The position numbers and the translations under genes were made by a program. Shown here piece by piece: positions 1 to 64,000 of a DNA stretch of 64,000 bases (position 1 is the first letter of the stretch; every line of letters starts with the position of its first letter). The notes beneath the pieces were generated by a model that saw nothing but the letters and a program-made list of their open reading frames with translations, had not been told where the DNA came from and ran no database searches. Source of the DNA: an uncultured Bacteroidota bacterium (lineage in GTDB: Bacteria > Bacteroidota > Bacteroidia > Flavobacteriales > Flavobacteriaceae). The stretch lies in NCBI GenBank assembly GCA_902618245.1, contig CACMZR010000002.1, positions 62,001 through 126,000 of the forward strand. Reading direction: 5' to 3'.

Positions 1-63
1 TCTATTTTCTTGAAATACAAAAAATTTAATCTTACTATTCCCTAGGTCAATAATCAAATGCAT
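1..63 (-). CDS. coaX: Type III pantothenate kinase, N-terminal fragment (cut by window edge)
   Basis: An ATG on the minus strand at 63-61 opens a frame that stays open for 21 codons to the window edge. It begins MHLIIDLGNSKIKFF. The hydrophobic strand followed by D6-x-G8-N9 is the phosphate-binding start of ASKHA-fold type III pantothenate kinases, which phosphorylate pantothenate in the first step of coenzyme A synthesis. Most of the gene lies left of the window, so only this motif supports the call. Another ASKHA-fold protein is the main alternative. The gene is transcribed away from the tRNA-Phe gene, and the 96 bp between them carries the tRNA promoter. Confidence 0.72.
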   Translation of the reverse strand, partial: MHLIIDLGNSKIKFFVFQENR

Positions 64-112
64 TTTTTGTAATTTCTTTGCATAAAATTACAAAGAAATT
101 TAGTGAAATGTT

Positions 113-143
113 TTTGTGAGAATTTAAAAGCCCTTTATATTTG
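113..143 (+). promoter_or_regulatory. Bacteroidetes-type promoter of tRNA-Phe
   Basis: TTTG at 113-116, exactly 19 nt of spacer, then TATATTTG at 136-143. This fits the Bacteroidetes housekeeping consensus (-33 TTTG, -7 TAnnTTTG) in both boxes and in spacing. Transcription would begin near 147-150, about ten bases before the mature tRNA 5' end. It is the clearest promoter in the window and serves as a reference for the weaker ones. Confidence 0.8.
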
Positions 144-159
144 TTTGATTTTTGTAAAT

Positions 160-232
160 GGTACCTTAGCTCAGTTGGTAGAGCAAAGGACTGAAAATCC
201 TTGTGTCCCTGGTTCGATTCCTGGAGGTACCA
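160..232 (+). tRNA. tRNA-Phe (GAA)
   Basis: A 73-nt cloverleaf can be folded by eye. The acceptor stem is GGTACCT (160-166) with AGGTACC (225-231), discriminator A at 232. The D arm is GCTC...GAGC. The anticodon stem AAGGA/TCCTT encloses the loop CTGAAAA, giving anticodon GAA (Phe). The T arm CCTGG/CCTGG encloses TTCGATT. The CCA end is not encoded; the next bases are CTT. A dedicated promoter lies upstream and a hairpin follows, so it is probably a single-gene unit. Confidence 0.97.
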
Positions 233-236
233 CTTT

Positions 237-261
237 AAACCCCAAATCCTTTTTGGGGTTT
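237..261 (+). terminator. Terminator hairpin between tRNA-Phe and rmuC
   Basis: The arms AAACCCCAAA (237-246) and TTTGGGGTTT (252-261) pair perfectly over ten bases around a 5-nt loop. It starts 4 nt after the tRNA. The T tract is short and partly inside the stem. Because rmuC ends at 305 on the other strand, the hairpin may stop transcription from both sides. Confidence 0.75.
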
Positions 262-304
262 CATGTTTAGAAAACTTTTAATTAACTTGTATGTACCTAG
301 GTAA

Positions 305-1597
305 CTATTTATCCTTTAAATCAATGAAGTCATTTGTTGACTCTTTTTCTGAATTGTTTTCTTTGAGCTGTTCTACATTTTTGAGTTTGGATTGCATAAT
401 TCTTGTTCTTGTACCAACTAAAGTTTCAATTTCTTGGTTAGCCTCATTGATTTTCTTTTGTGCCTTCTCCAAAACTCCTCCAAAAGAATTAAATTCTTTT
501 TTTACGGCTGCAAGTACATTCCAAACTTCACTACTTCTTTTTTGAATTGCTAGCGTTTTGAATCCCATTTGAAGACTATTTAACATAGCCGCAAGGGTTG
601 TGGGTCCAGTAACAACGATTTTGTATTCTCTTTGAAGCAAAGCAATCATGTCTGGTTGTCTTACCACTTCTGCAAACAAACCTTCAATTGGTAGAAACAT
701 TATTCCAAAATCAGTCGTGTTTGGAGGATCGATATATTTCGTTGAAATATCTTTAGCAAATTTTTTTACTGACTGAAGAATAGCTTTCAAAGATAATTCT
801 ACTGCAACAGGGTCACCTGCTTCGTAAGCATTTTGAAGTCTTATGTAGTCTTCCTGTGGGAACTTGGCATCAATAGGTAAATAGACTGGATTATCAGTTT
901 TGTTCCGACCGGGTAATTTTATAGCAAATTCAACTTGGAAATCAGATCCTTTTTTTGTTTTCACGTTTTTGTCATACTGATCTGGAGTCATAATTTCTTC
1001 CAAAATATTCCCTAATTGAATTTCTCCCAATACCCCACGAGTTTTTACATTACTTAGTACTTTTTTTAGATCTCCAACCCCAGAAGCAATATTTTGCATC
1101 TCACCCAATCCCTTTTGAACAACTATTAATTGTTTGGTGACCATTTCAAATGATTTGCCAAGCCGCTCTTCAAGTGTTTTATGAAGCTTTTCATCAACTG
1201 TTTCTCGCATTCTTTCCAAACGAATTTCAGTTGTTTTAATCATTTCGTCTTGTTTTAATTTCATCTGATCGAACTTCTCTTTTTGTATTGTATTAAATGT
1301 CTCAACATTTTTTACAAAACTAGATTCAAATTCTTTCAGTGTTTTTCTCAATTCATCACGATCATCTTTTGCTTTTAATAAAATAGTATCGTTTAATCTT
1401 TGAAGACTTTGAGTAAGCTCAATCCTATTTTCATGTAAATTTTTTGAAAGTTCTTCTCTGTTAAATAGAAACTCTTTTTGAAGTTGACCTCTTAGTTCAT
1501 CAAGCAAAAATTTACTTAACGAATTTCTGCTCCTATAAAGAAAGAATACTAAAGATGATAGAGCAATAAAGAACAAAACAAAAGATATGTTTTCCAT
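305..1597 (-). CDS. rmuC: DNA recombination protein RmuC
   Basis: A 430-residue member of the RmuC family, proteins that limit recombination at short inverted repeats and are predicted nucleases. Residues 4-21 form one hydrophobic N-terminal anchor. Residues about 30-180 are charged and heptad-like, consistent with a long coiled coil. The conserved C-terminal domain starts near residue 188 (GVLGEIQLGNILEE) and includes PIDAKFPQEDY at 241-251, whose Asp and Lys resemble a PD-(D/E)xK nuclease core, and later IMFLPIEGLFAEV. The last 45 residues are charged and variable. Length is usual for the family. It starts with ATG and ends opposite the tRNA terminator. Family assignment is secure; biochemical activity is inferred. 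Confidence 0.92.
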   Translation of the reverse strand: MENISFVLFFIALSSLVFFLYRSRNSLSKFLLDELRGQLQKEFLFNREELSKNLHENRIELTQSLQRLNDTILLKAKDDRDELRKTLKEFESSFVKNVETFNTIQKEKFDQMKLKQDEMIKTTEIRLERMRETVDEKLHKTLEERLGKSFEMVTKQLIVVQKGLGEMQNIASGVGDLKKVLSNVKTRGVLGEIQLGNILEEIMTPDQYDKNVKTKKGSDFQVEFAIKLPGRNKTDNPVYLPIDAKFPQEDYIRLQNAYEAGDPVAVELSLKAILQSVKKFAKDISTKYIDPPNTTDFGIMFLPIEGLFAEVVRQPDMIALLQREYKIVVTGPTTLAAMLNSLQMGFKTLAIQKRSSEVWNVLAAVKKEFNSFGGVLEKAQKKINEANQEIETLVGTRTRIMQSKLKNVEQLKENNSEKESTNDFIDLKDK

Positions 1598-1638
1598 CAG
1601 CTAAAATTAATATTTAAAATTGAAGAAAATAAAATAGA

Positions 1639-2640
1639 TTATTGAATTTTGAGTGTTTTCTCATACAAAATCCTTCCATCAATATTATAAATTTGTAAAG
1701 CAATTTTTCTTGTATCCCAATTCCACCTTATCATCCCAAAATTTTTTGATGTAATTAATGGGCTTATTCTATTAGAATTAAATTCTTCTTCCAAGTCTTC
1801 ATATGAATGGGTTAAACCGCTCGAAGTTATATCGTAAAGTTTGTAATTTGGAAGAAGTTCAATAACAGAAACCTCAGCAAAATGACGATCACCACTTAAA
1901 TATATAGGATTTTTTATTTTATCCCTTATTAGTAAGTCAAATAGGCGCTGCCTAGCTTTAGGGAAATTTGCCCATTTCTCATATGCGTGTTCAGAAGAAA
2001 TTAATTGTATCCCTCCTGCAAGCAAATTTACTTCTGCATCATTTTTCAATAATTCTTTCTCCAACCATCGCCATTGTTCTTCTCCTAGTAAACTCCCATT
2101 GTTTTTTTTGTAGCGCTGTTTTAAACCTAAATCTTTTTCATATTCCTCTTTAAAATATCTTACATCTAAAAGGTAAATGCATACTTTCTGTCGTTCAACT
2201 CCAAAACAATAACTTTGATATGCACCATTTCTAGACCTCGCTGGATGATCAGTAGACAGATCTAAAAAATCAAATAACAAATCTCTACTTTGCTGTTTTT
2301 TCCTAAATTCACTTCCTCCATCATTTTTTCCAAAATCGTGATCATCCCAAATTCCAAATATATTTGTTTTGGAAGATAATTTTCTATAAGCCGGTAGTGA
2401 TTTTTGAATTGAATATTTTAAAGCAAGATCATCCATCTTCTCCCCTTCAGTATAGACTATATCACCCAACCAAACCCAAGCATTCATTGGCTGATTTGCT
2501 ATTACATCCCAAATTTTCTGGTCTAAATCTATACGATTGCAAGATCCAAATCCAATAGACTTAATAGAATTTGGAAAATAGATGTCCTGACACCAAAGGT
2601 TAAGCGAACTAATAAATAATAGGCACCAAAAAATTCTCAT
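1639..2640 (-). CDS. PhoD-like alkaline phosphatase/phosphodiesterase, secreted
   Basis: A 333-residue metallophosphatase of the PhoD type. Residues 1-18 look like a signal peptide ending in WCQ. Metal-binding motifs appear in order: GFGSCNR (30-36), WLGD (57-60), DDHDFGKND (99-107), and SGDRHFAE about 90 residues from the C-terminus. This arrangement matches PhoD-like phosphatases, which use Fe/Ca or related metals to release phosphate from phosphoesters. It is shorter than classical PhoD (over 500 residues), as is common for Bacteroidetes relatives. It lies 7 bp downstream of the PepSY gene, so the two are probably co-transcribed. The substrate cannot be told from sequence; phosphate scavenging in the periplasm is likely. 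Confidence 0.85.
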   Translation of the reverse strand: MRIFWCLLFISSLNLWCQDIYFPNSIKSIGFGSCNRIDLDQKIWDVIANQPMNAWVWLGDIVYTEGEKMDDLALKYSIQKSLPAYRKLSSKTNIFGIWDDHDFGKNDGGSEFRKKQQSRDLLFDFLDLSTDHPARSRNGAYQSYCFGVERQKVCIYLLDVRYFKEEYEKDLGLKQRYKKNNGSLLGEEQWRWLEKELLKNDAEVNLLAGGIQLISSEHAYEKWANFPKARQRLFDLLIRDKIKNPIYLSGDRHFAEVSVIELLPNYKLYDITSSGLTHSYEDLEEEFNSNRISPLITSKNFGMIRWNWDTRKIALQIYNIDGRILYEKTLKIQ

Positions 2641-2647
2641 ACTATTG

Positions 2648-3346
2648 TCACTTTAATATTTTCCTTAAAGTTGGAGAACTAGTACCCCAAAGTAAAAATC
2701 CACTAATAACAGTAAACAATCCAAAAAGTGAAAATATGCGTAGTAATAAATTGTTAAAATTATCTCTCCCTGCGTAATCCATTGTATGTCCCATCCACAA
2801 AAAATCAAACCAACGCCAACTTTCGTGACGTATTTTTTTAAAAATACCACTCTTTGCATCTACATATGCTACCAACAAATCAGGATGGTCGTAATGTATA
2901 GCATAGACCGGTAATTTTTGACCTCTATACTCATGATGAGAATCAGTAGTTTTTAATAATTCAACATGGTCTACTTTAAGACCCTCAATCAAGTTTTGTT
3001 TCGCAACACCTATGGCTTCTTTTTCTGAAATATTTTTTTTTAAAATCCCTGTCTGAGCATGATAAAGCACTTGACCATTAATCCAATAATATGGTTGATT
3101 ATCAATTGATACCAAACTAAGCTTTTCAACTTGTACAGGTATACTGTCGAATGAAATCAGATTAGAAAATAATCCTTTTTCAAGTGGGGATTCAACTCGA
3201 AACTGATCTCCATGAATTTCATCTAGATCAGTCCAACTAAAATAGAGACCTGACACAGTCCAAGCCAAAAACTGTAATCCAATGAATACCCCTAAATAAC
3301 GGTGTGTTTTTCTGATTTTTAAAATAAACTCGCGATTTACACCCAT
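2648..3346 (-). CDS. PepSY-domain membrane protein
   Basis: 232 residues with an N-terminal membrane segment at about 17-36 (TVSGLYFSW at its end), a periplasmic stretch, and a second membrane segment near 200-222. The segment with TGILKKNISEKEAIGVAK and the later YVDAKSGIFKKI resemble PepSY repeats. The family (PepSY-associated TM helix) often sits beside TonB receptors or iron reductases, but this one precedes a PhoD-like phosphatase by 7 bp. Function is unknown; roles in controlling extracytoplasmic proteases or in electron transfer have been proposed for relatives. Start is ATG at 3346. Confidence 0.75.
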   Translation of the reverse strand: MGVNREFILKIRKTHRYLGVFIGLQFLAWTVSGLYFSWTDLDEIHGDQFRVESPLEKGLFSNLISFDSIPVQVEKLSLVSIDNQPYYWINGQVLYHAQTGILKKNISEKEAIGVAKQNLIEGLKVDHVELLKTTDSHHEYRGQKLPVYAIHYDHPDLLVAYVDAKSGIFKKIRHESWRWFDFLWMGHTMDYAGRDNFNNLLLRIFSLFGLFTVISGFLLWGTSSPTLRKILK

Positions 3347-3419
3347 TCAATTTTATTAATTTTTATTGCTTACAATTTATTATAAAAATTTTGTTTGATG
3401 CAACACTACCAAATGGAAA

Positions 3420-4241
3420 TTATTCAGATTCTATTTTAATATGAAATAGGCTAGGTGTGTTTTGTTCTTCACTTTCAGAACTAACCCAAAACTCTTCTTG
3501 ATTAATTATTTTTATAGCTTCAATCTGGGCATTTTCAACTGGTATTTTATATCGGTCAAGCTTCAAGTTTTTGTAACCATTCCCTTTAAAATTATTTATT
3601 TTAAAAATAAACTGATCCCCCTTCAAACTATATCCTGTTAAAACCATAAGGTCGTTGATATTATCATAATCTGCACCTGTAATAAGGGCTTTCGAATTAA
3701 TTGTTGCTTTTGGTTCTAAGATATAGTTTCCCTTTTTTTTTGGAAAAACATATATTTCTGATTTCAATGTTCTCCTATTTTTAGAAAACAAGACCAAATC
3801 ATCTCCAACAACAGCTAAACTTTCAGCATCAAATTCACTTTTTTTGTTCTTTATATAATTTGACTGTTTAGAGTATTTAATTCCTATGGACCCTTTAAGT
3901 ATAAAATTTTTATTCAGAATGTATATTTTTAAATTTTCTCTTGTTCCATATTTGTTTCCAGTATCAGCTATATAAAAGTGGTCTGAATCTGACGATATAT
4001 CCTCCCAATCATTATTTTCTATATTATTAATTTTTATCTCAATTATTTTTTCACCGCTTCTAGAAATTATATAAAGTTTGGGTTTATCACCCGAATCATT
4101 ATGTGTTATTAGATAGTCACCATAGGTCTCAAGTCCAGATGTTTCTGAGAGTGATTTAGGCAACTTAAATAATTTGTAAGAAATCTGAGCAGATCCAACA
4201 AAATAAATCATTGTAGCTAAAAAAAAATGATACATTCTCAA
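3420..4241 (-). CDS. Secreted protein of unknown function, probable beta-propeller
   Basis: 273 residues with a hydrophobic N-terminus (YHFFLATMIYFVGSAQ) that looks like a signal peptide. The rest has repeated beta-strand patterns such as LITHNDSGDKPKLYIIS, HFYIADTGNKYGTREN and LAVVGDDLVLFSKN. The HNDSGD and IADTGNN-type motifs are typical of SdiA-regulated/NHL-like propellers in Bacteroidetes, but no enzyme motif is visible. The longest frame starts at TTG (4241); ATG at 4235 is an equally good start and lies 3 nt after TAAATTTG on the same strand, so the mRNA may be leaderless. It is separated by 73 bp from the PepSY gene. Confidence 0.6.
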   Translation of the reverse strand: MRMYHFFLATMIYFVGSAQISYKLFKLPKSLSETSGLETYGDYLITHNDSGDKPKLYIISRSGEKIIEIKINNIENNDWEDISSDSDHFYIADTGNKYGTRENLKIYILNKNFILKGSIGIKYSKQSNYIKNKKSEFDAESLAVVGDDLVLFSKNRRTLKSEIYVFPKKKGNYILEPKATINSKALITGADYDNINDLMVLTGYSLKGDQFIFKINNFKGNGYKNLKLDRYKIPVENAQIEAIKIINQEEFWVSSESEEQNTPSLFHIKIESE

Positions 4242-4651
4242 ATTTAAATATTGATTCTTTTCATTAAGACAAATTTTAGACTTATTTCAATAAATAGATT
4301 TATTAAAAAAGCCTTCGGGAATTATTCCCAAAGGCTATAACCATAAACCAATTCATTATTGAAGAATTGATATAGCTAATTTAATAAAATCTTTACAAGA
4401 ATTTATTATTTTAATTATGTTTTTAGCAAAAAATAGTATAAATAATTAACAGGTTGTTAATAATTCGGTATTTAAACACTACTTTATACTACCAAAATTC
4501 CAAAACTTTTAACAAACAAGAAAAAATTTAAACTAAATTTTACAGCTAAAAATCGATCTGCATTAGAAATACAATTTTCTGTTTAGATATTTTAATTACT
4601 TTAAAACAGATATCGTAGTGGTACTAATTTTTCTAGATAGTATAAAATATA
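4242..4651. other. Gene-poor interval with a leftward terminator; candidate small RNA
   Basis: 410 bp with no convincing ORF on either strand. On the minus strand it holds a hairpin (CAATTC at 4349-4354 with GAATTG at 4364-4369) followed by a strong terminator at 4305-4336. The perfect inverted repeat ATTAACA-GGT-TGTTAAT lies at 4445-4461. A TATTTTTTG stretch on the minus strand near 4426-4434 could be a -7 box with one extra base. A leftward RNA of roughly 110 nt is possible; a long 3' leader of the SET gene is the alternative. Confidence 0.35.
4305..4336 (-). terminator. Strong leftward terminator
   Basis: Read on the minus strand, AGCCTTTGGGAA (4336-4325) pairs with TTCCCGAAGGCT (4321-4310), 12 bp with one G-T pair and a 3-nt loop, followed directly by a T run (4309-4304). 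It lies 315 bp beyond the end of the SET gene and just before the next leftward gene, so it ends either a long trailer or a separate small RNA. Confidence 0.85.
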
Positions 4652-5020
4652 TCATTGGGTAGCTTCATATTCATGCTCCCAATTTGGATTTTTTAATTTG
4701 TTTATTATATACTTAACTGTAATTTCTTCCCCCTCGTTTATTTGTTTGGAAGTTATTATTCGTATGTGTTTAAGCTTCCCTATTTCCGGATCAAAATCTG
4801 CAAAAATCGCTTCACAATTTGGTATTTCGTGATGATTAATAAATGCCCCAAGAGGGAGTCTTATATATTGGTCTTTAAATCTTTTATCAAAAATATGCGT
4901 CATCCCTAAATCCTTACCTTCAGGAAGATTCTTTAATGCAAAAAGTCCTAATCCTTCGATTTTACTGTTGCCAATTGTCAAAAAATCAGGCAATGGTCTC
5001 CATGCACTGTCTTTTATCAT
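4652..5020 (-). CDS. Small SET-domain protein (putative protein-lysine methyltransferase)
   Basis: A 122-residue protein consisting of one compact SET domain. Visible motifs are IEGLGLFALKNLPEG (21-35, the SAM-binding GxG strand), INHHEIPNCEAIF (61-73, the N-H...C motif that binds SAM in the pseudoknot) and EGEEITVKY (96-104, with the usual tyrosine Y104). These agree with minimal bacterial SET proteins, which transfer methyl groups from SAM to lysines of unidentified proteins. There is no post-SET cysteine cluster. It is flanked by 119 bp upstream and more than 400 bp downstream, so it appears to be a single gene. The substrate is unknown. Confidence 0.82.
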   Translation of the reverse strand: MIKDSAWRPLPDFLTIGNSKIEGLGLFALKNLPEGKDLGMTHIFDKRFKDQYIRLPLGAFINHHEIPNCEAIFADFDPEIGKLKHIRIITSKQINEGEEITVKYIINKLKNPNWEHEYEATQ

Positions 5021-5139
5021 GATTTTCGTATTTAAATTAAAAATAAAAAAATCTTTTAGTTTTTAATTAAAATCTAATTGCAAACCCAATTAATGTGGAA
5101 AAGTTCACTTAAAAATTTATCTATAAAATTAATTTCACC

Positions 5140-5871
5140 CTAAATTTTATAGAATATTATGGTATTCCATAACCTATTAATTAAGTAATTATTAGATGTT
5201 TTAAGAATAGTATTTTTTTGAAAGCCAGAAAGAACATTCAGTTTATTATTAAATTTTACGTTGAAGCCAAGAAAAGTCCAGTTTTGATTGAACTTATAAG
5301 GAATACCCTGAGTATTTAACAATGAAAAGATCTCATCATAAATAACAAGATCCCAAATAGTTTTAGCATCTTCTTTGGATAGTTTTTTTGAGTAAGTCAA
5401 TCTAAATCTTAGTCTACTTGAAAAGTCAAAAGTTTTTAAATTTCTATTTTGTTGAAGTGGTAAATTCTCCTGAAATCTGTGCTCAAGGCGAATCCAAGTC
5501 CTAAATGAAGATTTATTTAGTGGTGCATTAAATTCAACCTGCTCCCAAATATTATGCTCTCTCCTTATCCTTGGATCAGCAGTATTATCTTGATCAAAGT
5601 TTTTAATAAATGTATATCCTGCTCTCCATGATACATTTTTTGATGATTTGTATGAAAATTGTGGTCTTAAGAGCTGTTGATCCCAAATACCAAAATAAGA
5701 TATGGTTCGTGAATGAAATTCCGTTCTAAAACTTATTTTTTTTGAAATTGGTAAATCCACAAAAGCTGCATTCCACAAACCATTGACCCTTTCATATTCC
5801 TGTGAAATGGATTTATTAACAAAGCATATGCTAAGAGAAAAAATTAAAAAACTAACAAACCTCATCTTCAT
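5140..5871 (-). CDS. DUF2490 outer-membrane-like protein
   Basis: 243 residues with a signal peptide (cleavage expected after KSISQ, near residue 24) and a sequence of amphipathic strands. WNAAFVDLPISKKISF, YFGIWDQQLLRPQFSY and SWRAGYTFIKNF are typical of DUF2490, a family predicted to form a small beta-barrel. The final residues NTIIFYKI end in an alternating strand. Its ATG overlaps the tesB stop codon (ATGA, 5868-5871), so the two genes are translationally coupled. No function is established for the family. Confidence 0.78.
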   Translation of the reverse strand: MKMRFVSFLIFSLSICFVNKSISQEYERVNGLWNAAFVDLPISKKISFRTEFHSRTISYFGIWDQQLLRPQFSYKSSKNVSWRAGYTFIKNFDQDNTADPRIRREHNIWEQVEFNAPLNKSSFRTWIRLEHRFQENLPLQQNRNLKTFDFSSRLRFRLTYSKKLSKEDAKTIWDLVIYDEIFSLLNTQGIPYKFNQNWTFLGFNVKFNNKLNVLSGFQKNTILKTSNNYLINRLWNTIIFYKI

Positions 5872-6728
5872 TTAAATTTACGCATCAGTCCTTCTTGAGT
5901 TACAGAAGCAATCATTTTCCCTTTTCGATCAAAAATACTACCTTTTGAAAAACCTCTAGCATTAGAGGCACTAGGACTCTCTATTGCGTAGAGTAACCAA
6001 TCATCAATCTTAAAATCACGGTGAAACCATAATGCATGGTCCAGACTTGCATAATACATTTTTGAGTCCACAATTTTCTGTCTATGTGGTAAAGTTGCTG
6101 TTAATAAAAGACTGTAATCAGAGGCGAAAGCTAAAATCTGTTGTTGAAGAGCAATATCTGCGCTGATTTTATCTTTTATTCTAAACCAAATATGAGCCAA
6201 TGGTAGTGAATTTCGAGTTTGTAGATAAATGGCTTTATTGACGGGTTTAAATTCAAAAATTTGTGGATGTGCTTTCATTAATCTTTGAAAACGTATTGGG
6301 TCTTTTTTTTGTAATGCTTCTGCTTGTTGAATATCTGTTAATAGTAAGTCAGGTGTAAGTACATTAGGCATTTGTATTTGATGATTTTCACCTTCTTCTT
6401 TTATATGGAATGATGCAGCCATATTAAAAATGGCTTTACCTTCTTGAAAAGCTACTACACGTCTTGTTGTAAAGCTCCTTCCATCTCGAATATCATCAAC
6501 ATGATAATCAATCGGTATATTAACATCTCCTCCAAGAATAAAGTAACCGTGCATAGAATGGGCTATTCGATTATTAGGAACTGTTTGATAGGCTGCATGA
6601 AGTGATTGCCCAAGAACCTGACCCCCAAAGACTCGGCCCCAGGCGGTTTTATAATTTTGACCTACAAAGTGGTACTTTTCTTTCCTATCAATTGTTAAAA
6701 GATCTATTAATTCTTGACTGGATATCAT
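5868..6728 (-). CDS. tesB: Acyl-CoA thioesterase II
   Basis: A 286-residue TesB-type enzyme with two hotdog domains. The first carries GRVFGGQVLGQSLHAA (about 31-46) and HSMHGYFILGGD; the second carries ASLDHALWFHRDF and, near the end, SPSASNARGFSKGSIFDRKG. The Asp in SLDHALWFH and the Ser/Thr and Gln positions of the TesB catalytic triad can be placed. It hydrolyses acyl-CoA to free fatty acid and CoA in the cytoplasm. Length is the family norm. TACCTTTG on the minus strand (6773-6766) could be its -7 box. It overlaps the DUF2490 gene by 4 bp. Confidence 0.93.
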   Translation of the reverse strand: MISSQELIDLLTIDRKEKYHFVGQNYKTAWGRVFGGQVLGQSLHAAYQTVPNNRIAHSMHGYFILGGDVNIPIDYHVDDIRDGRSFTTRRVVAFQEGKAIFNMAASFHIKEEGENHQIQMPNVLTPDLLLTDIQQAEALQKKDPIRFQRLMKAHPQIFEFKPVNKAIYLQTRNSLPLAHIWFRIKDKISADIALQQQILAFASDYSLLLTATLPHRQKIVDSKMYYASLDHALWFHRDFKIDDWLLYAIESPSASNARGFSKGSIFDRKGKMIASVTQEGLMRKFK

Positions 6729-6789
6729 AGTCGTTTTAAAAAGTATTCTGATTTAAATATCTCTTCAAAGGTAAATTTTTGTGAAGTAA

Positions 6790-7449
6790 TTAATCGATTC
6801 TTTTTGTCCAAATTTCATAAATAGGATCTCCCTTGCTACTCTTACCTGAATGATGCCAATCAACGCCTTTAAGACTGTAATTAAAAGGTAAAATCTTGCC
6901 AACACTATTATTATTTCTTGAAAAGAACTGAATATTTTCTGTATAAATTCCATTTTTAGCAGAATAAGTCCCACCCCCTGAACCAAAGAATTGAAAGTTT
7001 TCAGTGTTAAATGCAATCCATTGAAAATTTCCATTTTTCAAAAATTTCATTGTTTTTCTTGGTTTTGAAATGTCTCTTCTTTTTTCTCCCTCATCTGTAA
7101 TTCTCCCTGCCATCAACCATTTCCCATTTAGATCAATTGGTTTCCCAAAAGATTTTATCCAAGAATCTTTTTTTTCAATCTGAAATAACTTAAGACTGTC
7201 TTTTAAAAAATTTGAATTGAATTCTAAATTAACTTTAATAATATTTGTCTCTGTTTTATTGTAATATCCACCACGAGTTAGTATGAATTCTGCTGTTTTA
7301 GTTAGATATTGGGTTTCAACAAAATAATTTTCATCTAACATTATTTTATGAGTAATATTTTTCCCGTTACTTAGGGAATTAAAATTATAAACTTGAGAAA
7401 ATGACATTGAGCAAAAAAGAAATAGAATTTTAAAAATATCTTTTTTCAT
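6790..7449 (-). CDS. Secreted lipocalin-like protein of unknown function
   Basis: 219 residues with a signal peptide (KDIFKILFLFCSMSFSQ) and a body rich in beta strands. Segments such as LNGKWLMAGRITDEG, NFQWIAFNTENFQFFGSGGGTYSAKNGIY and YEIWTKR at the C-terminus look like a lipocalin/DUF4488-type barrel, a group usually annotated only as membrane or secreted protein. The gene follows the M20 amidohydrolase by 9 bp on the same strand, so the two are probably one transcript. I do not recognise a specific function. A carrier or accessory factor for the amidohydrolase substrate is an inference from context. Confidence 0.6.
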   Translation of the reverse strand: MKKDIFKILFLFCSMSFSQVYNFNSLSNGKNITHKIMLDENYFVETQYLTKTAEFILTRGGYYNKTETNIIKVNLEFNSNFLKDSLKLFQIEKKDSWIKSFGKPIDLNGKWLMAGRITDEGEKRRDISKPRKTMKFLKNGNFQWIAFNTENFQFFGSGGGTYSAKNGIYTENIQFFSRNNNSVGKILPFNYSLKGVDWHHSGKSSKGDPIYEIWTKRID

Positions 7450-7458
7450 AACATATAT

Positions 7459-8877
7459 TTAATTTCTATAATCTAGAGCAGGTTCTCTATTACCTAAAAG
7501 TGGTACGTATTTAAAATCAAGTCCTCTCTGGTTTAAAAACTCTTTTTTGGCTAGCGAAATTGCCTCAGGGTCATCAATTAACTGCATACCAGTTAAAGCT
7601 AGTGTCTTTGCTGCAATCATCATGCCCTTTAAACCGATACTTGTACCACCAGCTGCAACTGCTTGCCAGCTATGTGCAGAAGTTCCTGGTACCCAAGTTG
7701 CAGCTCTTAAACCAACTGTGGGAACTGCAAAACTAACATCTCCAACATCAGTAGAACCCCCAGCTTTCCCTTCTGGGTCATAAGGCATAACACCTTCAAC
7801 ATACTTTGTGTTTAATTTCAATCCTAATGTTTTAGAAATTTTTTCTGCGAAAGCTTTTTCTTTTTCATCATAAGAATAACCTCCAATTTTTTCTAAATTT
7901 TCATGCATTCTTTTTTGCAAACTTTCTATATGTAAAAGTTCATGAACACCACTAATTACTTCGTAATCCATTGTTGTCTCAGTTCCGATAGCTGCGCCTT
8001 TGGCTGCTTTAACAATTCTATTAAATATATTTCGAACTTCATCTCTTTTTTGGTGTCTAGCGTAATAATATACTTCAGCAAAGTCTGGTACAACATTTGG
8101 TGCATTGCCTCCCCTAGTTATAACATAGTGAATTCTTGTGCTTTCAGTTGTGTGTTCCCTTAACATATTGACCATATTATTCATAGCTTCGACACCATCT
8201 AAGGCTGAACGCCCATTTTGTGGAGACCCAGAAGCATGAGAAGAAATACCATAAAATCTAAATTTAGCAGTTTTATTTGCTAGAGATTTTCCTGCACTAG
8301 CTGAATTTTCGTCAGCGGCGTGCCAGTGAAGGGCAACATCTACGTCACTAAAAAGACCGTCTCTAACCATATAAACTTTACCAGATCCTCCCTCTTCAGC
8401 AGGACAACCATAGTATTTTATAGTCCCTGATATTTTTTGATTTTTAATATAATTCTTTATAGCTATTGCAGCTGCGGCTGAAGCTGTCCCAAAAAGGTGG
8501 TGTCCACAAGCGTGTCCTGCCTTATCATTAGCACTAAGTTTATAAGGTACTGCTTGTTGTGAAAGACCTGGTAGCGCATCATATTCTCCTAAAATAGCAA
8601 TAACTGGACTCCCCGAGCCGTATGAAGCTACAAAAGCTGTAGGAATATTTGCTACTCCAGTTTTTACAGAAAAACCTTCTTCAAATAGTGTTTTTTGTAG
8701 TAAAGCACTACTTTTTTCTTCCTGGTAACCCATTTCTGCAAATGACCATATTTGGTTTGCTACATTTTTATATTCTGAACCATTGGTTTCAATGGATTTT
8801 AAGATGACATCATATTTTTTTTGAGCTAAAGAATTTGAAATGTATAAAGTGAAGATAAGACTAAGTAAAAATTTCAT
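7459..8877 (-). CDS. Secreted M20 amidohydrolase (AbgB-like)
   Basis: 472 residues of the M20D peptidase/amidohydrolase family, related to the B subunit of p-aminobenzoyl-glutamate hydrolase. A signal peptide covers residues 1-19 (ending SLAQ). Metal-ligand motifs are GEYDALPGLSQ (97-107), GHACGHHLFGTA (121-132), AEEGGSGK (about 160) and GGSTDVGDVSF near residue 374. A dimerisation segment with HASGSPQNGRSALD follows the first half. Unlike the cytoplasmic E. coli enzyme, this protein is exported, so it likely trims aminoacyl or N-acyl compounds in the periplasm. It is followed closely by a lipocalin-like gene. TACATTTA upstream may be its -7 box. Substrate unknown. Confidence 0.88.
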   Translation of the reverse strand: MKFLLSLIFTLYISNSLAQKKYDVILKSIETNGSEYKNVANQIWSFAEMGYQEEKSSALLQKTLFEEGFSVKTGVANIPTAFVASYGSGSPVIAILGEYDALPGLSQQAVPYKLSANDKAGHACGHHLFGTASAAAAIAIKNYIKNQKISGTIKYYGCPAEEGGSGKVYMVRDGLFSDVDVALHWHAADENSASAGKSLANKTAKFRFYGISSHASGSPQNGRSALDGVEAMNNMVNMLREHTTESTRIHYVITRGGNAPNVVPDFAEVYYYARHQKRDEVRNIFNRIVKAAKGAAIGTETTMDYEVISGVHELLHIESLQKRMHENLEKIGGYSYDEKEKAFAEKISKTLGLKLNTKYVEGVMPYDPEGKAGGSTDVGDVSFAVPTVGLRAATWVPGTSAHSWQAVAAGGTSIGLKGMMIAAKTLALTGMQLIDDPEAISLAKKEFLNQRGLDFKYVPLLGNREPALDYRN

Positions 8878-8906
8878 GTAGTTTTTTTTATAAATGTATT
8901 AAATAA

Positions 8907-9827
8907 TCATTTAAGGTGTTTTTTACTCTTAAACCGTTTATTTTCTGTAACTAAGTATACCCCCAAAAGTATGAAAGCACAACCAATCCATTGAATAAAA
9001 GTAAATATTTCGTTGTCTAATACACCCCATAAAATTGCAACAATTGGTAGTAAATAAGTAATGGAAATTGAGAAAACAGGAGATGAAATTGCAACTAAAT
9101 CGTTAAACATGACTTTTGCAAGAGCAGTACCAAAGAATGCTAGGATAAAAACATACCCCATTGAAATTGACACCTTTTCCCCAGTAAATACTTCTTGCAA
9201 AGGGAAATTCGAAAAAATTAATACTATTATAGCTGGAAATAAAATAGCTATAAAGTTTCCTAAAGCTATGGCAAGCGCAGATATACCTTCCAATTTGTAT
9301 TTTATTAGATTTACATTTATTGCATAACAAAAGGCGGCTAAAACAACTAAAAACGAATACCAGCTTTTTGGCCCATTATTGATTGTGAATTCGTTAGAAA
9401 CCAATACTAATGTACCTCCAAAACCAATCAAAATCCCAAACAATTTTTTCAATTTTAATTCACTTCTAAAAAAAGAAATTCCTATCAAGAGGGTAAATAA
9501 CGGTGTCATTCCATTAAGAACAGCTGCAACTGAAGAATCTATAGCTGTCTCGGCATATGCAAATAAGAATGTGGGGAAAAAAGTTCCAAAATAACCGGTC
9601 AAAGCAATCCATTTCCATGAGTCTTTCGGTATTTTACCTAATTCGCTCCACCCAAAAATAAATAAGATTAGTGTTGTGACAATTATTCTTAAAGATCCTA
9701 ACTGAAGTGGGTTAAGACCAATTAAGCCCTTTTTAATTAAAATGTAAGAACTCCCCCAAATAAATGAAAGTATTATTAGGTACAACCATTTTTTAATTGA
9801 TAGATTCATAGCGATGCAAAAATGCAT
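8907..9827 (-). CDS. EamA-family (DMT superfamily) transporter
   Basis: About 300 residues with ten predicted membrane helices arranged as two EamA repeats. IWGSSYILIKKGL near the N-terminus and AAVLNGMTPLFTLLIGI in the first repeat are typical. The family exports or imports small metabolites, often amino acids, across the inner membrane; substrate is unknown. The longest frame starts MHFCIAMNLS at 9827, but the second ATG at 9809 (MNLSIKKWLYLI) matches the usual start of the family better. The basic C-terminal tail is cytoplasmic. Confidence 0.85.
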   Translation of the reverse strand: MHFCIAMNLSIKKWLYLIILSFIWGSSYILIKKGLIGLNPLQLGSLRIIVTTLILFIFGWSELGKIPKDSWKWIALTGYFGTFFPTFLFAYAETAIDSSVAAVLNGMTPLFTLLIGISFFRSELKLKKLFGILIGFGGTLVLVSNEFTINNGPKSWYSFLVVLAAFCYAINVNLIKYKLEGISALAIALGNFIAILFPAIIVLIFSNFPLQEVFTGEKVSISMGYVFILAFFGTALAKVMFNDLVAISSPVFSISITYLLPIVAILWGVLDNEIFTFIQWIGCAFILLGVYLVTENKRFKSKKHLK

Positions 9828-9885
9828 TTTTTTTTTGGAGTAACTAAATCTATTTAATAACCCAAACTGAAAATGAGTAACTCCG

Positions 9886-10440
9886 TTATTTCCACTCGAA
9901 AGTTTCTATAAGATGAAATAAATCTTTTTCTAAGAATTTTATAGCAGGAAATAACGAATCATAATTTGGTCTAGCATAAAAATAGACTGATCCCACTAAA
10001 AAATGGTTTGCACTATCAGTTAAAAAAAATTGAAATTGAGATGCAGCATTACCCACAACTGAAAAAAGTGTTCCGTAAACTTTTTTCTCTTTATTTATAA
10101 ATATTTTTTCAGGTATTGATTCTGCTTTTGAAATATGTTTAAAAGGAAGTTGATAAGCATCGGTTAAGAGAGAATCAATATTTTCCTCAACGGAATTATA
10201 ATTCATGTATAGTGTCGCTTTCATATCAGGATATATCAATTGTAGAGATTTTTTTTTACTGATTTTTAATTGTGCCGAAGTATTATGTTGAAATGAAAAG
10301 TTAGAACCTGTTTTAATTGTCTTGTAATTTGGTTTTTCATATTTCAATCTTAAGTAAGCTCTAGGCTTAGGTTGTACTTCTGATTTACAGCTAAATAAAA
10401 ACAATAGAACTCCAAAAATGAAAATTTTTTTTATTAGCAT
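9886..10440 (-). CDS. gldD: Gliding motility lipoprotein GldD
   Basis: 184 residues. The N-terminus has a lipobox ending LFLFSC with C18 as the lipidated residue. The mature part carries PRAYLRLKYEKPNY and ends in a Phe/Trp-rich segment, as in GldD of Flavobacterium johnsoniae. GldD is one of the lipoproteins needed for gliding motility and type IX secretion in Bacteroidetes. It starts directly after the gldE stop (adjacent codons at 10440/10441), in the conserved order ssb-gldE-gldD. Whether this organism glides cannot be told from the window. Confidence 0.92.
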   Translation of the reverse strand: MLIKKIFIFGVLLFLFSCKSEVQPKPRAYLRLKYEKPNYKTIKTGSNFSFQHNTSAQLKISKKKSLQLIYPDMKATLYMNYNSVEENIDSLLTDAYQLPFKHISKAESIPEKIFINKEKKVYGTLFSVVGNAASQFQFFLTDSANHFLVGSVYFYARPNYDSLFPAIKFLEKDLFHLIETFEWK

Positions 10441-11775
10441 TTACTTTATCAAATTATATTTCCCTGGCAAATTAACTTTTATCTGCTTAACGCGAAACTG
10501 ATCAATCTCTTCAACTATAAATTTGTAGCCCTTGAAAGAAACTTTTTGCCCACGCCTTGGAAATTTTTTAGTCATCTCCAAAACAAGACCTGCTAAGGTT
10601 TCTGCCTCACCTTTAATGTTATCAAATAGACCTGAATCCTCGATATTTATTACTCTAAAAAAGTCTTTTAAACTTATTTTTGCATCAAAAACATATGTCG
10701 ATTCGTCAATTTTAGAAAAATTAAGATCTATTTCATCAAACTCATCACTTATATCTCCAATAATTTCTTCCATAATGTCTTCAAGCGTAATTAACCCCGA
10801 AGTTCCTCCGTATTCGTCAACTACAATTGCTAGATGATTTTTCTTTTGCTGAAATTCTTTAAGTAAATCGTCAAGTTTTTTGTTTTCTGGAACATACAAT
10901 GGGGTTTTTAAAAGTTTTTGCCATTCATAATCTGAATTATTTAAGTGCGGAAGTAAGTCTTTGGTGTATAAGATACCTTTAATGTTATCTTTTTTTTCGC
11001 TGTAAACTGGTATCCGAGAAAACCCTTTACTCAATATCAAAGGAATGATTTCCTTTAAGCCCATTTGATCTGAAAGGGCAAAAATATCAATTCTAGGACA
11101 CATTACTTCTCGAGTGTCGGTGTTCCCAAAATTTACAATTCCTTCAAGCATTCTTTGTTCGTCAGAAGTTGTTTCTTGGTCATCAGTTAGTTCAAGTGCC
11201 TGAGAAAGTTGGTCCACAGAAATCTTGTTTTTTTTATCCCCAAGCTTCTTTTCAAGATAAGCTGTAGTACTACTCATAGGTGAAGTTATCCAAAATAAAA
11301 TGAAACGGTCTAAAAATTGGATTATTGGCGCCATTCGTAGCGAAAAAGTGTATGCATTTCGGTTTGCATATACCTTCGGTAGTATCTCACCAAAAATTAA
11401 AATTAAAGTGGTAACAATTCCAATTTCAATGAATAATAGTAAAAATGGATTATTTATTCCAACAAATATTTTTTTACTTATAATGGTAAACAAAAGAACA
11501 ATTGCAATATTTATAAAATTATTAGCAACCAAAATGGTCGCTAAAAGACGCTTTGGGTTTTTTAGTAGAGATATTACACGTAAAGTCCCAGGTGTTATTT
11601 GATTGTCATCACTTTCCTCTAGGGATTTTATTTGAAGAGAAAAAAAAGCCACTTCCGATGCAGAAATTAATGCCGAGCATATTAGTAGAAAAATAATAAC
11701 AATTAATTGTAACCAAAATGTTTGTAGGTTTTCAATTAAAATTGTAAAAAAAAATAATTGGGAGTTGTTATCCAA
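10441..11775 (-). CDS. gldE: Gliding motility-associated protein GldE (CNNM/CorC-like)
   Basis: 444 residues with three parts: a DUF21/CNNM membrane region with four helices (about 10-190), a pair of CBS domains (about 215-335, with GFSRIPVYSEKKDNIKG and HLAIVVDEYGGTSGLITLEDI), and a CorC_HlyC C-terminal domain (about 350-440, with AGLVLEM). This is the architecture of GldE, which partly overlaps functionally with GldD in F. johnsoniae. The CNNM fold is related to Mg/Co transporters, so an ion-related role is possible. It sits 10 bp after ssb and abuts gldD. Confidence 0.92.
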   Translation of the reverse strand: MDNNSQLFFFTILIENLQTFWLQLIVIIFLLICSALISASEVAFFSLQIKSLEESDDNQITPGTLRVISLLKNPKRLLATILVANNFINIAIVLLFTIISKKIFVGINNPFLLLFIEIGIVTTLILIFGEILPKVYANRNAYTFSLRMAPIIQFLDRFILFWITSPMSSTTAYLEKKLGDKKNKISVDQLSQALELTDDQETTSDEQRMLEGIVNFGNTDTREVMCPRIDIFALSDQMGLKEIIPLILSKGFSRIPVYSEKKDNIKGILYTKDLLPHLNNSDYEWQKLLKTPLYVPENKKLDDLLKEFQQKKNHLAIVVDEYGGTSGLITLEDIMEEIIGDISDEFDEIDLNFSKIDESTYVFDAKISLKDFFRVINIEDSGLFDNIKGEAETLAGLVLEMTKKFPRRGQKVSFKGYKFIVEEIDQFRVKQIKVNLPGKYNLIK

Positions 11776-11785
11776 TATTTAGCTT

Positions 11786-12211
11786 TTAAAATGGTAAATC
11801 ATCGGATTCATTTGGTTTAGAATCAAAATTGGTATTTTGATTTAAATCAGATGGAGATAATTTTGAACTGTCTTTTTTTGTGGTTAAAAAAGTAAAATCG
11901 TTTACATTTATTTCAGTTGAATATCTGTCCTTTCCGTCTTCTGCTTGCCATTTACGAGTCTTGATTCTTCCTTCAATGTAGATCCTATCACCTTTACTTA
12001 AATATTTTTCACAAATTTCTGCAGCTTTATTTCTTACCACAATATTGTGCCATTCTGTATTTGTAATTTTTTCGCCAGTATTTTTATTTGTGTAAGTCTC
12101 ATTTGTAGCAAGGGGAAATCTCCCGATTGATCCACCTCCATCAAAATGATGTAATTTTATGTCATCACCCAGGTGTCCAATAAGCATTACTTTGTTCAGA
12201 CTTCCACTCAT
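11786..12211 (-). CDS. ssb: Single-stranded DNA-binding protein
   Basis: 141 residues. Residues 1-105 form the OB fold, with NKVMLIGHLGDDIKLH at the N-terminus, TEWHNIVV and GDRIYIEGRIKTRKW in the middle. A Ser/Asn-rich linker leads to the acidic tail ending DDLPF, the standard docking tip for repair and replication partners. It coats single-stranded DNA during replication, recombination and repair. It is followed by gldE and preceded by mutY, an order conserved in Flavobacteriia. Start is ATG at 12211. Confidence 0.97.
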   Translation of the reverse strand: MSGSLNKVMLIGHLGDDIKLHHFDGGGSIGRFPLATNETYTNKNTGEKITNTEWHNIVVRNKAAEICEKYLSKGDRIYIEGRIKTRKWQAEDGKDRYSTEINVNDFTFLTTKKDSSKLSPSDLNQNTNFDSKPNESDDLPF

Positions 12212-12275
12212 AATAATTTACTTTTTTAGAGAAACTTTAGCAAAATAGATTATTAGTAAATTTAAACATCATGTC

Positions 12276-13337
12276 TCAATTATAAAAATTATCAATAAAT
12301 TTTTGAATAACAACTGGCATGGCAAAATTTTTTGAACTATTTACACTAATTCCATTTTGTAGACATCCGTTTGAATTTAAAATCCAAAAATATATGTATA
12401 ATTTTTGATGTGAGAGCTTATGTATGATAGGTACAGAGTTCCATAATTCAAGTTTATCAAACTTAACTTTAAAATTATATTTTGATTTTATCTGAAACAA
12501 TAATTCCTCTTTCTCATGTTTAAGCATAGGTAACTCTATCAAAGGAAATTGAAATAAATTTTCCCAAATATCTTTTTCTTTCCTTTTTTCTAAAATTATT
12601 TTTTGGTTTTTATCTTGAATAACAAAATAATTCAAATACCTATTTTTCAACTTTTTATTTCTCTTTTTTACTGGAAAAAGATGAATTTTTTGATTTTTGT
12701 ACGCTATACAATTATCTTTAAATGGGCACTCTAAGCATGCAGGGTTTTTGGGTTTGCATTGTAGTGCTCCAAATTCCATCATTGCTTGGTTAAATTCACC
12801 TGGATTATCCAAATCCATTAAATCTGATGCCTTTTTTTTGAAGTGACGATGAGCACTGTTTGTATTAATTGGAATAGAAATACCAAAAAAACGAGATAAA
12901 AACCTATAAACATTTCCATCCACTACAGCTTCTGGAAGATTATAACAGATTGAAGCAATTGCGCTTGCAGTGTAATCTCCAATGCCTTTTAAATTTATTA
13001 TTTCATTAAATGTATTCGGAAATTTGCCATCACACTCATAGTAAATGTACTGAGCAGTAGAATGAAGATTTATTGCTCTTGAATAATATCCTAGACCTTG
13101 CCATAATTTTAAAACTTCATCCTGACTTGCTAAAGCTAGTGTAGAAATATCTGGAAAAATGTCAATAAACTTTTTATAGTAAGGTAACCCTTGAGAAGCC
13201 CTTGTTTGCTGTAGTATTATTTCTGATATCCAAATATTGTATGGATCTTTTGTTTTACGCCAAATAAAATCTCTTTTATTTTTATGAAACCAATCCAATA
13301 AAATTTGAGTCCAATTCAATTTTTTTTTTAAAGTCAT
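12276..13337 (-). CDS. mutY: A/G-specific adenine glycosylase
   Basis: 353 residues. The HhH-GPD domain occupies about 10-210, with catalytic Glu in WISEIILQQTRAS, the hairpin LKGIGDYTASAIAS and catalytic Asp in AVVDGNVYRFLSRF. The iron-sulphur cluster loop has the family spacing C-x6-C-x2-C-x5-C (CKPKNPACLECPFKDNC). The C-terminal 110 residues are the NUDIX-like domain that recognises 8-oxoguanine. MutY removes adenine mispaired with 8-oxoguanine. Divergent from the HU gene, with 104 bp shared between them. Confidence 0.96.
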   Translation of the reverse strand: MTLKKKLNWTQILLDWFHKNKRDFIWRKTKDPYNIWISEIILQQTRASQGLPYYKKFIDIFPDISTLALASQDEVLKLWQGLGYYSRAINLHSTAQYIYYECDGKFPNTFNEIINLKGIGDYTASAIASICYNLPEAVVDGNVYRFLSRFFGISIPINTNSAHRHFKKKASDLMDLDNPGEFNQAMMEFGALQCKPKNPACLECPFKDNCIAYKNQKIHLFPVKKRNKKLKNRYLNYFVIQDKNQKIILEKRKEKDIWENLFQFPLIELPMLKHEKEELLFQIKSKYNFKVKFDKLELWNSVPIIHKLSHQKLYIYFWILNSNGCLQNGISVNSSKNFAMPVVIQKFIDNFYN

Positions 13338-13398
13338 TTTTCCTTGAGCAATTATAATATAAAAACTTTGGACAGAGAGATTTGTAATTCAAAATTTA

Positions 13399-13406
13399 TA
13401 TATTTG
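13399..13406 (+). promoter_or_regulatory. -7 box of the HU gene
   Basis: TATATTTG matches TAnnTTTG exactly and is the same octamer as in the tRNA-Phe promoter. No TTTG stands at the 19-nt spacing; the nearest ones are 14 and 28 nt away. Transcription would start near 13410 and give a leader of about 30 nt. Confidence 0.5.
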
Positions 13407-13441
13407 CTTGCCTTGAATTTTGGATGACAAATTAAAAAACT

Positions 13442-13735
13442 ATGACAAAAGCAGACATTGTATCAAATATATCTAACGAACTTGGAATTGATAGAGCAGA
13501 TGTGCAAGCAACAGTTGAGAAATTCATGAAAGAAGTTAAGATTTCTTTAGAAAAGGGAGAGAACGTTTACTTAAGAGGGTTTGGGAGTTTCATCATAAAA
13601 ACTCGTGCAGAAAAAACAGGCCGTAACATTTCTAGAAACGTTGCCGTAAAAATTCCTGCTCATAATATTCCAGCCTTCAAGCCTGCAAAAATTTTTGTCC
13701 AGGGAATTAAATCTAAAGTAGCTGTTCCCAAATAG
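13442..13735 (+). CDS. HU/IHF-family DNA-binding protein
   Basis: 97 residues, the usual HU size plus a few C-terminal residues. MTKADIVSNISNELG is the helical dimer segment, RGFGSFIIKTRAEKTGRN the beta-arm base, and IPAHNIPAFKPAKIF the arm tip with the intercalating proline. It bends and compacts DNA in the nucleoid. The position between mutY (divergent) and the small basic protein plus RNase G is conserved in Flavobacteriia. I cannot separate HU from IHF subtypes by eye. Confidence 0.95.
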   Translation: MTKADIVSNISNELGIDRADVQATVEKFMKEVKISLEKGENVYLRGFGSFIIKTRAEKTGRNISRNVAVKIPAHNIPAFKPAKIFVQGIKSKVAVPK

Positions 13736-13759
13736 TTTAAAACAAACTAATCATAAAAT

Positions 13760-13849
13760 ATGCCAAGTGGTAAAAAAAGAAAAAGACATAAGGTAGCGAC
13801 TCATAAAAGAAAAAAAAGATTAAGAGCAAATCGCCACAAGAAGAAATAG
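13760..13849 (+). CDS. 29-residue very basic protein, probable ribosome-associated
   Basis: ATG at 13760 opens a 29-codon frame ending with TAG at 13847-13849. It reads MPSGKKRKRHKVATHKRKK and ends RANRHKKK; over half of the residues are Lys, Arg or His. I recognise very similar short proteins between HU and RNase G in other Bacteroidetes, usually unannotated. The composition and size are like tiny ribosomal proteins such as bL36, bS22 or Thx. A link to the Bacteroidetes ribosomal protein bL38, reported in the F. johnsoniae ribosome, is possible but I cannot confirm it from memory. It lies 24 bp after the HU stop and likely shares its transcript. Confidence 0.8.
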   Translation: MPSGKKRKRHKVATHKRKKRLRANRHKKK

Positions 13850-13868
13850 TGCTAGGTAAAACACTTTA

Positions 13869-13974
13869 AACTTTTACAAAAGTTCATTGAAAAGCAACTT
13901 CAATAAATGTAAGTTGCTACAGGTAAATCCTGAAATTATTGTTTAATCAGTCACCACTTTAAAATAGTGATGAC
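13869..13974 (+). promoter_or_regulatory. Hairpin-rich leader of the RNase G gene
   Basis: Three consecutive hairpins lie in the 140 nt between the small basic protein and rng. Arms are AACTTTT/AAAAGTT (13869-13884), GCAACTT/AAGTTGC (13894-13917, 10-nt loop) and GTCACCACT/AGTGATGAC (13950-13974, one mismatch). None is followed by a T run, so they are not terminators. RNase E of E. coli controls its own mRNA through a structured leader; a similar role here is an inference. Confidence 0.5.
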
Positions 13975-13989
13975 ACAAAATTTGTCAGA

Positions 13990-15543
13990 GTGAATAAAGA
14001 ATTAATTATACGTTCAAATTCCTCTGCTGTTGATTTTGCACTGCTCAAAGATGGAAAATTAATTGAGCTAAACCAAGAGATTGAAGACAACAAATTTTCT
14101 GTAGGCGACATTTTTGTTGGCAAAATTAGAAAATCTGTTCCTGGGTTAAACGCCGCATTTGTAAATGTAGGCTATGAAAAAGACGGCTTTCTTCATTACC
14201 ATGATTTAGGCCCTAAACTCCCTTCGCTGGTTAAATACATTAAACAGGTAAGCACAGGTAAAAACAAAGATTATCTTTTAAAACAATTTCGTTACGAAAA
14301 TGAAATAAATAAAGACGGAAATATTGGAGACATTTTATCTACTAAACAAACTGTTTTAGTTCAAATTGTAAAAGAACCTATTTCAACTAAAGGCCCAAGA
14401 TTGAGTTCTGAAATTTCACTGGCTGGACGTTATATGGTTTTAATGCCTTTTTCAGACCGTGTTTCAATATCGCAAAAAATTGAAGATAAAGCTGAAAAAA
14501 GTCGCTTAAAAAAACTTGTACAAAGTATTAAGCCCAAAGGATTTGGTCTAATCATACGAACTGTTGCTGAGGGTCAAAAAGTAGCCTCTTTAGATGCAGA
14601 TATCCAACAATTGTTGACTAGATGGAAAAATTTGTCCTCTAAATTGAAACAAATTGATAAATTTCCAACGAAGGTGTTAAGTGAAATAAATCGATCATCG
14701 AGTATACTTCGAGATATTTTTGATAATAGTTTTACTGGTATTTATGTAGATGATGCAGAAATACAAAATGAAATAAGGGATTATTTAGAGACAATAGCCC
14801 CCGAAAAAAAATCAGTTGTAAAACTATATGAAAACCATCTCCCAATTTTTGAGAAATTTGGAATCGAAAGACAAATTAAGACCTCTTTTGGTAAAACAGT
14901 TTCAATGCAAAAAGGAGCATACTTAGTCATAGAACATACTGAAGCCCTACACGTCATTGATGTTAATAGCGGAAACCGATCCAATCGTTCTAAAAATCAA
15001 GAAGAGACTGCCATGGAAGTCAATTTAATAGCAGCATCTGAAATTGCAAGACAATTAAGACTCCGGGATATGGGTGGAATAATTGTGGTTGATTTTATAG
15101 ATCTAAATACTAACAATAATCGTAAAAAATTATTTGATCATTTGATTAATGAAATGAGTGAGGACAGAACTAAACATAAAATTCTGCCTCCAAGTAGATT
15201 CGGCCTCATTCAAATTACACGTCAGCGTGTAAGGCCTGAAATGAGTATAAAAACTAAAGAGCCTACTCCATCAATTAATGATGAAGTCGAAGCTCCTATT
15301 GTACTAATTGACAAAATCAACACAGAGCTTAGTAAAATTGCTAAGAATAAAAGCAATGCAAAGGAAAAGATATTTTTACATGCTCATCCTTTTGTAACTG
15401 CATTCATTTTAAGTGGAAATCCATCTTTACGCTTAAAATGGTATTTTGAATACAAAAAGTGGATTAGAATTGTTCCACGCCACGCTTATCGATATTTGGA
15501 GTTTAGATTTTTAAATAAAGATCGAAAAAGACTTCGAAATTAA
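13990..15543 (+). CDS. rng: Ribonuclease G (RNase E/G family)
   Basis: 517 residues, starting with GTG at 13990 (MNKELIIRSNSSAVDFALL). An S1 domain occupies about 36-130 with the usual insertion. The catalytic DNase-I-like domain carries HVIDVNSGNRSN and IIVVDFIDLNTNNNRKKL, whose two Asp residues bind the metal. The Zn-link cysteines (CPxCxG) of the enterobacterial enzymes are replaced by EAPIVLIDK; this is what I recall for other Bacteroidetes. It cleaves single-stranded RNA in mRNA turnover and 16S rRNA maturation. A strong terminator follows 3 bp after the stop. Confidence 0.94.
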   Translation: MNKELIIRSNSSAVDFALLKDGKLIELNQEIEDNKFSVGDIFVGKIRKSVPGLNAAFVNVGYEKDGFLHYHDLGPKLPSLVKYIKQVSTGKNKDYLLKQFRYENEINKDGNIGDILSTKQTVLVQIVKEPISTKGPRLSSEISLAGRYMVLMPFSDRVSISQKIEDKAEKSRLKKLVQSIKPKGFGLIIRTVAEGQKVASLDADIQQLLTRWKNLSSKLKQIDKFPTKVLSEINRSSSILRDIFDNSFTGIYVDDAEIQNEIRDYLETIAPEKKSVVKLYENHLPIFEKFGIERQIKTSFGKTVSMQKGAYLVIEHTEALHVIDVNSGNRSNRSKNQEETAMEVNLIAASEIARQLRLRDMGGIIVVDFIDLNTNNNRKKLFDHLINEMSEDRTKHKILPPSRFGLIQITRQRVRPEMSIKTKEPTPSINDEVEAPIVLIDKINTELSKIAKNKSNAKEKIFLHAHPFVTAFILSGNPSLRLKWYFEYKKWIRIVPRHAYRYLEFRFLNKDRKRLRN

Positions 15544-15546
15544 TAT

Positions 15547-15575
15547 AAAACCGCCTTTAGAGGCGGTTTTTTTTT
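15547..15575 (+). terminator. Terminator of the HU-rng unit
   Basis: AAACCGCCT (15548-15556) pairs with AGGCGGTTT (15560-15568) around a tiny TTA loop and runs into nine T residues. A classic intrinsic terminator directly after rng. Confidence 0.95.
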
Positions 15576-15599
15576 GATTTAAACTAAGAAAAGAATTTT

Positions 15600-15607
15600 T
15601 ATATTAG
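15600..15607 (+). promoter_or_regulatory. -7-like box directly before recX
   Basis: TATATTAG (one mismatch to TAnnTTTG) ends 5 nt before the recX ATG. A TTTG lies 23 nt upstream, inside the preceding terminator T run. The same octamer with the same 5-nt gap stands before the GntP permease gene at 23470-23477. If used, transcription would begin at or next to the start codon. Confidence 0.35.
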
Positions 15608-15612
15608 TAAGA

Positions 15613-16080
15613 ATGGAAGCTAGAAAGTCAATAACGATTTCAGATGCGAAAAAAAATATTGAGCATTATTGTGCTTATCAAGAACGCTGTCATAAAGAAG
15701 TAATAAATAAATTAAAAGACCTAGGTATTATTCAAAATGCAATTGAGAAAATAGTTGCAGACTTAATACAAAATAATTATTTGAATGAAACACGTTTTGC
15801 TCAAAGTTTTGCTAGGGGAAAATTTAGGATAAAAAAATGGGGTAAAGTCAAAATCCGACGAGAACTGAATAAAAGAGAAATTTCAGAATACAACATAAAA
15901 ATGGGAATGAAAGAAATATCAAACTCAGATTATGAAGAAACATTTAACAAGCTTTTAGATAAAAAGTTGTCGGAATTATCGCATTTATCTGAATCCGAGA
16001 AAAAAAGAAAGGTTTTAAACTATCTTTCGTATAGAGGTTGGGAAGTTGAGAAAATTTTTGAAGCATTAAGAAAAATATGA
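15613..16080 (+). CDS. recX: Regulatory protein RecX
   Basis: 155 residues made of three-helix RecX repeats. NNYLNETRFAQSFARGKFRIKKWG (split over two helices; key residues Y, L, F, W) and the later YRGWEVEKIFEAL at the C-terminus are the conserved signature of the second and third repeats. RecX binds RecA filaments and restrains them. Convergent with atpC, 3 bp between stops. recA is not in the window. Length is typical. Confidence 0.9.
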   Translation: MEARKSITISDAKKNIEHYCAYQERCHKEVINKLKDLGIIQNAIEKIVADLIQNNYLNETRFAQSFARGKFRIKKWGKVKIRRELNKREISEYNIKMGMKEISNSDYEETFNKLLDKKLSELSHLSESEKKRKVLNYLSYRGWEVEKIFEALRKI

Positions 16081-16083
16081 GTT

Positions 16084-16359
16084 TTAGTCAGTTAAAATTG
16101 TGACTTCATTATTTAAAACTTCAACCACACCAGAAATAATATTTAAATATGTAAAACCCTCTTTATATTCGAACTTTTTTTTGTTTAGTTCATCTAAATT
16201 AATTTTTCCTTGAATTTTTACTTTTCCCGCTGCTAATGTCGAAACTAATGGAGTGTGGTTATTTAAAATCTGAAAGTAACCAGAAGTTCCTGGGAGAGTG
16301 ACACTTTCCACTTCACCCTTAAAAAGCAAAGCTTCGGGAGAAACAATTGAAAGATTCAT
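16084..16359 (-). CDS. atpC: ATP synthase F1 epsilon subunit
   Basis: 91 residues, only the N-terminal beta-sandwich domain of epsilon (MNLSIVSPEALLFKGEVESV, LPGTSGYFQILNNHTPLVS). The helical C-terminal hairpin that inhibits the enzyme in E. coli is missing, as in other Bacteroidetes epsilon subunits. It couples the rotor to the F1 head. It lies 1 bp after atpD on the same strand. Confidence 0.94.
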   Translation of the reverse strand: MNLSIVSPEALLFKGEVESVTLPGTSGYFQILNNHTPLVSTLAAGKVKIQGKINLDELNKKKFEYKEGFTYLNIISGVVEVLNNEVTILTD

Positions 16360-16360
16360 A

Positions 16361-17884
<1,524 letters not shown>

Positions 17885-17978
17885 TTAATTGAAATTTTAT
17901 TTTTTTTGATTCGTAAATATAAGGGAGTTACTGGTAATTTTGAGAAATAGCTCTTTTTTTTTTTTGACAAAAATTTTA

Positions 17979-18008
17979 ACAAAAAAGGCAGCAATAATTG
18001 CTGCCTTT
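17979..18008 (-). terminator. Terminator of the large TonB receptor gene
   Basis: On the minus strand AAAGGCAGCAAT (18008-17997) pairs perfectly with ATTGCTGCCTTT (17995-17984) over 12 bp around a single base, then runs into TTT. It lies 21 bp past the stop codon of the receptor at 18030. Confidence 0.92.
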
Positions 18009-18029
18009 AAAGTTATTTAAACTCTAGAT

Positions 18030-21000
18030 TTAGAAATCAAAAACCAATCTAAGATTTAATCTTCTACCAATAACTGGCATATTTGGAAATGCTCTGTACT
18101 GTTGATTAAATAAATTGGTCGATGAAAGATCTAACTTTACACTATCAGATAATCTGTATCCAATACTGGCATCCACTAGATTTTTTTCTTGTACAGTTCC
18201 TGCGTAAAACCCTTGATTGGAGTTGAATTCGTCATCGTGTTGGAATGCTAGAGAAAACTGAAATCCATTTCTATCAAGGTAATCCATCCCTAAACGGAAT
18301 TTGAATCTTGGTGCATTAAGAAAATCTTGGAAAGGTAAATCGTCATCATTTTCCTCACCAGGGTTCCACTCATTTTGGCTTAACCAAGAAGCATTTCCCC
18401 AGAAAGTTAGTTTCTCAGTTGCGAAATATTCCATTGAAAGATCACTCCCCCAGTGTGAACGTGTTACATTATCGAAAATTCTGTATCCTGCGGAAATATG
18501 GGCTATACCGTCATTTTGAGGTACTCTTTGTGATTCAATAACACCTACTGCAGCAGTATTAATCAAAGATGTATAAGCCTGACCTCCTTGAACAAAAGCT
18601 CCACCAACTAGAGTAGCTACTTCAGCATTCGCCGCTGCAATCTGACCAGGTGCTGCTGCTGCAACAGCTGCTGAAACAGGTGCGACTGCTGGTGATCCTG
18701 GAAATAATGCTCCTGCTGGAGCACCAGTTGCCCATATTGCTTCGGGTATACCATTTGCTGTATATTGGGCTTCTACAGCAGCTTGTGTTAAAGCAGTTAC
18801 AGCTTGAGTAATTGCTCCACTAATAACAGGATCAGCTGCAAAATCAGCTGCAACTTGAGCTCCTAGATCATTAGGTATGTTCTCAGCACCCGTAAGCCTA
18901 AATGTAGGACCAATTGCCGTAAATTGTGTTGATCCAGTCCTAGCAAAAGTATATACATCCAATCCTATTGCGAATTTATCTCCAAGTAAACCTTTGTATC
19001 CAACTTCCCAAGATGTGGTAGTTCCAAGTAATGCTGAAGGTGTGCCAACAGCTTGTGGCATTGGGGTTCCATTAAACGCATTATATCCCTGAATTGTCCC
19101 AGAAGTTCCAGCAGGTTGATACGTACTAAAAAAGTTTTGAACTAAAGGTAAAAGAGGGGCATAATTGGGATCAGCTCCAACTCCTTGATAAAGCAATGGG
19201 AGTACTTGGCCTGCTACTGCTCCATAAGGAACGGCAAGTGGCCAATCAGTTGTATTTGCAGGAAGATAGACTTGTCCTCCTCCACCAACAACTTCGATAG
19301 GTGCATTTGGATCAAAATTTTGAGCCGATGTTTGTCCTGATAACCAAACGTCTAAAATTCCCGGTGCTTGTATTTGAACTGGAAAGTCAACATAAGTCTC
19401 TAGGGCACTTGGTCCAAAAACAGCTTCGTTGTAAGTTAATCTAAAACTATTTTTTGCATTTGGCTTGAATACAAGCGCTATCCTTGGTGCTATTTTCCCT
19501 TTATCGACAAAATTTAGTTTATCGTACCTTAGAGCATAAGTAAGGTCTAATTTGTCACTAAAACGTGAAGTCCCTTGTCCATAAACACCATAATTTATGT
19601 AATCATTACTTCCATCATTAATACCAAAAAGTGTATTTTCTGAATCTGCACCAATATCTCTATAATCAGCACCAAAAGTGAAATTTGAATCAAGGAAGTT
19701 TTCAGTATCAAAACTGTATTGCAATTGGACATCAAGGGCAGATCTTTTTGTTATAATTCTCTGCGCGGTCAAGTAAAGATAAAATGGTGCATTTTCACTT
19801 CCACCATCATTAGCTGTGTAAGATAGTTGTCCGAAAAATCCTCCAGATCTAATTCTTGCCTGACCCCAGTAATCGTTTCCAGCTGCATATCCAGGTCCTT
19901 GTGATTGATTTATCAATCCATTTCCTGAATTAATCCCACCTGAAATTACAGCATCAGTTTTATCATTTGGTCTAAATTCCAAATGAGCATTAGCCATAAA
20001 TGTTTCATATTCATTCAAGTAAGCATTCCCGTCTCCATCTGGGTCAATATCTGATCTTGAGAGTACTTGGTTTGAAGCGGCTGCAGGGTCAATTCGATTA
20101 TTTCTTACAGTTGGTTGAAAAATCCCATTGGCAGTAGCCGCGTTTATAGCCCCTAAAAACTGTGCATCCTCCACAGGATCTAAACTGAATTCATCACCTT
20201 TTTTGTATTGAGCATTAATTTTAAACCCAAAGGTTTTCTTATCATTTGCATAAGCATGTCTGATTGCACCTTGTAGAGTACTTAAGTTTCCTCCTATAAG
20301 CTCGACTGATGTCCCTGGTTTATCAATAGCTTTTTTAGAGAAAAAATGAACTACACCTGATTCAACACCAGGGCCGTATAAGGCAGACGCAGCACCTCGG
20401 ACAATTTCAATTCTCTCTATATCCAAATTAGACAATCCTGATTGAAAAGCGAAAAAAGATCCTGATGCTGGTGATTGTAGAAATCGATAGTCGAGTATTG
20501 GAAAAACACTTGTCCCAAAAACACCAGAGCCAGCTCTCATTTCAAAATTTATTGAATTAGCAGATTGCTGTTGGAATTGCAACCCAGGTATATTAATTAA
20601 ATTTCTCACAGGATCATTAACATTAGCTGTATTTTCAATGTCCTGAGTAGAAATTATTGAAACAGAAGCAGGTGCATCCAAAATCTTTTCTGATCTCCTC
20701 GATGCTGATATAACAACTTCATTAAGATTCTGACCAAAATCTAAAGAAATAACAATATCTTGGTCTAAACTAGTAACTTCAAAACTTTTAGAGCTATAAC
20801 CTACATAACTTGCCTCTATTGTTAAAGGAAGTTCAGCGGAAGTATTCAATGTAAAATTACCATCGAAATCAGCCACTGCTCCAGTATTTGATCCTAAAAC
20901 AATGACATTAGCTCCAGGAATAGCTTCTTGATTCTCAGAATCAACTATTTTACCTGAAATTGTATTTTGTGCAAGAGTAAGTTGGATGGTTAAAAAAAAT

Positions 21001-21041
21001 AGGGCGAAAAATACCCTTTTAAATATATTCTTTGTTTTCAT
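18030..21041 (-). CDS. TonB-dependent receptor with CarboxypepD_reg-like domain and Ala-rich insert
   Basis: 1003 residues. A signal peptide (to about LTLAQ, residue 25) precedes a carboxypeptidase-regulatory-like beta domain (27-110, GKIVDSENQEAIPGANVIV), a plug domain (about 120-235, with APASVSIISTQDI and ERIEIVRGAASALYGPG) and a 22-strand barrel ending LRLVFDF. It should import a large nutrient across the outer membrane with TonB energy. Residues about 725-825 are strikingly Ala/Pro/Gly rich and sit in what is probably an extracellular loop. No SusD-like partner gene is adjacent, so a SusC-type role in glycan uptake is not supported. The ligand is unknown. A strong terminator follows the gene. 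Confidence 0.9.
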   Translation of the reverse strand: MKTKNIFKRVFFALFFLTIQLTLAQNTISGKIVDSENQEAIPGANVIVLGSNTGAVADFDGNFTLNTSAELPLTIEASYVGYSSKSFEVTSLDQDIVISLDFGQNLNEVVISASRRSEKILDAPASVSIISTQDIENTANVNDPVRNLINIPGLQFQQQSANSINFEMRAGSGVFGTSVFPILDYRFLQSPASGSFFAFQSGLSNLDIERIEIVRGAASALYGPGVESGVVHFFSKKAIDKPGTSVELIGGNLSTLQGAIRHAYANDKKTFGFKINAQYKKGDEFSLDPVEDAQFLGAINAATANGIFQPTVRNNRIDPAAASNQVLSRSDIDPDGDGNAYLNEYETFMANAHLEFRPNDKTDAVISGGINSGNGLINQSQGPGYAAGNDYWGQARIRSGGFFGQLSYTANDGGSENAPFYLYLTAQRIITKRSALDVQLQYSFDTENFLDSNFTFGADYRDIGADSENTLFGINDGSNDYINYGVYGQGTSRFSDKLDLTYALRYDKLNFVDKGKIAPRIALVFKPNAKNSFRLTYNEAVFGPSALETYVDFPVQIQAPGILDVWLSGQTSAQNFDPNAPIEVVGGGGQVYLPANTTDWPLAVPYGAVAGQVLPLLYQGVGADPNYAPLLPLVQNFFSTYQPAGTSGTIQGYNAFNGTPMPQAVGTPSALLGTTTSWEVGYKGLLGDKFAIGLDVYTFARTGSTQFTAIGPTFRLTGAENIPNDLGAQVAADFAADPVISGAITQAVTALTQAAVEAQYTANGIPEAIWATGAPAGALFPGSPAVAPVSAAVAAAAPGQIAAANAEVATLVGGAFVQGGQAYTSLINTAAVGVIESQRVPQNDGIAHISAGYRIFDNVTRSHWGSDLSMEYFATEKLTFWGNASWLSQNEWNPGEENDDDLPFQDFLNAPRFKFRLGMDYLDRNGFQFSLAFQHDDEFNSNQGFYAGTVQEKNLVDASIGYRLSDSVKLDLSSTNLFNQQYRAFPNMPVIGRRLNLRLVFDF

Positions 21042-21284
21042 ATTATTTTATTTTCATTTGTTTTGAATAACTGAGCAAGCTAAAGGGAATTCAAATTATA
21101 TTTAAGGCTTCGTCTTGTCTATTATTCAATGCCAAGTTAATATTTTTTTGTCTATATAAGTGAATTTTATTCAAAGACTTAACTTACAGGTTATTTATTT
21201 TAAAATTTAATTTACATTCTTAGAAAAAAAATTGCTACGTTTACTTATTACATTATATGTAAAAACAAGTAAGCTTATTGTATT

Positions 21285-22319
21285 TTGAAAAACATCTTTT
21301 ATTTTTCACTTAAGTATTTCTTGAGGTACTACAATCAAATTTTTTTTAGAGATATAAAGGAATATGGATATCAAAATATTCCTAAAGATGGAGGAGTATT
21401 ATTTTCACCAAATCATCAAGGTGCATTTTTAGATCCCCTTCTTATAGGTTCTATGACACCAAAAAAAATAACATCTTTAACTAGGAGTGATGTATTTGGT
21501 GGACCACTTCAATGGTTTTTAGATGCACTACAAATGCTCCCTGTGTATAGAATAAGGAATGGCTACAGTAATTTAAAAAAAAATGATATTACTTTCAAAA
21601 AATGCTTTGAATTGTTGGGAGAAGGTAAATTTTTAATGATGTTTTCAGAAGGTGGTCATCATGACGAATATTATTTAAAAAAACTTTCAAAAGGAAGTAG
21701 TAGACTAGCGTATCAAGCTCAAAATTATAATAATGATAAAAAGATCTATATTCTTCCAGTGGGTATTAATTATGGGCACCACAAACAAACTTGCTCTACT
21801 CTTCATCTTGTATACGGAAAGCCAATATTAGTGTCAGATTTTATAGATCCCAAACTAAATGAAGCTGAAAATATAAATTTAATCAGAGAAGAACTACAGA
21901 TAAGAATGCAGGAATGTCTTTGGCTCCCATTTGAAACAGAAAAATATCATACACAAAAGGAATGCATAAATCGCATAACAACAAAAATGAGTTTTGATGA
22001 TTTAAGAAAAGCCCTCCGAGATTCTTCAAGTGATTTGCCTAAAAGAAGAAATACTACTAAAATAGAATCCATCCTAACTTCAGTTTTAAGTATTCCAAAC
22101 ATAATTCCATTATGGATTACGAGAAAGATAATAAATCGATTTGATGACAAAGTTTTTGTTAGCTCAATGAAATATGCTTTGGGAGCATTTTTGTTTCCTA
22201 TTTGGTGGTTATTTACTTCTATTTTTATAGCTTATTATTTTGGAAACCCAATGATGACGGTATATTTGATATTATGTATTGTTTCTATTCTAATAAGGCA
22301 AAGGATTTTACTATCATAA
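21285..22319 (+). CDS. PlsC-like lysophospholipid acyltransferase
   Basis: 344 residues with a PlsC domain in the first 220. SPNHQGAFLDPLL (41-53) carries the catalytic His and Asp; the spacing is H-x5-D, as I recall for Bacteroidetes members. FSEGGHHDE is motif III and LPVGINYG motif IV. The last 60 residues hold two hydrophobic membrane segments. It likely acylates lysophosphatidic acid or a related lipid. The longest frame begins with TTG at 21285; no ATG stands near it in frame, and the frame supports this start. TACGTTTA some 45 bp upstream may be the -7 box. Confidence 0.85.
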   Translation: MKNIFYFSLKYFLRYYNQIFFRDIKEYGYQNIPKDGGVLFSPNHQGAFLDPLLIGSMTPKKITSLTRSDVFGGPLQWFLDALQMLPVYRIRNGYSNLKKNDITFKKCFELLGEGKFLMMFSEGGHHDEYYLKKLSKGSSRLAYQAQNYNNDKKIYILPVGINYGHHKQTCSTLHLVYGKPILVSDFIDPKLNEAENINLIREELQIRMQECLWLPFETEKYHTQKECINRITTKMSFDDLRKALRDSSSDLPKRRNTTKIESILTSVLSIPNIIPLWITRKIINRFDDKVFVSSMKYALGAFLFPIWWLFTSIFIAYYFGNPMMTVYLILCIVSILIRQRILLS

Positions 22320-22465
22320 AATGTATTATCATAGTTATATACTATATTTAATTTGTTTTACTGGCTATTAACCTATTAAAAAAACTAATATTATTACTTA
22401 TAATTATAATATATTTATTTTAGATAGTTATTTATTATAATTTACATTGATTTTTAAAAGATTCA

Positions 22466-22473
22466 TACATTCG
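22466..22473 (+). promoter_or_regulatory. -7-like box adjacent to ypdA start codon
   Basis: TACATTCG (TAnnTTTG with T to C at position 7) ends 4 nt before the ATG at 22478. A TTTA lies 21 nt upstream. If this is the -7 element, the mRNA starts at or one base before the initiator codon. Similar 4-nt placements occur before uvrC and the DUF3108 gene. Confidence 0.4.
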
Positions 22474-22477
22474 AATC

Positions 22478-23443
22478 ATGATAGATGTTATTATTATAGG
22501 TGCAGGTCCAATTGGGCTTGCATGTGCAATTGAGGCAAAAAAAAGGGGGCTGAAATATATGGTTTTTGATAAGGGTGTCCTTGTAAATTCATTATATAAT
22601 TATCCTTTAAATATGACTTTTTTTTCAACCTCAGACAAACTAGAAATTGGTGGTGTCCCCTTTATTTCGCATAACTCAAAGCCAACAAGGGCTGAAGCTT
22701 TAGAATATTACAGAAGGGTTACAACCCATTGGAAGCTTAAACTAAATCTATACGAATCTGTAGAAAATATTAAAAAAGATACGGATCAATTTAAAGTTAA
22801 AACTAACAATGGGACTTATAAATCAGATAGTATTGTTTTTGCTACAGGTTTTTATGACCGTCCATTTTTAATTGGAGTTCCTGGTGAAGAACTTTCTAAA
22901 GTTAAACATTATTATACTGAACCTCATCCTTACTTTGGAATGGATTTAGTAGTTGTTGGATCTGCAAACTCTGCAGTAGATGTAGCATTAGAAACTTACA
23001 GAAAGGGTGCTAAAAGTGTTACTATGATAATCCGTGAAAAAGAAATCGGAACTAATGTTAAGTATTGGGCCCGTCCCGATATACTCAATAGAATTAAAGA
23101 GGGAACAATCAAAGCCCATTTTAATGCTGAAATCACCTTAATTGAAAAAGATTTTATACATTTTAAGGACAATAAAAAAACTTATAAGATTGCTAATGAT
23201 TTTGTTCTAGCTATGACAGGCTATGAACCAAACTTTGAGATGTTGGAGAGTGTCGGTGTTAGATTTCAAAAAGATGATTATAAAACACCAATATATAATG
23301 ATAAAACCATGGAATCTAATTCAAAAGGGGTCTATTTAGCAGGAGTGGTCTGTGGTGGCTATAAAACAAATAAATGGTTCATAGAAAACTCAAGGATACA
23401 TGCTTCAATAATAATGAATTCAGTAGCCCTAAAAGAAAAATAA
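22478..23443 (+). CDS. YpdA-family FAD-dependent thiol-disulfide reductase
   Basis: 321 residues with an N-terminal Rossmann motif VIIIGAGPIGLACAIEAKK (4-22) binding FAD, a second nucleotide motif VVVGSANSAVDVALE near 164-178 binding NADPH, and FATGFYDRP between them. YNYPLNMTFFSTSDKLEIGG is characteristic of YpdA, the putative bacillithiol disulfide reductase of Bacillota and Bacteroidetes. It would keep the bacillithiol pool reduced. No bacillithiol synthesis gene is in the window. It is followed after 39 bp by a GntP permease. Confidence 0.85.
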   Translation: MIDVIIIGAGPIGLACAIEAKKRGLKYMVFDKGVLVNSLYNYPLNMTFFSTSDKLEIGGVPFISHNSKPTRAEALEYYRRVTTHWKLKLNLYESVENIKKDTDQFKVKTNNGTYKSDSIVFATGFYDRPFLIGVPGEELSKVKHYYTEPHPYFGMDLVVVGSANSAVDVALETYRKGAKSVTMIIREKEIGTNVKYWARPDILNRIKEGTIKAHFNAEITLIEKDFIHFKDNKKTYKIANDFVLAMTGYEPNFEMLESVGVRFQKDDYKTPIYNDKTMESNSKGVYLAGVVCGGYKTNKWFIENSRIHASIIMNSVALKEK

Positions 23444-23469
23444 AACTTATCTATCTATACATATTTATC

Positions 23470-23477
23470 TATATTAG
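23470..23477 (+). promoter_or_regulatory. -7-like box directly before the GntP gene
   Basis: TATATTAG ends 5 nt before the ATG at 23483, identical in sequence and spacing to the box before recX. No -33 TTTG is visible at the right distance. It suggests separate transcription from ypdA, but read-through from ypdA is equally possible. Confidence 0.3.
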
Positions 23478-23482
23478 AAGCT

Positions 23483-24814
23483 ATGTTGTTTCCTGTAGCA
23501 AGCATATTCATAGTCCTACTTTTGATAATATTAGGCATTTCAAAGTTTAAACTTCATCCATCTTTAGTCTTATTTTTGGCTGCCCTAATCCTCGGATTCT
23601 TGCTTCAAATTCCAATTAAACAAAATGTTTTCATAATATTTAAAGGACTATTTGGGATAGTTAAAAATCTGGGACTATTAATTATTTTCGGAATCATAAT
23701 AGGAGTTTTACTTGAAAAATCTGGAGGAACTCATTCGTTAGCTAGGGGTATTCTAAAATATCTAAAAAGGATTCCTCTGCCATATGCTATTAGTTTAATA
23801 GGATACCTAGTCTCTATTCCTGTTTTTTGTGACGCAGCTTTTGTGATTCTATCTAATCTTAACAAGACACTCTCGAAACAAGGTAAAATTCCTATAACAG
23901 GCTTAACAGTCGCATTATCAACAGGATTGTTTGCCCCTCATGTTTTGGTGCCTCCAACACCAGGACCACTTGCAGCGGCATTTAATCTTAAATTAGATAA
24001 TCTTTTTTTACTTGTTGTTTTCGGATCTTTTTTTGCCTTTATACTAGTTTTGATTGGAGCTACTTATGCCAACTTTTTAATTAAAAAAAAAGGAGTAAAT
24101 AGTAATAGTAATGATATAATTTTTACCAAAAACGAAACTAGAGATACTCCAAGTTTTGGTCAAGCTATATTACCGATCATAGCCCCTATTTTTCTACTTA
24201 GTTTTGGACCAATTTCAAATTTTACTTCAAATAATCAAGTTATAATTGAAATTGCTAACATGATATCACATCCTATTTTTGCTATGGGAATTGGAATGAT
24301 TTTTTCATTTTATTTAATTAAAAAAAATCGAAAAAAAACGATTGTCTACAGTTTTAAAGAATCATTTAAAAAAGCTGTCCCAATACTATTGATTACAGGT
24401 ATGGGAGGAGGTTTAGGTAAAGTAATTCAAACCATCCCCTTTCAAGATTATTTTACAAATCTTTCATTTAATAACTCATTTGGGCTTTTAATTCCATTTT
24501 TAATTGCTGCGTTCTTAAAAACTGCTCAAGGTTCGTCTACAGTTGCAATAATTACCTCATCATCTATTTGCTTGCCGTTACTTCCCCTTATCGGATTAGA
24601 GACTGAATTAGGTAAAGTCTGGATTATAATAGCTATAGGAGTGGGTTCCATGACCGTTTCTCATCTAAACGATTCTTATTTCTGGATTGTATCACAAATG
24701 AGCATGATAGATACTAAAACTGCACTTAAAACCCATACTTTGGGAACTTTTATTCAAGGTATGATAGGTTTTACAATTTTATTTGTTTGCTACACAGTTT
24801 GGCTTTATTTATAG
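23483..24814 (+). CDS. GntP-family gluconate/organic acid permease
   Basis: 443 residues with about twelve hydrophobic segments. Family marks include PVFCDAAFVILSNL, STGLFAPHVLVPPTPGPLAAA and MTVSHLNDSYFWIVSQ near the C-terminus, all typical of the GntP gluconate:H+ symporter family, which also contains D-serine and 3-hydroxybutyrate carriers. It would import a small hydroxy acid across the inner membrane. No gluconate kinase is adjacent, so the substrate is open. It converges with the DUF4270 gene, 4 bp between stops. Confidence 0.9.
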   Translation: MLFPVASIFIVLLLIILGISKFKLHPSLVLFLAALILGFLLQIPIKQNVFIIFKGLFGIVKNLGLLIIFGIIIGVLLEKSGGTHSLARGILKYLKRIPLPYAISLIGYLVSIPVFCDAAFVILSNLNKTLSKQGKIPITGLTVALSTGLFAPHVLVPPTPGPLAAAFNLKLDNLFLLVVFGSFFAFILVLIGATYANFLIKKKGVNSNSNDIIFTKNETRDTPSFGQAILPIIAPIFLLSFGPISNFTSNNQVIIEIANMISHPIFAMGIGMIFSFYLIKKNRKKTIVYSFKESFKKAVPILLITGMGGGLGKVIQTIPFQDYFTNLSFNNSFGLLIPFLIAAFLKTAQGSSTVAIITSSSICLPLLPLIGLETELGKVWIIIAIGVGSMTVSHLNDSYFWIVSQMSMIDTKTALKTHTLGTFIQGMIGFTILFVCYTVWLYL

Positions 24815-24818
24815 TTTA

Positions 24819-26639
24819 TTAATATGAAGAATAAATTAGCTCTAGCTTAGCTTTTTTATTAGTTGAGGTAGTGTCTGGATGAGAACCAACCAAGACTGTG
24901 CCCAGAGGATTAAGTGTCCCAGATAAAGGGTAATCAATATCAACACCTTCCATGCTTGTTTTAGCTTTGATAGGAAATGAATTTTCTATGTTTCCAGTTA
25001 TAGTTAGCCCTAAGTCATAATTTAACGAATCATTTTTTATAATATTTGTTATGTGATTTGTCAAATTAAATTTGTAACGAAAGGGTTTCCCATCTTCACT
25101 TAGTTCTAAAATCCCACCAAAAGTTGTTTTGTTTGAGTTGGTTCCAAAATTTGATGTTGAGACATCACTAATGTAATCACTAATTGGTAATCCATTATTG
25201 TAATTATATAAATAGATTCTTTGTGCAGTAATTTCCTCTGTTATTGTTTCAGGATCAACATAAAAAATTAGGTTTGCCTGATTTACAAGTAATTTCTCTT
25301 CCCTTATATTGTTTAATATTTCGTTTACTTCGGGGTCTTCACGTGAGAAAAGTCTAATTTTTCCGTGTAGTCGGCTACTTTGAACAAATAATTTATCTGA
25401 AGGCTGATTATTTAGTGAAGTTTCTATTCTGTTTTGAATAGCTGAATCAAAAGCTGAATTTTTTAAAGAATTTATCCGAGTAATTCCCAAAGTTAATGTT
25501 AAGTCTCTTTCTCTTTTTTCAATTACATCATCCGACAAATCATCTAGCGTTCCTTGAGTGTTGTAATCGTCAAATTCATACTTAATCTTAATTGAAGCGT
25601 TCTGAATATCCAATAGCATATAAAGATTATCTGAAAAATTATCTCCTCGTATAATAATACCTCTCATTTTTTTCTGGTAAGTTGTATCATCAAACAAGAA
25701 GTTTGTCCCCTCAAGTTCTATCAAATTTTTTTGAAAAAAATTTTTGTTTAACGGAATCCTAAGACGAGGACTTAATCTAGTCTCAACTAATGTTGTTTCA
25801 TCAATATCTTCGGTAGCTAGATCATCTTCGGTAAAATTTAACCTAACCTCGTCAAAGTTGAGTTTGATTTGTCCATTGAAAAGTGTTTCCCCTATAAAAC
25901 CTTCGTCATAATAATCACGATTTGAAAAATATATTTGGGCAGATTCAAAATTATCATTTGAATCTAGATTATTTAAATAATAAGTTAACTCATGAACTTG
26001 CAAGTTAAATTCAGAATTACGATTTCCATAAATAGAATCGATTTCATATACTCTATTCTCACTATCATAATTTTGATTGTCATTGTCGTCATGGTCAAAA
26101 ATACCATCGCCATCGCTATCTTCACTCAAAGGATTTAACCCTAGTTGAGACTCAACTATATCCGTTAAATTATCATTATCAGAATTACTTGCAGGATCAT
26201 TAGGGTCTGCATCAAAAAGATCAATTACTCCATCGTTATCCGAATCATCGGTATTCGAAAAAAAAGGAATTTCTAAATAGACTTCTTTAATTGTTTCATT
26301 TTCAGGAATAATATTTACATCATTCTGATCTCCAGAATTCTCCAAAGATTGTTTTAGATTTCCAAAGAAAAGGTCCGAGCCAATTGATATTTGCGTAAAA
26401 ATACTCGCTTTTACAACCCCAAAAACAGGATGATTGATTTGCCCTAGTTGTCCGAGTGGCTGAACATTTGATTGAACTTCATTAACACTTTGTTGATAGG
26501 TAAAAACAGGAATGTTTTTTTGTTTTGTTTCTAAGGTTAAATCTGAAAATATAGGTTCCCCTACAGGATGATAATCTTTATTACAAGCGCCAAATATTAG
26601 TATTAAATAAATTGAGAAAAAACATTCAAAATACCTCAC
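24819..26639 (-). CDS. DUF4270 lipoprotein with thrombospondin type 3-like repeats
   Basis: 606 residues. The N-terminus has a lipobox (LILIFGAC, C19). DUF4270 spans most of the protein. Residues about 132-185 are an insert of Asp/Asn-rich repeats such as DSDNDGVIDLFDADPND and DSDGDGIFDHDDND, the calcium-binding pattern of thrombospondin type 3 repeats. The protein should be anchored on the outer membrane and may be surface exposed. Function of DUF4270 is unknown. It follows the GT5 gene by 9 bp on the same strand, the usual order in Flavobacteriia beside panC. Confidence 0.85.
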   Translation of the reverse strand: MRYFECFFSIYLILIFGACNKDYHPVGEPIFSDLTLETKQKNIPVFTYQQSVNEVQSNVQPLGQLGQINHPVFGVVKASIFTQISIGSDLFFGNLKQSLENSGDQNDVNIIPENETIKEVYLEIPFFSNTDDSDNDGVIDLFDADPNDPASNSDNDNLTDIVESQLGLNPLSEDSDGDGIFDHDDNDNQNYDSENRVYEIDSIYGNRNSEFNLQVHELTYYLNNLDSNDNFESAQIYFSNRDYYDEGFIGETLFNGQIKLNFDEVRLNFTEDDLATEDIDETTLVETRLSPRLRIPLNKNFFQKNLIELEGTNFLFDDTTYQKKMRGIIIRGDNFSDNLYMLLDIQNASIKIKYEFDDYNTQGTLDDLSDDVIEKRERDLTLTLGITRINSLKNSAFDSAIQNRIETSLNNQPSDKLFVQSSRLHGKIRLFSREDPEVNEILNNIREEKLLVNQANLIFYVDPETITEEITAQRIYLYNYNNGLPISDYISDVSTSNFGTNSNKTTFGGILELSEDGKPFRYKFNLTNHITNIIKNDSLNYDLGLTITGNIENSFPIKAKTSMEGVDIDYPLSGTLNPLGTVLVGSHPDTTSTNKKAKLELIYSSY

Positions 26640-26648
26640 AACAACAGG

Positions 26649-27449
26649 TTATATTTCTTGTGAGTAAAAATTAACCAATAATTTATCTTCTTGAGATTTA
26701 GGATACTCTAAAAATGGTTTTTTACTGTTTTTTAAGTCATTTAAAATATCTGCAGTTAAATTTTCTGAGGCTGCTATTATTCCATCAGAATAAGTTGAAG
26801 CTAAATTAGTAAGCCCGCTATAATCAGCTTTTTTAAGCTGACCTATATGTTCTGCATCAATTTTATCAAATGCAACTTTATCATAAATTTTCTTAGAAAC
26901 AACTCCTTTAAAATCAGGTTCGTAGACTGAATATACTATCTTACTTTCTAGAAACAGTGGCTCATCTGCATAATATGATTTTAAATAAAGTGGGAATAGG
27001 GAGGTGAACCAACCGTGAAGATGAATTATGTCCGGTGACCAGTTTAACTTCTTAACTGTCTCTATAACTCCCTTTGTAAAAAAAATCATACGTTCGTCAT
27101 TGTCCTTAAATATTTTCCCTGCAGAATCGTGAAGTATGGCTCTTCGTTTAAAGTACTCCTCATTATCAATAAAATAAACCTGCATCCTTTCTTTGGGTAT
27201 TGAAGCAACCTTTATAATCAGCGGCATATCCATATCATTAATTACAAGATTCATCCCGGAAAGTCTTATTACTTCATGCAATTGATGTCTTCTTTCATTT
27301 ATCAATCCATACCGTGGCATAAAAATTCGTGTTTGCCCACCATTTTCATTTACTGTTTTAGGGATCTGAAATGATTTAATTGCTTGTTCTGTTTGAGGCA
27401 AATAAGGAACGACCTCAGAGGATATAATTAGTACTCTCTTATCTTTCAT
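26649..27449 (-). CDS. Half-length glycogen/starch synthase-like protein (GT5 N-terminal domain)
   Basis: 266 residues matching only the N-terminal domain of GT5 glycogen synthases (full enzymes have about 480). VLIISSEVVPYLPQTEQAIKS near the start replaces the usual motif in which a K-x-G-G sequence binds ADP-glucose; here the K-x-G-G is not intact. IIHLHGWFTSLFPLYLK is preserved. The C-terminal GT-B half with the nucleotide-sugar site is absent. Flavobacterial genomes regularly have this short form next to panC, so it is not a local truncation. Catalysis is doubtful; a binding or regulatory role is an inference. TATTTTTG on the minus strand (27485-27478) may be its -7 box. Confidence 0.75.
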   Translation of the reverse strand: MKDKRVLIISSEVVPYLPQTEQAIKSFQIPKTVNENGGQTRIFMPRYGLINERRHQLHEVIRLSGMNLVINDMDMPLIIKVASIPKERMQVYFIDNEEYFKRRAILHDSAGKIFKDNDERMIFFTKGVIETVKKLNWSPDIIHLHGWFTSLFPLYLKSYYADEPLFLESKIVYSVYEPDFKGVVSKKIYDKVAFDKIDAEHIGQLKKADYSGLTNLASTYSDGIIAASENLTADILNDLKNSKKPFLEYPKSQEDKLLVNFYSQEI

Positions 27450-27545
27450 ATTTTATTTTCCTAAGGAAAAAGTCTCGCAAAAATACAAAATTAATAGACA
27501 TATTATTAAAAACTACCTACTTTAGCAGAGTTAATAAATTGCTAA

Positions 27546-28388
27546 ATGTTGGTATTTAAAGACTTAGAAAAACTTAAAAAACATTTAAATTCTAAGTCTT
27601 TTAAAATTGGCCTTGTCCCTACTATGGGTGGATTGCATCAGGGTCACTTATCACTAATTAAAAAAGCTTGTTTAGATAATGAGAAAGTAGTTGTAAGCAT
27701 ATATATAAATCCTACTCAATTTAATGATGAAGATGATTTAAAAAACTACCCCTTTGATTTGGAAAAAGATAAAACTTTTTTATCATCATTATCAAAAAAT
27801 GTAGTTATTTATAACCCAGATAACGATGAAATGTATCCGTCTGGAATAAAGAGAAACTCATATAACTTTGGCTCAATTTCTCATCACATGGAAGGAAAAT
27901 TTCGCCCAGGACATTTTGATGGTGTAGCGACTGTCATAGAAAAACTTATCAAGGATATAAAACCACATAATGCTTATTTTGGTGAAAAAGATTATCAGCA
28001 AATACAAATAATAAAAGCTCTTAATAAATCTCTTAAACTCGGTGTAAAGATAATATCTTGTTCAACTGAAAGAGAAAAAGATGGCCTAGCAATAAGTACA
28101 AGAAACAAGTTTTTAAATCCAAGACAGAGATCTGCTGCACAGAAAATTTATTTTGCATTAACAGAATTAAAAAATGCAAAAAAAAAATTTCTCGATATGA
28201 AACGTTTCTTTATTAATACTGTAGAACATAGCAAAGATTTAAAAGTTGAATACTTTTGTATTGCATCTATAGATGATTTAATACCGGTAGAAAAATTTGA
28301 AAAATTTCAAAAATACCGAATTTTTGTTGCTGTATGTGCAGGTAATATAAGACTGATTGACAACGAAGAAATAAAAATATTTAATTAA
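27546..28388 (+). CDS. panC: Pantothenate synthetase
   Basis: 280 residues. VPTMGGLHQGHLSLIKKA (24-41) contains the HxGH-type motif, GVATVIEKL, FGEKDYQQIQI and the KMSKS-like ISTRNKFL follow. It condenses pantoate with beta-alanine in an ATP-dependent reaction of coenzyme A synthesis. In many Flavobacteriia panD (aspartate decarboxylase, source of beta-alanine) follows directly, but here a membrane protein gene comes next after 74 bp, and panD is not in the window. Divergent from the GT5 gene, 96 bp apart. Confidence 0.96.
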   Translation: MLVFKDLEKLKKHLNSKSFKIGLVPTMGGLHQGHLSLIKKACLDNEKVVVSIYINPTQFNDEDDLKNYPFDLEKDKTFLSSLSKNVVIYNPDNDEMYPSGIKRNSYNFGSISHHMEGKFRPGHFDGVATVIEKLIKDIKPHNAYFGEKDYQQIQIIKALNKSLKLGVKIISCSTEREKDGLAISTRNKFLNPRQRSAAQKIYFALTELKNAKKKFLDMKRFFINTVEHSKDLKVEYFCIASIDDLIPVEKFEKFQKYRIFVAVCAGNIRLIDNEEIKIFN

Positions 28389-28462
28389 ATTTCATTTAAT
28401 ATTGTTGGTTTGTATATAAAGTTGTGGGTTAATAATCTATTGAAAAACAAATCATAAAAAAG

Positions 28463-29425
28463 GTGAGAAAACGTTATAGTTATTTAAAAATATTTTTCCC
28501 TCCCCTTTTAGGAATATTTTTTATTTATTTATCAATAAATATAACATCTGTTGAAGAAAGAAAACTGATTATTAGCTATATAAAAAATGCTGAGCTCAAG
28601 TATATTATTATTTCAATAATATTTGGAATATTAAGTCATCTCTCAAGGGCTTTTCGCTGGAAATATCTTTTACTACCACTAGGATATAACCCTAAATTTA
28701 TAAATTCTGTCCTAGCTGTATTAATTTCCTACATTGCAAATCTTGGAATTCCTAGATCAGGTGAAATTTTAAGAGCTACTACCCTAAGTAGTTATGAAAA
28801 GATTCCTTTTGAAAAATTATTTGGAACTATAATTGCTGAAAGGATTGTTGACCTATTAATACTTTTAAGTCTAATTTTTTTGTCATTTAGTTTACAATTC
28901 GAATTAGTCTGGGAGGTTCTTAATAAAAGACCCATGTTTTTAAGAACTCTTTCTATCGGGGCTCCTATCTTATTTTTTATTTTTTTAGTCGTAAAATGGT
29001 TTTTGAAAAAAAGTAATTCAAAAATATCACTCAAAATAAAAGCTATTTTGAAGGGCTTTATCGAAGGCATTATGTCAATTAAAAATATGCCCTTCAAGTT
29101 TAATTTTATTGTCCATACTGTATTTATCTGGTTGATGTATTTTGGTATGTTCTTTATAATAAAATGGACCATTCCTGAGATGGAAAAATTAGACCTAGAG
29201 TATCTATTACTAACTTTTGTGATTGGTGGGCTAACCTTAACAGCAACAAATGGAGGTATTGGAATCTACCCTTTATCTGTTGCGATGACGCTTTCATTCT
29301 TTGGAATTTCTAATGAATCCGGATTAGCATTTGGTTGGATAGTATGGACATCTCAAACATTGATGATTCTATTTTTTGGAAGTCTTTCTTTTTTTATTCT
29401 ACCTTTAGTAAACAAGAGAAATTAA
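28463..29425 (+). CDS. Flippase-like membrane protein (UPF0104 / LPG synthase TM domain)
   Basis: 320 residues with about eight membrane helices. SRAFRWKYLLLPLGY, NLGIPRSGEILRATTLS and ERIVDLLILLSL are typical of the lysylphosphatidylglycerol synthase TM domain family (YbhN-like). Members lacking the synthase domain are thought to move lipids or lipid-linked compounds across the membrane. It starts with GTG at 28463 (MRKRYSYLKI). It lies between panC and radA, which is the usual order in Flavobacteriia. Substrate unknown. Confidence 0.85.
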   Translation: MRKRYSYLKIFFPPLLGIFFIYLSINITSVEERKLIISYIKNAELKYIIISIIFGILSHLSRAFRWKYLLLPLGYNPKFINSVLAVLISYIANLGIPRSGEILRATTLSSYEKIPFEKLFGTIIAERIVDLLILLSLIFLSFSLQFELVWEVLNKRPMFLRTLSIGAPILFFIFLVVKWFLKKSNSKISLKIKAILKGFIEGIMSIKNMPFKFNFIVHTVFIWLMYFGMFFIIKWTIPEMEKLDLEYLLLTFVIGGLTLTATNGGIGIYPLSVAMTLSFFGISNESGLAFGWIVWTSQTLMILFFGSLSFFILPLVNKRN

Positions 29426-29444
29426 TCTTAACGTATAACTAATT

Positions 29445-30794
29445 GTGAAAATTAAAAAAGGGTTTTTTTGTAAAAATTGCGGGGCGGAGCATAACCAGTG
29501 GCAGGGTCAATGTAAGATTTGTAAAGAGTGGAACACCGTTACTGAAGAGGTTATACATAAAAATATTTCCAAAGATTGGAAAACAGATAATTTAACAAAG
29601 GCTATAAAACCAATTAGAATGGATAAAATTGGTCTTAAAGAAACTTCTAGATTCAAAACTGGTGATGATGAATTTGATCGGGTTCTAGGTGGCGGGGTAG
29701 TCCCAGGAGGAGTTGTACTTTTAGGTGGAGAGCCAGGTATTGGTAAGTCGACCTTACTGCTCCAAATAGCACTCCAAATTAACAATAAAGTACTCTATAT
29801 TTCAGGAGAAGAAAGCCAACAACAGATTAAATCTAGAGCAAAAAGAATGGGACTTAATGAGGAATCTTGTTATGTTCTATGTGAAACCAATATTCAATTA
29901 ATTTTTTTACAAATTCAAAGTCTTACCCCTGATATAATAATTGTAGACTCTATACAAACCCTTCATGACACTGATGTTGACAATACCGCGGGGAGTATTA
30001 CACAAATAAGATCAGTAGCAAGTGAACTCATCAGTTTTGCAAAAAGTACAAATATTCCAGTCATTTTAATTGGACATATTACAAAAGATGGTACAATAGC
30101 TGGTCCAAAAATACTTGAACACATGGTTGACACTGTTATTCAGTTTGAAGGGGATCAAAATCATGTTTACAGAATTTTAAGAGTTCAAAAAAATCGTTTT
30201 GGAGCTACCTCTGAAATAGGAATTTATGAAATGATACAAAAAGGATTACGACAAGTAAAAAATCCCTCAGAAGTATTAATTTCTGAAAAAGAGAAAACTT
30301 TAAGTGGACATGCAATTGCAGCTACTATTGAAGGTATTCGGCCTTTAATGATTGAGGTGCAAGCATTAGTAAGTACAGCCGTTTATGGCACACCTCAAAG
30401 AAGTTGTACTGGATTCAATTCAAAGCGTTTAAATATGTTACTAGCTGTCTTAGAAAAAAGAGCAGGATTTAACTTAGTTAGTAAAGATGTATTTATAAAT
30501 ATTACTGGCGGTATAAATGTGGTTGATCCTGCATTGGATCTAGCTGTTATAGCAGCAATTTTATCAAGCTGTCATGATATTCCCATATCGCAAAAACTAT
30601 GTTTTGCTTCAGAAATTGGGCTTTCAGGAGAACTACGCCCAATTTCAAAAACTAACCAGCGAATTCAAGAAGCAGAAAAACTCGGATTTGAAGGAATTTT
30701 CATTTCATCATATACTAAATTTAGTGGTCAACAAAACATAATTAAGTTACATCAATTGTCAAAAGTTGAGAGCTTAGTTAATTTTCTTTTCTAA
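29445..30794 (+). CDS. radA: DNA repair protein RadA
   Basis: 449 residues, start GTG at 29445. An N-terminal C4 zinc finger (FCKNCG...CKICKEW, residues 8-27) leads to a RecA-like ATPase with P-loop GGEPGIGKST (about 93-102) and the family motif KNRFGATSEIG. The Lon-like C-terminal domain carries GGINVVDPALDLAV. RadA promotes branch migration in recombination. It follows the flippase gene by 19 bp, so it may share its transcript. Length is typical. Confidence 0.97.
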   Translation: MKIKKGFFCKNCGAEHNQWQGQCKICKEWNTVTEEVIHKNISKDWKTDNLTKAIKPIRMDKIGLKETSRFKTGDDEFDRVLGGGVVPGGVVLLGGEPGIGKSTLLLQIALQINNKVLYISGEESQQQIKSRAKRMGLNEESCYVLCETNIQLIFLQIQSLTPDIIIVDSIQTLHDTDVDNTAGSITQIRSVASELISFAKSTNIPVILIGHITKDGTIAGPKILEHMVDTVIQFEGDQNHVYRILRVQKNRFGATSEIGIYEMIQKGLRQVKNPSEVLISEKEKTLSGHAIAATIEGIRPLMIEVQALVSTAVYGTPQRSCTGFNSKRLNMLLAVLEKRAGFNLVSKDVFINITGGINVVDPALDLAVIAAILSSCHDIPISQKLCFASEIGLSGELRPISKTNQRIQEAEKLGFEGIFISSYTKFSGQQNIIKLHQLSKVESLVNFLF

Positions 30795-30846
30795 TCCAGA
30801 TTTTTAGAAAAAAGAGTATATCTTCGAGAGACATAACAAAAGCTAA

Positions 30847-32187
30847 ATGAAAGAAATCATTTCACAATTTATTTCAGAAGTAAACGCTAGAAATCAGAAT
30901 GAACCCGAGTTTATGCAAGCTGTAACTGAGGTTGCTGAAAATGTTATACCCTACATCGTTCAAAATGATATTTATTACGGACAAAATATTTTACTAAGGA
31001 TTGCTGAACCTGAGCGAATAATTTCGTTTCGTGTTGCATGGATTGATGATAAAGAAGAAATTCAAGTGAACAGAGGTTATAGAATCGAAATGAATTCCGC
31101 TATTGGTCCTTACAAAGGTGGATTACGATTCCATCCAAGTGTTAACCTAAGTGTTTTAAAATTCTTAGCATTTGAACAGACTTTTAAAAATAGTTTGACT
31201 ACTCTACCCATGGGAGGGGGAAAAGGAGGTTCTGACTTTGATCCAAAAGGAAAATCTGATACAGAGATAATGCGCTTCTGTCAAAGCTTTATGACCGAAT
31301 TATTTCGTCATATTGGTCCAAATAGAGATATACCTGCAGGAGATATTGGTGTTGGGAGTCGAGAAATAGGCTATATGTTTGGTCAATATAAACGGTTGAA
31401 AAACGAATTCACTGGAGTTTTAACAGGTAAAGGTGTAAGTTGGGGTGGGTCTCTTATAAGACCTGAGGCTACTGGTTATGGCGTTGCATATTTTACTCAA
31501 GAGATGTTAGAAAATAAGAATGACAGCTTAAAGAATAAAAAAGTTGTCATTTCAGGCTCTGGAAATGTTGCTCAGTACGCTGCAGAAAAATGTTTACAAC
31601 TTGGTGCAAAAATTTACACTATGTCCGATTCGTCTGGGTATATTTTTGATCCCGAAGGTATTAATTCGGATAAACTTGCATTTATTATGGATCTTAAAAA
31701 TGTTAAACGAGGTAGGATTATTGAATATATTAATGAATTCCCTAATGCTAAATTTTTTGAAGGCAAAAAACCTTGGGATGTTCCTTGTCAAATTGCTTTA
31801 CCTTGTGCTACACAAAATGAACTAGGAGAATTTGACGCACAAAATCTTATTAAGAATGGGTGTATTTGTGTGGGAGAAGGCGCAAATATGCCATGCTCTC
31901 CAAAGGCAATAGAAATTTTCCTGAAAAATAAAATTTTATTTGCACCTGGAAAGGCATCAAATGCAGGCGGGGTAGCAGTCTCAGGTCTAGAAATGGCTCA
32001 AAATTCTCTTCGCTACAGTTGGTCCAGAGAGGAAGTTGACAAACGCCTGCAGGCAATTATGAAAGACATACATCAATCGTGTCTTTCGTTTGGAAATGAA
32101 AAAGGATTCATTAATTATGTAAAAGGAGCCAATATTGCAGGGTTTGTAAAAGTTGCTGATGCGATGCTAGCTCAAGGAGTTGTTTGA
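30847..32187 (+). CDS. gdhA: NADP-specific glutamate dehydrogenase
   Basis: 446 residues of the hexameric bacterial type. KGGLRFHPSVNLSVLKFLAFEQ and PMGGGKGGSDFDPKGKSD hold the substrate-binding lysines; GSGNVAQYAAEKC is the Rossmann loop; GEGANMPCSPKA and NAGGVAVSGLEMAQNS follow. Length and the KGKSD motif fit NADP-dependent enzymes that assimilate ammonium into glutamate. TATCTTCG about 21 nt upstream may be the -7 box. The gene lies 3 bp before recO. Confidence 0.96.
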   Translation: MKEIISQFISEVNARNQNEPEFMQAVTEVAENVIPYIVQNDIYYGQNILLRIAEPERIISFRVAWIDDKEEIQVNRGYRIEMNSAIGPYKGGLRFHPSVNLSVLKFLAFEQTFKNSLTTLPMGGGKGGSDFDPKGKSDTEIMRFCQSFMTELFRHIGPNRDIPAGDIGVGSREIGYMFGQYKRLKNEFTGVLTGKGVSWGGSLIRPEATGYGVAYFTQEMLENKNDSLKNKKVVISGSGNVAQYAAEKCLQLGAKIYTMSDSSGYIFDPEGINSDKLAFIMDLKNVKRGRIIEYINEFPNAKFFEGKKPWDVPCQIALPCATQNELGEFDAQNLIKNGCICVGEGANMPCSPKAIEIFLKNKILFAPGKASNAGGVAVSGLEMAQNSLRYSWSREEVDKRLQAIMKDIHQSCLSFGNEKGFINYVKGANIAGFVKVADAMLAQGVV

Positions 32188-32190
32188 CAA

Positions 32191-32931
32191 ATGTCTAGCA
32201 AAACAAAAAAAACTATTCATGCTGTTAATTTAGGAATTATCAAGTATGGAGATACAAGCTTAATTGCCAATTGCTATACTCTAGAATTCGGTTTACAGTC
32301 ATACATGCTTAAAGGAATTTTGTCTAGAGGTAAAAAAAAAAACCATCGATCCCTTTTTGAACCTTTAACCCTTTTGGAACTTGTGGCTTCTCAAAACAAA
32401 CAGAACAAAATTGGATATATGGATGAAGCAAAATTAGCATATGTTTTTACTTCAATCCCTTATAATTTGAGTAAAAAAGCTTTGGTTTTATTTCTTGCAG
32501 AGATTATTTATCAGGTTGCTCGCGAGGAACAAGGGCCTAATAAATTACTTTTTGACTATATCAAAAAAAAACTCATTTGGCTTGATACAAACCATTCACT
32601 GAGTTTGTTTCATCTTAAAATAATGCTAGACATAACAAAATACATCGGTTTCTACCCAAATATTTCGAATTCAAACAAACCATATTTTGACCTTGAAACT
32701 GGATGTTTTACATCTATAAAGCCAGGAAAAAATTTTATTGAAAATCCGTTAAAAGAATATTTCATTCAGCTTTTGGGTATAGATTTTGATATGATAGATA
32801 AAATTAGAATTTTGAAAAAAGATAAAATTAAACTTCTAAATCATGTTTTAACCTATTTCGAACTACATTTACAACAGTTTAAGCCACCAAAATCCCTTGA
32901 AATACTAAATGAAATCTTTAAGGTGCCTTAG
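32191..32931 (+). CDS. recO: DNA repair protein RecO
   Basis: 246 residues. N-terminal OB fold (HAVNLGIIKYGDTSLIANCYT...YMLKGILS) and a helical C-terminal domain (YFDLETGCFTS) as in RecO. It loads RecA on SSB-coated DNA with RecR. The four zinc cysteines of some RecO proteins are missing. The C-terminus overlaps the following TonB receptor gene by 23 bp, a conserved pairing in Flavobacteriia. Confidence 0.92.
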   Translation: MSSKTKKTIHAVNLGIIKYGDTSLIANCYTLEFGLQSYMLKGILSRGKKKNHRSLFEPLTLLELVASQNKQNKIGYMDEAKLAYVFTSIPYNLSKKALVLFLAEIIYQVAREEQGPNKLLFDYIKKKLIWLDTNHSLSLFHLKIMLDITKYIGFYPNISNSNKPYFDLETGCFTSIKPGKNFIENPLKEYFIQLLGIDFDMIDKIRILKKDKIKLLNHVLTYFELHLQQFKPPKSLEILNEIFKVP

Positions 32932-35386
32932 TTCATTTTGTTTTGCCTTACTTTCCTTTTGGATAGTTGGACAAGAAATTACTATTGTGGATAAGTTCAC
33001 AAATGAAGCTCTGGAGGGAGTTGCTATTTATAATAAAAATAAGACATTAGGAACAATTAGTAATTCTGATGGGGTCGCTGACCTTTCTATTTTTCCAGAA
33101 GGTGAGACGGTTTACATTCAATTTTATGGCTTTAAAATTGAAAGTATAAAAATAAGCTTGAAAGAATTATCACAAAATTTTCGTTTTCCAATTCAAGCAG
33201 AAAACGAGACTTTAGATGAAGTCATACTTTCGGTCGCAAGAAATGCTACAAAACGTTCAAAAATAGCAGAAAAAGTAAATATTATTTCAATTAAGGATAT
33301 TTCCAATCAGCGTCCTACATCAGGAGCAGAATTAGTAGGCCTTAGTCCAGGAATTAGGATCCAAAAGTCACAAGGAGGAGGTGGAAGTCCAGTCATTAGA
33401 GGATTTGAAGCAAATCGTTTACTTTTGGTTGTTGATGGGGTTAGACTTAACAATGCAATCTTTAGAAGTGGTCATCTACAAAATTCTTTAACTATTCACC
33501 CCAATATGATAGAGCGTGTAGAGGTTATATATGGTTCTTCATCAGTTGGATATGGTTCAGATGCTTTAGGTGGAGTTGTACACTACTACACAAAAAATCC
33601 ATTGATTAACAATGAAAAAAAAATAAGAACTCAGCTTTCTAGTGATTTTTCTACGGCAAATAATTCGTATATTAATTCCATATCCACTGAATTAAGTTTT
33701 AAAAAATGGGCAAGCTTAACAAGTCTCAGTTATTCTGATTTCGGAGACATTCGAATGGGTAGAAACAGAATCCATGGATTTGAAAATTGGGGACTAAACT
33801 TTTTGTATTCATTGAATAATAGAAATACTTATACAGCTGATCCTGTCATAAATTTAAATCCTTCAATTCAAAAAAATACCGATTATAATCAAATTGATTT
33901 ACTTCAAAAGTTTTTATTCAAACTCAATGCTGAAAATCAACTAGTTGTTAATTTTCAATATTCAAATTCCTCAGATATTCCTAGATATGATAAATTAGTT
34001 GAAAACCGAAACGGATTTTTACGTTATGCAGAATGGTATTATGGTCCCCAAAAAAGATTACTTTTTTCTCCTCAATTAAAAATATTCCCAAGAAAAAAAC
34101 TATTAAATTCAGGAAAGGTTACAATTGCAATTCAAAATTTTGAAGAATCTAGGATCTCCCGAACCTTTAATAGTTTGACTCGTATAACTAAAAATGAAAA
34201 AGTAAATTCTTTAAGTGTTAATGGAGATTTTGAATTTAAGATAGATAAAAAACATGCTTTTGCATATGGATTTGAAGGCGTTTATAATGATGTAAATTCA
34301 TTTGCCTCAAAAAAAGATCTAATTATTGAAGAAAATGTTATAACAGGTTTTACTCCAGATCTTCCATTTCCCACACGTTATCCTAGTAAGGGTAGTTCTT
34401 ATAGAAGTTATGCTGTGTATATGAATTGGGTCTGGGATCTTAATACTCAATTGACTTTAAATGCAGGACTTAGATTAACCGATACTTCTTTACAAGGAGA
34501 GTGGAAAGAGTATTATAATATAAATGCATTATTATCCTCGGTAAAATTAAATTCTGAGGCATTAACAGAAACTTTGTCTCTTATTTACAGACCAAGTATA
34601 AAAACAAAATGGAAAGCAATAATTTCAAATGGTTTTAGAAATCCTAATATTGACGATGTTGGAAAAATCAGAGAAAACAGGGGCTATCTAATTGTTCCAA
34701 ATCCTATGCTTTTACCTGAATATGCCTATAATTTTGAATTGGGACTTACTAAATACTTAAATAAAGAAAAGAATTATATCTCAATTCAAGGTTTTACCAC
34801 ACTAATCTCTAGACATATTGGGCGAAATAATTATCCTATTTTTTCTGATCAAACAACAAGCAGCAACAATACTATTTTATACAACGGTGAAGAGTTAATC
34901 ACCTTAGCGAATAATAATTTAGGTAATCGATATATGTTAGGAACATCATTAGATGGTAATATATTTTTTACAGATAAAATTTCATTAAAAGGAGACTTTA
35001 ATATTATTAATGCATTAAAGAATGATCAATACGGTCCTCTCCCATCGATTTCTCCAGTTTTTATTAATTTATTTATCAACTATGAGAAAAAGAAATGGTT
35101 TGCAAGTTTAAGATACCAATACAGCGGAAGTAAAAACCCAGAAGAATACAGTCTAGGTGGTGAAGACGGTTTAGAAGAAACACCTATTATATCTGAGTCT
35201 CAAGGAATTTATGCAGGTACACCTGCATGGTCTGAACTGTCTTTTTTAACTCAATTTAGCTTGAATGAAAATGGAAAAATAACAATTGGGCTGGAAAATA
35301 TATTCGATGTCCATTATAGAAGTTTTGCATCAGGTGTATCTGCACCAGGTAGAAATTTAAGATTAGGTTTAAATCTAAAATTCTAA
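32909..35386 (+). CDS. TonB-dependent receptor
   Basis: 825 residues. Signal peptide to about residue 21 (FWIVGQE), then a carboxypeptidase-regulatory-like domain (to about 105), a plug domain with VNIISIKDISNQRPTSGAEL and RVEVIYGSSSVGYGSDALGG, and a barrel ending LRLGLNLKF. The plug motif VVDGVRLNNAIFRSGHLQN resembles receptors annotated for haem or siderophore, but the ligand cannot be set from sequence. It imports substrates with TonB-ExbBD energy. It overlaps recO by 23 bp and may be expressed with it. Confidence 0.9.
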   Translation: MKSLRCLSSFCFALLSFWIVGQEITIVDKFTNEALEGVAIYNKNKTLGTISNSDGVADLSIFPEGETVYIQFYGFKIESIKISLKELSQNFRFPIQAENETLDEVILSVARNATKRSKIAEKVNIISIKDISNQRPTSGAELVGLSPGIRIQKSQGGGGSPVIRGFEANRLLLVVDGVRLNNAIFRSGHLQNSLTIHPNMIERVEVIYGSSSVGYGSDALGGVVHYYTKNPLINNEKKIRTQLSSDFSTANNSYINSISTELSFKKWASLTSLSYSDFGDIRMGRNRIHGFENWGLNFLYSLNNRNTYTADPVINLNPSIQKNTDYNQIDLLQKFLFKLNAENQLVVNFQYSNSSDIPRYDKLVENRNGFLRYAEWYYGPQKRLLFSPQLKIFPRKKLLNSGKVTIAIQNFEESRISRTFNSLTRITKNEKVNSLSVNGDFEFKIDKKHAFAYGFEGVYNDVNSFASKKDLIIEENVITGFTPDLPFPTRYPSKGSSYRSYAVYMNWVWDLNTQLTLNAGLRLTDTSLQGEWKEYYNINALLSSVKLNSEALTETLSLIYRPSIKTKWKAIISNGFRNPNIDDVGKIRENRGYLIVPNPMLLPEYAYNFELGLTKYLNKEKNYISIQGFTTLISRHIGRNNYPIFSDQTTSSNNTILYNGEELITLANNNLGNRYMLGTSLDGNIFFTDKISLKGDFNIINALKNDQYGPLPSISPVFINLFINYEKKKWFASLRYQYSGSKNPEEYSLGGEDGLEETPIISESQGIYAGTPAWSELSFLTQFSLNENGKITIGLENIFDVHYRSFASGVSAPGRNLRLGLNLKF

Positions 35387-35520
35387 ACTACTTATAACAA
35401 AAAAAGCCCTTGGTATGGGGACATATTTTCGAGTTAAATTAATTAATTTCGCAAATTGTTATATTATTACATTTACTTTTCTTTCTTAGGGTTTTGAAAA
35501 GCAACTAAAATATTTCATAG

Positions 35521-38500
35521 GTGAAATTCAATGAGTACGATAAACTAGATTTACCCAAAATAGCCAAGGAAATACTTGCAGACTGGAAGGTTAATAAAAC
35601 CTTTTTAAAAAGTATAAAAAGCAAGGAGGGTAAACCAGAATTTATATTTTATGAAGGCCCCCCATCTGCAAATGGTCTACCTGGTATTCACCACGTCATG
35701 GCCCGTACAATTAAGGATATTTTTTGTCGCTTTAAAACCCAAAAGGGATTTAAAGTAGATAGAAAAGCAGGATGGGATACACACGGACTTCCAGTTGAAC
35801 TTGGAGTAGAAAAAGAATTAGGCATCACAAAAGAATCAATTGGAAAAACTATTTCAGTTGAAGATTACAACCTAGCGTGCAAAAAAGCAGTAATGAAATA
35901 TACAGATATTTGGAATAAGCTTACAGAAAGAATAGGTTATTGGGTCGATATGGGAGAACCCTACATTACCTATAAATCCAAATATATGGAAAGTGTTTGG
36001 TGGTTAATTAAACAAATTCATGAAAAAGGGTTTCTTTATAAAGGTTATTCTATTCAGCCATTTTCTCCGATGGCCGGTACAGGTTTGAGTTCACACGAAC
36101 TAAATCAACCTGGAACTTATCAAGAAACTACAGATACAACCATTACTGCGCAGTTTAAGACTATTCCAGAAAGCCTTCCTGAAGAAATAAAAGATGAAAT
36201 AGCCCTTTATATTCTTGCTTGGACTACTACTCCATGGACATTACCCTCAAATACAGCTCTTACAATCGGTAAGAAAATAGATTATTTGATTATTCGCACT
36301 TTTAACCAATATACATTCAAGCCCATACGAGTTCTTATTGCTAAAGATCTTATAAAAAAACAATTTGGCGAAAAGTTTATTGAATCTCCAAGTGTAGACA
36401 ACTACAAACCTAGTGATAAAAAAATACCATATAAAATAGAAAGCGAACATAAGGGCTCTGAGCTCCTAGGAATTAGATATGAAAAAATTTGGTCAGAATC
36501 CCCAGTACCAATTGAGAATTCCGAAAATGCATATCGTATAATTTCAGGAGATTTTGTAACAACTGACGAGGGAACAGGAATTGTACATACTGCCCCTACT
36601 TTTGGTGCAGACGACGCCAAAGCAGCAAAGGAAGCAAATCCAGAAGTACCTCCCCTTTTAGTCTTAGATGAAAATGATAATAAAGTTCCTTTAGTAGATA
36701 TGCAAGGAAGATTTAGAAATGAAGTTGGGCATCTAGGGAATCGCTTCGTTAAAAACGAATACTATCCAGATGGCACAGCACCTGAACGTTCTGTAGATGT
36801 TGAAATTGCAATACAACTAAAAAAAGAAAATAAAGCCTTTAAAGTAGAAAAATATGTTCACCCTTATCCAAATTGTTGGAGAACTGACAAACCTATCCTA
36901 TATTATCCTCTTGACTCTTGGTTCATCAAAATAAGTGAAGTGAGAGAAAATATGACCACTCTAAACAACGAGATAAACTGGAAGCCAAAGGCTACAGGTG
37001 AAGGGAGATTTGGAAATTGGCTCAGCAATGCAAATGATTGGAATCTGTCTCGATCCAGATTTTGGGGTATTCCATTGCCCATTTGGAGAAGTTCGGACGG
37101 AAAAGAAACAAAAGTAATTGGGTCACTAAAAGAATTATGTGAGGCTATTGAAATCTCTATAAAAATTGGTATTATGAAAGAAAATCCTTTCAAAGATTTT
37201 ATAGTTGGAGATTATTCAGATAATAACTATGAAAAAATTGACCTTCACAAAAACATAGTTGATAAGATTATCCTGTCTAGCAGTAAAGGTGAACCCATGT
37301 TTAGAGAGTTAGACCTAATTGATGTATGGTTTGACTCTGGTGCAATGCCCTATGCACAGTGGCATTATCCTTTTGAAAATAAAGAATTAATAGATAATGA
37401 GATACATTTTCCTGCTGACTATATTGCTGAGGGTGTTGACCAAACAAGAGGATGGTTTTATACACTCCATGCTATAGCTACTTTAGTTTTTAATAAAAAG
37501 GCTTTTAAAAATGTTGTTTCAAATGGTCTTGTACTTGACAAAAAGGGTCAAAAAATGTCAAAGAGATTAAATAATGCTATTGATCCTTTTGAAACATTAG
37601 ATAAATTTGGTCCCGATGCAACTCGTTGGTATATGATTTCAAACGCAAATCCATGGGATAATTTAAAATTTGATATTGAAGGAATTGCTGAAGTTCAGCG
37701 CAAGTTTTTCGGGACTTTATATAACACTTATTCTTTTTTTAGCCTTTACGCTAATATTGACCAATTTGGTTTTAAAAATGAAGGTCTTATTCCTAATACT
37801 GAGAGAACCGAACTCGACCAATGGATTTTATCAGAATTAAATAGTCTAGTTAAAGTTGTTGATGATGCTTACCAGGATTATGAAGCGACAATTGCCTGCA
37901 GAGCAATTTCTGATTTTGTACAGGAAAAATTAAGTAATTGGTATGTTCGCCTTAGCAGAAGGAGATTTTGGAAAGGCAATTATGGGCCAGATAAAATTGC
38001 TGCATACCAAACTCTTTACGAATGTTTATTAATAATATCTCAGCTAGGTGCACCAGTTGCTCCATTTTTTATGGATCGATTATACCAAGACCTAATAAGA
38101 AATAAAAAAACCTCAGTGCACTTATCTGAATTTCCAAAACCAAATCCCCACTTTATAAATTCTGAATTAGAATCACAAACTAACATTGCTAGAGAAATCA
38201 CATCTTTAGCACTTTCTTTAAGGAAAAAACAACAAATCAAAGTACGTCAGCCTCTACAGAAAATGATGATCCCTGTAAAAAATGAATTACAAAAAAAACG
38301 TATTGAAAATACAATTGAACAATTAAAAAGTGAGATCAACATAAAAGAAGTTGAGCTGCTAGATGATGCCAATGATTTATTAGTGAAAGATGTCCGCCCA
38401 AATTTTAAAATTATTGGCCCTAAATATGGCAAAGAAATGAAATCAGTTGTAGATGTTATAAAAAATCTAAACTCTCAACAAATAAATCTTCTAGAAGAAA

Positions 38501-38910
38501 AAAAAGAATTAAATATTTTAGTAAATAAAAAAAATGTTATTTTAGATATAAACGATGTTGATGTTATTTACAAAGACATCGAAGGGTGGGAAGTAGCTAA
38601 AAACTCAGACACGACAATAGCCCTAGATGTGACCATAACCCAAAAACTAAAAAATGAAGGTGTAGCAAGAGAACTAGTTAATAGAATTCAAAATTACAGA
38701 AAGGATAGTGGGCTAGAGGTCACTGACAGAATTGATATTATTCTGAAAAGTGAATTTGAACTAGAAAAAGCTATAAGAGAAAATAAAAATTATATTTTAA
38801 ATGAAACATTAGCTAATACTCTTAAATTTGAATCATATATTTTTGATGGAACACCTATAGAATTTGATAATTTTAAAACTGAAATTCTTATTAAAAAGGT
38901 AAACTCATGA
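35521..38910 (+). CDS. ileS: Isoleucyl-tRNA synthetase
   Basis: 1129 residues, within the range of the longer class of IleS. Starts with GTG at 35521 (MKFNEYDKLDLP). The HIGH-region motif appears as NGLPGIHHVMARTIKD and the KMSKR loop as KGQKMSKRLNN. The editing CP1 domain lies in between (TWTTTPWTLPSNTAL and TTDEGTGIVHTAPTFGADD with the threonine-rich editing pocket). It charges tRNA-Ile. Its last codon overlaps the next ATG (ATGA, 38907-38910), coupling it to the DksA-like gene. TAATTTCG some 75 bp upstream could be a -7 variant. Confidence 0.98.
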   Translation: MKFNEYDKLDLPKIAKEILADWKVNKTFLKSIKSKEGKPEFIFYEGPPSANGLPGIHHVMARTIKDIFCRFKTQKGFKVDRKAGWDTHGLPVELGVEKELGITKESIGKTISVEDYNLACKKAVMKYTDIWNKLTERIGYWVDMGEPYITYKSKYMESVWWLIKQIHEKGFLYKGYSIQPFSPMAGTGLSSHELNQPGTYQETTDTTITAQFKTIPESLPEEIKDEIALYILAWTTTPWTLPSNTALTIGKKIDYLIIRTFNQYTFKPIRVLIAKDLIKKQFGEKFIESPSVDNYKPSDKKIPYKIESEHKGSELLGIRYEKIWSESPVPIENSENAYRIISGDFVTTDEGTGIVHTAPTFGADDAKAAKEANPEVPPLLVLDENDNKVPLVDMQGRFRNEVGHLGNRFVKNEYYPDGTAPERSVDVEIAIQLKKENKAFKVEKYVHPYPNCWRTDKPILYYPLDSWFIKISEVRENMTTLNNEINWKPKATGEGRFGNWLSNANDWNLSRSRFWGIPLPIWRSSDGKETKVIGSLKELCEAIEISIKIGIMKENPFKDFIVGDYSDNNYEKIDLHKNIVDKIILSSSKGEPMFRELDLIDVWFDSGAMPYAQWHYPFENKELIDNEIHFPADYIAEGVDQTRGWFYTLHAIATLVFNKKAFKNVVSNGLVLDKKGQKMSKRLNNAIDPFETLDKFGPDATRWYMISNANPWDNLKFDIEGIAEVQRKFFGTLYNTYSFFSLYANIDQFGFKNEGLIPNTERTELDQWILSELNSLVKVVDDAYQDYEATIACRAISDFVQEKLSNWYVRLSRRRFWKGNYGPDKIAAYQTLYECLLIISQLGAPVAPFFMDRLYQDLIRNKKTSVHLSEFPKPNPHFINSELESQTNIAREITSLALSLRKKQQIKVRQPLQKMMIPVKNELQKKRIENTIEQLKSEINIKEVELLDDANDLLVKDVRPNFKIIGPKYGKEMKSVVDVIKNLNSQQINLLEEKKELNILVNKKNVILDINDVDVIYKDIEGWEVAKNSDTTIALDVTITQKLKNEGVARELVNRIQNYRKDSGLEVTDRIDIILKSEFELEKAIRENKNYILNETLANTLKFESYIFDGTPIEFDNFKTEILIKKVNS

Positions 38911-39284
38911 GCAAGAAAACAAGATTTACAGACAGTGAACTTAAGGAATTTAGAAGCCTAATTGAAGAAAAGATTGAAAAAGCAAAAGAAGACCTAGATC
39001 TTTTGAAAAGCTCCTACATGAATGACGGTAATAACGGCACTGAGGATACTGCACCAACTTTTAAAGCTTTTGAAGAAGGGTCCGAAACAATGTCAAAAGA
39101 AGCAAACACTCAACTTGCTCTTCGCCAAGAAAAGTTTATCCGCGACCTTAAAAATGCCCTAATTCGTATTGAAAACAAGACTTATGGTATTTGTCGCGTA
39201 ACTGGTAATTTAATTAATAAAAAACGCTTGTTTTTAGTTCCACACGCTACGTTAAGTATAGAGGCTAAAAATATGCAGAAATAA
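38907..39284 (+). CDS. DksA/TraR-family protein with a degenerate zinc site
   Basis: 125 residues with a helical coiled-coil N-terminal half and a C-terminal zinc-ribbon-like end (TYGICRVTGNLINKKRLFLVP). Only C96 remains of the four cysteines in classical DksA; the pattern YGICRVTGN...KKRL...PHATLSIE fits the Bacteroidetes group that lacks them. DksA proteins enter the secondary channel of RNA polymerase and change promoter choice with ppGpp. Overlaps ileS by 4 bp and precedes lspA by 14 bp, the usual order in the class. Confidence 0.9.
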   Translation: MSKKTRFTDSELKEFRSLIEEKIEKAKEDLDLLKSSYMNDGNNGTEDTAPTFKAFEEGSETMSKEANTQLALRQEKFIRDLKNALIRIENKTYGICRVTGNLINKKRLFLVPHATLSIEAKNMQK

Positions 39285-39298
39285 GTGCAAGATAGGCC

Positions 39299-39943
39299 CT
39301 GAATACAAACAAAACATATTTCGATAAATCATGGGCAGCAGGAATCATAATTTTAATTCTGCTACTTGATCAAATTACAAAAATATATATCAAATTAAAC
39401 TTCCCTTTATCCGGATATGGTATTTCACCGATTTTAGATTGGGAATACTTTAAAATTATTTTTGTAGAAAATAAAGGGATGGCTATGGGTACTAAAATCA
39501 ATGATTTTATTCCATTTATTAATGAAAATACTGGAAAGTTGATTTTAACCATTTTCCGAATTGCTGCAATATTTGGCTTAGGTTATTGGTTATTGGATTC
39601 CATAAGAAAACAAAGTGGAGTTTTACTTTGTTGGGCCTTATCATTAATATTCGCTGGTGCTTTGGGTAATATTATCGATTCAATTTTCTATGGTGTCTTG
39701 TTCTCTGATAGTAACGGTCAAATTGCACAGTTTTTCCCTGAAAAAGGATATGCTCCTCTTTTTTATGGCCATGTTGTTGACATGTTACAATTTCCGTTAG
39801 TCGAATGGACGTGGCCTTCATGGTTACCTTATATTGGCGGTAAGGACTATTTATTTTTCCAATACATTTTTAATATTGCGGACACTGCAATAAGCACAGG
39901 GGTTGGAATATTGATTTTTTTCAATAAAAAAATCTTTGCCTGA
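39299..39943 (+). CDS. lspA: Lipoprotein signal peptidase (signal peptidase II), apparent CTG start
   Basis: In-frame reading from CTG at 39299 gives 214 residues and four membrane segments: IIILILLLDQITK near residue 20, and later GALGNIIDSIFYG and NIADTAISTGVG, which hold the two catalytic aspartates of the signal peptidase II family. FVENKGMAMGTK is the conserved extracytoplasmic motif. The first ATG (39479) would remove the first membrane helix and half of that motif, so it cannot be the true start. The frame is closed upstream by TAG at 39293-39295, and no ATG, GTG or TTG exists before 39479 in frame; CTG at 39299 is the best candidate. It cleaves prolipoproteins at the inner membrane. 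Confidence 0.88.
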   Translation: MNTNKTYFDKSWAAGIIILILLLDQITKIYIKLNFPLSGYGISPILDWEYFKIIFVENKGMAMGTKINDFIPFINENTGKLILTIFRIAAIFGLGYWLLDSIRKQSGVLLCWALSLIFAGALGNIIDSIFYGVLFSDSNGQIAQFFPEKGYAPLFYGHVVDMLQFPLVEWTWPSWLPYIGGKDYLFFQYIFNIADTAISTGVGILIFFNKKIFA

Positions 39944-39948
39944 ATTTA

Positions 39949-40524
39949 TCAAGAAGTAAACTTTTTTATTCCTTCGGGATTAACACAAAAATCCATTCGA
40001 ACATCTTTAGAACGTATGTCAACAATCTTGTCCACAGGGTCGAAAAAAGAAAGTCCGACCTTTATAGTATTTGTTTTACATAGAGATAAAAAATTATCAT
40101 AAAATCCTTTCCCATAACCCAAACGATTTCCACTTTTATCCCAAGCTAACAATGGGAGAAAAATTACATCAATTTGCTCTGGAGAAATTTTTATTCCTTT
40201 TTCAGGTTCTGTTATTCCTAAAATATTAGTCTTAAGTTTTGTGATATCTGTCAATAAGATATGTTCCAATTCTGAACCTTTGATTCTAGGCAAAATTACC
40301 TGTTTATCCTTTCCTTGTAGTAAAGTTAAAATTAAAGTAGTATCTATTTCAGCCTTTGCTTTTATTGGGAGATATATATGATAATAATCTAAATGCCATA
40401 TTGGTAGTTTTAAACAATTATTTGCAATTGCAAAACTCATATCCACATGTTTTTGACTAGAAAGGGCACGACGTTTTTTTAAAAAAGTTCTCCGAAGAGC
40501 TGATTTTGTTAAATTAGAATTCAT
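39949..40524 (-). CDS. 5-formyltetrahydrofolate cyclo-ligase
   Basis: 191 residues. LRRTFLKKRRALSS starts the fold and NRLGYGKGFYDNFL is the conserved C-terminal ATP/folate motif. It converts 5-formyl-THF to methenyl-THF, recycling folate. It is divergent from uvrC with 53 bp between the starts and convergent with lspA at 5 bp. Length is typical for the family. Confidence 0.93.
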   Translation of the reverse strand: MNSNLTKSALRRTFLKKRRALSSQKHVDMSFAIANNCLKLPIWHLDYYHIYLPIKAKAEIDTTLILTLLQGKDKQVILPRIKGSELEHILLTDITKLKTNILGITEPEKGIKISPEQIDVIFLPLLAWDKSGNRLGYGKGFYDNFLSLCKTNTIKVGLSFFDPVDKIVDIRSKDVRMDFCVNPEGIKKFTS

Positions 40525-40565
40525 GAAATAATATTTCTAATATATATATACCCAAAGAAAATCAA

Positions 40566-40573
40566 TATTTTCG
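40566..40573 (+). promoter_or_regulatory. -7-like box adjacent to uvrC start codon
   Basis: TATTTTCG ends 4 nt before the GTG at 40578, the same spacing as before ypdA (22466-22473) and the DUF3108 gene (42364-42371). No clear -33 element. It suggests that uvrC mRNA begins at its start codon. Confidence 0.35.
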
Positions 40574-40577
40574 TTTT

Positions 40578-42311
40578 GTGAAATTAGATTCTATTGAAAT
40601 CCAGCTTAAAACTTTACCTCAAGTTGCAGGGGTATATCAGTTTTTCGATTCTAAAGAAAATATTATATACGTAGGTAAGGCAAAAAACATAAAAAAACGA
40701 GTTGCATCTTACTTTAATAAAAATTTAGAAAATCATAAAACAAAAGTCCTAGTAAAAAAAATTAAAAGAATAGAAAACATTGTTGTAGAATCTGAAATGG
40801 ACGCTTTGCTTTTAGAAAATAATTTGATTAAAAAATATAAACCTCGGTATAATATTCTTCTCAAGGATGATAAAACCTATCCTTGGATTTGCTTAGAGAA
40901 GACTCCCAAACCAAATATTTATATAACAAGAAACTTAAAAGATAAAAATGGTGAATATTTTGGCCCTTTTACCAGTGTAAAAAACTTAAAAATTCTTCTG
41001 CGGTTGATTAAAGAGATTCATCCATTTCTAAATCATGAATTGAATCACTTACTAAAAATTAACTCCGAAGAATCGTCCATTTTATTATTTAAAAAGCATG
41101 AAAATTCGATAAAAGAATTAATAAAAGGAAATTTTAATTTCTGTATAACTCATTTCAAAAAGGAAATGAAAATGATGTCCGAAAGTTTGAAATATGAAGA
41201 AGCACAACTAGTAAAAGAAAAAATTCTAAGTTTAAAGAAATTTCAAGCTAAATCAACAATAGTAAATCCTAAAATTACTAATGTAGATGTATTTTCTATT
41301 GTTTCAGATGAAAACTATGGATATGTTAATTTTTTGCAAGTATCATATGGTGCTATTGTAAGATCCTACACTCTTGAAATAAGAAAAAAACTACAGGAAA
41401 GTAATTCAACCCTACTACAGCTTGGAATTATTGAAATAAGACAAAAGTTTTCCTGTAATGCAAAAACTATATTACTTTCTGAAAAAGTTAGCTTAACAAA
41501 AGAATTAAATCTAATTGTACCTAAACAAGGAGATAAAAAAAGCTTAGTGGATTTATCACTCAGAAATGCCAAATATTTTAGGATTGAACGCTTTAAACAA
41601 ATCAAAATGTTGGATCCTGAAAGTCATACCAAACGAATAATGAATCAAATGAAAATTGATTTGAGATTACCTGAGGAGCCCTTTCATATCGAATGCTTCG
41701 ATAATTCAAATATTCAAGGGTCAAATCCTGTAGCTGCATGTGTTGTTTTTAAAAAGGGTAAGCCAAGTAAAAAAGAGTATCGTCACTATAATATAAAAAC
41801 TGTAGAAGGGCCTGATGACTTTGCTTCTATGGAAGAAGTAATTTTGAGAAGATATAAACGCCTACTGAATGAAAAAGCTCCACTTCCGCAACTTATTGTT
41901 ATTGATGGTGGTAAGGGACAACTTTCTTCAGCATTAAAAAGTCTTGATTTTTTAGGTTTGAGAGGTAAGATTTCAATTTTAGGAATTGCTAAGCGCCTAG
42001 AAGAAATATATTTCCCTGGTGATAAAATTCCACTTTATTTAGATAAAAAATCTGAAACACTAAAAATATTGCAGCGAGCAAGAGACGAAGCACATCGATT
42101 TGGAATTACATTTCATAGAAAAAAGCGCAGTAAAAATAGTATACACTCCAAATTAGATCAAATACCAGGTATAGGAGAAGCTTCACGTCTAAAACTTTTA
42201 AGAAATCTAAAAACATTCACCCGGATAAAATCGGCATCAGAAAACGAAATCATTGATATTTTAGGAAATAAAAAAGGGAAAAAAATATTTGAGACACTAA
42301 AAAAATATTAG
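40578..42311 (+). CDS. uvrC: Excinuclease ABC subunit C
   Basis: 577 residues, start GTG at 40578. N-terminal GIY-YIG nuclease (GVYQFFDSKENIIYVGKAKNI), the UVR domain (ESLKYEEAQLVKEKI, about 200-230), an RNase H-like second nuclease (ECFDNSNIQGSNPVAACVVF) and C-terminal helix-hairpin-helix motifs (LDQIPGIGEASRLKLL). It makes the dual incisions in nucleotide excision repair together with UvrA and UvrB. Slightly shorter than the usual 600 residues, still with all domains. Confidence 0.97.
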   Translation: MKLDSIEIQLKTLPQVAGVYQFFDSKENIIYVGKAKNIKKRVASYFNKNLENHKTKVLVKKIKRIENIVVESEMDALLLENNLIKKYKPRYNILLKDDKTYPWICLEKTPKPNIYITRNLKDKNGEYFGPFTSVKNLKILLRLIKEIHPFLNHELNHLLKINSEESSILLFKKHENSIKELIKGNFNFCITHFKKEMKMMSESLKYEEAQLVKEKILSLKKFQAKSTIVNPKITNVDVFSIVSDENYGYVNFLQVSYGAIVRSYTLEIRKKLQESNSTLLQLGIIEIRQKFSCNAKTILLSEKVSLTKELNLIVPKQGDKKSLVDLSLRNAKYFRIERFKQIKMLDPESHTKRIMNQMKIDLRLPEEPFHIECFDNSNIQGSNPVAACVVFKKGKPSKKEYRHYNIKTVEGPDDFASMEEVILRRYKRLLNEKAPLPQLIVIDGGKGQLSSALKSLDFLGLRGKISILGIAKRLEEIYFPGDKIPLYLDKKSETLKILQRARDEAHRFGITFHRKKRSKNSIHSKLDQIPGIGEASRLKLLRNLKTFTRIKSASENEIIDILGNKKGKKIFETLKKY

Positions 42312-42363
42312 GCATCAAATTTTTTTAAGTTGTTTTCAACCAAATCTCAAATTATTGATTTGT

Positions 42364-42371
42364 TATCTTTG
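42364..42371 (+). promoter_or_regulatory. -7 box adjacent to the DUF3108 start codon
   Basis: TATCTTTG is a perfect TAnnTTTG match and ends 4 nt before the ATG at 42376. Position predicts a leaderless mRNA. No TTTG stands 19 nt upstream. Confidence 0.4.
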
Positions 42372-42375
42372 AAAG

Positions 42376-43173
42376 ATGATAAAAAATCTCGTTTTATATG
42401 TTTTTTTTAGTCTCCAAATTCTTTTGGGTCAAATAAATAATAGTGAATTATTAAAAACAAACCAATCATTCCAAGAAGGTGAATGGTTTCAGTTAAGACT
42501 TCACTATGGTCCATTCAATGCTAGCTATGCAACCCTATCTTTGGAACGAGACACAATTAATGAGCATCCTGTATATCATGCTAAAGGATTTGGAGAAACA
42601 ACAGGTTTAGCACGCTGGTTTTTTAAAGTAGAAGATTATTATGAAAGTTATTTTGATGAAGAAACTGGACTACCATATAAGTTTATAAGAAATATTAATG
42701 AAGGAGGTTACACAAAGAATATACAAATTGATTTTAATCATCAAGAAAAAACTGCTGTTGTAAATAACAAAAAAATAGGAGAGGTTAGCGAGTTTGAAAT
42801 AAAAAATGGAGTACAAGATTTAATATCATCTTTTTATTACTTAAGAAATTTTTACCCAAAAGATGAAATAAAAGTGAATGAAAGTTTTGACATAAACATG
42901 TTTTTTGATTTTGAAAATTATGTTTTTAGGTTGAAATATTTAGGTAAAGAAATTATTAATACAAAATTTGGGAAAATTAAATGTATGAAGTTCAGACCAA
43001 TAGTTCAATCAGGAAGGGTTTTCGAGGAACAAGAAAGTGTTACCTTATGGGTTTCCGATGATAAGAATCGTATTCCTGTTCGTATTAAAGCCGATATTCT
43101 AGTTGGTTCAATTAAAGCTGATCTAGAAAACTTCAAAAACTTAAAACATCCGCTTAGAATCATTGTAAAATAG
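42376..43173 (+). CDS. DUF3108 secreted protein
   Basis: 265 residues with a signal peptide (LYVFFSLQILLGQ) and a DUF3108 body: EGEWFQLRLHYGPFNASYATLSL, HAKGFGETTGLARWFFKVEDYYES and the later VTLWVSDDKNRIPVRIK. The family is predicted to be a lipocalin-like periplasmic protein of unknown function. It precedes the M23 peptidase gene by 55 bp, a pairing kept in Flavobacteriia, so a link to wall maintenance is possible. Confidence 0.85.
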   Translation: MIKNLVLYVFFSLQILLGQINNSELLKTNQSFQEGEWFQLRLHYGPFNASYATLSLERDTINEHPVYHAKGFGETTGLARWFFKVEDYYESYFDEETGLPYKFIRNINEGGYTKNIQIDFNHQEKTAVVNNKKIGEVSEFEIKNGVQDLISSFYYLRNFYPKDEIKVNESFDINMFFDFENYVFRLKYLGKEIINTKFGKIKCMKFRPIVQSGRVFEEQESVTLWVSDDKNRIPVRIKADILVGSIKADLENFKNLKHPLRIIVK

Positions 43174-43228
43174 TTTAAAAAAAACGGGATAACTTTTCTT
43201 AATTCTTAAAAAAGAAACAAAATAAGTT

Positions 43229-44539
43229 ATGAAATTTATGCAAAAGAATAAGATGTATCGTGTTTTAAAGCTTATTTTGTTTTTAGTTTTTTTTAGTTGT
43301 AAAAAAACACCACAAAATCAGAGTGATAAAATAAATATTACTTCTGAGGTAAAAGTACCTAACTTATTATATGGTATCGATTTGAACAAATACAACATTA
43401 AAACACAAAAAATCAAATGGGGTGATAGTTTTGGAAAAATTTTAGAAGATAATGGTATTGACTATCCGGAAGTCTACAAAATTCTTCAAGAAATTAAAGG
43501 AAAAGTAAATGTTAGAAAGCTTGCAACAGGCAAACCATACAGTTTATTTTTCTCAAATGATAGCACACTAACCCCTGAATATTTCGTTTACCACCCTGAT
43601 CCAAAAGCTTACACTCTTGTTCATCTGAAAGATAGCTTATATGGAGATGTAATTAAAAAACCTATTAAAAAAATAGAATTTGAAGTATCAGGAATTATAG
43701 AAAGCTCATTATACGAAACAATGAAAAATATTGGGGTTAATGAAGAAATTACATATCATTTATCCGATATTTATGCGTGGACTATAGATTTTTTTCGCTT
43801 ACAAAAAGGGGACAAATTTAAAGTGATTTATACTGAAAAGTTTGTAGACGACTCAATATCAATAGGAGTTGATCATGTAAAAGCTGCTTGTTTTGAACAT
43901 AAAGGAAAAACTCTGTATGCTTTTGAATATGTTACAGATCCAAAAAAAGGAATAATCGACTATTTTGATGAAAATGCGAAAAGTTTAAGAAGAGCTTTTC
44001 TCAGAGGTCCACTTAAATTCAACAGAATTACATCGCGATACAACCTGCGAAGAAGAATATCCTATTATGGAAATAGGGTTAGACCTCACAAGGGAACTGA
44101 TTTTGCCGCTTCAGTTGGTACTCCGATTTTAGCTACTGCAAATGGGACTGTTATAAAATCAAGATATTCAAGGGGAAATGGCAACTACGTCACAATAAAA
44201 CATAACAATATCTACACAACACAATATTTGCATATGAAAAAAAGAAAAGCAAAAATTGGACAATTTGTCAAGCAGGGAGATATAATCGGTTGGGTTGGAA
44301 TGACAGGAAATACATCGGGTCCCCATGTTTGTTATAGGTTTTGGAAAAATGGAAGGCAAGTAGACCCGTTTAAACAAAAACTACCAGATGCGAAGCCTAT
44401 TTCAAATGACTTGATGGTAAAGTATTCTAAAGATATTATCCCCATTAAAAAAAAATTAGACTGTATAAAATTTAATGACAACTCTAAGAGTGAAATTGCA
44501 GAAAATAAATCTAAACCATATGCCAAAAATTCTTCCTGA
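43229..44539 (+). CDS. M23-family metallopeptidase lipoprotein
   Basis: 436 residues. The N-terminus carries a lipobox (LVFFSC) and the C-terminal 150 residues form a LytM domain with H287-x3-D291 (PHKGTDF), NGTVIKSRYSRGNGNYVTI and YLHMKKR. The final motif is GPHVCYRFWKNG: H366 is kept, but the second His of the usual HxH is C368, a difference that Bacteroidetes homologues often share. The enzyme would cut peptide cross-links in peptidoglycan at the outer membrane inner face. Its stop overlaps the pgi start by 20 bp. Confidence 0.85.
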   Translation: MKFMQKNKMYRVLKLILFLVFFSCKKTPQNQSDKINITSEVKVPNLLYGIDLNKYNIKTQKIKWGDSFGKILEDNGIDYPEVYKILQEIKGKVNVRKLATGKPYSLFFSNDSTLTPEYFVYHPDPKAYTLVHLKDSLYGDVIKKPIKKIEFEVSGIIESSLYETMKNIGVNEEITYHLSDIYAWTIDFFRLQKGDKFKVIYTEKFVDDSISIGVDHVKAACFEHKGKTLYAFEYVTDPKKGIIDYFDENAKSLRRAFLRGPLKFNRITSRYNLRRRISYYGNRVRPHKGTDFAASVGTPILATANGTVIKSRYSRGNGNYVTIKHNNIYTTQYLHMKKRKAKIGQFVKQGDIIGWVGMTGNTSGPHVCYRFWKNGRQVDPFKQKLPDAKPISNDLMVKYSKDIIPIKKKLDCIKFNDNSKSEIAENKSKPYAKNSS

Positions 44540-46175
44540 TAAGCCTTTATCTAAACTTGATTCCTATAAATTATTAAAAGCTTATCAAAAACAAATTTCA
44601 GCAGTAAGCATTAAAGAACATTTTAAGAAAGAACACGATCGGCTAAAATACACATGGTTGGATTGGGAGAATATGATCGTTGATGTTTCCAAAAATAGAA
44701 TCGATAAAAAAGGATTTAATCTACTTATTAAATTAGCAAAAGAGGCCGGGCTTGAAAAAGCAATTGAAGCTCAATTTAAAGGAGAGAAAATAAACACTAC
44801 CGAAAACAGAGCTGTTTTGCACACTTCCTTAAGAAATTTAGATAATAATCCAATTTTTTTAGATGATAAGGATATAATTCCCGAATTAAGAGCGATGCAA
44901 CAAAAAATGTATGTTTTTTGTGAAAAAATAATTAATGGTCAGTGGAGAGGATACACAGGAAAAAAGATTACTCATGTTATTAATATTGGTATTGGGGGGT
45001 CTGATCTTGGTCCTAAAATGGTAGTTGAGGCTTTATCTAATTACAAAAATCATCTTGATATTCGTTTTATTTCAAATATTGAAGGAGATCATCACAAGGA
45101 GATATTGAAAGGAATAAATCCAGAGACAACCCTTTTTGTGATAGTTTCTAAAAGCTTCAGCACACAAGAAACAATAACTAATGCTAATAGTATCCGTAAT
45201 TGGTTTTTAAAACAAGCTCCTCAAAGCGCTATTAAAAAAAACTTTGTTGCAGTATCAAGTAATGTTGAAAAAACAGTTTCTTTTGGAATTTCTTCTGACA
45301 ATGTTTTCCCAATGAAAGATTGGGTTGGCGGTCGATTTTCTTTATGGAGTTCAGTTGGTTTAATTATTTGTTTGGCTATTGGCCCCAATCAATTCAAGGA
45401 ACTTCTTGAAGGTGCTGGTAAAATGGATTATCATTTTAGAAATAGCCCCTTTGAAAAAAATATACCGGTAATTCTTGGTTTAATTAGTGTATGGTATAAT
45501 AATTTTTGGGGTTCAGAAAGTCAAGCTATCATTCCATATACTCAATATCTCAGAAATTTACCCGCATACCTTCAACAGGCCTTTATGGAGAGTAATGGCA
45601 AAATAGTAGGCCGTGATGGAAATTTCGTAGATTATCAAACTGGATCCATCATTTGGGGTGCTTCGGGGACAAATGCTCAACACGCTTTTTTTCAACTAAT
45701 TCATCAGGGAACTAAGCTTATACCAACTGACTTTATATGTTTTAGAAAATCACTTAATGGTAATGAAGACCACCAAAACAAATTACTATCAAATTTTATT
45801 GCCCAAACAGAAGCACTTATGAATGGAAAAAACGAAACTGAAGTTCTAGAAGAACTTAATCGTTTGGATATAGATCCCTTAGAACAAAAAAAGATAGCTC
45901 CATTCAAAATATTTGAGGGAAATAAACCCACAAATACAATTTTAATTGACAAATTAACCCCAGCATCTCTTGGTTCGCTAATAGCAATGTATGAGCACAA
46001 AATTTATGTTCAAGGTGTGATCTGGAATATTTTTAGTTATGATCAATGGGGGGTTGAATTAGGAAAACAGCTAGCAAACAAAGTACTTGACGATATTGAA
46101 GGTAAAAGTAAAAATTCTCATGACCCTTCAACAAAAAAACTTATTGAAATAATAAAAAATAGGCCTGTTAATTAA
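44520..46175 (+). CDS. pgi: Glucose-6-phosphate isomerase
   Basis: 551 residues from ATG at 44520 (MPKILPDKPLSKLD). An upstream ATG at 44475 adds 15 residues but lies deeper within the M23 gene; 44520 matches the family start. Motifs GIGGSDLGPKMV, VSKSFSTQET, DWVGGRFSLWSSVG and GSESQAIIPYTQYLRN are all present. It interconverts glucose-6-phosphate and fructose-6-phosphate. The C-terminus overlaps recJ by 8 bp on the opposite strand. Confidence 0.97.
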   Translation: MPKILPDKPLSKLDSYKLLKAYQKQISAVSIKEHFKKEHDRLKYTWLDWENMIVDVSKNRIDKKGFNLLIKLAKEAGLEKAIEAQFKGEKINTTENRAVLHTSLRNLDNNPIFLDDKDIIPELRAMQQKMYVFCEKIINGQWRGYTGKKITHVINIGIGGSDLGPKMVVEALSNYKNHLDIRFISNIEGDHHKEILKGINPETTLFVIVSKSFSTQETITNANSIRNWFLKQAPQSAIKKNFVAVSSNVEKTVSFGISSDNVFPMKDWVGGRFSLWSSVGLIICLAIGPNQFKELLEGAGKMDYHFRNSPFEKNIPVILGLISVWYNNFWGSESQAIIPYTQYLRNLPAYLQQAFMESNGKIVGRDGNFVDYQTGSIIWGASGTNAQHAFFQLIHQGTKLIPTDFICFRKSLNGNEDHQNKLLSNFIAQTEALMNGKNETEVLEELNRLDIDPLEQKKIAPFKIFEGNKPTNTILIDKLTPASLGSLIAMYEHKIYVQGVIWNIFSYDQWGVELGKQLANKVLDDIEGKSKNSHDPSTKKLIEIIKNRPVN

Positions 46176-47859
46176 AATTTATGTCTCTAAGTTTAAACTG
46201 AAGATTCACCATACCATTGTAGTGATTTTCATCTAGTGTATAAAGTATTGAAAATGTATCTGCCTCTTTTACTTTTTTAAGCATATGTCCCAAACCGAAT
46301 CCAATCCCTTGGAAATGTGTTTGATTAGAGTCTAAAACATCTAATCGTAAATGTGTTTTATCACTTCCCACTAAACGGCTTGAACCACTGTCTCTGCAAT
46401 TGTGAGTTGCAAATACAGGATTCATATTTTTGGGACCAAATGGTCTCATCTGATTTATAATTCGTAATAATTTTGAATTTAAATCACTGAACTCAACTTC
46501 TAAATCATATTTAATCTCTGGCTCTTTAAATTCAGGTGACAAATTTTTACTAACATAAGTTTCAAAAGCCTCTTTAAATGGATTAAGTTGTTCAGTATTT
46601 AATGTTAATCCTGCTGCATATTTGTGCCCTCCAAATTGAAAAATATGCTGTTTACATGCTTCAAGGGCTTCATAAACATCAAATCCGTAAATAGATCTTA
46701 CAGAACCTACCATTAGATCTTCTGCCTTAGTTAAAACTACAGTAGGTCGGTAATAATGTTCAATTAATCTTGATGCAACGATCCCAATAACACCTTTATG
46801 CCAAGAAGAGTGGTAAACAACTGTAGAACAATTTTTCGTAATATCATCTAACTTTATTTGTTGTAAAGCTTCATTTGTTATTCTTTCTTCAGTGCTTTTA
46901 CGTTCTGTATTAAAAAACTCTATAGTCCTAGCTATGGAAAGAACTGCTTTTTGATCTTTACTGGTCATTAATTTTACAGCGTTAATACCGTGATCCATTC
47001 TGCCAGCTGCATTAATTCTTGGTGCGATAATAAAAGCTAGATCAGATACATTTATTGGTCTTGTTAAGTCTTTGATAAAAATTTTAAACCCAAGACGAGG
47101 ATTCTCTCTTAATTGTTTCAAACCCAAAAACATCAATGTTCTATTTTCACCAACTAGAGATACCAAGTCTGCTGCAATAGCAGTTGCTACTAGATCAAGA
47201 TAAATAATTAACTCACTATCAGAAAGTCCAAGGTGATTATTAATTGCCTGTACTAATTTAAAACCGATCCCACATCCACAAAGATCCTTGAATGGATAAT
47301 TACAATCTGTTCTTTTGGGATCTAAAACTGCTATTGCATCAGGTAATATTTCTTCAGGCATATGATGATCACATATTATAAAATCAATCCCTAATGAACT
47401 TGCATATTTTACTTTTTCAACAGCTTTTATTCCACAATCAAGAGCTATAATTAAGTTGATACCTTCAGAATTAGCATATTTAATAGCCCTCTCTGAAATT
47501 CCATAACCTTCAGAATATCTATCCGGAATATATGGTTTTAAATCAGTGATCTTGTCATTCAAATATGAAATAATTAGTGATACAGAAGTTGTTCCGTCTA
47601 CATCATAATCGCCCAAGACCATTACTTTTTCATTTTTATCAATAGCTTGTTTTATTCGGTCAACAGCGATTTGCATGTCTTTCATTAGAAAAGGATTATG
47701 GAGGTGGTTCCACTCAGGACGAAAATAGTCCTTTGCGCTGTCAAAATTATTAATACCTCTTTGAATCAAAAGTTTTGAAACGATATCGCTAACTCCCAGG
47801 ACAGTGGAAAGTTTTTTAACATTTTCAATTTGTGGTTCAGGAATTTTTCCCCATTTCAT
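46168..47859 (-). CDS. recJ: Single-stranded-DNA-specific exonuclease RecJ
   Basis: 563 residues. DHH motifs MVLGDYDVDGTTSVSL (about 80-95) and IICDHHMPEE, then DHHA1 motif with GRMDHGINAVKLM and HKGVIGIVASRL, and a C-terminal OB-like domain (MRPFGPKNMNPVF). It degrades single-stranded DNA 5' to 3' in recombination and mismatch repair. Immediately downstream of rsmI (4 bp gap), overlapping pgi at its 3' end. Confidence 0.96.
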   Translation of the reverse strand: MKWGKIPEPQIENVKKLSTVLGVSDIVSKLLIQRGINNFDSAKDYFRPEWNHLHNPFLMKDMQIAVDRIKQAIDKNEKVMVLGDYDVDGTTSVSLIISYLNDKITDLKPYIPDRYSEGYGISERAIKYANSEGINLIIALDCGIKAVEKVKYASSLGIDFIICDHHMPEEILPDAIAVLDPKRTDCNYPFKDLCGCGIGFKLVQAINNHLGLSDSELIIYLDLVATAIAADLVSLVGENRTLMFLGLKQLRENPRLGFKIFIKDLTRPINVSDLAFIIAPRINAAGRMDHGINAVKLMTSKDQKAVLSIARTIEFFNTERKSTEERITNEALQQIKLDDITKNCSTVVYHSSWHKGVIGIVASRLIEHYYRPTVVLTKAEDLMVGSVRSIYGFDVYEALEACKQHIFQFGGHKYAAGLTLNTEQLNPFKEAFETYVSKNLSPEFKEPEIKYDLEVEFSDLNSKLLRIINQMRPFGPKNMNPVFATHNCRDSGSSRLVGSDKTHLRLDVLDSNQTHFQGIGFGLGHMLKKVKEADTFSILYTLDENHYNGMVNLQFKLRDINFN

Positions 47860-47863
47860 AAAC

Positions 47864-48532
47864 CTATTTTTTTATTCCTTCAACAACGATTACAAATTCC
47901 CCTTTAGGATGATTCACTTCAAAAAATGACTTTACCTCTTCTAAAGTACCACTATACGTCTCTTCGTATATTTTTGTAATTTCTTTTATTACTGCTAATC
48001 TACGTTCACTCCCAAAAAAGGGAATCATCTGTTCAAATAGCTTTAAGAGTTTATGTGGGGATTCGTAAAGAACAAGTGTTCTTGATTCTTTTGCCATATT
48101 TTTTAATCTATTAATTCGTCCTTTTTTATGAGGTAGGAATCCTTCAAAAATAAAACGATCACATGGGATTCCACTTTGAACTATTGCCGGTATTAACGCG
48201 GTTGGGCCAGGTAAGCATTTTACTTTTATCCCTTCTTCTAAAGCACGGCGAACTAACAAATATCCTGGGTCTGAAATAGCTGGTGTACCAGCATCAGAAA
48301 TCATTGCAATCGTTATTCCCTTTTTGAGTTTTTCTATAATTATTGAAGTTTTATAATGCTCGTTTTTAAGATGATAACTTTCAACACGTTTGGATATATC
48401 ATAATGATTTAAAAGTATCGAACTGACCCTGGTATCTTCAGCTAAAATAAGATCCACCTCCTTTAACAAACGTAAAGATCTTAACGTGATATCCTCTAAA
48501 TTACCAATAGGAGTTGGTATTAAATAAAGCAA
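47864..48532 (-). CDS. rsmI: 16S rRNA 2'-O-ribose methyltransferase RsmI
   Basis: 222 residues, start TTG at 48532 (MLYLIPTPIGNLEDITLRS). The tetrapyrrole-methylase fold shows ILAEDTR, SDAGTPAISDPG and KGEFVIVVEG. It methylates C1402 of 16S rRNA with SAM, in the decoding centre. Length is shorter than E. coli RsmI (286) because the C-terminal domain is missing, normal for Bacteroidetes. Followed by recJ at 4 bp. Confidence 0.94.
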   Translation of the reverse strand: MLYLIPTPIGNLEDITLRSLRLLKEVDLILAEDTRVSSILLNHYDISKRVESYHLKNEHYKTSIIIEKLKKGITIAMISDAGTPAISDPGYLLVRRALEEGIKVKCLPGPTALIPAIVQSGIPCDRFIFEGFLPHKKGRINRLKNMAKESRTLVLYESPHKLLKLFEQMIPFFGSERRLAVIKEITKIYEETYSGTLEEVKSFFEVNHPKGEFVIVVEGIKK

Positions 48533-48565
48533 GCTAGTATTATTATAATTTCAATTTAGGATATC

Positions 48566-49243
48566 TCATGATTTGAAACTTTTCTGTAGAACAGTTAAAA
48601 AACGATCAGCAATATCTTCTTTTCCTTTCCAATTATTATATTCAATTTTTACTTTGGAGCTAATTAAATTTGACACTTCTGCCCAAGAACCTAAAGTTAG
48701 TGTTTGATTAAGAACACGCTCATAATTATTTGTATCACCATCAAAAAGGTGCTTAATAAAGGCTAATCGTTCATTGTTATCAACGCTTAGTTTTTTTGAG
48801 AATTGATCATTAATGTTTTTTTTGTCATTTGAAATGTCTTTTTCAGTATCTAATTTGTTTCTAATACTGTCATTCTTTTTTGACATGAAAGTTGGTGGAG
48901 TTCCAACAGATTCAAAAAGCTTTTCATATGTTTCGGGTTCTGGCATTTCAGTAACCATATTTTTAATTGTCTCCATCATTGGTGCTACCTCCATATCATC
49001 ATCTTTTGTCTTTTCTTTATTCGTATCTTCTGTGAGAGAATTTATTACCTCATCAAGCTTTTTTTGATGCCTTTCCCAAAGGCTCTTATCAATTTCCTCC
49101 TGATCAATTAGCATTTTTTGAAAAATAGAAAGCTCATAAATTTTTTGAATGGCTTCATGTGTTTTCTCATCATCCCAATCGGATTGATCTTTAATAATAT
49201 TTGTTGCCCACTTAACCAAAGCTGTTTTAATTTTTTCAGTCAT
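48566..49243 (-). CDS. Acidic protein of unknown function, conserved in Flavobacteriia
   Basis: 225 residues, no signal peptide or membrane segment. The middle (about 70-135) is low complexity, acidic and Lys-rich. The C-terminal part NNERLAFIKHLFDGDTNNYER and VLNQTLTLGSWAEVSN ... WKGKEDIADRFL forms a helical module I recognise from several flavobacterial proteins of unknown role. It lies 33 bp before rsmI and probably shares the transcript with rsmI and recJ. No function can be proposed with support. Confidence 0.7.
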   Translation of the reverse strand: MTEKIKTALVKWATNIIKDQSDWDDEKTHEAIQKIYELSIFQKMLIDQEEIDKSLWERHQKKLDEVINSLTEDTNKEKTKDDDMEVAPMMETIKNMVTEMPEPETYEKLFESVGTPPTFMSKKNDSIRNKLDTEKDISNDKKNINDQFSKKLSVDNNERLAFIKHLFDGDTNNYERVLNQTLTLGSWAEVSNLISSKVKIEYNNWKGKEDIADRFLTVLQKSFKS

Positions 49244-49310
49244 CTGATATATAGTTTAAAGCCGTCTTTATTAATACCTTTGGATAATTGATTCATAACA
49301 AACCTTAGAT

Positions 49311-49318
49311 TAATTTTG
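49311..49318 (+). promoter_or_regulatory. -7 box of tdk
   Basis: TAATTTTG matches TAnnTTTG and ATTG stands 20 nt upstream (49287-49290), a one-mismatch -33. The predicted start lies about 8 nt before the tdk ATG. Another match, TACCTTTG, occurs at 49275-49282. Confidence 0.4.
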
Positions 49319-49329
49319 AAAATTACAAA

Positions 49330-49932
49330 ATGTTTTTAGAAAACACCTTAATGACTAATGAACAATTTGGCTGGATTGAAATAATCTGTGGCTCAATGTT
49401 TTCTGGTAAAACAGAGGAGCTTATTCGTAGATTAAATCGTGCAAAATACGCAAAACAAAAAATTAAAGTTTTTAAACCAATTATTGATTCTCGTTTTAAC
49501 AAGGATTTTGTTTTTTCTCACAATAAAAATCAAATTAAATCAGAGTCTGTATCAAAATCCTCTGATATAAGAATCAAAGCTAAGGGTTATGACGTTATTG
49601 GGATTGATGAGGCTCAATTTTTTGATAACGAAATTGTTAAAATATGTAATGATTTAGCTAATGAGGGTATTCGGGTTATTGTGGCAGGCTTAGATATGGA
49701 CTATAAGGGTAATCCCTTTGGTCCTATGCCCTATCTAATGGCAATTGCAGAAAATGTAACTAAACTTCATGCCATATGTGCGAAAAGTGGAAATTTAGCA
49801 AATCATAGTCATAGAATTTCTAATGATAAATCATTGGTTCATCTAGGACAAAAAGAAAGTTATATGCCTCTTTCAAGAGTAGAATTTCAAAAATTGATTC
49901 AGAAAAATAAACACACAAAACGAAAGCCTTGA
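49330..49932 (+). CDS. tdk: Thymidine kinase
   Basis: 200 residues of type II thymidine kinase. P-loop GSMFSGKT (21-28), Walker B-like GIDEAQFF (91-98) and YKGNPFGPMPYLMAIAE are intact. The C-terminal lasso has HAICAKSGNLANHS and YMPLSR but lacks the four zinc cysteines of other TK1 enzymes. Start ATG at 49330 (MFLENT) matches what I recall for flavobacterial homologues. Its stop overlaps the alr TTG by 2 bases. It phosphorylates thymidine in salvage. Confidence 0.94.
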   Translation: MFLENTLMTNEQFGWIEIICGSMFSGKTEELIRRLNRAKYAKQKIKVFKPIIDSRFNKDFVFSHNKNQIKSESVSKSSDIRIKAKGYDVIGIDEAQFFDNEIVKICNDLANEGIRVIVAGLDMDYKGNPFGPMPYLMAIAENVTKLHAICAKSGNLANHSHRISNDKSLVHLGQKESYMPLSRVEFQKLIQKNKHTKRKP

Positions 49933-51017
49933 ATCAGCTTAATATTTATTTATCAAATTTGGAGCACAACTATAAATTTCTTAAAGGAAATTTGAATTCT
50001 AGAACTAACCTTATAGCTGTTGTAAAAGCTTCAGCTTATGGAAGCGCATTACCAGCAATTACAAAACGACTTGAAAAATTAGGGGTTAATACATTTGCAG
50101 TAGCTTATTCAAATGAAGGAAAAATTTTAAGAAAACATGGAATCAAGTCCAGAATTATGGTCTTTTATCCCCAACCCTCAGGACTTGACGACATCATTGA
50201 CAATAAATTAGAAGCCTGCTTATATAGTGTCAACATATTAAAAAAATTTCATGAAAAATTGATCCTTAAGAAATTAAGAAATTTCCCTGTTCATATTAAA
50301 TATAACACTGGCCTAAATAGGTTAGGTTTTAAGCCAAGTTCTTTTGACTGGATTATAAATCAACTTAAAAATGATGCTTTTACACTTAAAAGTATATATT
50401 CCCATCTAGCCGTGTCTCAGGCTAATAAAGAAATAGAATTAAATAAAAAACAAATTGAATCATTTTTAAGACTGAGAGATAGACATATTGCAATTTCTGA
50501 AATAAATCCAAAGTTTCATCTTTTAAATAGCTCAGGATTATTTAATTTTCCTGAGTTTCAGTTTGATGCTGTAAGATGTGGTATAGCACTTCATGGATTC
50601 GCAAACCGTTCAGAATGGGACAAACAACTTAAGCCTGTAGCTGAATTAATAACATCGATAAGTCAAATCCACCTTGTCAAAAAAGGGGAATATGTTGGTT
50701 ATGATTTTGGATGTAAAGTAAATGAAGGAAAAAAGATTGCAACAATTCCACTAGGTCATGCAGATGGAATAAATAGAAAACTTGGAAATCATACGGGAAA
50801 AGTCTTAATTAATGGAAAAATTGCACCTATTGTTGGTAATATTTGTATGGACATGTTCATGGTAGACGTAACCAAAATTTCATGTAGTGAAGGAGACAAA
50901 GTTTATGTTTTTGGAAATGAAAGCTCTGTTTCAGATCTGGCACACCGTGCTGGTACAATAAGTTATGAATTACTCACTGCTATTGGTTCAAGAGTAAAGA
51001 GAGTAATTTATGATTAG
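49929..51017 (+). CDS. alr: Alanine racemase
   Basis: 362 residues from TTG at 49929, which overlaps the tdk stop. AVVKASAYGS holds K33, the PLP lysine. The C-terminal domain has KVLINGKIAPIVGNICMDMF. The other catalytic residue is usually the Tyr of the G-Y-x-D-G motif; here codon 277 is CAT, giving GHADG. It makes D-alanine for peptidoglycan. Whether His is normal for this clade I cannot settle, so activity is likely but not certain. Confidence 0.88.
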   Translation: MNQLNIYLSNLEHNYKFLKGNLNSRTNLIAVVKASAYGSALPAITKRLEKLGVNTFAVAYSNEGKILRKHGIKSRIMVFYPQPSGLDDIIDNKLEACLYSVNILKKFHEKLILKKLRNFPVHIKYNTGLNRLGFKPSSFDWIINQLKNDAFTLKSIYSHLAVSQANKEIELNKKQIESFLRLRDRHIAISEINPKFHLLNSSGLFNFPEFQFDAVRCGIALHGFANRSEWDKQLKPVAELITSISQIHLVKKGEYVGYDFGCKVNEGKKIATIPLGHADGINRKLGNHTGKVLINGKIAPIVGNICMDMFMVDVTKISCSEGDKVYVFGNESSVSDLAHRAGTISYELLTAIGSRVKRVIYD

Positions 51018-51117
51018 AAAAAATATTCATCAAATAACAAAACAATAATATTTGTTATAAATGTCCGCGGATATTGTCAAAAACACATTAAGTAGTAATT
51101 TTAATAAAATTTAATAA

Positions 51118-52107
51118 ATGAGAATAGCTGTTGTAGGGGTAACAGGTATGGTAGGAAAAGTTATGTTAGATGTTTTAACAGAACGCAATATTCCAATCAG
51201 TGAATTAATACCAGTTGCATCTGAAAAATCAATAGGAAAAACTATTTTATTTAAAGGGGAAAATTTGGAAGTTATCGGATTAGCGGAAGCACTAAATACT
51301 CAGCCAGATATAGCTTTGTTTTCTGCTGGTGGAGATACTTCTTTGGAATGGGCTCCAAAATTTGCAGAAAATGGAACAACTGTGATTGATAATTCCTCAG
51401 CTTGGAGAATGAAAAAAGATATAAAACTTGTTATTCCAGAAATTAATGCATCCAAATTGACTTCAACTGATAAAATAATCGCTAATCCAAACTGTTCAAC
51501 TATTCAAATGGTTATGGCAATAGCCCCTTTACACAAAGCTTTTAAAATCAAACGTTTAGTTATTTCTACTTATCAGTCAATTACAGGTACAGGAGTAAAA
51601 GCGGTTGAGCAACTTGATAATGAAATGTATGATAAGATAGGAGAGAAGGCCTACCCTTATCAAATCCACAAAAATGCACTTCCACAGTGTGATGTTTTTC
51701 TTAAAAATGACTACACTAAAGAAGAAATGAAATTGGTTCAAGAAACTCATAAAATTCTAGAAGATTCTTCAATAGGAATTACAGCAACAGCAATAAGAAT
51801 TCCAGTAGTAGGAGGTCACAGTGAGTCAGTAAATATTGAATTTAAATTAAAATATGATATAAAAAAAGTAAGAACAATTTTAAATGAAACAATTGGAGTG
51901 GAGGTAATTGATGATCCAAAGAAAAATTTGTATCCTATGCCAATTAATGCAGAAGGAAAAGATGAAGTTTTTATTGGTCGTATAAGAAGAGATGAATCTG
52001 TAGAAAATGGTTTAAATCTCTGGATTGTTTCAGATAATTTAAGAAAGGGAGCTGCAACCAATACAATTCAGATAGCTGAATATTTAATTCATAACAACAT
52101 AGTGTAA
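51118..52107 (+). CDS. asd: Aspartate-semialdehyde dehydrogenase
   Basis: 329 residues. GVTGMVGKVML (7-17) binds NADP, FSAGGDTS follows, and NPNCSTIQM (123-131) holds the catalytic C126. Later motifs are GTGVKAVEQL and RIPVVGGHSESVN. It makes aspartate semialdehyde for lysine, threonine, methionine and diaminopimelate. It lies 100 bp after alr and both contribute to cell-wall amino acids. Length is standard. Confidence 0.97.
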   Translation: MRIAVVGVTGMVGKVMLDVLTERNIPISELIPVASEKSIGKTILFKGENLEVIGLAEALNTQPDIALFSAGGDTSLEWAPKFAENGTTVIDNSSAWRMKKDIKLVIPEINASKLTSTDKIIANPNCSTIQMVMAIAPLHKAFKIKRLVISTYQSITGTGVKAVEQLDNEMYDKIGEKAYPYQIHKNALPQCDVFLKNDYTKEEMKLVQETHKILEDSSIGITATAIRIPVVGGHSESVNIEFKLKYDIKKVRTILNETIGVEVIDDPKKNLYPMPINAEGKDEVFIGRIRRDESVENGLNLWIVSDNLRKGAATNTIQIAEYLIHNNIV

Positions 52108-52161
52108 ATTCACTATTGTATTACACAAAGAAATTTTAATGCGATTAGTTAAAAAAATTAA

Positions 52162-52169
52162 TAAATTTG
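52162..52169 (+). promoter_or_regulatory. -7 box of the DUF177-rpmF-fabH unit
   Basis: TAAATTTG is an exact TAnnTTTG match ending 8 nt before the ATG at 52178. No good -33 element at 19 nt. Confidence 0.4.
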
Positions 52170-52177
52170 TCAGCTAA

Positions 52178-52705
52178 ATGGTGCAAATGGAATTAAAGGA
52201 ATTCACATTACCTTTTGTAGGTTTAAAACAAGGCAAACACAATTTTTCATTTGCAATAGAAAATAAGTTCTTTGAGCATTTTGGGTTTGATGATTTTCAC
52301 AAAACAAAACTTGAAGGTAAATTAGTTTTGGACAAAAAACCTTCATTCTTAGAGTTACACTTTGATGTCAAAGGCAAGGTAATATTAACCTGTGACGTTT
52401 CAACCGAGTTATTTAGCCACACTGTAAAATCCAACTATGATATGATTGTTAAATTCGGTGCAACTAGAGAAACTGATCCAGATGAAATTTTAATTATTCC
52501 CGAAGGGAGTTATCAGATTAATGTTGCGCAATATTTTTATGAAATGGTTGTTTTATCTATCCCTTTAAAAAGAGTACATCCAGGTATTAAAAATGGAACA
52601 TTAAAAAATGAAGTTTTAAGCAAATTAGAACAGTTAGACCCACAAAATAAAAAACCTGTTATTAGTAAAGACCCACGCTGGGAGAAGTTAGAAAGTTTAT
52701 TATAA
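52178..52705 (+). CDS. DUF177 (YceD-like) protein
   Basis: 175 residues. [16 protein letters not shown] is the conserved Cys-containing core strand and [11 protein letters not shown] at the C-terminus is typical. YceD-like proteins are linked to rRNA metabolism in bacteria and plants and usually precede rpmF. The start may be ATG 52178 or ATG 52187 (MELKEF). It is 11 bp upstream of rpmF. Confidence 0.9.
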
Positions 52706-52716
52706 AAATTAAAACC

Positions 52717-52914
52717 ATGGCACATCCAAAAAGAAAAATTTCCAAGACAAGAAGAGATAAAAGAAGAACTCATTATAAAGCTGCTGACCAACAGATTTCG
52801 ACATGTTCAAAAACAGGCGAAGCACATCTTTATCATAGAGCTCATTGGCATGAAGGTAAACTTTATTACAGAGGTAAAGTACTTATTGATGCTACTGAAA
52901 CTGAGACTGCATAA
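52717..52914 (+). CDS. rpmF: 50S ribosomal protein L32
   Basis: 65 residues. [17 protein letters not shown] and [18 protein letters not shown] are diagnostic of bL32. The two CxxC pairs that bind zinc in some bL32 proteins are missing; only one Cys remains (STCSKTGE). It belongs to the 50S subunit near the peptidyl-transferase periphery. The gene order DUF177-rpmF-fabH is widely conserved; plsX, present in some phyla between rpmF and fabH, is absent. Confidence 0.97.
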
Positions 52915-53034
52915 TCATTAATAGATCCCAATTATAAGGCTTGATTCATAAAAACTTTTTTTTGTTGTTTTATTTTGATTGCATTAAAAAACTATTTTCA
53001 TCACCTTAATTTCGCTATAAAAGCAGACGACTAA

Positions 53035-54039
53035 ATGCATCTAAAGGGGAAAAAAATTCTCAAAGCAGCGATAACAGCTGTTGGAGGATACACACCTAAA
53101 ACAATCCTTTCCAATCATAAGTTAGAAACTATGGTTGATACCAGCGACGAATGGATTCAAAGTAGAACCGGCATAAAAGAGCGTAGAATCCTTTTGGATG
53201 AAAATAAAGCTACGTCCTATTTGGCAATAAAAGCAGCTAAAGATCTTTTAAGTAAAAAAAATACAAACGTAAATACTATTGATCTTGTGATTGTTGCGAC
53301 AGTTACACCAGATTTACATGTAGCAGCAACAGCAGCTTATGTTGCTTCATCGATAGGAGCAAAGAATGCTTTTGCATTTGATTTAAATGCTGCTTGTTCT
53401 GGTTTTCTTTATGGTATGAGTGTTGCAGCTGCATATGTAAATTCTGGTCAATATAAAAAAGTATTACTGATTGGTGCTGATAAAATGTCCTCAATTGTTG
53501 ATTATACAGATCGTACAACTTGTATAATTTTTGGTGATGGAGGGGGGGCTGTTTTATTTGAACCCAGTTCAAATGAAAATGGTTGGGAAGACGAATACTT
53601 TAGAAGTGACGGTTCCGATAGAATGTCATTAAGAATCAAAGCAGGCGGCTCACTACATCCTACTTCGAAAGACACATTAGAAAAAGGGTGGCACAATATT
53701 CATCAAGATGGCAAAACTGTATTTAAGTATGCAGTCTCAGAAATGTCGACGGTCACAAAAGAAATTATGAAAAGAAACCAACTTGATAAAGAGAGTATTG
53801 ACTATCTTGTTCCTCATCAAGCAAATAAAAGAATTATTGATGCAACGACTCAGCGTCTAGATTTAAACCCAAATAAAGTAATGATGAACATTGAGTATTT
53901 TGGGAATACTACTGCGGCAACCCTACCGCTATTGTTAAATGATTATGAAAATAAATTAAATATAGGAGATAAGCTAGTTTTTGCTGCCTTTGGTGGTGGC
54001 TTTACATGGGGTGCAGCTTACCTTACGTGGGCATATTAA
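53035..54039 (+). CDS. fabH: Beta-ketoacyl-ACP synthase III
   Basis: 334 residues. C121 in LNAACSGFLYG is the acyl-accepting cysteine; His in VPHQANKRI and Asn in YFGNTTAAT complete the triad. It condenses acetyl-CoA with malonyl-ACP to start fatty-acid synthesis. Starts ATG at 53035 after a 120-bp gap, where TAATTTCG may be a -7 variant. Followed 18 bp later by accB. Confidence 0.97.
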   Translation: MHLKGKKILKAAITAVGGYTPKTILSNHKLETMVDTSDEWIQSRTGIKERRILLDENKATSYLAIKAAKDLLSKKNTNVNTIDLVIVATVTPDLHVAATAAYVASSIGAKNAFAFDLNAACSGFLYGMSVAAAYVNSGQYKKVLLIGADKMSSIVDYTDRTTCIIFGDGGGAVLFEPSSNENGWEDEYFRSDGSDRMSLRIKAGGSLHPTSKDTLEKGWHNIHQDGKTVFKYAVSEMSTVTKEIMKRNQLDKESIDYLVPHQANKRIIDATTQRLDLNPNKVMMNIEYFGNTTAATLPLLLNDYENKLNIGDKLVFAAFGGGFTWGAAYLTWAY

Positions 54040-54057
54040 ATTAAAATAAAAATAAAA

Positions 54058-54555
54058 ATGGATATAAAAGACATTCAAAACCTAATAAAATTTGTAGCCA
54101 AATCTGGAGCACAAGAGGTAAAGCTTGAGATGGAGGATATTAAAATAACTATCAAAACTGGAGGAAAATCAAATAATATAGAACCTAATGGAATATTGCA
54201 AAATGTAAATCCATTGTCAATATCAGCTGTTACCCCTCAATCTTCAGAAGTCCCTTTGAGTGAGCCTAAAGGTGCTGATCATAAAAGAGATGATTCCTCA
54301 TCTGAAGATGACGGATTAATTACCATAAAATCTCCGATAATTGGTACTTTTTACAGGAAATCTGCCCCTGATAAACCCCCATTTGTTGAAGTTGGAGACA
54401 CTATTAAGGAAGGCGACGTTCTTTGTGTTATTGAAGCCATGAAACTTTTTAATGAAATTGAATCTGAATTAGCTGGTACAATTGTCAAAATCCTTGTGGA
54501 TGACGCTTCTCCAGTAGAATTTGATCAACCTTTATTTCTAATCAAACCCCATTAA
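54058..54555 (+). CDS. accB: Acetyl-CoA carboxylase biotin carboxyl carrier protein
   Basis: 165 residues. A basic N-terminal part, a Ser/Pro-rich linker (about 55-85) and a biotinyl domain with [13 protein letters not shown]129 being the biotinylated lysine. The linker gives the swinging arm its reach. Carries the carboxyl group from AccC to the carboxyltransferase. Precedes accC by 9 bp. Confidence 0.97.
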
Positions 54556-54564
54556 GTCTTAAAA

Positions 54565-55905
54565 ATGTTCAATAAAATTCTAATTGCAAATAGGGGTGAA
54601 ATAGCCATGAGAATTATCCGTACTTGCAAAGAAATGGGTGTAAAAACAGTTGCTGTTTATTCAAAAGCAGATACTGATAGCCTTCATGTTAGATTTGCAG
54701 ATGAAGCCGTTTGCATTGGTCCTGCTGCTAGTAACGAATCTTACTTGAAAATGTCAAATATTATTGCTGCAGCCGAAATTACAAATGCAGATGCTATACA
54801 TCCTGGTTATGGTTTTTTATCTGAAAATGCAAAATTTTCCGAAATATGTGAGGAGCATAAAATTAAATTTATTGGTGCCTCTCCGTCCATGATAAGTAAA
54901 ATGGGAGATAAAGCTTCAGCAAAAAAAACTATGCAAGAGGCAGGTGTCCCAACTATACCAGGTTCAAAAGGGATAATAGGAAGTTTTAAAGAAGCTGAAA
55001 AAATAGCATCTGAGATTGGCTATCCAGTAATGTTAAAAGCGACAGCCGGAGGTGGTGGAAAAGGAATGCGCGCTGTATGGAAGTCAAACGAACTTGAAAA
55101 AGCTTGGAATAGCTCAAGACAAGAGGCTGCTGCTTCTTTTGGAAATGATGGAATGTACATGGAAAAACTCATCGAAGAACCTCGGCATATTGAAATTCAA
55201 GTAGTTGGTGATTCAAGTGGAAAAGCTTGTCATCTTTCTGAAAGGGATTGTTCAATACAGCGGCGCCATCAAAAATTGACTGAAGAAACTCCTTCGCCAT
55301 TTATGACATCAACACTAAGAAATAAAATGGGAGAGGCAGCAGTAAAAGCAACTGAATTTATTAAATATGAAGGAGCAGGTACAATTGAATTTCTAGTAGA
55401 TAAAAATAAAAACTTCTACTTCATGGAAATGAATACTAGGATTCAAGTAGAACATCCTATAACTGAGCAAGTAATAGATTTTGATCTTATTTGTGAACAA
55501 ATTAAGGTAGCAGCTGGTGAAAAAATTTCAGGTAAAAATTACTTTCCTAAACTTCATTCTATAGAATGTAGAATCAATGCTGAGGATCCATTTAATGATT
55601 TTAGACCTAGTCCTGGAATGATAAGTACAATGCATTTCCCAGGAGGCCACGGGGTAAGACTAGATACTCATGTTTATAGTGGTTATGTGATTCCTCCTAA
55701 CTATGACTCGATGATTGCTAAACTAATCACTACGGCTCAAACAAGAGAGGGTGCAATACATAAAATGAAGCGTGCTCTAGAGGAATTTATTATAGAAGGA
55801 GTAAAAACAACTATACCATTTCATTTAAAGTTAATGAGCGATCCAGCTTATTTGAGTGGAAAGTATACAACAAAATTTATGGAGAATTTTAAAATGGAGA
55901 ATTAG
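54565..55905 (+). CDS. accC: Acetyl-CoA carboxylase biotin carboxylase
   Basis: 446 residues. Biotin carboxylase N-terminal domain ([18 protein letters not shown]), ATP-grasp with glycine-rich loop [29 protein letters not shown], and [15 protein letters not shown] with the metal-binding residues. It uses bicarbonate and ATP to carboxylate biotin. The bicarbonate dependence links this gene functionally to the SulP-carbonic anhydrase pair at 58.6-60.7 kb, though that is inference. Confidence 0.98.
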
Positions 55906-55910
55906 TATTT

Positions 55911-56390
55911 CTAAATTTTAAGCTCCCAATACCCGATATCTATCCATTTTTTAAACTTATATCCCACAGACTCAAGTTGTCCTACTTTTTTAAATCCAAA
56001 ATTCTCATGAAATAGAACACTCGAGTCATTAGGCAATGAGATTCCAGCTAGAACCCTTCTAAATCCCTCTTTTTTTAATGACTCTAAAAGTTTTGTGTAA
56101 AGTGCTGTTCCTATTCCATTTCGAAAATTATTTGGCTTTAAATAAATACTACTTTCGACCGTATAGCGGTATGCTGATCTAGACTTCCATTTAGTAGAAT
56201 ATGCATAACCTAATAACTCATCTGCAGATTCATAAATCCACCATTTATTCTTTTCATTAGAATTTATTCTCTCAATTATAATATTTTCATTTATAGGTTT
56301 TTCTTCAAAACTTATAGCAGAATTTAAAATATAGTGATTATAAATTGAAGTAATAGCTTTTGCATCCTTAGACTTTGCCTCACGTATCAT
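55911..56390 (-). CDS. GNAT-family N-acetyltransferase
   Basis: 159 residues with the GNAT fold of the phosphinothricin acetyltransferase group. AITSIYNHYILNSAISFEE is the N-terminal substrate region and YLKPNNFRNGIGTALYTKLL contains the acetyl-CoA loop (R/Q-x-x-G-x-G/A). Acetylates a small amine or amino acid; substrate unknown. Follows the prolyl oligopeptidase gene on the same strand by 13 bp and converges with accC at 5 bp. Confidence 0.85.
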   Translation of the reverse strand: MIREAKSKDAKAITSIYNHYILNSAISFEEKPINENIIIERINSNEKNKWWIYESADELLGYAYSTKWKSRSAYRYTVESSIYLKPNNFRNGIGTALYTKLLESLKKEGFRRVLAGISLPNDSSVLFHENFGFKKVGQLESVGYKFKKWIDIGYWELKI

Positions 56391-56403
56391 AGTGAATTAA
56401 ATT

Positions 56404-58551
56404 TTACCCTTTTACTTTATTTTTAACCTTTTGAGGTAATACTTTAAATCCCATATTGAATAGAGTAAATCCAAAGATATCGGCATATTGCTCAATTCTT
56501 TTTGATACAGGAGTTCCAGCTCCATGACCAGCGTTGGTCTCTATCCGAATTAAAACTGGATTTTCTCCATTTTGTTTGTTCTGTAACTGGGCTGCAAATT
56601 TAAAAGAGTGTGCAGGAACCACACGGTCATCATGATCCCCAGTTGTAATTAAAGTCGCAGGATAATTTGTATCCTCTTTTACATTATGAACTGGAGAATA
56701 ACTCATTAAATAATCAAACATCTCCTTAGAATCTTCAGAAGTCCCATAATCGTATGCCCAGCCTGCACCTGAAGTAAACTTGTGATAACGTAACATATCT
56801 AAAACTCCTACTGCAGGTAATGCAACCTTCATTAGTTCAGGTCTTTGAGTCATTGTGGCTCCAACTAGTAAGCCACCATTTGAACCTCCCCTAATAGCAA
56901 GAAACTCTGGATTGGTAAATTTATTTTTTATTAGAAATTCTGCTGCTGCAATGAAGTCATTAAACACATTTTGTTTTTTTTGTTGTGTTCCTGCTTTATG
57001 CCATTCTTTTCCATATTCTCCACCACCCCTGAGGTTTGGAACAGCATAGATGCCGCCCTGTTCTAACCAAACAGCATTAGCTATACTAAAAGATGGTCGG
57101 ATACTTATATTGAAGCCTCCATAGCCATATAATATTGTAGGGTTTTGTCCATTAAATTTGATCCCCTTTTTATATGTAATAATCATCGGAATTTTAGTTC
57201 CATCTTCTGATTTATAAAAAATTTGTTCTGACTTATAATCATTTGAATCAAAATCAATTCGGGGCTCCCAGTATTTTATTGATGTTTTTGTTTTTGGATT
57301 ATAAGAATATATTTGGCTAGGGGAATGGTAGTTTGTGAAACTGAAATATAAAACTTCTTGATCTTTTTTTCCACTCCAACCAGAGGCTGTTCCTAATCCT
57401 GGTAATTCTATTTCTCCCATATTTACTCCATCCATATCATATTGAATTACTTTCGTTATCACATCAGCGATATAACGAGCAAAAAAATATCCACCTCCAA
57501 CAGTTGGTGAAAGAACATACTTACCTTCAGGTATAAAATCCTTCCAGTATTTTTCTTGTGGTTTTCTGGCATTAACCACTATAAGCTTTTGATTTGGTGC
57601 ATTGCTGTTAGTCACTATATACAGCCTTTCCCCATCTGAGTGTAATAAATAACTATCTGTTTGATAGTTTTCATCTACTCTAATTAAGGGACTAGTTTTC
57701 AAATTCAAATTTAAGTCCTTTAAAAAACTAATATTGCCAGATGTTGTTTTAGAGGCTGAAATAAAAAGATACTTCCCATTATCAGAAACTTTTGCTCCAA
57801 CATATCTGTGTTTTTGATCGTTTTCTCCACCATACACTAATATGTCTTCAGATTGTTTGGTTCCTAACTTATGATAATATAATTTGTGCTGATCGGTCAT
57901 TTCACTAAGCTCACTTCCTTTCGGTTTATCATAACTAGAATAGAAAAAACCTTCATCAAGTTTCCATTGTATTCCACTGAATTTAACATCTACTAAAGTA
58001 TCCCCAATAATTTTTTTATTAGTGGCATTCATAACTATAATTTTTCTCCAATCACTTCCCCCTTCGCTTATAGAATATGCAACTAATTCTCCTGTTTTTG
58101 AGAAGCTTAAAGTGGATAGAGAAGTAGTGCCATCTTTAGAAAAACTATTTGGATCTAAAAAGACCTCAGCGTTATTTTTATTGTTTTCACGGTAAAGAAT
58201 AGATTGATTTTGAAGGCCATCATTTTTGTAAAAATAGGTGTATTGTCCTTCTTTAAATGGTGCTGAAATTTTTTCATAATCCCAAAGTTGTTCTAATCGA
58301 ACCTTAAGATCATTTCTATAAGGAATTTCATCTAAATATTTGAAAGTTGTATTATTCTGATTAATTACCCACTTTTTGGTGTCATCAGAGTTGTCATTTT
58401 CAAGCCAACGATAATCGTCAGTTACTGATTCATCAAAATAAATATCGGTTACTGGAATTTTTTTTGTTTCTGGATAACTATTTTTATTATGGCTTTCATT
58501 ACATGAAACGATAAGTAAACTCACAAAAATAAAATAGATGTATATTCTCAT
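56404..58551 (-). CDS. Prolyl oligopeptidase (S9A family) lipoprotein
   Basis: 715 residues. A lipobox (LLIVSC) makes it a likely lipoprotein. Seven-bladed propeller residues about 75-410, then an alpha/beta hydrolase. The catalytic Ser lies in RGGSNGGLLVG (near residue 558), Asp in GDHDDRVVPAHS (near 640) and His in NAGHGAG (near 675). It cleaves short peptides after proline in the periplasm. A promoter-like TTTA-N19-TAAATTTG is embedded in the terminator hairpin upstream. Confidence 0.94.
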   Translation of the reverse strand: MRIYIYFIFVSLLIVSCNESHNKNSYPETKKIPVTDIYFDESVTDDYRWLENDNSDDTKKWVINQNNTTFKYLDEIPYRNDLKVRLEQLWDYEKISAPFKEGQYTYFYKNDGLQNQSILYRENNKNNAEVFLDPNSFSKDGTTSLSTLSFSKTGELVAYSISEGGSDWRKIIVMNATNKKIIGDTLVDVKFSGIQWKLDEGFFYSSYDKPKGSELSEMTDQHKLYYHKLGTKQSEDILVYGGENDQKHRYVGAKVSDNGKYLFISASKTTSGNISFLKDLNLNLKTSPLIRVDENYQTDSYLLHSDGERLYIVTNSNAPNQKLIVVNARKPQEKYWKDFIPEGKYVLSPTVGGGYFFARYIADVITKVIQYDMDGVNMGEIELPGLGTASGWSGKKDQEVLYFSFTNYHSPSQIYSYNPKTKTSIKYWEPRIDFDSNDYKSEQIFYKSEDGTKIPMIITYKKGIKFNGQNPTILYGYGGFNISIRPSFSIANAVWLEQGGIYAVPNLRGGGEYGKEWHKAGTQQKKQNVFNDFIAAAEFLIKNKFTNPEFLAIRGGSNGGLLVGATMTQRPELMKVALPAVGVLDMLRYHKFTSGAGWAYDYGTSEDSKEMFDYLMSYSPVHNVKEDTNYPATLITTGDHDDRVVPAHSFKFAAQLQNKQNGENPVLIRIETNAGHGAGTPVSKRIEQYADIFGFTLFNMGFKVLPQKVKNKVKG

Positions 58552-58572
58552 AATTATTAAACTTTGTTTTAA

Positions 58573-58614
58573 TAAAAAAATCCCTTATTCACAAATTTAA
58601 TATGAATAAGGGAT
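58573..58614 (-). terminator. Terminator of the sulP-carbonic anhydrase unit
   Basis: On the minus strand ATCCCTTATTCA (58614-58603) pairs perfectly with TGAATAAGGGAT (58591-58580) and then runs into seven Ts. The 11-nt loop contains TAAATTTG, which may serve as -7 box for the downstream prolyl oligopeptidase gene; TTTA 19 nt upstream would be the -33. Confidence 0.9.
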
Positions 58615-58641
58615 AAGTTAAATTTAATTTTAAAAGTCTTA

Positions 58642-59103
58642 TTAAATTGTATATGGAAATGAAGAATGATGTAAATCAATTTTTAGCTCCCCATTTGACA
58701 ATTTATAACCAAATGTGTACTCTACTTTAGCTTCAACACCTTGCAAATCTGTGAAAAAATAATTTCCCATCGCGATAGCTCTGTTTTCTTCTAAAATAAA
58801 GCCAGTGTTCTCAAATCTCACATTTGTCCAAGGATTTATTGCAAATCCTTTATCTTCCTGGCATGCTCTATCATCACCAGCAATAAAATATGACAATGCT
58901 TCTGATTTAGTTGGCCTAAATTGTTCTAACTCACATTTCGTAGGCTTGAATAAAACATCGCCTTGTTCAAAAGCATAACGATTATCAAGAAAATTGCTAG
59001 CATATTCTTCACATTCAGTTCTACTTTGTTTTAAGGATCCAATTTTTACAACACCGTCACCCCATAATTTTTGAGCTTCTAAAACCTGTTCTTTAGTAAT
59101 CAT
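58642..59103 (-). CDS. Probable iota-class carbonic anhydrase (COG4337 family)
   Basis: 153 residues, no signal peptide. I recognise the family, often misnamed phosphoribosyl-AMP cyclohydrolase, by TKEQVLEAQKLWGDG (3-17), VLFKPTK (50-56), EALSYFIAGD (68-77), GFAINPWTNVRFEN (86-99), AMGNYFFTD (111-119) and the C-terminal LHHSSFPY (144-151). The HHSS motif defines iota carbonic anhydrases, whose NTF2-like fold hydrates CO2 without a metal; the Thr of FKPT, Tyr of SYF, and His/Ser of HHSS match the residues implicated in catalysis as I recall them. The protein lies 75 bp downstream of a SulP anion transporter and ends at a strong terminator, so bicarbonate supply is the probable job. Confidence 0.82.
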   Translation of the reverse strand: MITKEQVLEAQKLWGDGVVKIGSLKQSRTECEEYASNFLDNRYAFEQGDVLFKPTKCELEQFRPTKSEALSYFIAGDDRACQEDKGFAINPWTNVRFENTGFILEENRAIAMGNYFFTDLQGVEAKVEYTFGYKLSNGELKIDLHHSSFPYTI

Positions 59104-59178
59104 TTTATATAATTTAAGTTAATAGTTCTCTTCATTGCGCAGTTAATAGTTAAATATAATTTCATTTTTTTTTTTTAA

Positions 59179-60705
59179 CTAAAATAATTTGGCAAGATTT
59201 TCTGGATTTTTGTATTCCCCTTTTTCCGATATAATTTTAAATTCAAAGTTCTTATTTTTTTGTTTTGCTAAAAAATCTTCAAAAATTTCAATTATATCAT
59301 TATCTATAAATTTTGCTCCTCTTAAGTCTATTTCAAGGGATGTCGCTTCTGGTAATTTATTTAATTCCTTTAATATTGATGCCTTATTAAAAAAAGTAAC
59401 CTCTTCTGCTAATGTGATTCTAGTTTTACTTTTTCCCTCTGTTGAAATTGAATGTGAATTTTGGAAACTATTAATTAATATAATTACTATTCCTAGAATT
59501 AAACCTAGACCAATACCTATCAAAAGATCGGTGAAAACGATCCCGATAATAGTAATCAAAAATGGAAGAAGTTGTTTCCAGCCTAATTTATACATTGTGA
59601 CAAATAAGCTTGGTTTTGCAAGTTTATATCCCACTATAAAAAGTATAGCTGCTAGTACAGATAATGGAATTTGATTAAGTAATGCAGGAATGAGAAGAAT
59701 GGATATTAACAAAAAGAATCCATGAATGATAGCAGACATTTTTGTTTTACCTCCAGATTGAATATTCGCGGAACTTCTCACAATAACTTGAGTTACCGGT
59801 AAACCCCCTATTAAACCAGAAATAAAATTCCCCGTCCCTTGAGCAATGAGTTCTCTGTTCGTGGGTGTTATTCGTTTATCTGGATCTAATTTGTCCGTTG
59901 CCTCGACACATAAAAGTGTCTCTAGACTTGCAACAAGAGCTATTGTAAATGCTGTTATCCAAATTTCAACTCTTGTGATGCCTTGAAAGTTTGGAAAACT
60001 AAATTGACCAAAAAACGAATTCATATCCTCAGGAACCGGAACTGATACCAAAAGTTCTGACTGAATTGCCCAGTAATTATTCCCTTTTGTGAAAACAACA
60101 TAAATAATCCCAATTATAACGGCAACCAAGGGTCCTTGGATTAGTTGAAAAATCTTCCCTTTTTTACTCAAAATATTTGACCAAAGCAATAATATCCCCA
60201 TACTTACAATAGCAATTAATGTTGCTCCAGGATTTATATAATTTAAGGCCTCTAAAATTCCAGGAAATTCTTCTCCAGGACTTTGATAACCAAAAAAATG
60301 TCTTACTTGTTTAATAATGATTATTATACCTATACCTGTTAACATTCCCCTTATAACTGATGAAGGGAAATAATAACCTATAACTCCTGCTCTGAGTATA
60401 CCGAAGACAAATTGAATAAGTCCACCTAATACTACAGCTAGAAGAAAGTTTTGAAAGCCACCTAGATCTCCAATCGCAGTAAAAACGATAGCCGCAAGAC
60501 CCGCAGCAGGGCCACTTACTCCTATTTGAGAACCACTGATAATACCCACAATTATTCCTCCTATTATTCCAGCAATTAGACCGGAAAATAGTGGGGCACC
60601 GCTTGCTAAAGCAATCCCTAAACAAAGTGGCAGCGCGACAAAAAATACTACTATACTTGCTGGTATGTCGCTTTTTAAATTTGAAAATAAAGTGGAATTT
60701 TTCAT
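59179..60705 (-). CDS. SulP-family anion transporter with STAS domain (probable bicarbonate importer)
   Basis: 508 residues. About eleven to fourteen membrane helices cover residues 15-420, with PLCLGIALASGAPLFSGLIAG and GSQIGVSGPAAGLAAIVF in the first part. The C-terminal STAS domain (about 430-508) contains LEIDLRGAKFIDNDIIEIFEDF split by its typical loop. SulP proteins carry sulfate, bicarbonate (BicA) or other anions. The next gene is a carbonic anhydrase-like protein, so bicarbonate is favoured over sulfate; no sulfate-assimilation gene is nearby. A good promoter (60762-60792) lies upstream. Confidence 0.9.
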   Translation of the reverse strand: MKNSTLFSNLKSDIPASIVVFFVALPLCLGIALASGAPLFSGLIAGIIGGIIVGIISGSQIGVSGPAAGLAAIVFTAIGDLGGFQNFLLAVVLGGLIQFVFGILRAGVIGYYFPSSVIRGMLTGIGIIIIIKQVRHFFGYQSPGEEFPGILEALNYINPGATLIAIVSMGILLLWSNILSKKGKIFQLIQGPLVAVIIGIIYVVFTKGNNYWAIQSELLVSVPVPEDMNSFFGQFSFPNFQGITRVEIWITAFTIALVASLETLLCVEATDKLDPDKRITPTNRELIAQGTGNFISGLIGGLPVTQVIVRSSANIQSGGKTKMSAIIHGFFLLISILLIPALLNQIPLSVLAAILFIVGYKLAKPSLFVTMYKLGWKQLLPFLITIIGIVFTDLLIGIGLGLILGIVIILINSFQNSHSISTEGKSKTRITLAEEVTFFNKASILKELNKLPEATSLEIDLRGAKFIDNDIIEIFEDFLAKQKNKNFEFKIISEKGEYKNPENLAKLF

Positions 60706-60761
60706 ATAATTTTATTCGAGCATTTTAATTAGATAAAACAGTTATGGCTATTAATGAGGAG

Positions 60762-60792
60762 CAAAAATAAAAAAGAATCTATTTATTGTAAA
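60762..60792 (-). promoter_or_regulatory. Promoter of the sulP unit
   Basis: On the minus strand TTTA (60792-60789), 19 nt of spacer, then TATTTTTG (60769-60762). One mismatch at -33, exact -7, exact spacing. Start predicted about 50 nt upstream of the sulP ATG. The divergent BASS gene has TACATTTA at 60837-60844. Confidence 0.5.
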
Positions 60793-60858
60793 AATTTATT
60801 GCCTTTTTTAAGAATAATTAAATCCTGTTAAAGTGCTACATTTATTATTTTTAATTGA

Positions 60859-61773
60859 ATGGTTATGACTCGATTTACTAATGCATTCCCATGGATTGTT
60901 TCAATTTTCGCTTTTTTGGGTTTATTACATCCTCCATTGACAACATGGTTTAGTGGATCATCAATAACACTTGGTTTGGCAGGAATAATGCTTGGGATGG
61001 GTCTTACATTAAAAAGTTCTGATTTTGTTGAAGTACTAAAAAGTCCTAATTGGGTAATTACAGGATTAATACTTCAGTTTCTTATTATGCCTTTTTTAGG
61101 ATGGGGAATTTCTAAGATTTTTGATTTGCCTCCTCTTTTTGCCGTAGGTATGATTTTAGTTTCATGCTGTCCTGGCGGAACAGCTTCTAATGTAATTTCA
61201 TATTTGTCTAAAGCTGAAGTTGCTCTTTCAGTGTGTATGACTGCCTGCTCAACGATGATTGCAATTTTTATGACCCCCTTTTTAACTCTCAAACTTTCTG
61301 GAAGTTATCTCGATATATCTGCAATGGGACTATTTTATAGTACTATTAAGGTTGTTTTAATCCCTATTTCAATTGGTATAATTTTAAATAAGTACTTATC
61401 AAAGTATGTTTCAAAAGTTTTACATTATGCTCCACCTTTAGCTGTGTTATTAATATGTCTTATTGTAGGCAGTATTGTAGGGCAGGGAAAAGATGTTATT
61501 TTGGAATCAGGATTCAAACTTTTAGTTTCATTGATTTTACTCCATCTTTCAGGTTTTATTATCGGTTTTTCAATAAGTTGGATTGCATTTAAAAACTTAA
61601 AAGTTGCCAAAACGATATCTATAGAAGTAGGAATGCAAAACTCAGGACTAGGTGTTGTACTTTCACGTGAAAACTTTACTAGCCCTTTGGTGGCTATACC
61701 AGCTGCTTTATCAAGTCTTGTTCACTCTCTTTTAGGAAGTTTTTTTGTCAGTATATTTAAAAACAAAAATTGA
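60859..61773 (+). CDS. BASS-family (bile acid:Na+ symporter-like) transporter
   Basis: 304 residues, nine to ten membrane helices. SCCPGGTASNVISYLSKAEVAL and EVGMQNSGLGVVL are conserved Na+ and substrate-site motifs of the BASS family. Bacterial members carry pantoate, pyruvate and other organic acids rather than bile acids. The gene is divergent from sulP with 153 bp between starts, which may share regulation. Substrate unknown. Confidence 0.88.
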   Translation: MVMTRFTNAFPWIVSIFAFLGLLHPPLTTWFSGSSITLGLAGIMLGMGLTLKSSDFVEVLKSPNWVITGLILQFLIMPFLGWGISKIFDLPPLFAVGMILVSCCPGGTASNVISYLSKAEVALSVCMTACSTMIAIFMTPFLTLKLSGSYLDISAMGLFYSTIKVVLIPISIGIILNKYLSKYVSKVLHYAPPLAVLLICLIVGSIVGQGKDVILESGFKLLVSLILLHLSGFIIGFSISWIAFKNLKVAKTISIEVGMQNSGLGVVLSRENFTSPLVAIPAALSSLVHSLLGSFFVSIFKNKN

Positions 61774-61803
61774 TTACTCCTAAATATTTTTTAATAGTTA
61801 GTT

Positions 61804-62820
61804 TTAATTGGTTGCGTCATTAAATTTTTTACGATTCAAGAAAATTTCTCTTGCTGTATGAAGTGCTTTTTTAAAAGAATTATGATCAGCCTCTCCCTGA
61901 CCGGCAATATCATATGCAGTACCATGATCAGGAGATGTTCTAACTCTATCGAGACCTGCAGTAAAATTTACACCTTCCCCAAATGATAATGTTTTAAATG
62001 GAATCAGCCCTTGATCATGGTAAATAGCAAGTATAGCGTCAAATTTTTGGTATGACTGACTTCCAAAGAATCCATCAGCAGGAAAAGGTCCATCGATTCT
62101 AATACCCTTATCAAATTGCGCTTTTACCAATGGTCTTAAAAAAGTCTCCTCTTCTTCTCCAATAACTCCATAATCACCTGCATGTGGATTAATACCTAAA
62201 ATAGCAATTTTTGGTTCAGAAATATTAAAATCACTTTTTAAGCTATGTTCTAGAATTTTAATTTTTTTTATGATTGTACTTTTTGTTGCAAATTCATTTA
62301 CTTTAGCTAAAGGGATGTGATCAGTTACAAGTGCGAGCTTTATTTGATCGGATATCATAAACATCAAACTCTCACCATTAATTTCTTTATCCAAATAATC
62401 AGTGTGACCTTTAAATTTAAACCTCTTCGATTGAATATTTTTTTTGTTGATTGGTGCTGTAACTAAAACATCTATTTTGTTTTTTATTAGGCCCATAGTA
62501 GCAGCTTCTAAAGAACTAAAAGCAAAATTGCCTGCAGTTAATTCATCTTTACCATAATTAATTGGAAAAGGATTATCCCAAATATCAATAACATTAAGGA
62601 AATTTTCTTGTATATCCCCAATATTTTTTACTTCTATAATATTTGTATCTAATTTGTACTTCTCACTTTCCTCAAAAAAATTTTGAGGGTGTGCAAAAGC
62701 AATAGGAATAAATTTCTTGAAAAGATTTTTTTCTTGAAAAGTTTTTAAAATTATTTCAAATCCAATTCCATTAGGATCACCTACAGAAATTCCAACTTTA
62801 ATTTTTGACGATTCAGACAA
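61804..62820 (-). CDS. pdxA: 4-hydroxythreonine-4-phosphate dehydrogenase
   Basis: 338 residues, start TTG at 62820 (MSESSKIKVGISVGDPNGIG). Metal ligands: His in KGHTDYLDK, His in YHDQGLIPFK and His in DHGTAYDIAGQG. It oxidises 4-phosphohydroxy-threonine on the way to pyridoxal phosphate, which alr in this window uses as cofactor. TACATTTG on the minus strand (62858-62851) may be its -7 box. Divergent from ribE, 49 bp between starts. Confidence 0.96.
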   Translation of the reverse strand: MSESSKIKVGISVGDPNGIGFEIILKTFQEKNLFKKFIPIAFAHPQNFFEESEKYKLDTNIIEVKNIGDIQENFLNVIDIWDNPFPINYGKDELTAGNFAFSSLEAATMGLIKNKIDVLVTAPINKKNIQSKRFKFKGHTDYLDKEINGESLMFMISDQIKLALVTDHIPLAKVNEFATKSTIIKKIKILEHSLKSDFNISEPKIAILGINPHAGDYGVIGEEEETFLRPLVKAQFDKGIRIDGPFPADGFFGSQSYQKFDAILAIYHDQGLIPFKTLSFGEGVNFTAGLDRVRTSPDHGTAYDIAGQGEADHNSFKKALHTAREIFLNRKKFNDATN

Positions 62821-62839
62821 GTGTGCTAGTTTTTTATTT

Positions 62840-62847
62840 TAATTTTG
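62840..62847 (+). promoter_or_regulatory. -7 box of ribE
   Basis: TAATTTTG matches TAnnTTTG and ends 22 nt before the ribE ATG (62870). No -33 TTTG at the right distance. On the other strand TACATTTG at 62858-62851 faces pdxA, so the 49-bp gap may hold two back-to-back promoters. Confidence 0.35.
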
Positions 62848-62869
62848 ATGCAAATGTAATTAAATATCA

Positions 62870-63457
62870 ATGTTTACAGGAATTATTGAAGCATTCGCGA
62901 AAGTTAAAACACTCAATAAGGTAGGTGAAAATCTTCAAATAAAATTTGAATGTAACCTGGCAGAAGAATTAAAAATTGATCAGAGTGTTTCACATAACGG
63001 TGTCTGCCTTACTGTTGAAAAATGTGAGGGAAAGTACTATTCAGTTACTGCTATCAAAGAAACCTTAGATAAAACTAACCTTGGCCTTTTGCAAATTGGA
63101 GATTATGTTAACATTGAACGTTCTCTGAAAATTGGAGATAGATTAGATGGACATATTGTTCAGGGTCATGTAGATCAAATCGCAAAATGTATTTCCGCTG
63201 AGACATTGGACGGAAGTTGGTTTTTTACATTTGAATACAATAAGAAGTCAGGTAATATGACTATTGAAAAAGGATCAATAACAGTTAATGGAGTAAGTCT
63301 TACAGTTGTAAACTCTGAAGAAAATCGATTTTCAGTAGCTATAATACCTTACACATTTGAGCATACGAATTTTAAACAAATTGAAATAGGAAGTTTTGTT
63401 AATCTTGAATTTGATATGATTGGAAAATACATTGCTAAACTCCATTTAAAAGGTTAA
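62870..63457 (+). CDS. ribE: Riboflavin synthase alpha subunit
   Basis: 195 residues with two lumazine-binding repeats. MFTGIIEAFAKV begins the first and GHIVQGHVDQIAKC the second; NGVSLTVVNSEENRFSVAIIP and GSFVNLEFDMIGKY follow. It dismutates two lumazines to riboflavin. No further riboflavin genes are adjacent. The downstream antiporter starts 29 bp later. Confidence 0.97.
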   Translation: MFTGIIEAFAKVKTLNKVGENLQIKFECNLAEELKIDQSVSHNGVCLTVEKCEGKYYSVTAIKETLDKTNLGLLQIGDYVNIERSLKIGDRLDGHIVQGHVDQIAKCISAETLDGSWFFTFEYNKKSGNMTIEKGSITVNGVSLTVVNSEENRFSVAIIPYTFEHTNFKQIEIGSFVNLEFDMIGKYIAKLHLKG

Positions 63458-63486
63458 TTTTTTATCTTTAGTAAAAACTAAATCAA

Positions 63487-64000
63487 ATGAATTTTCTAGA
63501 ACTTGCAACTGTATTATTACTACTCGCCTCAATTTTTTCAATTATAAATCTTCGCCTTTTAAAGCTTCCCCAGACAATAGGTCTAATGGTTTTGGCTATC
63601 GTTTTATCTGCTGTTGTCTTATTTGCAGGTTTAATTGAACCTGACTTATTAAAATTTGCAACCTCATTAACTGAAGAATTTGACTTCAGCGTTTTATTAA
63701 TCGACGTGATGTTGCCTTTTTTATTATTTGCTGGTGCTATCAGCGTAAATGTACACGAACTTTTAAAAGATAAGTTAACCATACTTTTGTTAGCAAGCTT
63801 CGGTGTTGTTTTCTCAACTTTTGTAGTTGGAACGGGTCTTTTTTGGTTAACACAACAATCACTTTTTGGGCTATCTGATCTAGGTTTAACTTATGTTGAC
63901 TGTTTGCTTTTTGGTGCTCTAATAGCCCCCACAGACCCTATCGCGGTTTTAGCAATGGTCAAAAAAATGAATCTCTCCTCAATAACAGAAACTAGAATTG
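63487..64000 (+). CDS. CPA1-type cation:proton antiporter, N-terminal part (cut by window end)
   Basis: ATG at 63487 opens a frame that runs to the window end, 171 complete codons. It begins MNFLELATVLLLLASIFS and has five or more hydrophobic segments. LPQTIGLMVLAIVLSAV and GALIAPTDPIAVLAMVKKM are characteristic of NhaP-type CPA1 antiporters; the TDPIAV segment includes the aspartates that take part in cation/proton exchange in the family. It exchanges Na+ or K+ for H+ across the inner membrane. Lies 29 bp after ribE. The C-terminal part is outside the window. Confidence 0.88.
   Translation, partial: MNFLELATVLLLLASIFSIINLRLLKLPQTIGLMVLAIVLSAVVLFAGLIEPDLLKFATSLTEEFDFSVLLIDVMLPFLLFAGAISVNVHELLKDKLTILLLASFGVVFSTFVVGTGLFWLTQQSLFGLSDLGLTYVDCLLFGALIAPTDPIAVLAMVKKMNLSSITETRI

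Follow-up and report, generated by a model that had tools for sequence, protein, structure and literature searches.

Gene organization of the locus

The window, by which we mean the whole 64,000-nucleotide stretch of Flavobacteriaceae DNA analysed here, carries on its forward strand a 29-residue open reading frame (ORF) between a gene for an HU-family DNA-binding protein and rng, a gene of the RNase E/G family. Based on homology, we assign the ORF to the ribosomal protein bS22. The leader that separates it from rng (13848-13989) contains a boxA-like element and several hairpins. The features of the locus are as follows.

13399..13406, + strand: TATATTTG, upstream of HU, fitting TAnnTTTG, the Bacteroidota -7 promoter element
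13442..13735, + strand: HU-family DNA-binding protein, 97 aa, upstream of bS22 with a 24 nt gap
13760..13849, + strand: bS22 gene by homology, 29 aa, ATG to TAG (ORF, PDB match, conservation, codon statistics)
13848..13865, + strand: hairpin over the bS22 stop codon, formed by 13848-13852 and 13861-13865, with a non-standard innermost pair in this genome
13882..13893, + strand: GTTCATTGAAAA, boxA-like, identical to a 12-mer in the 16S leader of the same genome
13893..13918, + strand: 8-bp hairpin, 13893-13900 with 13911-13918, read by eye, its sequence varying between species
13920..13932, + strand: small hairpin CAGG..CCTG, nearly invariant and carrying little covariation information
13950..13974, + strand: strongly covarying hairpin, 13950-13958 with 13966-13974
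13990..15543, + strand: rng, RNase E/G family, GTG start, 517 aa, downstream of bS22

The ORF starts with ATG at 13760, ends with TAG at 13847-13849 and encodes the peptide MPSGKKRKRHKVATHKRKKRLRANRHKKK. This peptide contains 10 lysines, 6 arginines and 3 histidines, with K+R accounting for 16/29 residues (55%) and K+R+H for 19/29 (66%). Proteins of the bS22 class are described as about 30 amino acids long and 55-65% positively charged (PMC10085706), and the peptide has this length and charge. One match to it was found in its own genome. Neither Pfam nor NCBIfam listed a model for the peptide, even at E 10.

Identity as ribosomal protein bS22

A phmmer search of the PDB, taken up to E 10, returned three sequences and nothing beyond them. 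The closest (7jil_5, E 2e-11) comes from what we take to be the F. johnsoniae ribosome. It belongs to the same length class and is identical at 28/29 residues, with A in place of L21 as the sole substitution, and the same sequence is also present in 9oz9, 9ozn, 9ozz and 9p0e. The other two were 9i5v_10 (E 1.8e-9) and 8fmw_V (E 1.6e-5), the latter named 30S ribosomal protein bS22 in 8FMW, the Borrelia 70S ribosome. A profile built from 23 relatives hit the same three sequences only, up to E 10, and neither Actinobacterial bS22 nor mS38. The 70S ribosome of F. johnsoniae is reported to contain bS22 (PMC10618245, PMC10085706); the protein is not mentioned in the main text of a later paper on this ribosome (PMC9976891). 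The initial annotation had proposed a ribosomal component, and this was right, with a near-identical chain in ribosome structures and a reported F. johnsoniae bS22. By homology, the ORF encodes bS22, a protein of the small ribosomal subunit.

The 7jil_5 sequence bears two molecule names in the PDB, 30S ribosomal protein S22 and 50S ribosomal protein L38. If the second name were correct, the peptide would be bL38, a protein of the large subunit. However, bS22 and bL38 of F. johnsoniae are described as two distinct proteins, the former a helix in a 30S pocket and the latter made of beta strands and located in the 50S subunit near uL6/H95 (PMC10618245). Because of this separation, the L38 name looks like a naming slip. 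Given also the S22 name of the same sequence and the bS22 name of the Borrelia match, we consider bL38 a very improbable identity for the peptide.

A peptide this basic might also be a non-ribosomal nucleic-acid-binding or antimicrobial peptide whose composition is happenstance. Free C. acnes bS22 does inhibit bacterial growth and cell-free translation (PMC10085706), and the gene adjoins that of HU. Nevertheless, the near-identical chain belongs to ribosome structures, and the invariant columns of bS22 (11/29 in an alignment of 23 rows) fit packing against rRNA, which leaves a non-ribosomal function extremely unlikely.

In Borrelia and F. johnsoniae, bS22 is a helix in a pocket formed by 16S rRNA helices h2/h27/h44/h45 and touches H68 of 23S rRNA (PMC10618245). 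Both bS22 and mS38 contact h44 beside the decoding centre and form an extra subunit bridge (PMC10618245, PMC10085706, PMC6582356). Because the peptide is near-identical to a relative of solved structure, we assign the pocket and the bridge role to it as well. It would be a basic helix buried in the h2/h27/h44/h45 pocket and reaching H68, where it may stiffen the top of h44 and add a subunit bridge. From this likeness we infer that bS22 binds the ribosome in the source species.

The peptide had also been put forward as a candidate lineage-specific protein, which proved wrong. The bS22 of Borrelia burgdorferi (8fmw chain V), from another phylum, is 68% identical to it, and both C-termini read THKRKK..NRHKK; the Borrelia gene is unannotated in the genome and has a GUG start (PMC10618245). 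Actinobacteria likewise have bS22, with 37% identity between the C. acnes and F. johnsoniae proteins (PMC10085706). The Actinobacterial bS22 of M. smegmatis and C. acnes, mS38 and eL41 occupy the same pocket and have a comparable role (PMC10085706, PMC10618245, PMC6582356). Both mS38 and eL41 are described as bS22 counterparts (PMC10618245), and these two could be convergent (PMC6582356). The COX24_C model (PF08213) did not match the peptide; its sole match in the genome lay on another contig with an E of 0.97, below the cut-off. Kinship with mS38 thus rests on published structures, the sequence tests made here having given no match. In the PDB, the relative 9i5v_10 is labelled 'AURKAIP1/COX24 domain-containing protein', which reads like a database annotation and implies that some pipelines do call such genes. 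The breadth of bS22 outside the phylum is taken here from papers and the PDB. The protein is already described and nothing in the peptide itself is novel, so that the words 'candidate' and 'missed' in the initial annotation overstate the case.

Conservation and protein-level selection

The bS22 peptide was found in 52/60 near relatives (E up to 0.001) and in 377/392 genomes sampled across the phylum, all at least 90% complete (E up to 0.1), and its conservation extends well beyond close strains. When the eight near relatives without a match were searched again with a bS22 family profile, two gave partial matches, to residues 1-14 at a contig start (G057) and to residues 1-11 (G018); the remaining six are assemblies that are 54-82% complete. 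A genome of about 0.3 Mb (G051, listed as 100% complete, with a contig of 344,793 bases) retains bS22, located 33 nt before rng.

The DNA of the ORF varied far more than its product. Among 29 congener loci, 27 distinct DNA sequences encoded only 4 peptides, and the initial annotation was right to place almost identical peptides at this position in other Bacteroidetes. Variable sites at codon positions 1, 2 and 3 numbered 5, 3 and 23, respectively, of 29 each. The pN/pS ratio at these loci was 0.051 (compared with 7.3 and 16.6 when the other two frames are read), indicating strong protein-level constraint within the genus, as the suggestion of selection on the peptide had anticipated. The ratio was 0.119 across 71 more distant loci, represented by one or a few per family, and 0.132 over all 129 loci, for which the other frames gave 1.9 or more. 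These codon-position statistics and the conservation rule out a spurious ORF: bS22 is a real gene, strongly conserved far beyond chance.

The neighbourhood was conserved as well, and the synteny implied by the initial annotation was found in most loci. In 155 bS22 loci, selected non-randomly to spread over genera and families, the fetched stretch contained a same-strand HU relative upstream in 132 (at most 200 nt away in 98), and an RNase E/G relative lay downstream in 104. Within f1, the family of the source genome and probably Flavobacteriaceae, HU was found at most 200 nt upstream on the same strand in 72/73 loci and RNase E/G downstream in 72/73, the two exceptions being contig ends. In several other families (L064-L130), HU was located about 500-1150 nt upstream of bS22, leaving room for an inserted gene.

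Losses of bS22

The 15 of 392 genomes without the peptide comprised all 7 sampled from family f50, 5/9 from genus g108, 2 from family f32 and 1 from family f61. A profile search of these 15 genomes with E up to 10 found nothing credible for bS22; a 13-residue match in G366 (E 0.7) was inside a 305-residue frame.

The loss was clean in g108, where it affected five of the nine sampled species. Compared with the locus of a bS22-bearing congener (L192, G208), the five loci without the gene (L193-L197; G331, G446, G343, G284 and G395) had HU proteins with 91-96% identity and retained the gene that flanks bS22 opposite HU, with 72-81% identity over 216 residues. The interval between HU and this neighbour was now about 90-185 nt and contained no bS22 match. 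Since the gene has been cleanly lost there, bS22 is dispensable, at least in g108. With the peptide missing or undetected in 15/392 genomes and one genus showing clean loss, bS22 is not universally essential.

For f50, loss is a less secure conclusion, as its loci lack established synteny. The seven f50 genomes (G204, G252, G256, G366, G380, G392 and G425) are near-complete and gave no bS22 with either the single sequence or the profile. Five of them had an HU relative, and these five loci, with a GC content of 61-66%, yielded no hit to bS22 with E below 0.3. The basic segment that follows HU in L199 was rejected as bS22, as it was out of frame and inside another gene. The absences in f32 and f61 may be gaps in fragmented assemblies of 210-450 contigs. 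A link between bS22 loss and acidic proteins was also rejected: the ratio of Asp+Glu to Lys+Arg was 1.3-1.8 at five loci of g108, the losing genus, and 1.6-1.7 at the two overlapping loci (L112, L192) of a congener that keeps the gene, and with implausible frames at two high-GC loci the acidic reading is a lead only.

Transcription of HU and bS22

The element TAnnTTTG was present before HU in each of the 27 congeners in which the three genes are all seen (1.7 expected from shuffles), at -41 to -43 in all 12 for which its position was read. It was found in none of the 27 gaps between HU and bS22 (0.1 expected) and in none of the 27 gaps between bS22 and rng, where 1.7 were expected and the absence is weak evidence. 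The presence of the element upstream of HU and its absence from the gaps favour a promoter before HU, from which HU and bS22 are probably transcribed together. A strict -33/-7 promoter pattern was of no use here, with 6 occurrences over the 64-kb window (5.4 expected) and none at HU. Within the family, the transcript, or readthrough past the hairpin at the bS22 stop codon, would run on into the rng leader, and this hairpin could separate the HU-bS22 mRNA from rng.

A conserved boxA-like element in the rng leader

The gap between bS22 and rng is about 140 nt long and includes invariant blocks. GTTCATTGAAA and GTTTAATC were invariant in the gaps of 26 congeners, and the stretches between them varied. 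The alignment comprised 26 of the 29 congeners, with L004, L021 and L027 left out. The motif GTTC[AT]TTGA (GTTCWTTGA) occurred in 72/72 bS22-rng gaps of the family, representing 17 genera, compared with 0.15 expected from shuffled gaps; one further locus (L027) has the box itself but was dropped from this count, its rng being past the contig end. In the 72 gaps, the distance from the end of the box to rng ranged from 92 to 287 nt. The motif was found in 0/32 bS22-rng gaps of other families, and among the loci examined the boxA-like rng leader element, at the bS22/rng junction, is confined to the family of the source genome.

The 16S leader of the source genome contains the identical 12-mer GTTCATTGAAAA, located some 119 nt upstream of the 16S gene, and the likeness between the two leaders covers these 12 nt and no more. 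We built a box profile from the rng leaders, with one vote per genus, and ran it on one 16S leader per genome in 17 genomes; four further genomes were searched and gave no 16S match. Fifteen 16S leaders of the family had 200 nt or more of upstream sequence, and in 14 of these the best hit was located at -110 to -161. Fourteen of the 15 best hits were equalled by at most 9/500 shuffles, and that of L168 by 38/500. The outliers in position were L169 (best hit at -281), L173 (124 nt available, no hit) and L174 (another family, -88).

The box could be a chance word in a gap that holds ordinary hairpins only. The 11-mer GTTCATTGAAA occurs 7 times in the genome, against 5 for the reversed control, which is chance level, and 1/32 gaps outside the family reaches a box profile score of 8 or more. 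Since the bare word is at chance level genome-wide, the case for the box rests on its conservation and position. The recurrence of the box in every family gap and in none outside, the ability of a profile made from rng leaders to pick up 16S leaders and the covariation of the leader structure described below all argue against chance, and we regard this explanation as improbable.

The box resembles the boxA of rrn operons, for which the gamma-proteobacterial consensus is GYTCTTTAANA (PMC5725501), and its identity as a boxA of Bacteroidota is putative, being judged by likeness to this consensus from another lineage. The suhB leader of Enterobacteriaceae offers a parallel: this mRNA leader has an rrn-type boxA, and Nus factors act on it (PMC5725501). 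The rng leader differs from that of suhB in its gene, its phylum and its added hairpins, and also in the position of the box, which is 92-287 nt before the start codon, whereas the suhB survey used a window within 50 (PMC5725501). In the open-access papers returned by our boxA searches, no title or abstract opening pointed to an rng leader.

Structure of the rng leader

A structure of three helices (17 pairs) fitted the leader alignment with 93.8% of cells paired (86.4 in shuffled alignments). Pairs changed on both sides numbered 8 (4.8 in shuffles, with 3/500 as high), and there were 40 double-change cells (10.6 in shuffles, 0/500 as high). The covariation score was 0.297, compared with 0.147 for shuffles, and slid versions of the structure were only 22-48% paired. 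As the structure was derived from the alignment on which it was scored, it is somewhat favoured in these figures. Nearly all of the covariation came from the third helix, where 7 of the 8 pairs showed changes at both positions; helices one and two hardly vary and are uninformative in this respect. The hairpin at 13893-13918 was kept outside the covariation count on account of register shifts between species.

Outside the genus of the source genome, a terminator-like hairpin followed by a T run was present between bS22 and the box in 42/44 family loci (15/16 genera); it was found in 0/28 loci of the genus itself. In family f5, the gaps (L061, L146-L149) have no box and, as read by eye, a hairpin, ATATAGTTGG..CCGACTATATTTT in 4/5 and a shorter variant in L148, which is probably a terminator.

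Rfam gave three matches for the leader, all far below gathering scores, and none in 10 loci. Folding z-scores for the sequence past the box averaged -4.3 in 27 of the 72 gaps and were set aside as non-specific because scores were low in most of the 15 outside-family gaps examined as well; that most of these outside gaps fold better than shuffles also speaks for the view of the gap as ordinary hairpins. A consensus fold suggested that the box pairs with the rng start codon; this was rejected, since GTTCATT forms 5-7/7 pairs and GTTCTTT 4-6, with no compensation.

Possible control of RNase G

The 5' UTR of E. coli rne mediates autoregulation by self-cleavage, and the rng leader may similarly be a site at which RNase G cleaves its own mRNA, with the box common to 16S leaders since RNase G acts on both. 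The leader immediately precedes rng and combines structure with AU-rich single strands. The box is shared by 16S and rng leaders, and loss of rng in E. coli alters processing of the 16S leader (PMC10250234). On the other hand, the likeness to the 16S leader in the source genome is limited to the 12 nt at the box and does not extend to any other part of the 16S leader. We consider self-cleavage unlikely, though a reading to be kept in mind.

Control of RNase G by Nus factors is what the boxA-like sequence would suggest. We tentatively propose, at somewhat less than even confidence, that RNase G is a target of the Nus complex in this family: NusB-S10 would bind the leader boxA, which is accompanied by a conserved group of hairpins, and synthesis of the rRNA-processing nuclease would be tied to free S10/NusB, that is, to ribosome assembly.

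Discussion

For the locus as a whole, we are highly confident that the best explanation combines bS22 identity and its predicted pocket role with probable co-transcription with HU and a boxA-like rng leader. The bS22 result is mainly confirmatory and indicates that bS22 can be recognized by a reader from the bare sequence. What has been gained is its distribution, with the protein in 377/392 sampled genomes of the phylum, one genus with clean losses and one family in which it went undetected. Both the bS22-rng leader with its boxA-like signal and the bS22 losses may be new, and the leader and the clean losses are the points that we would follow up. Species without bS22 are natural mutants for probing its role. 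The rng leader would matter more than the peptide: if Nus factors act there, boxA control would reach, in a phylum described as doing without Shine-Dalgarno pairing (PMC10931766), an rRNA-processing nuclease.
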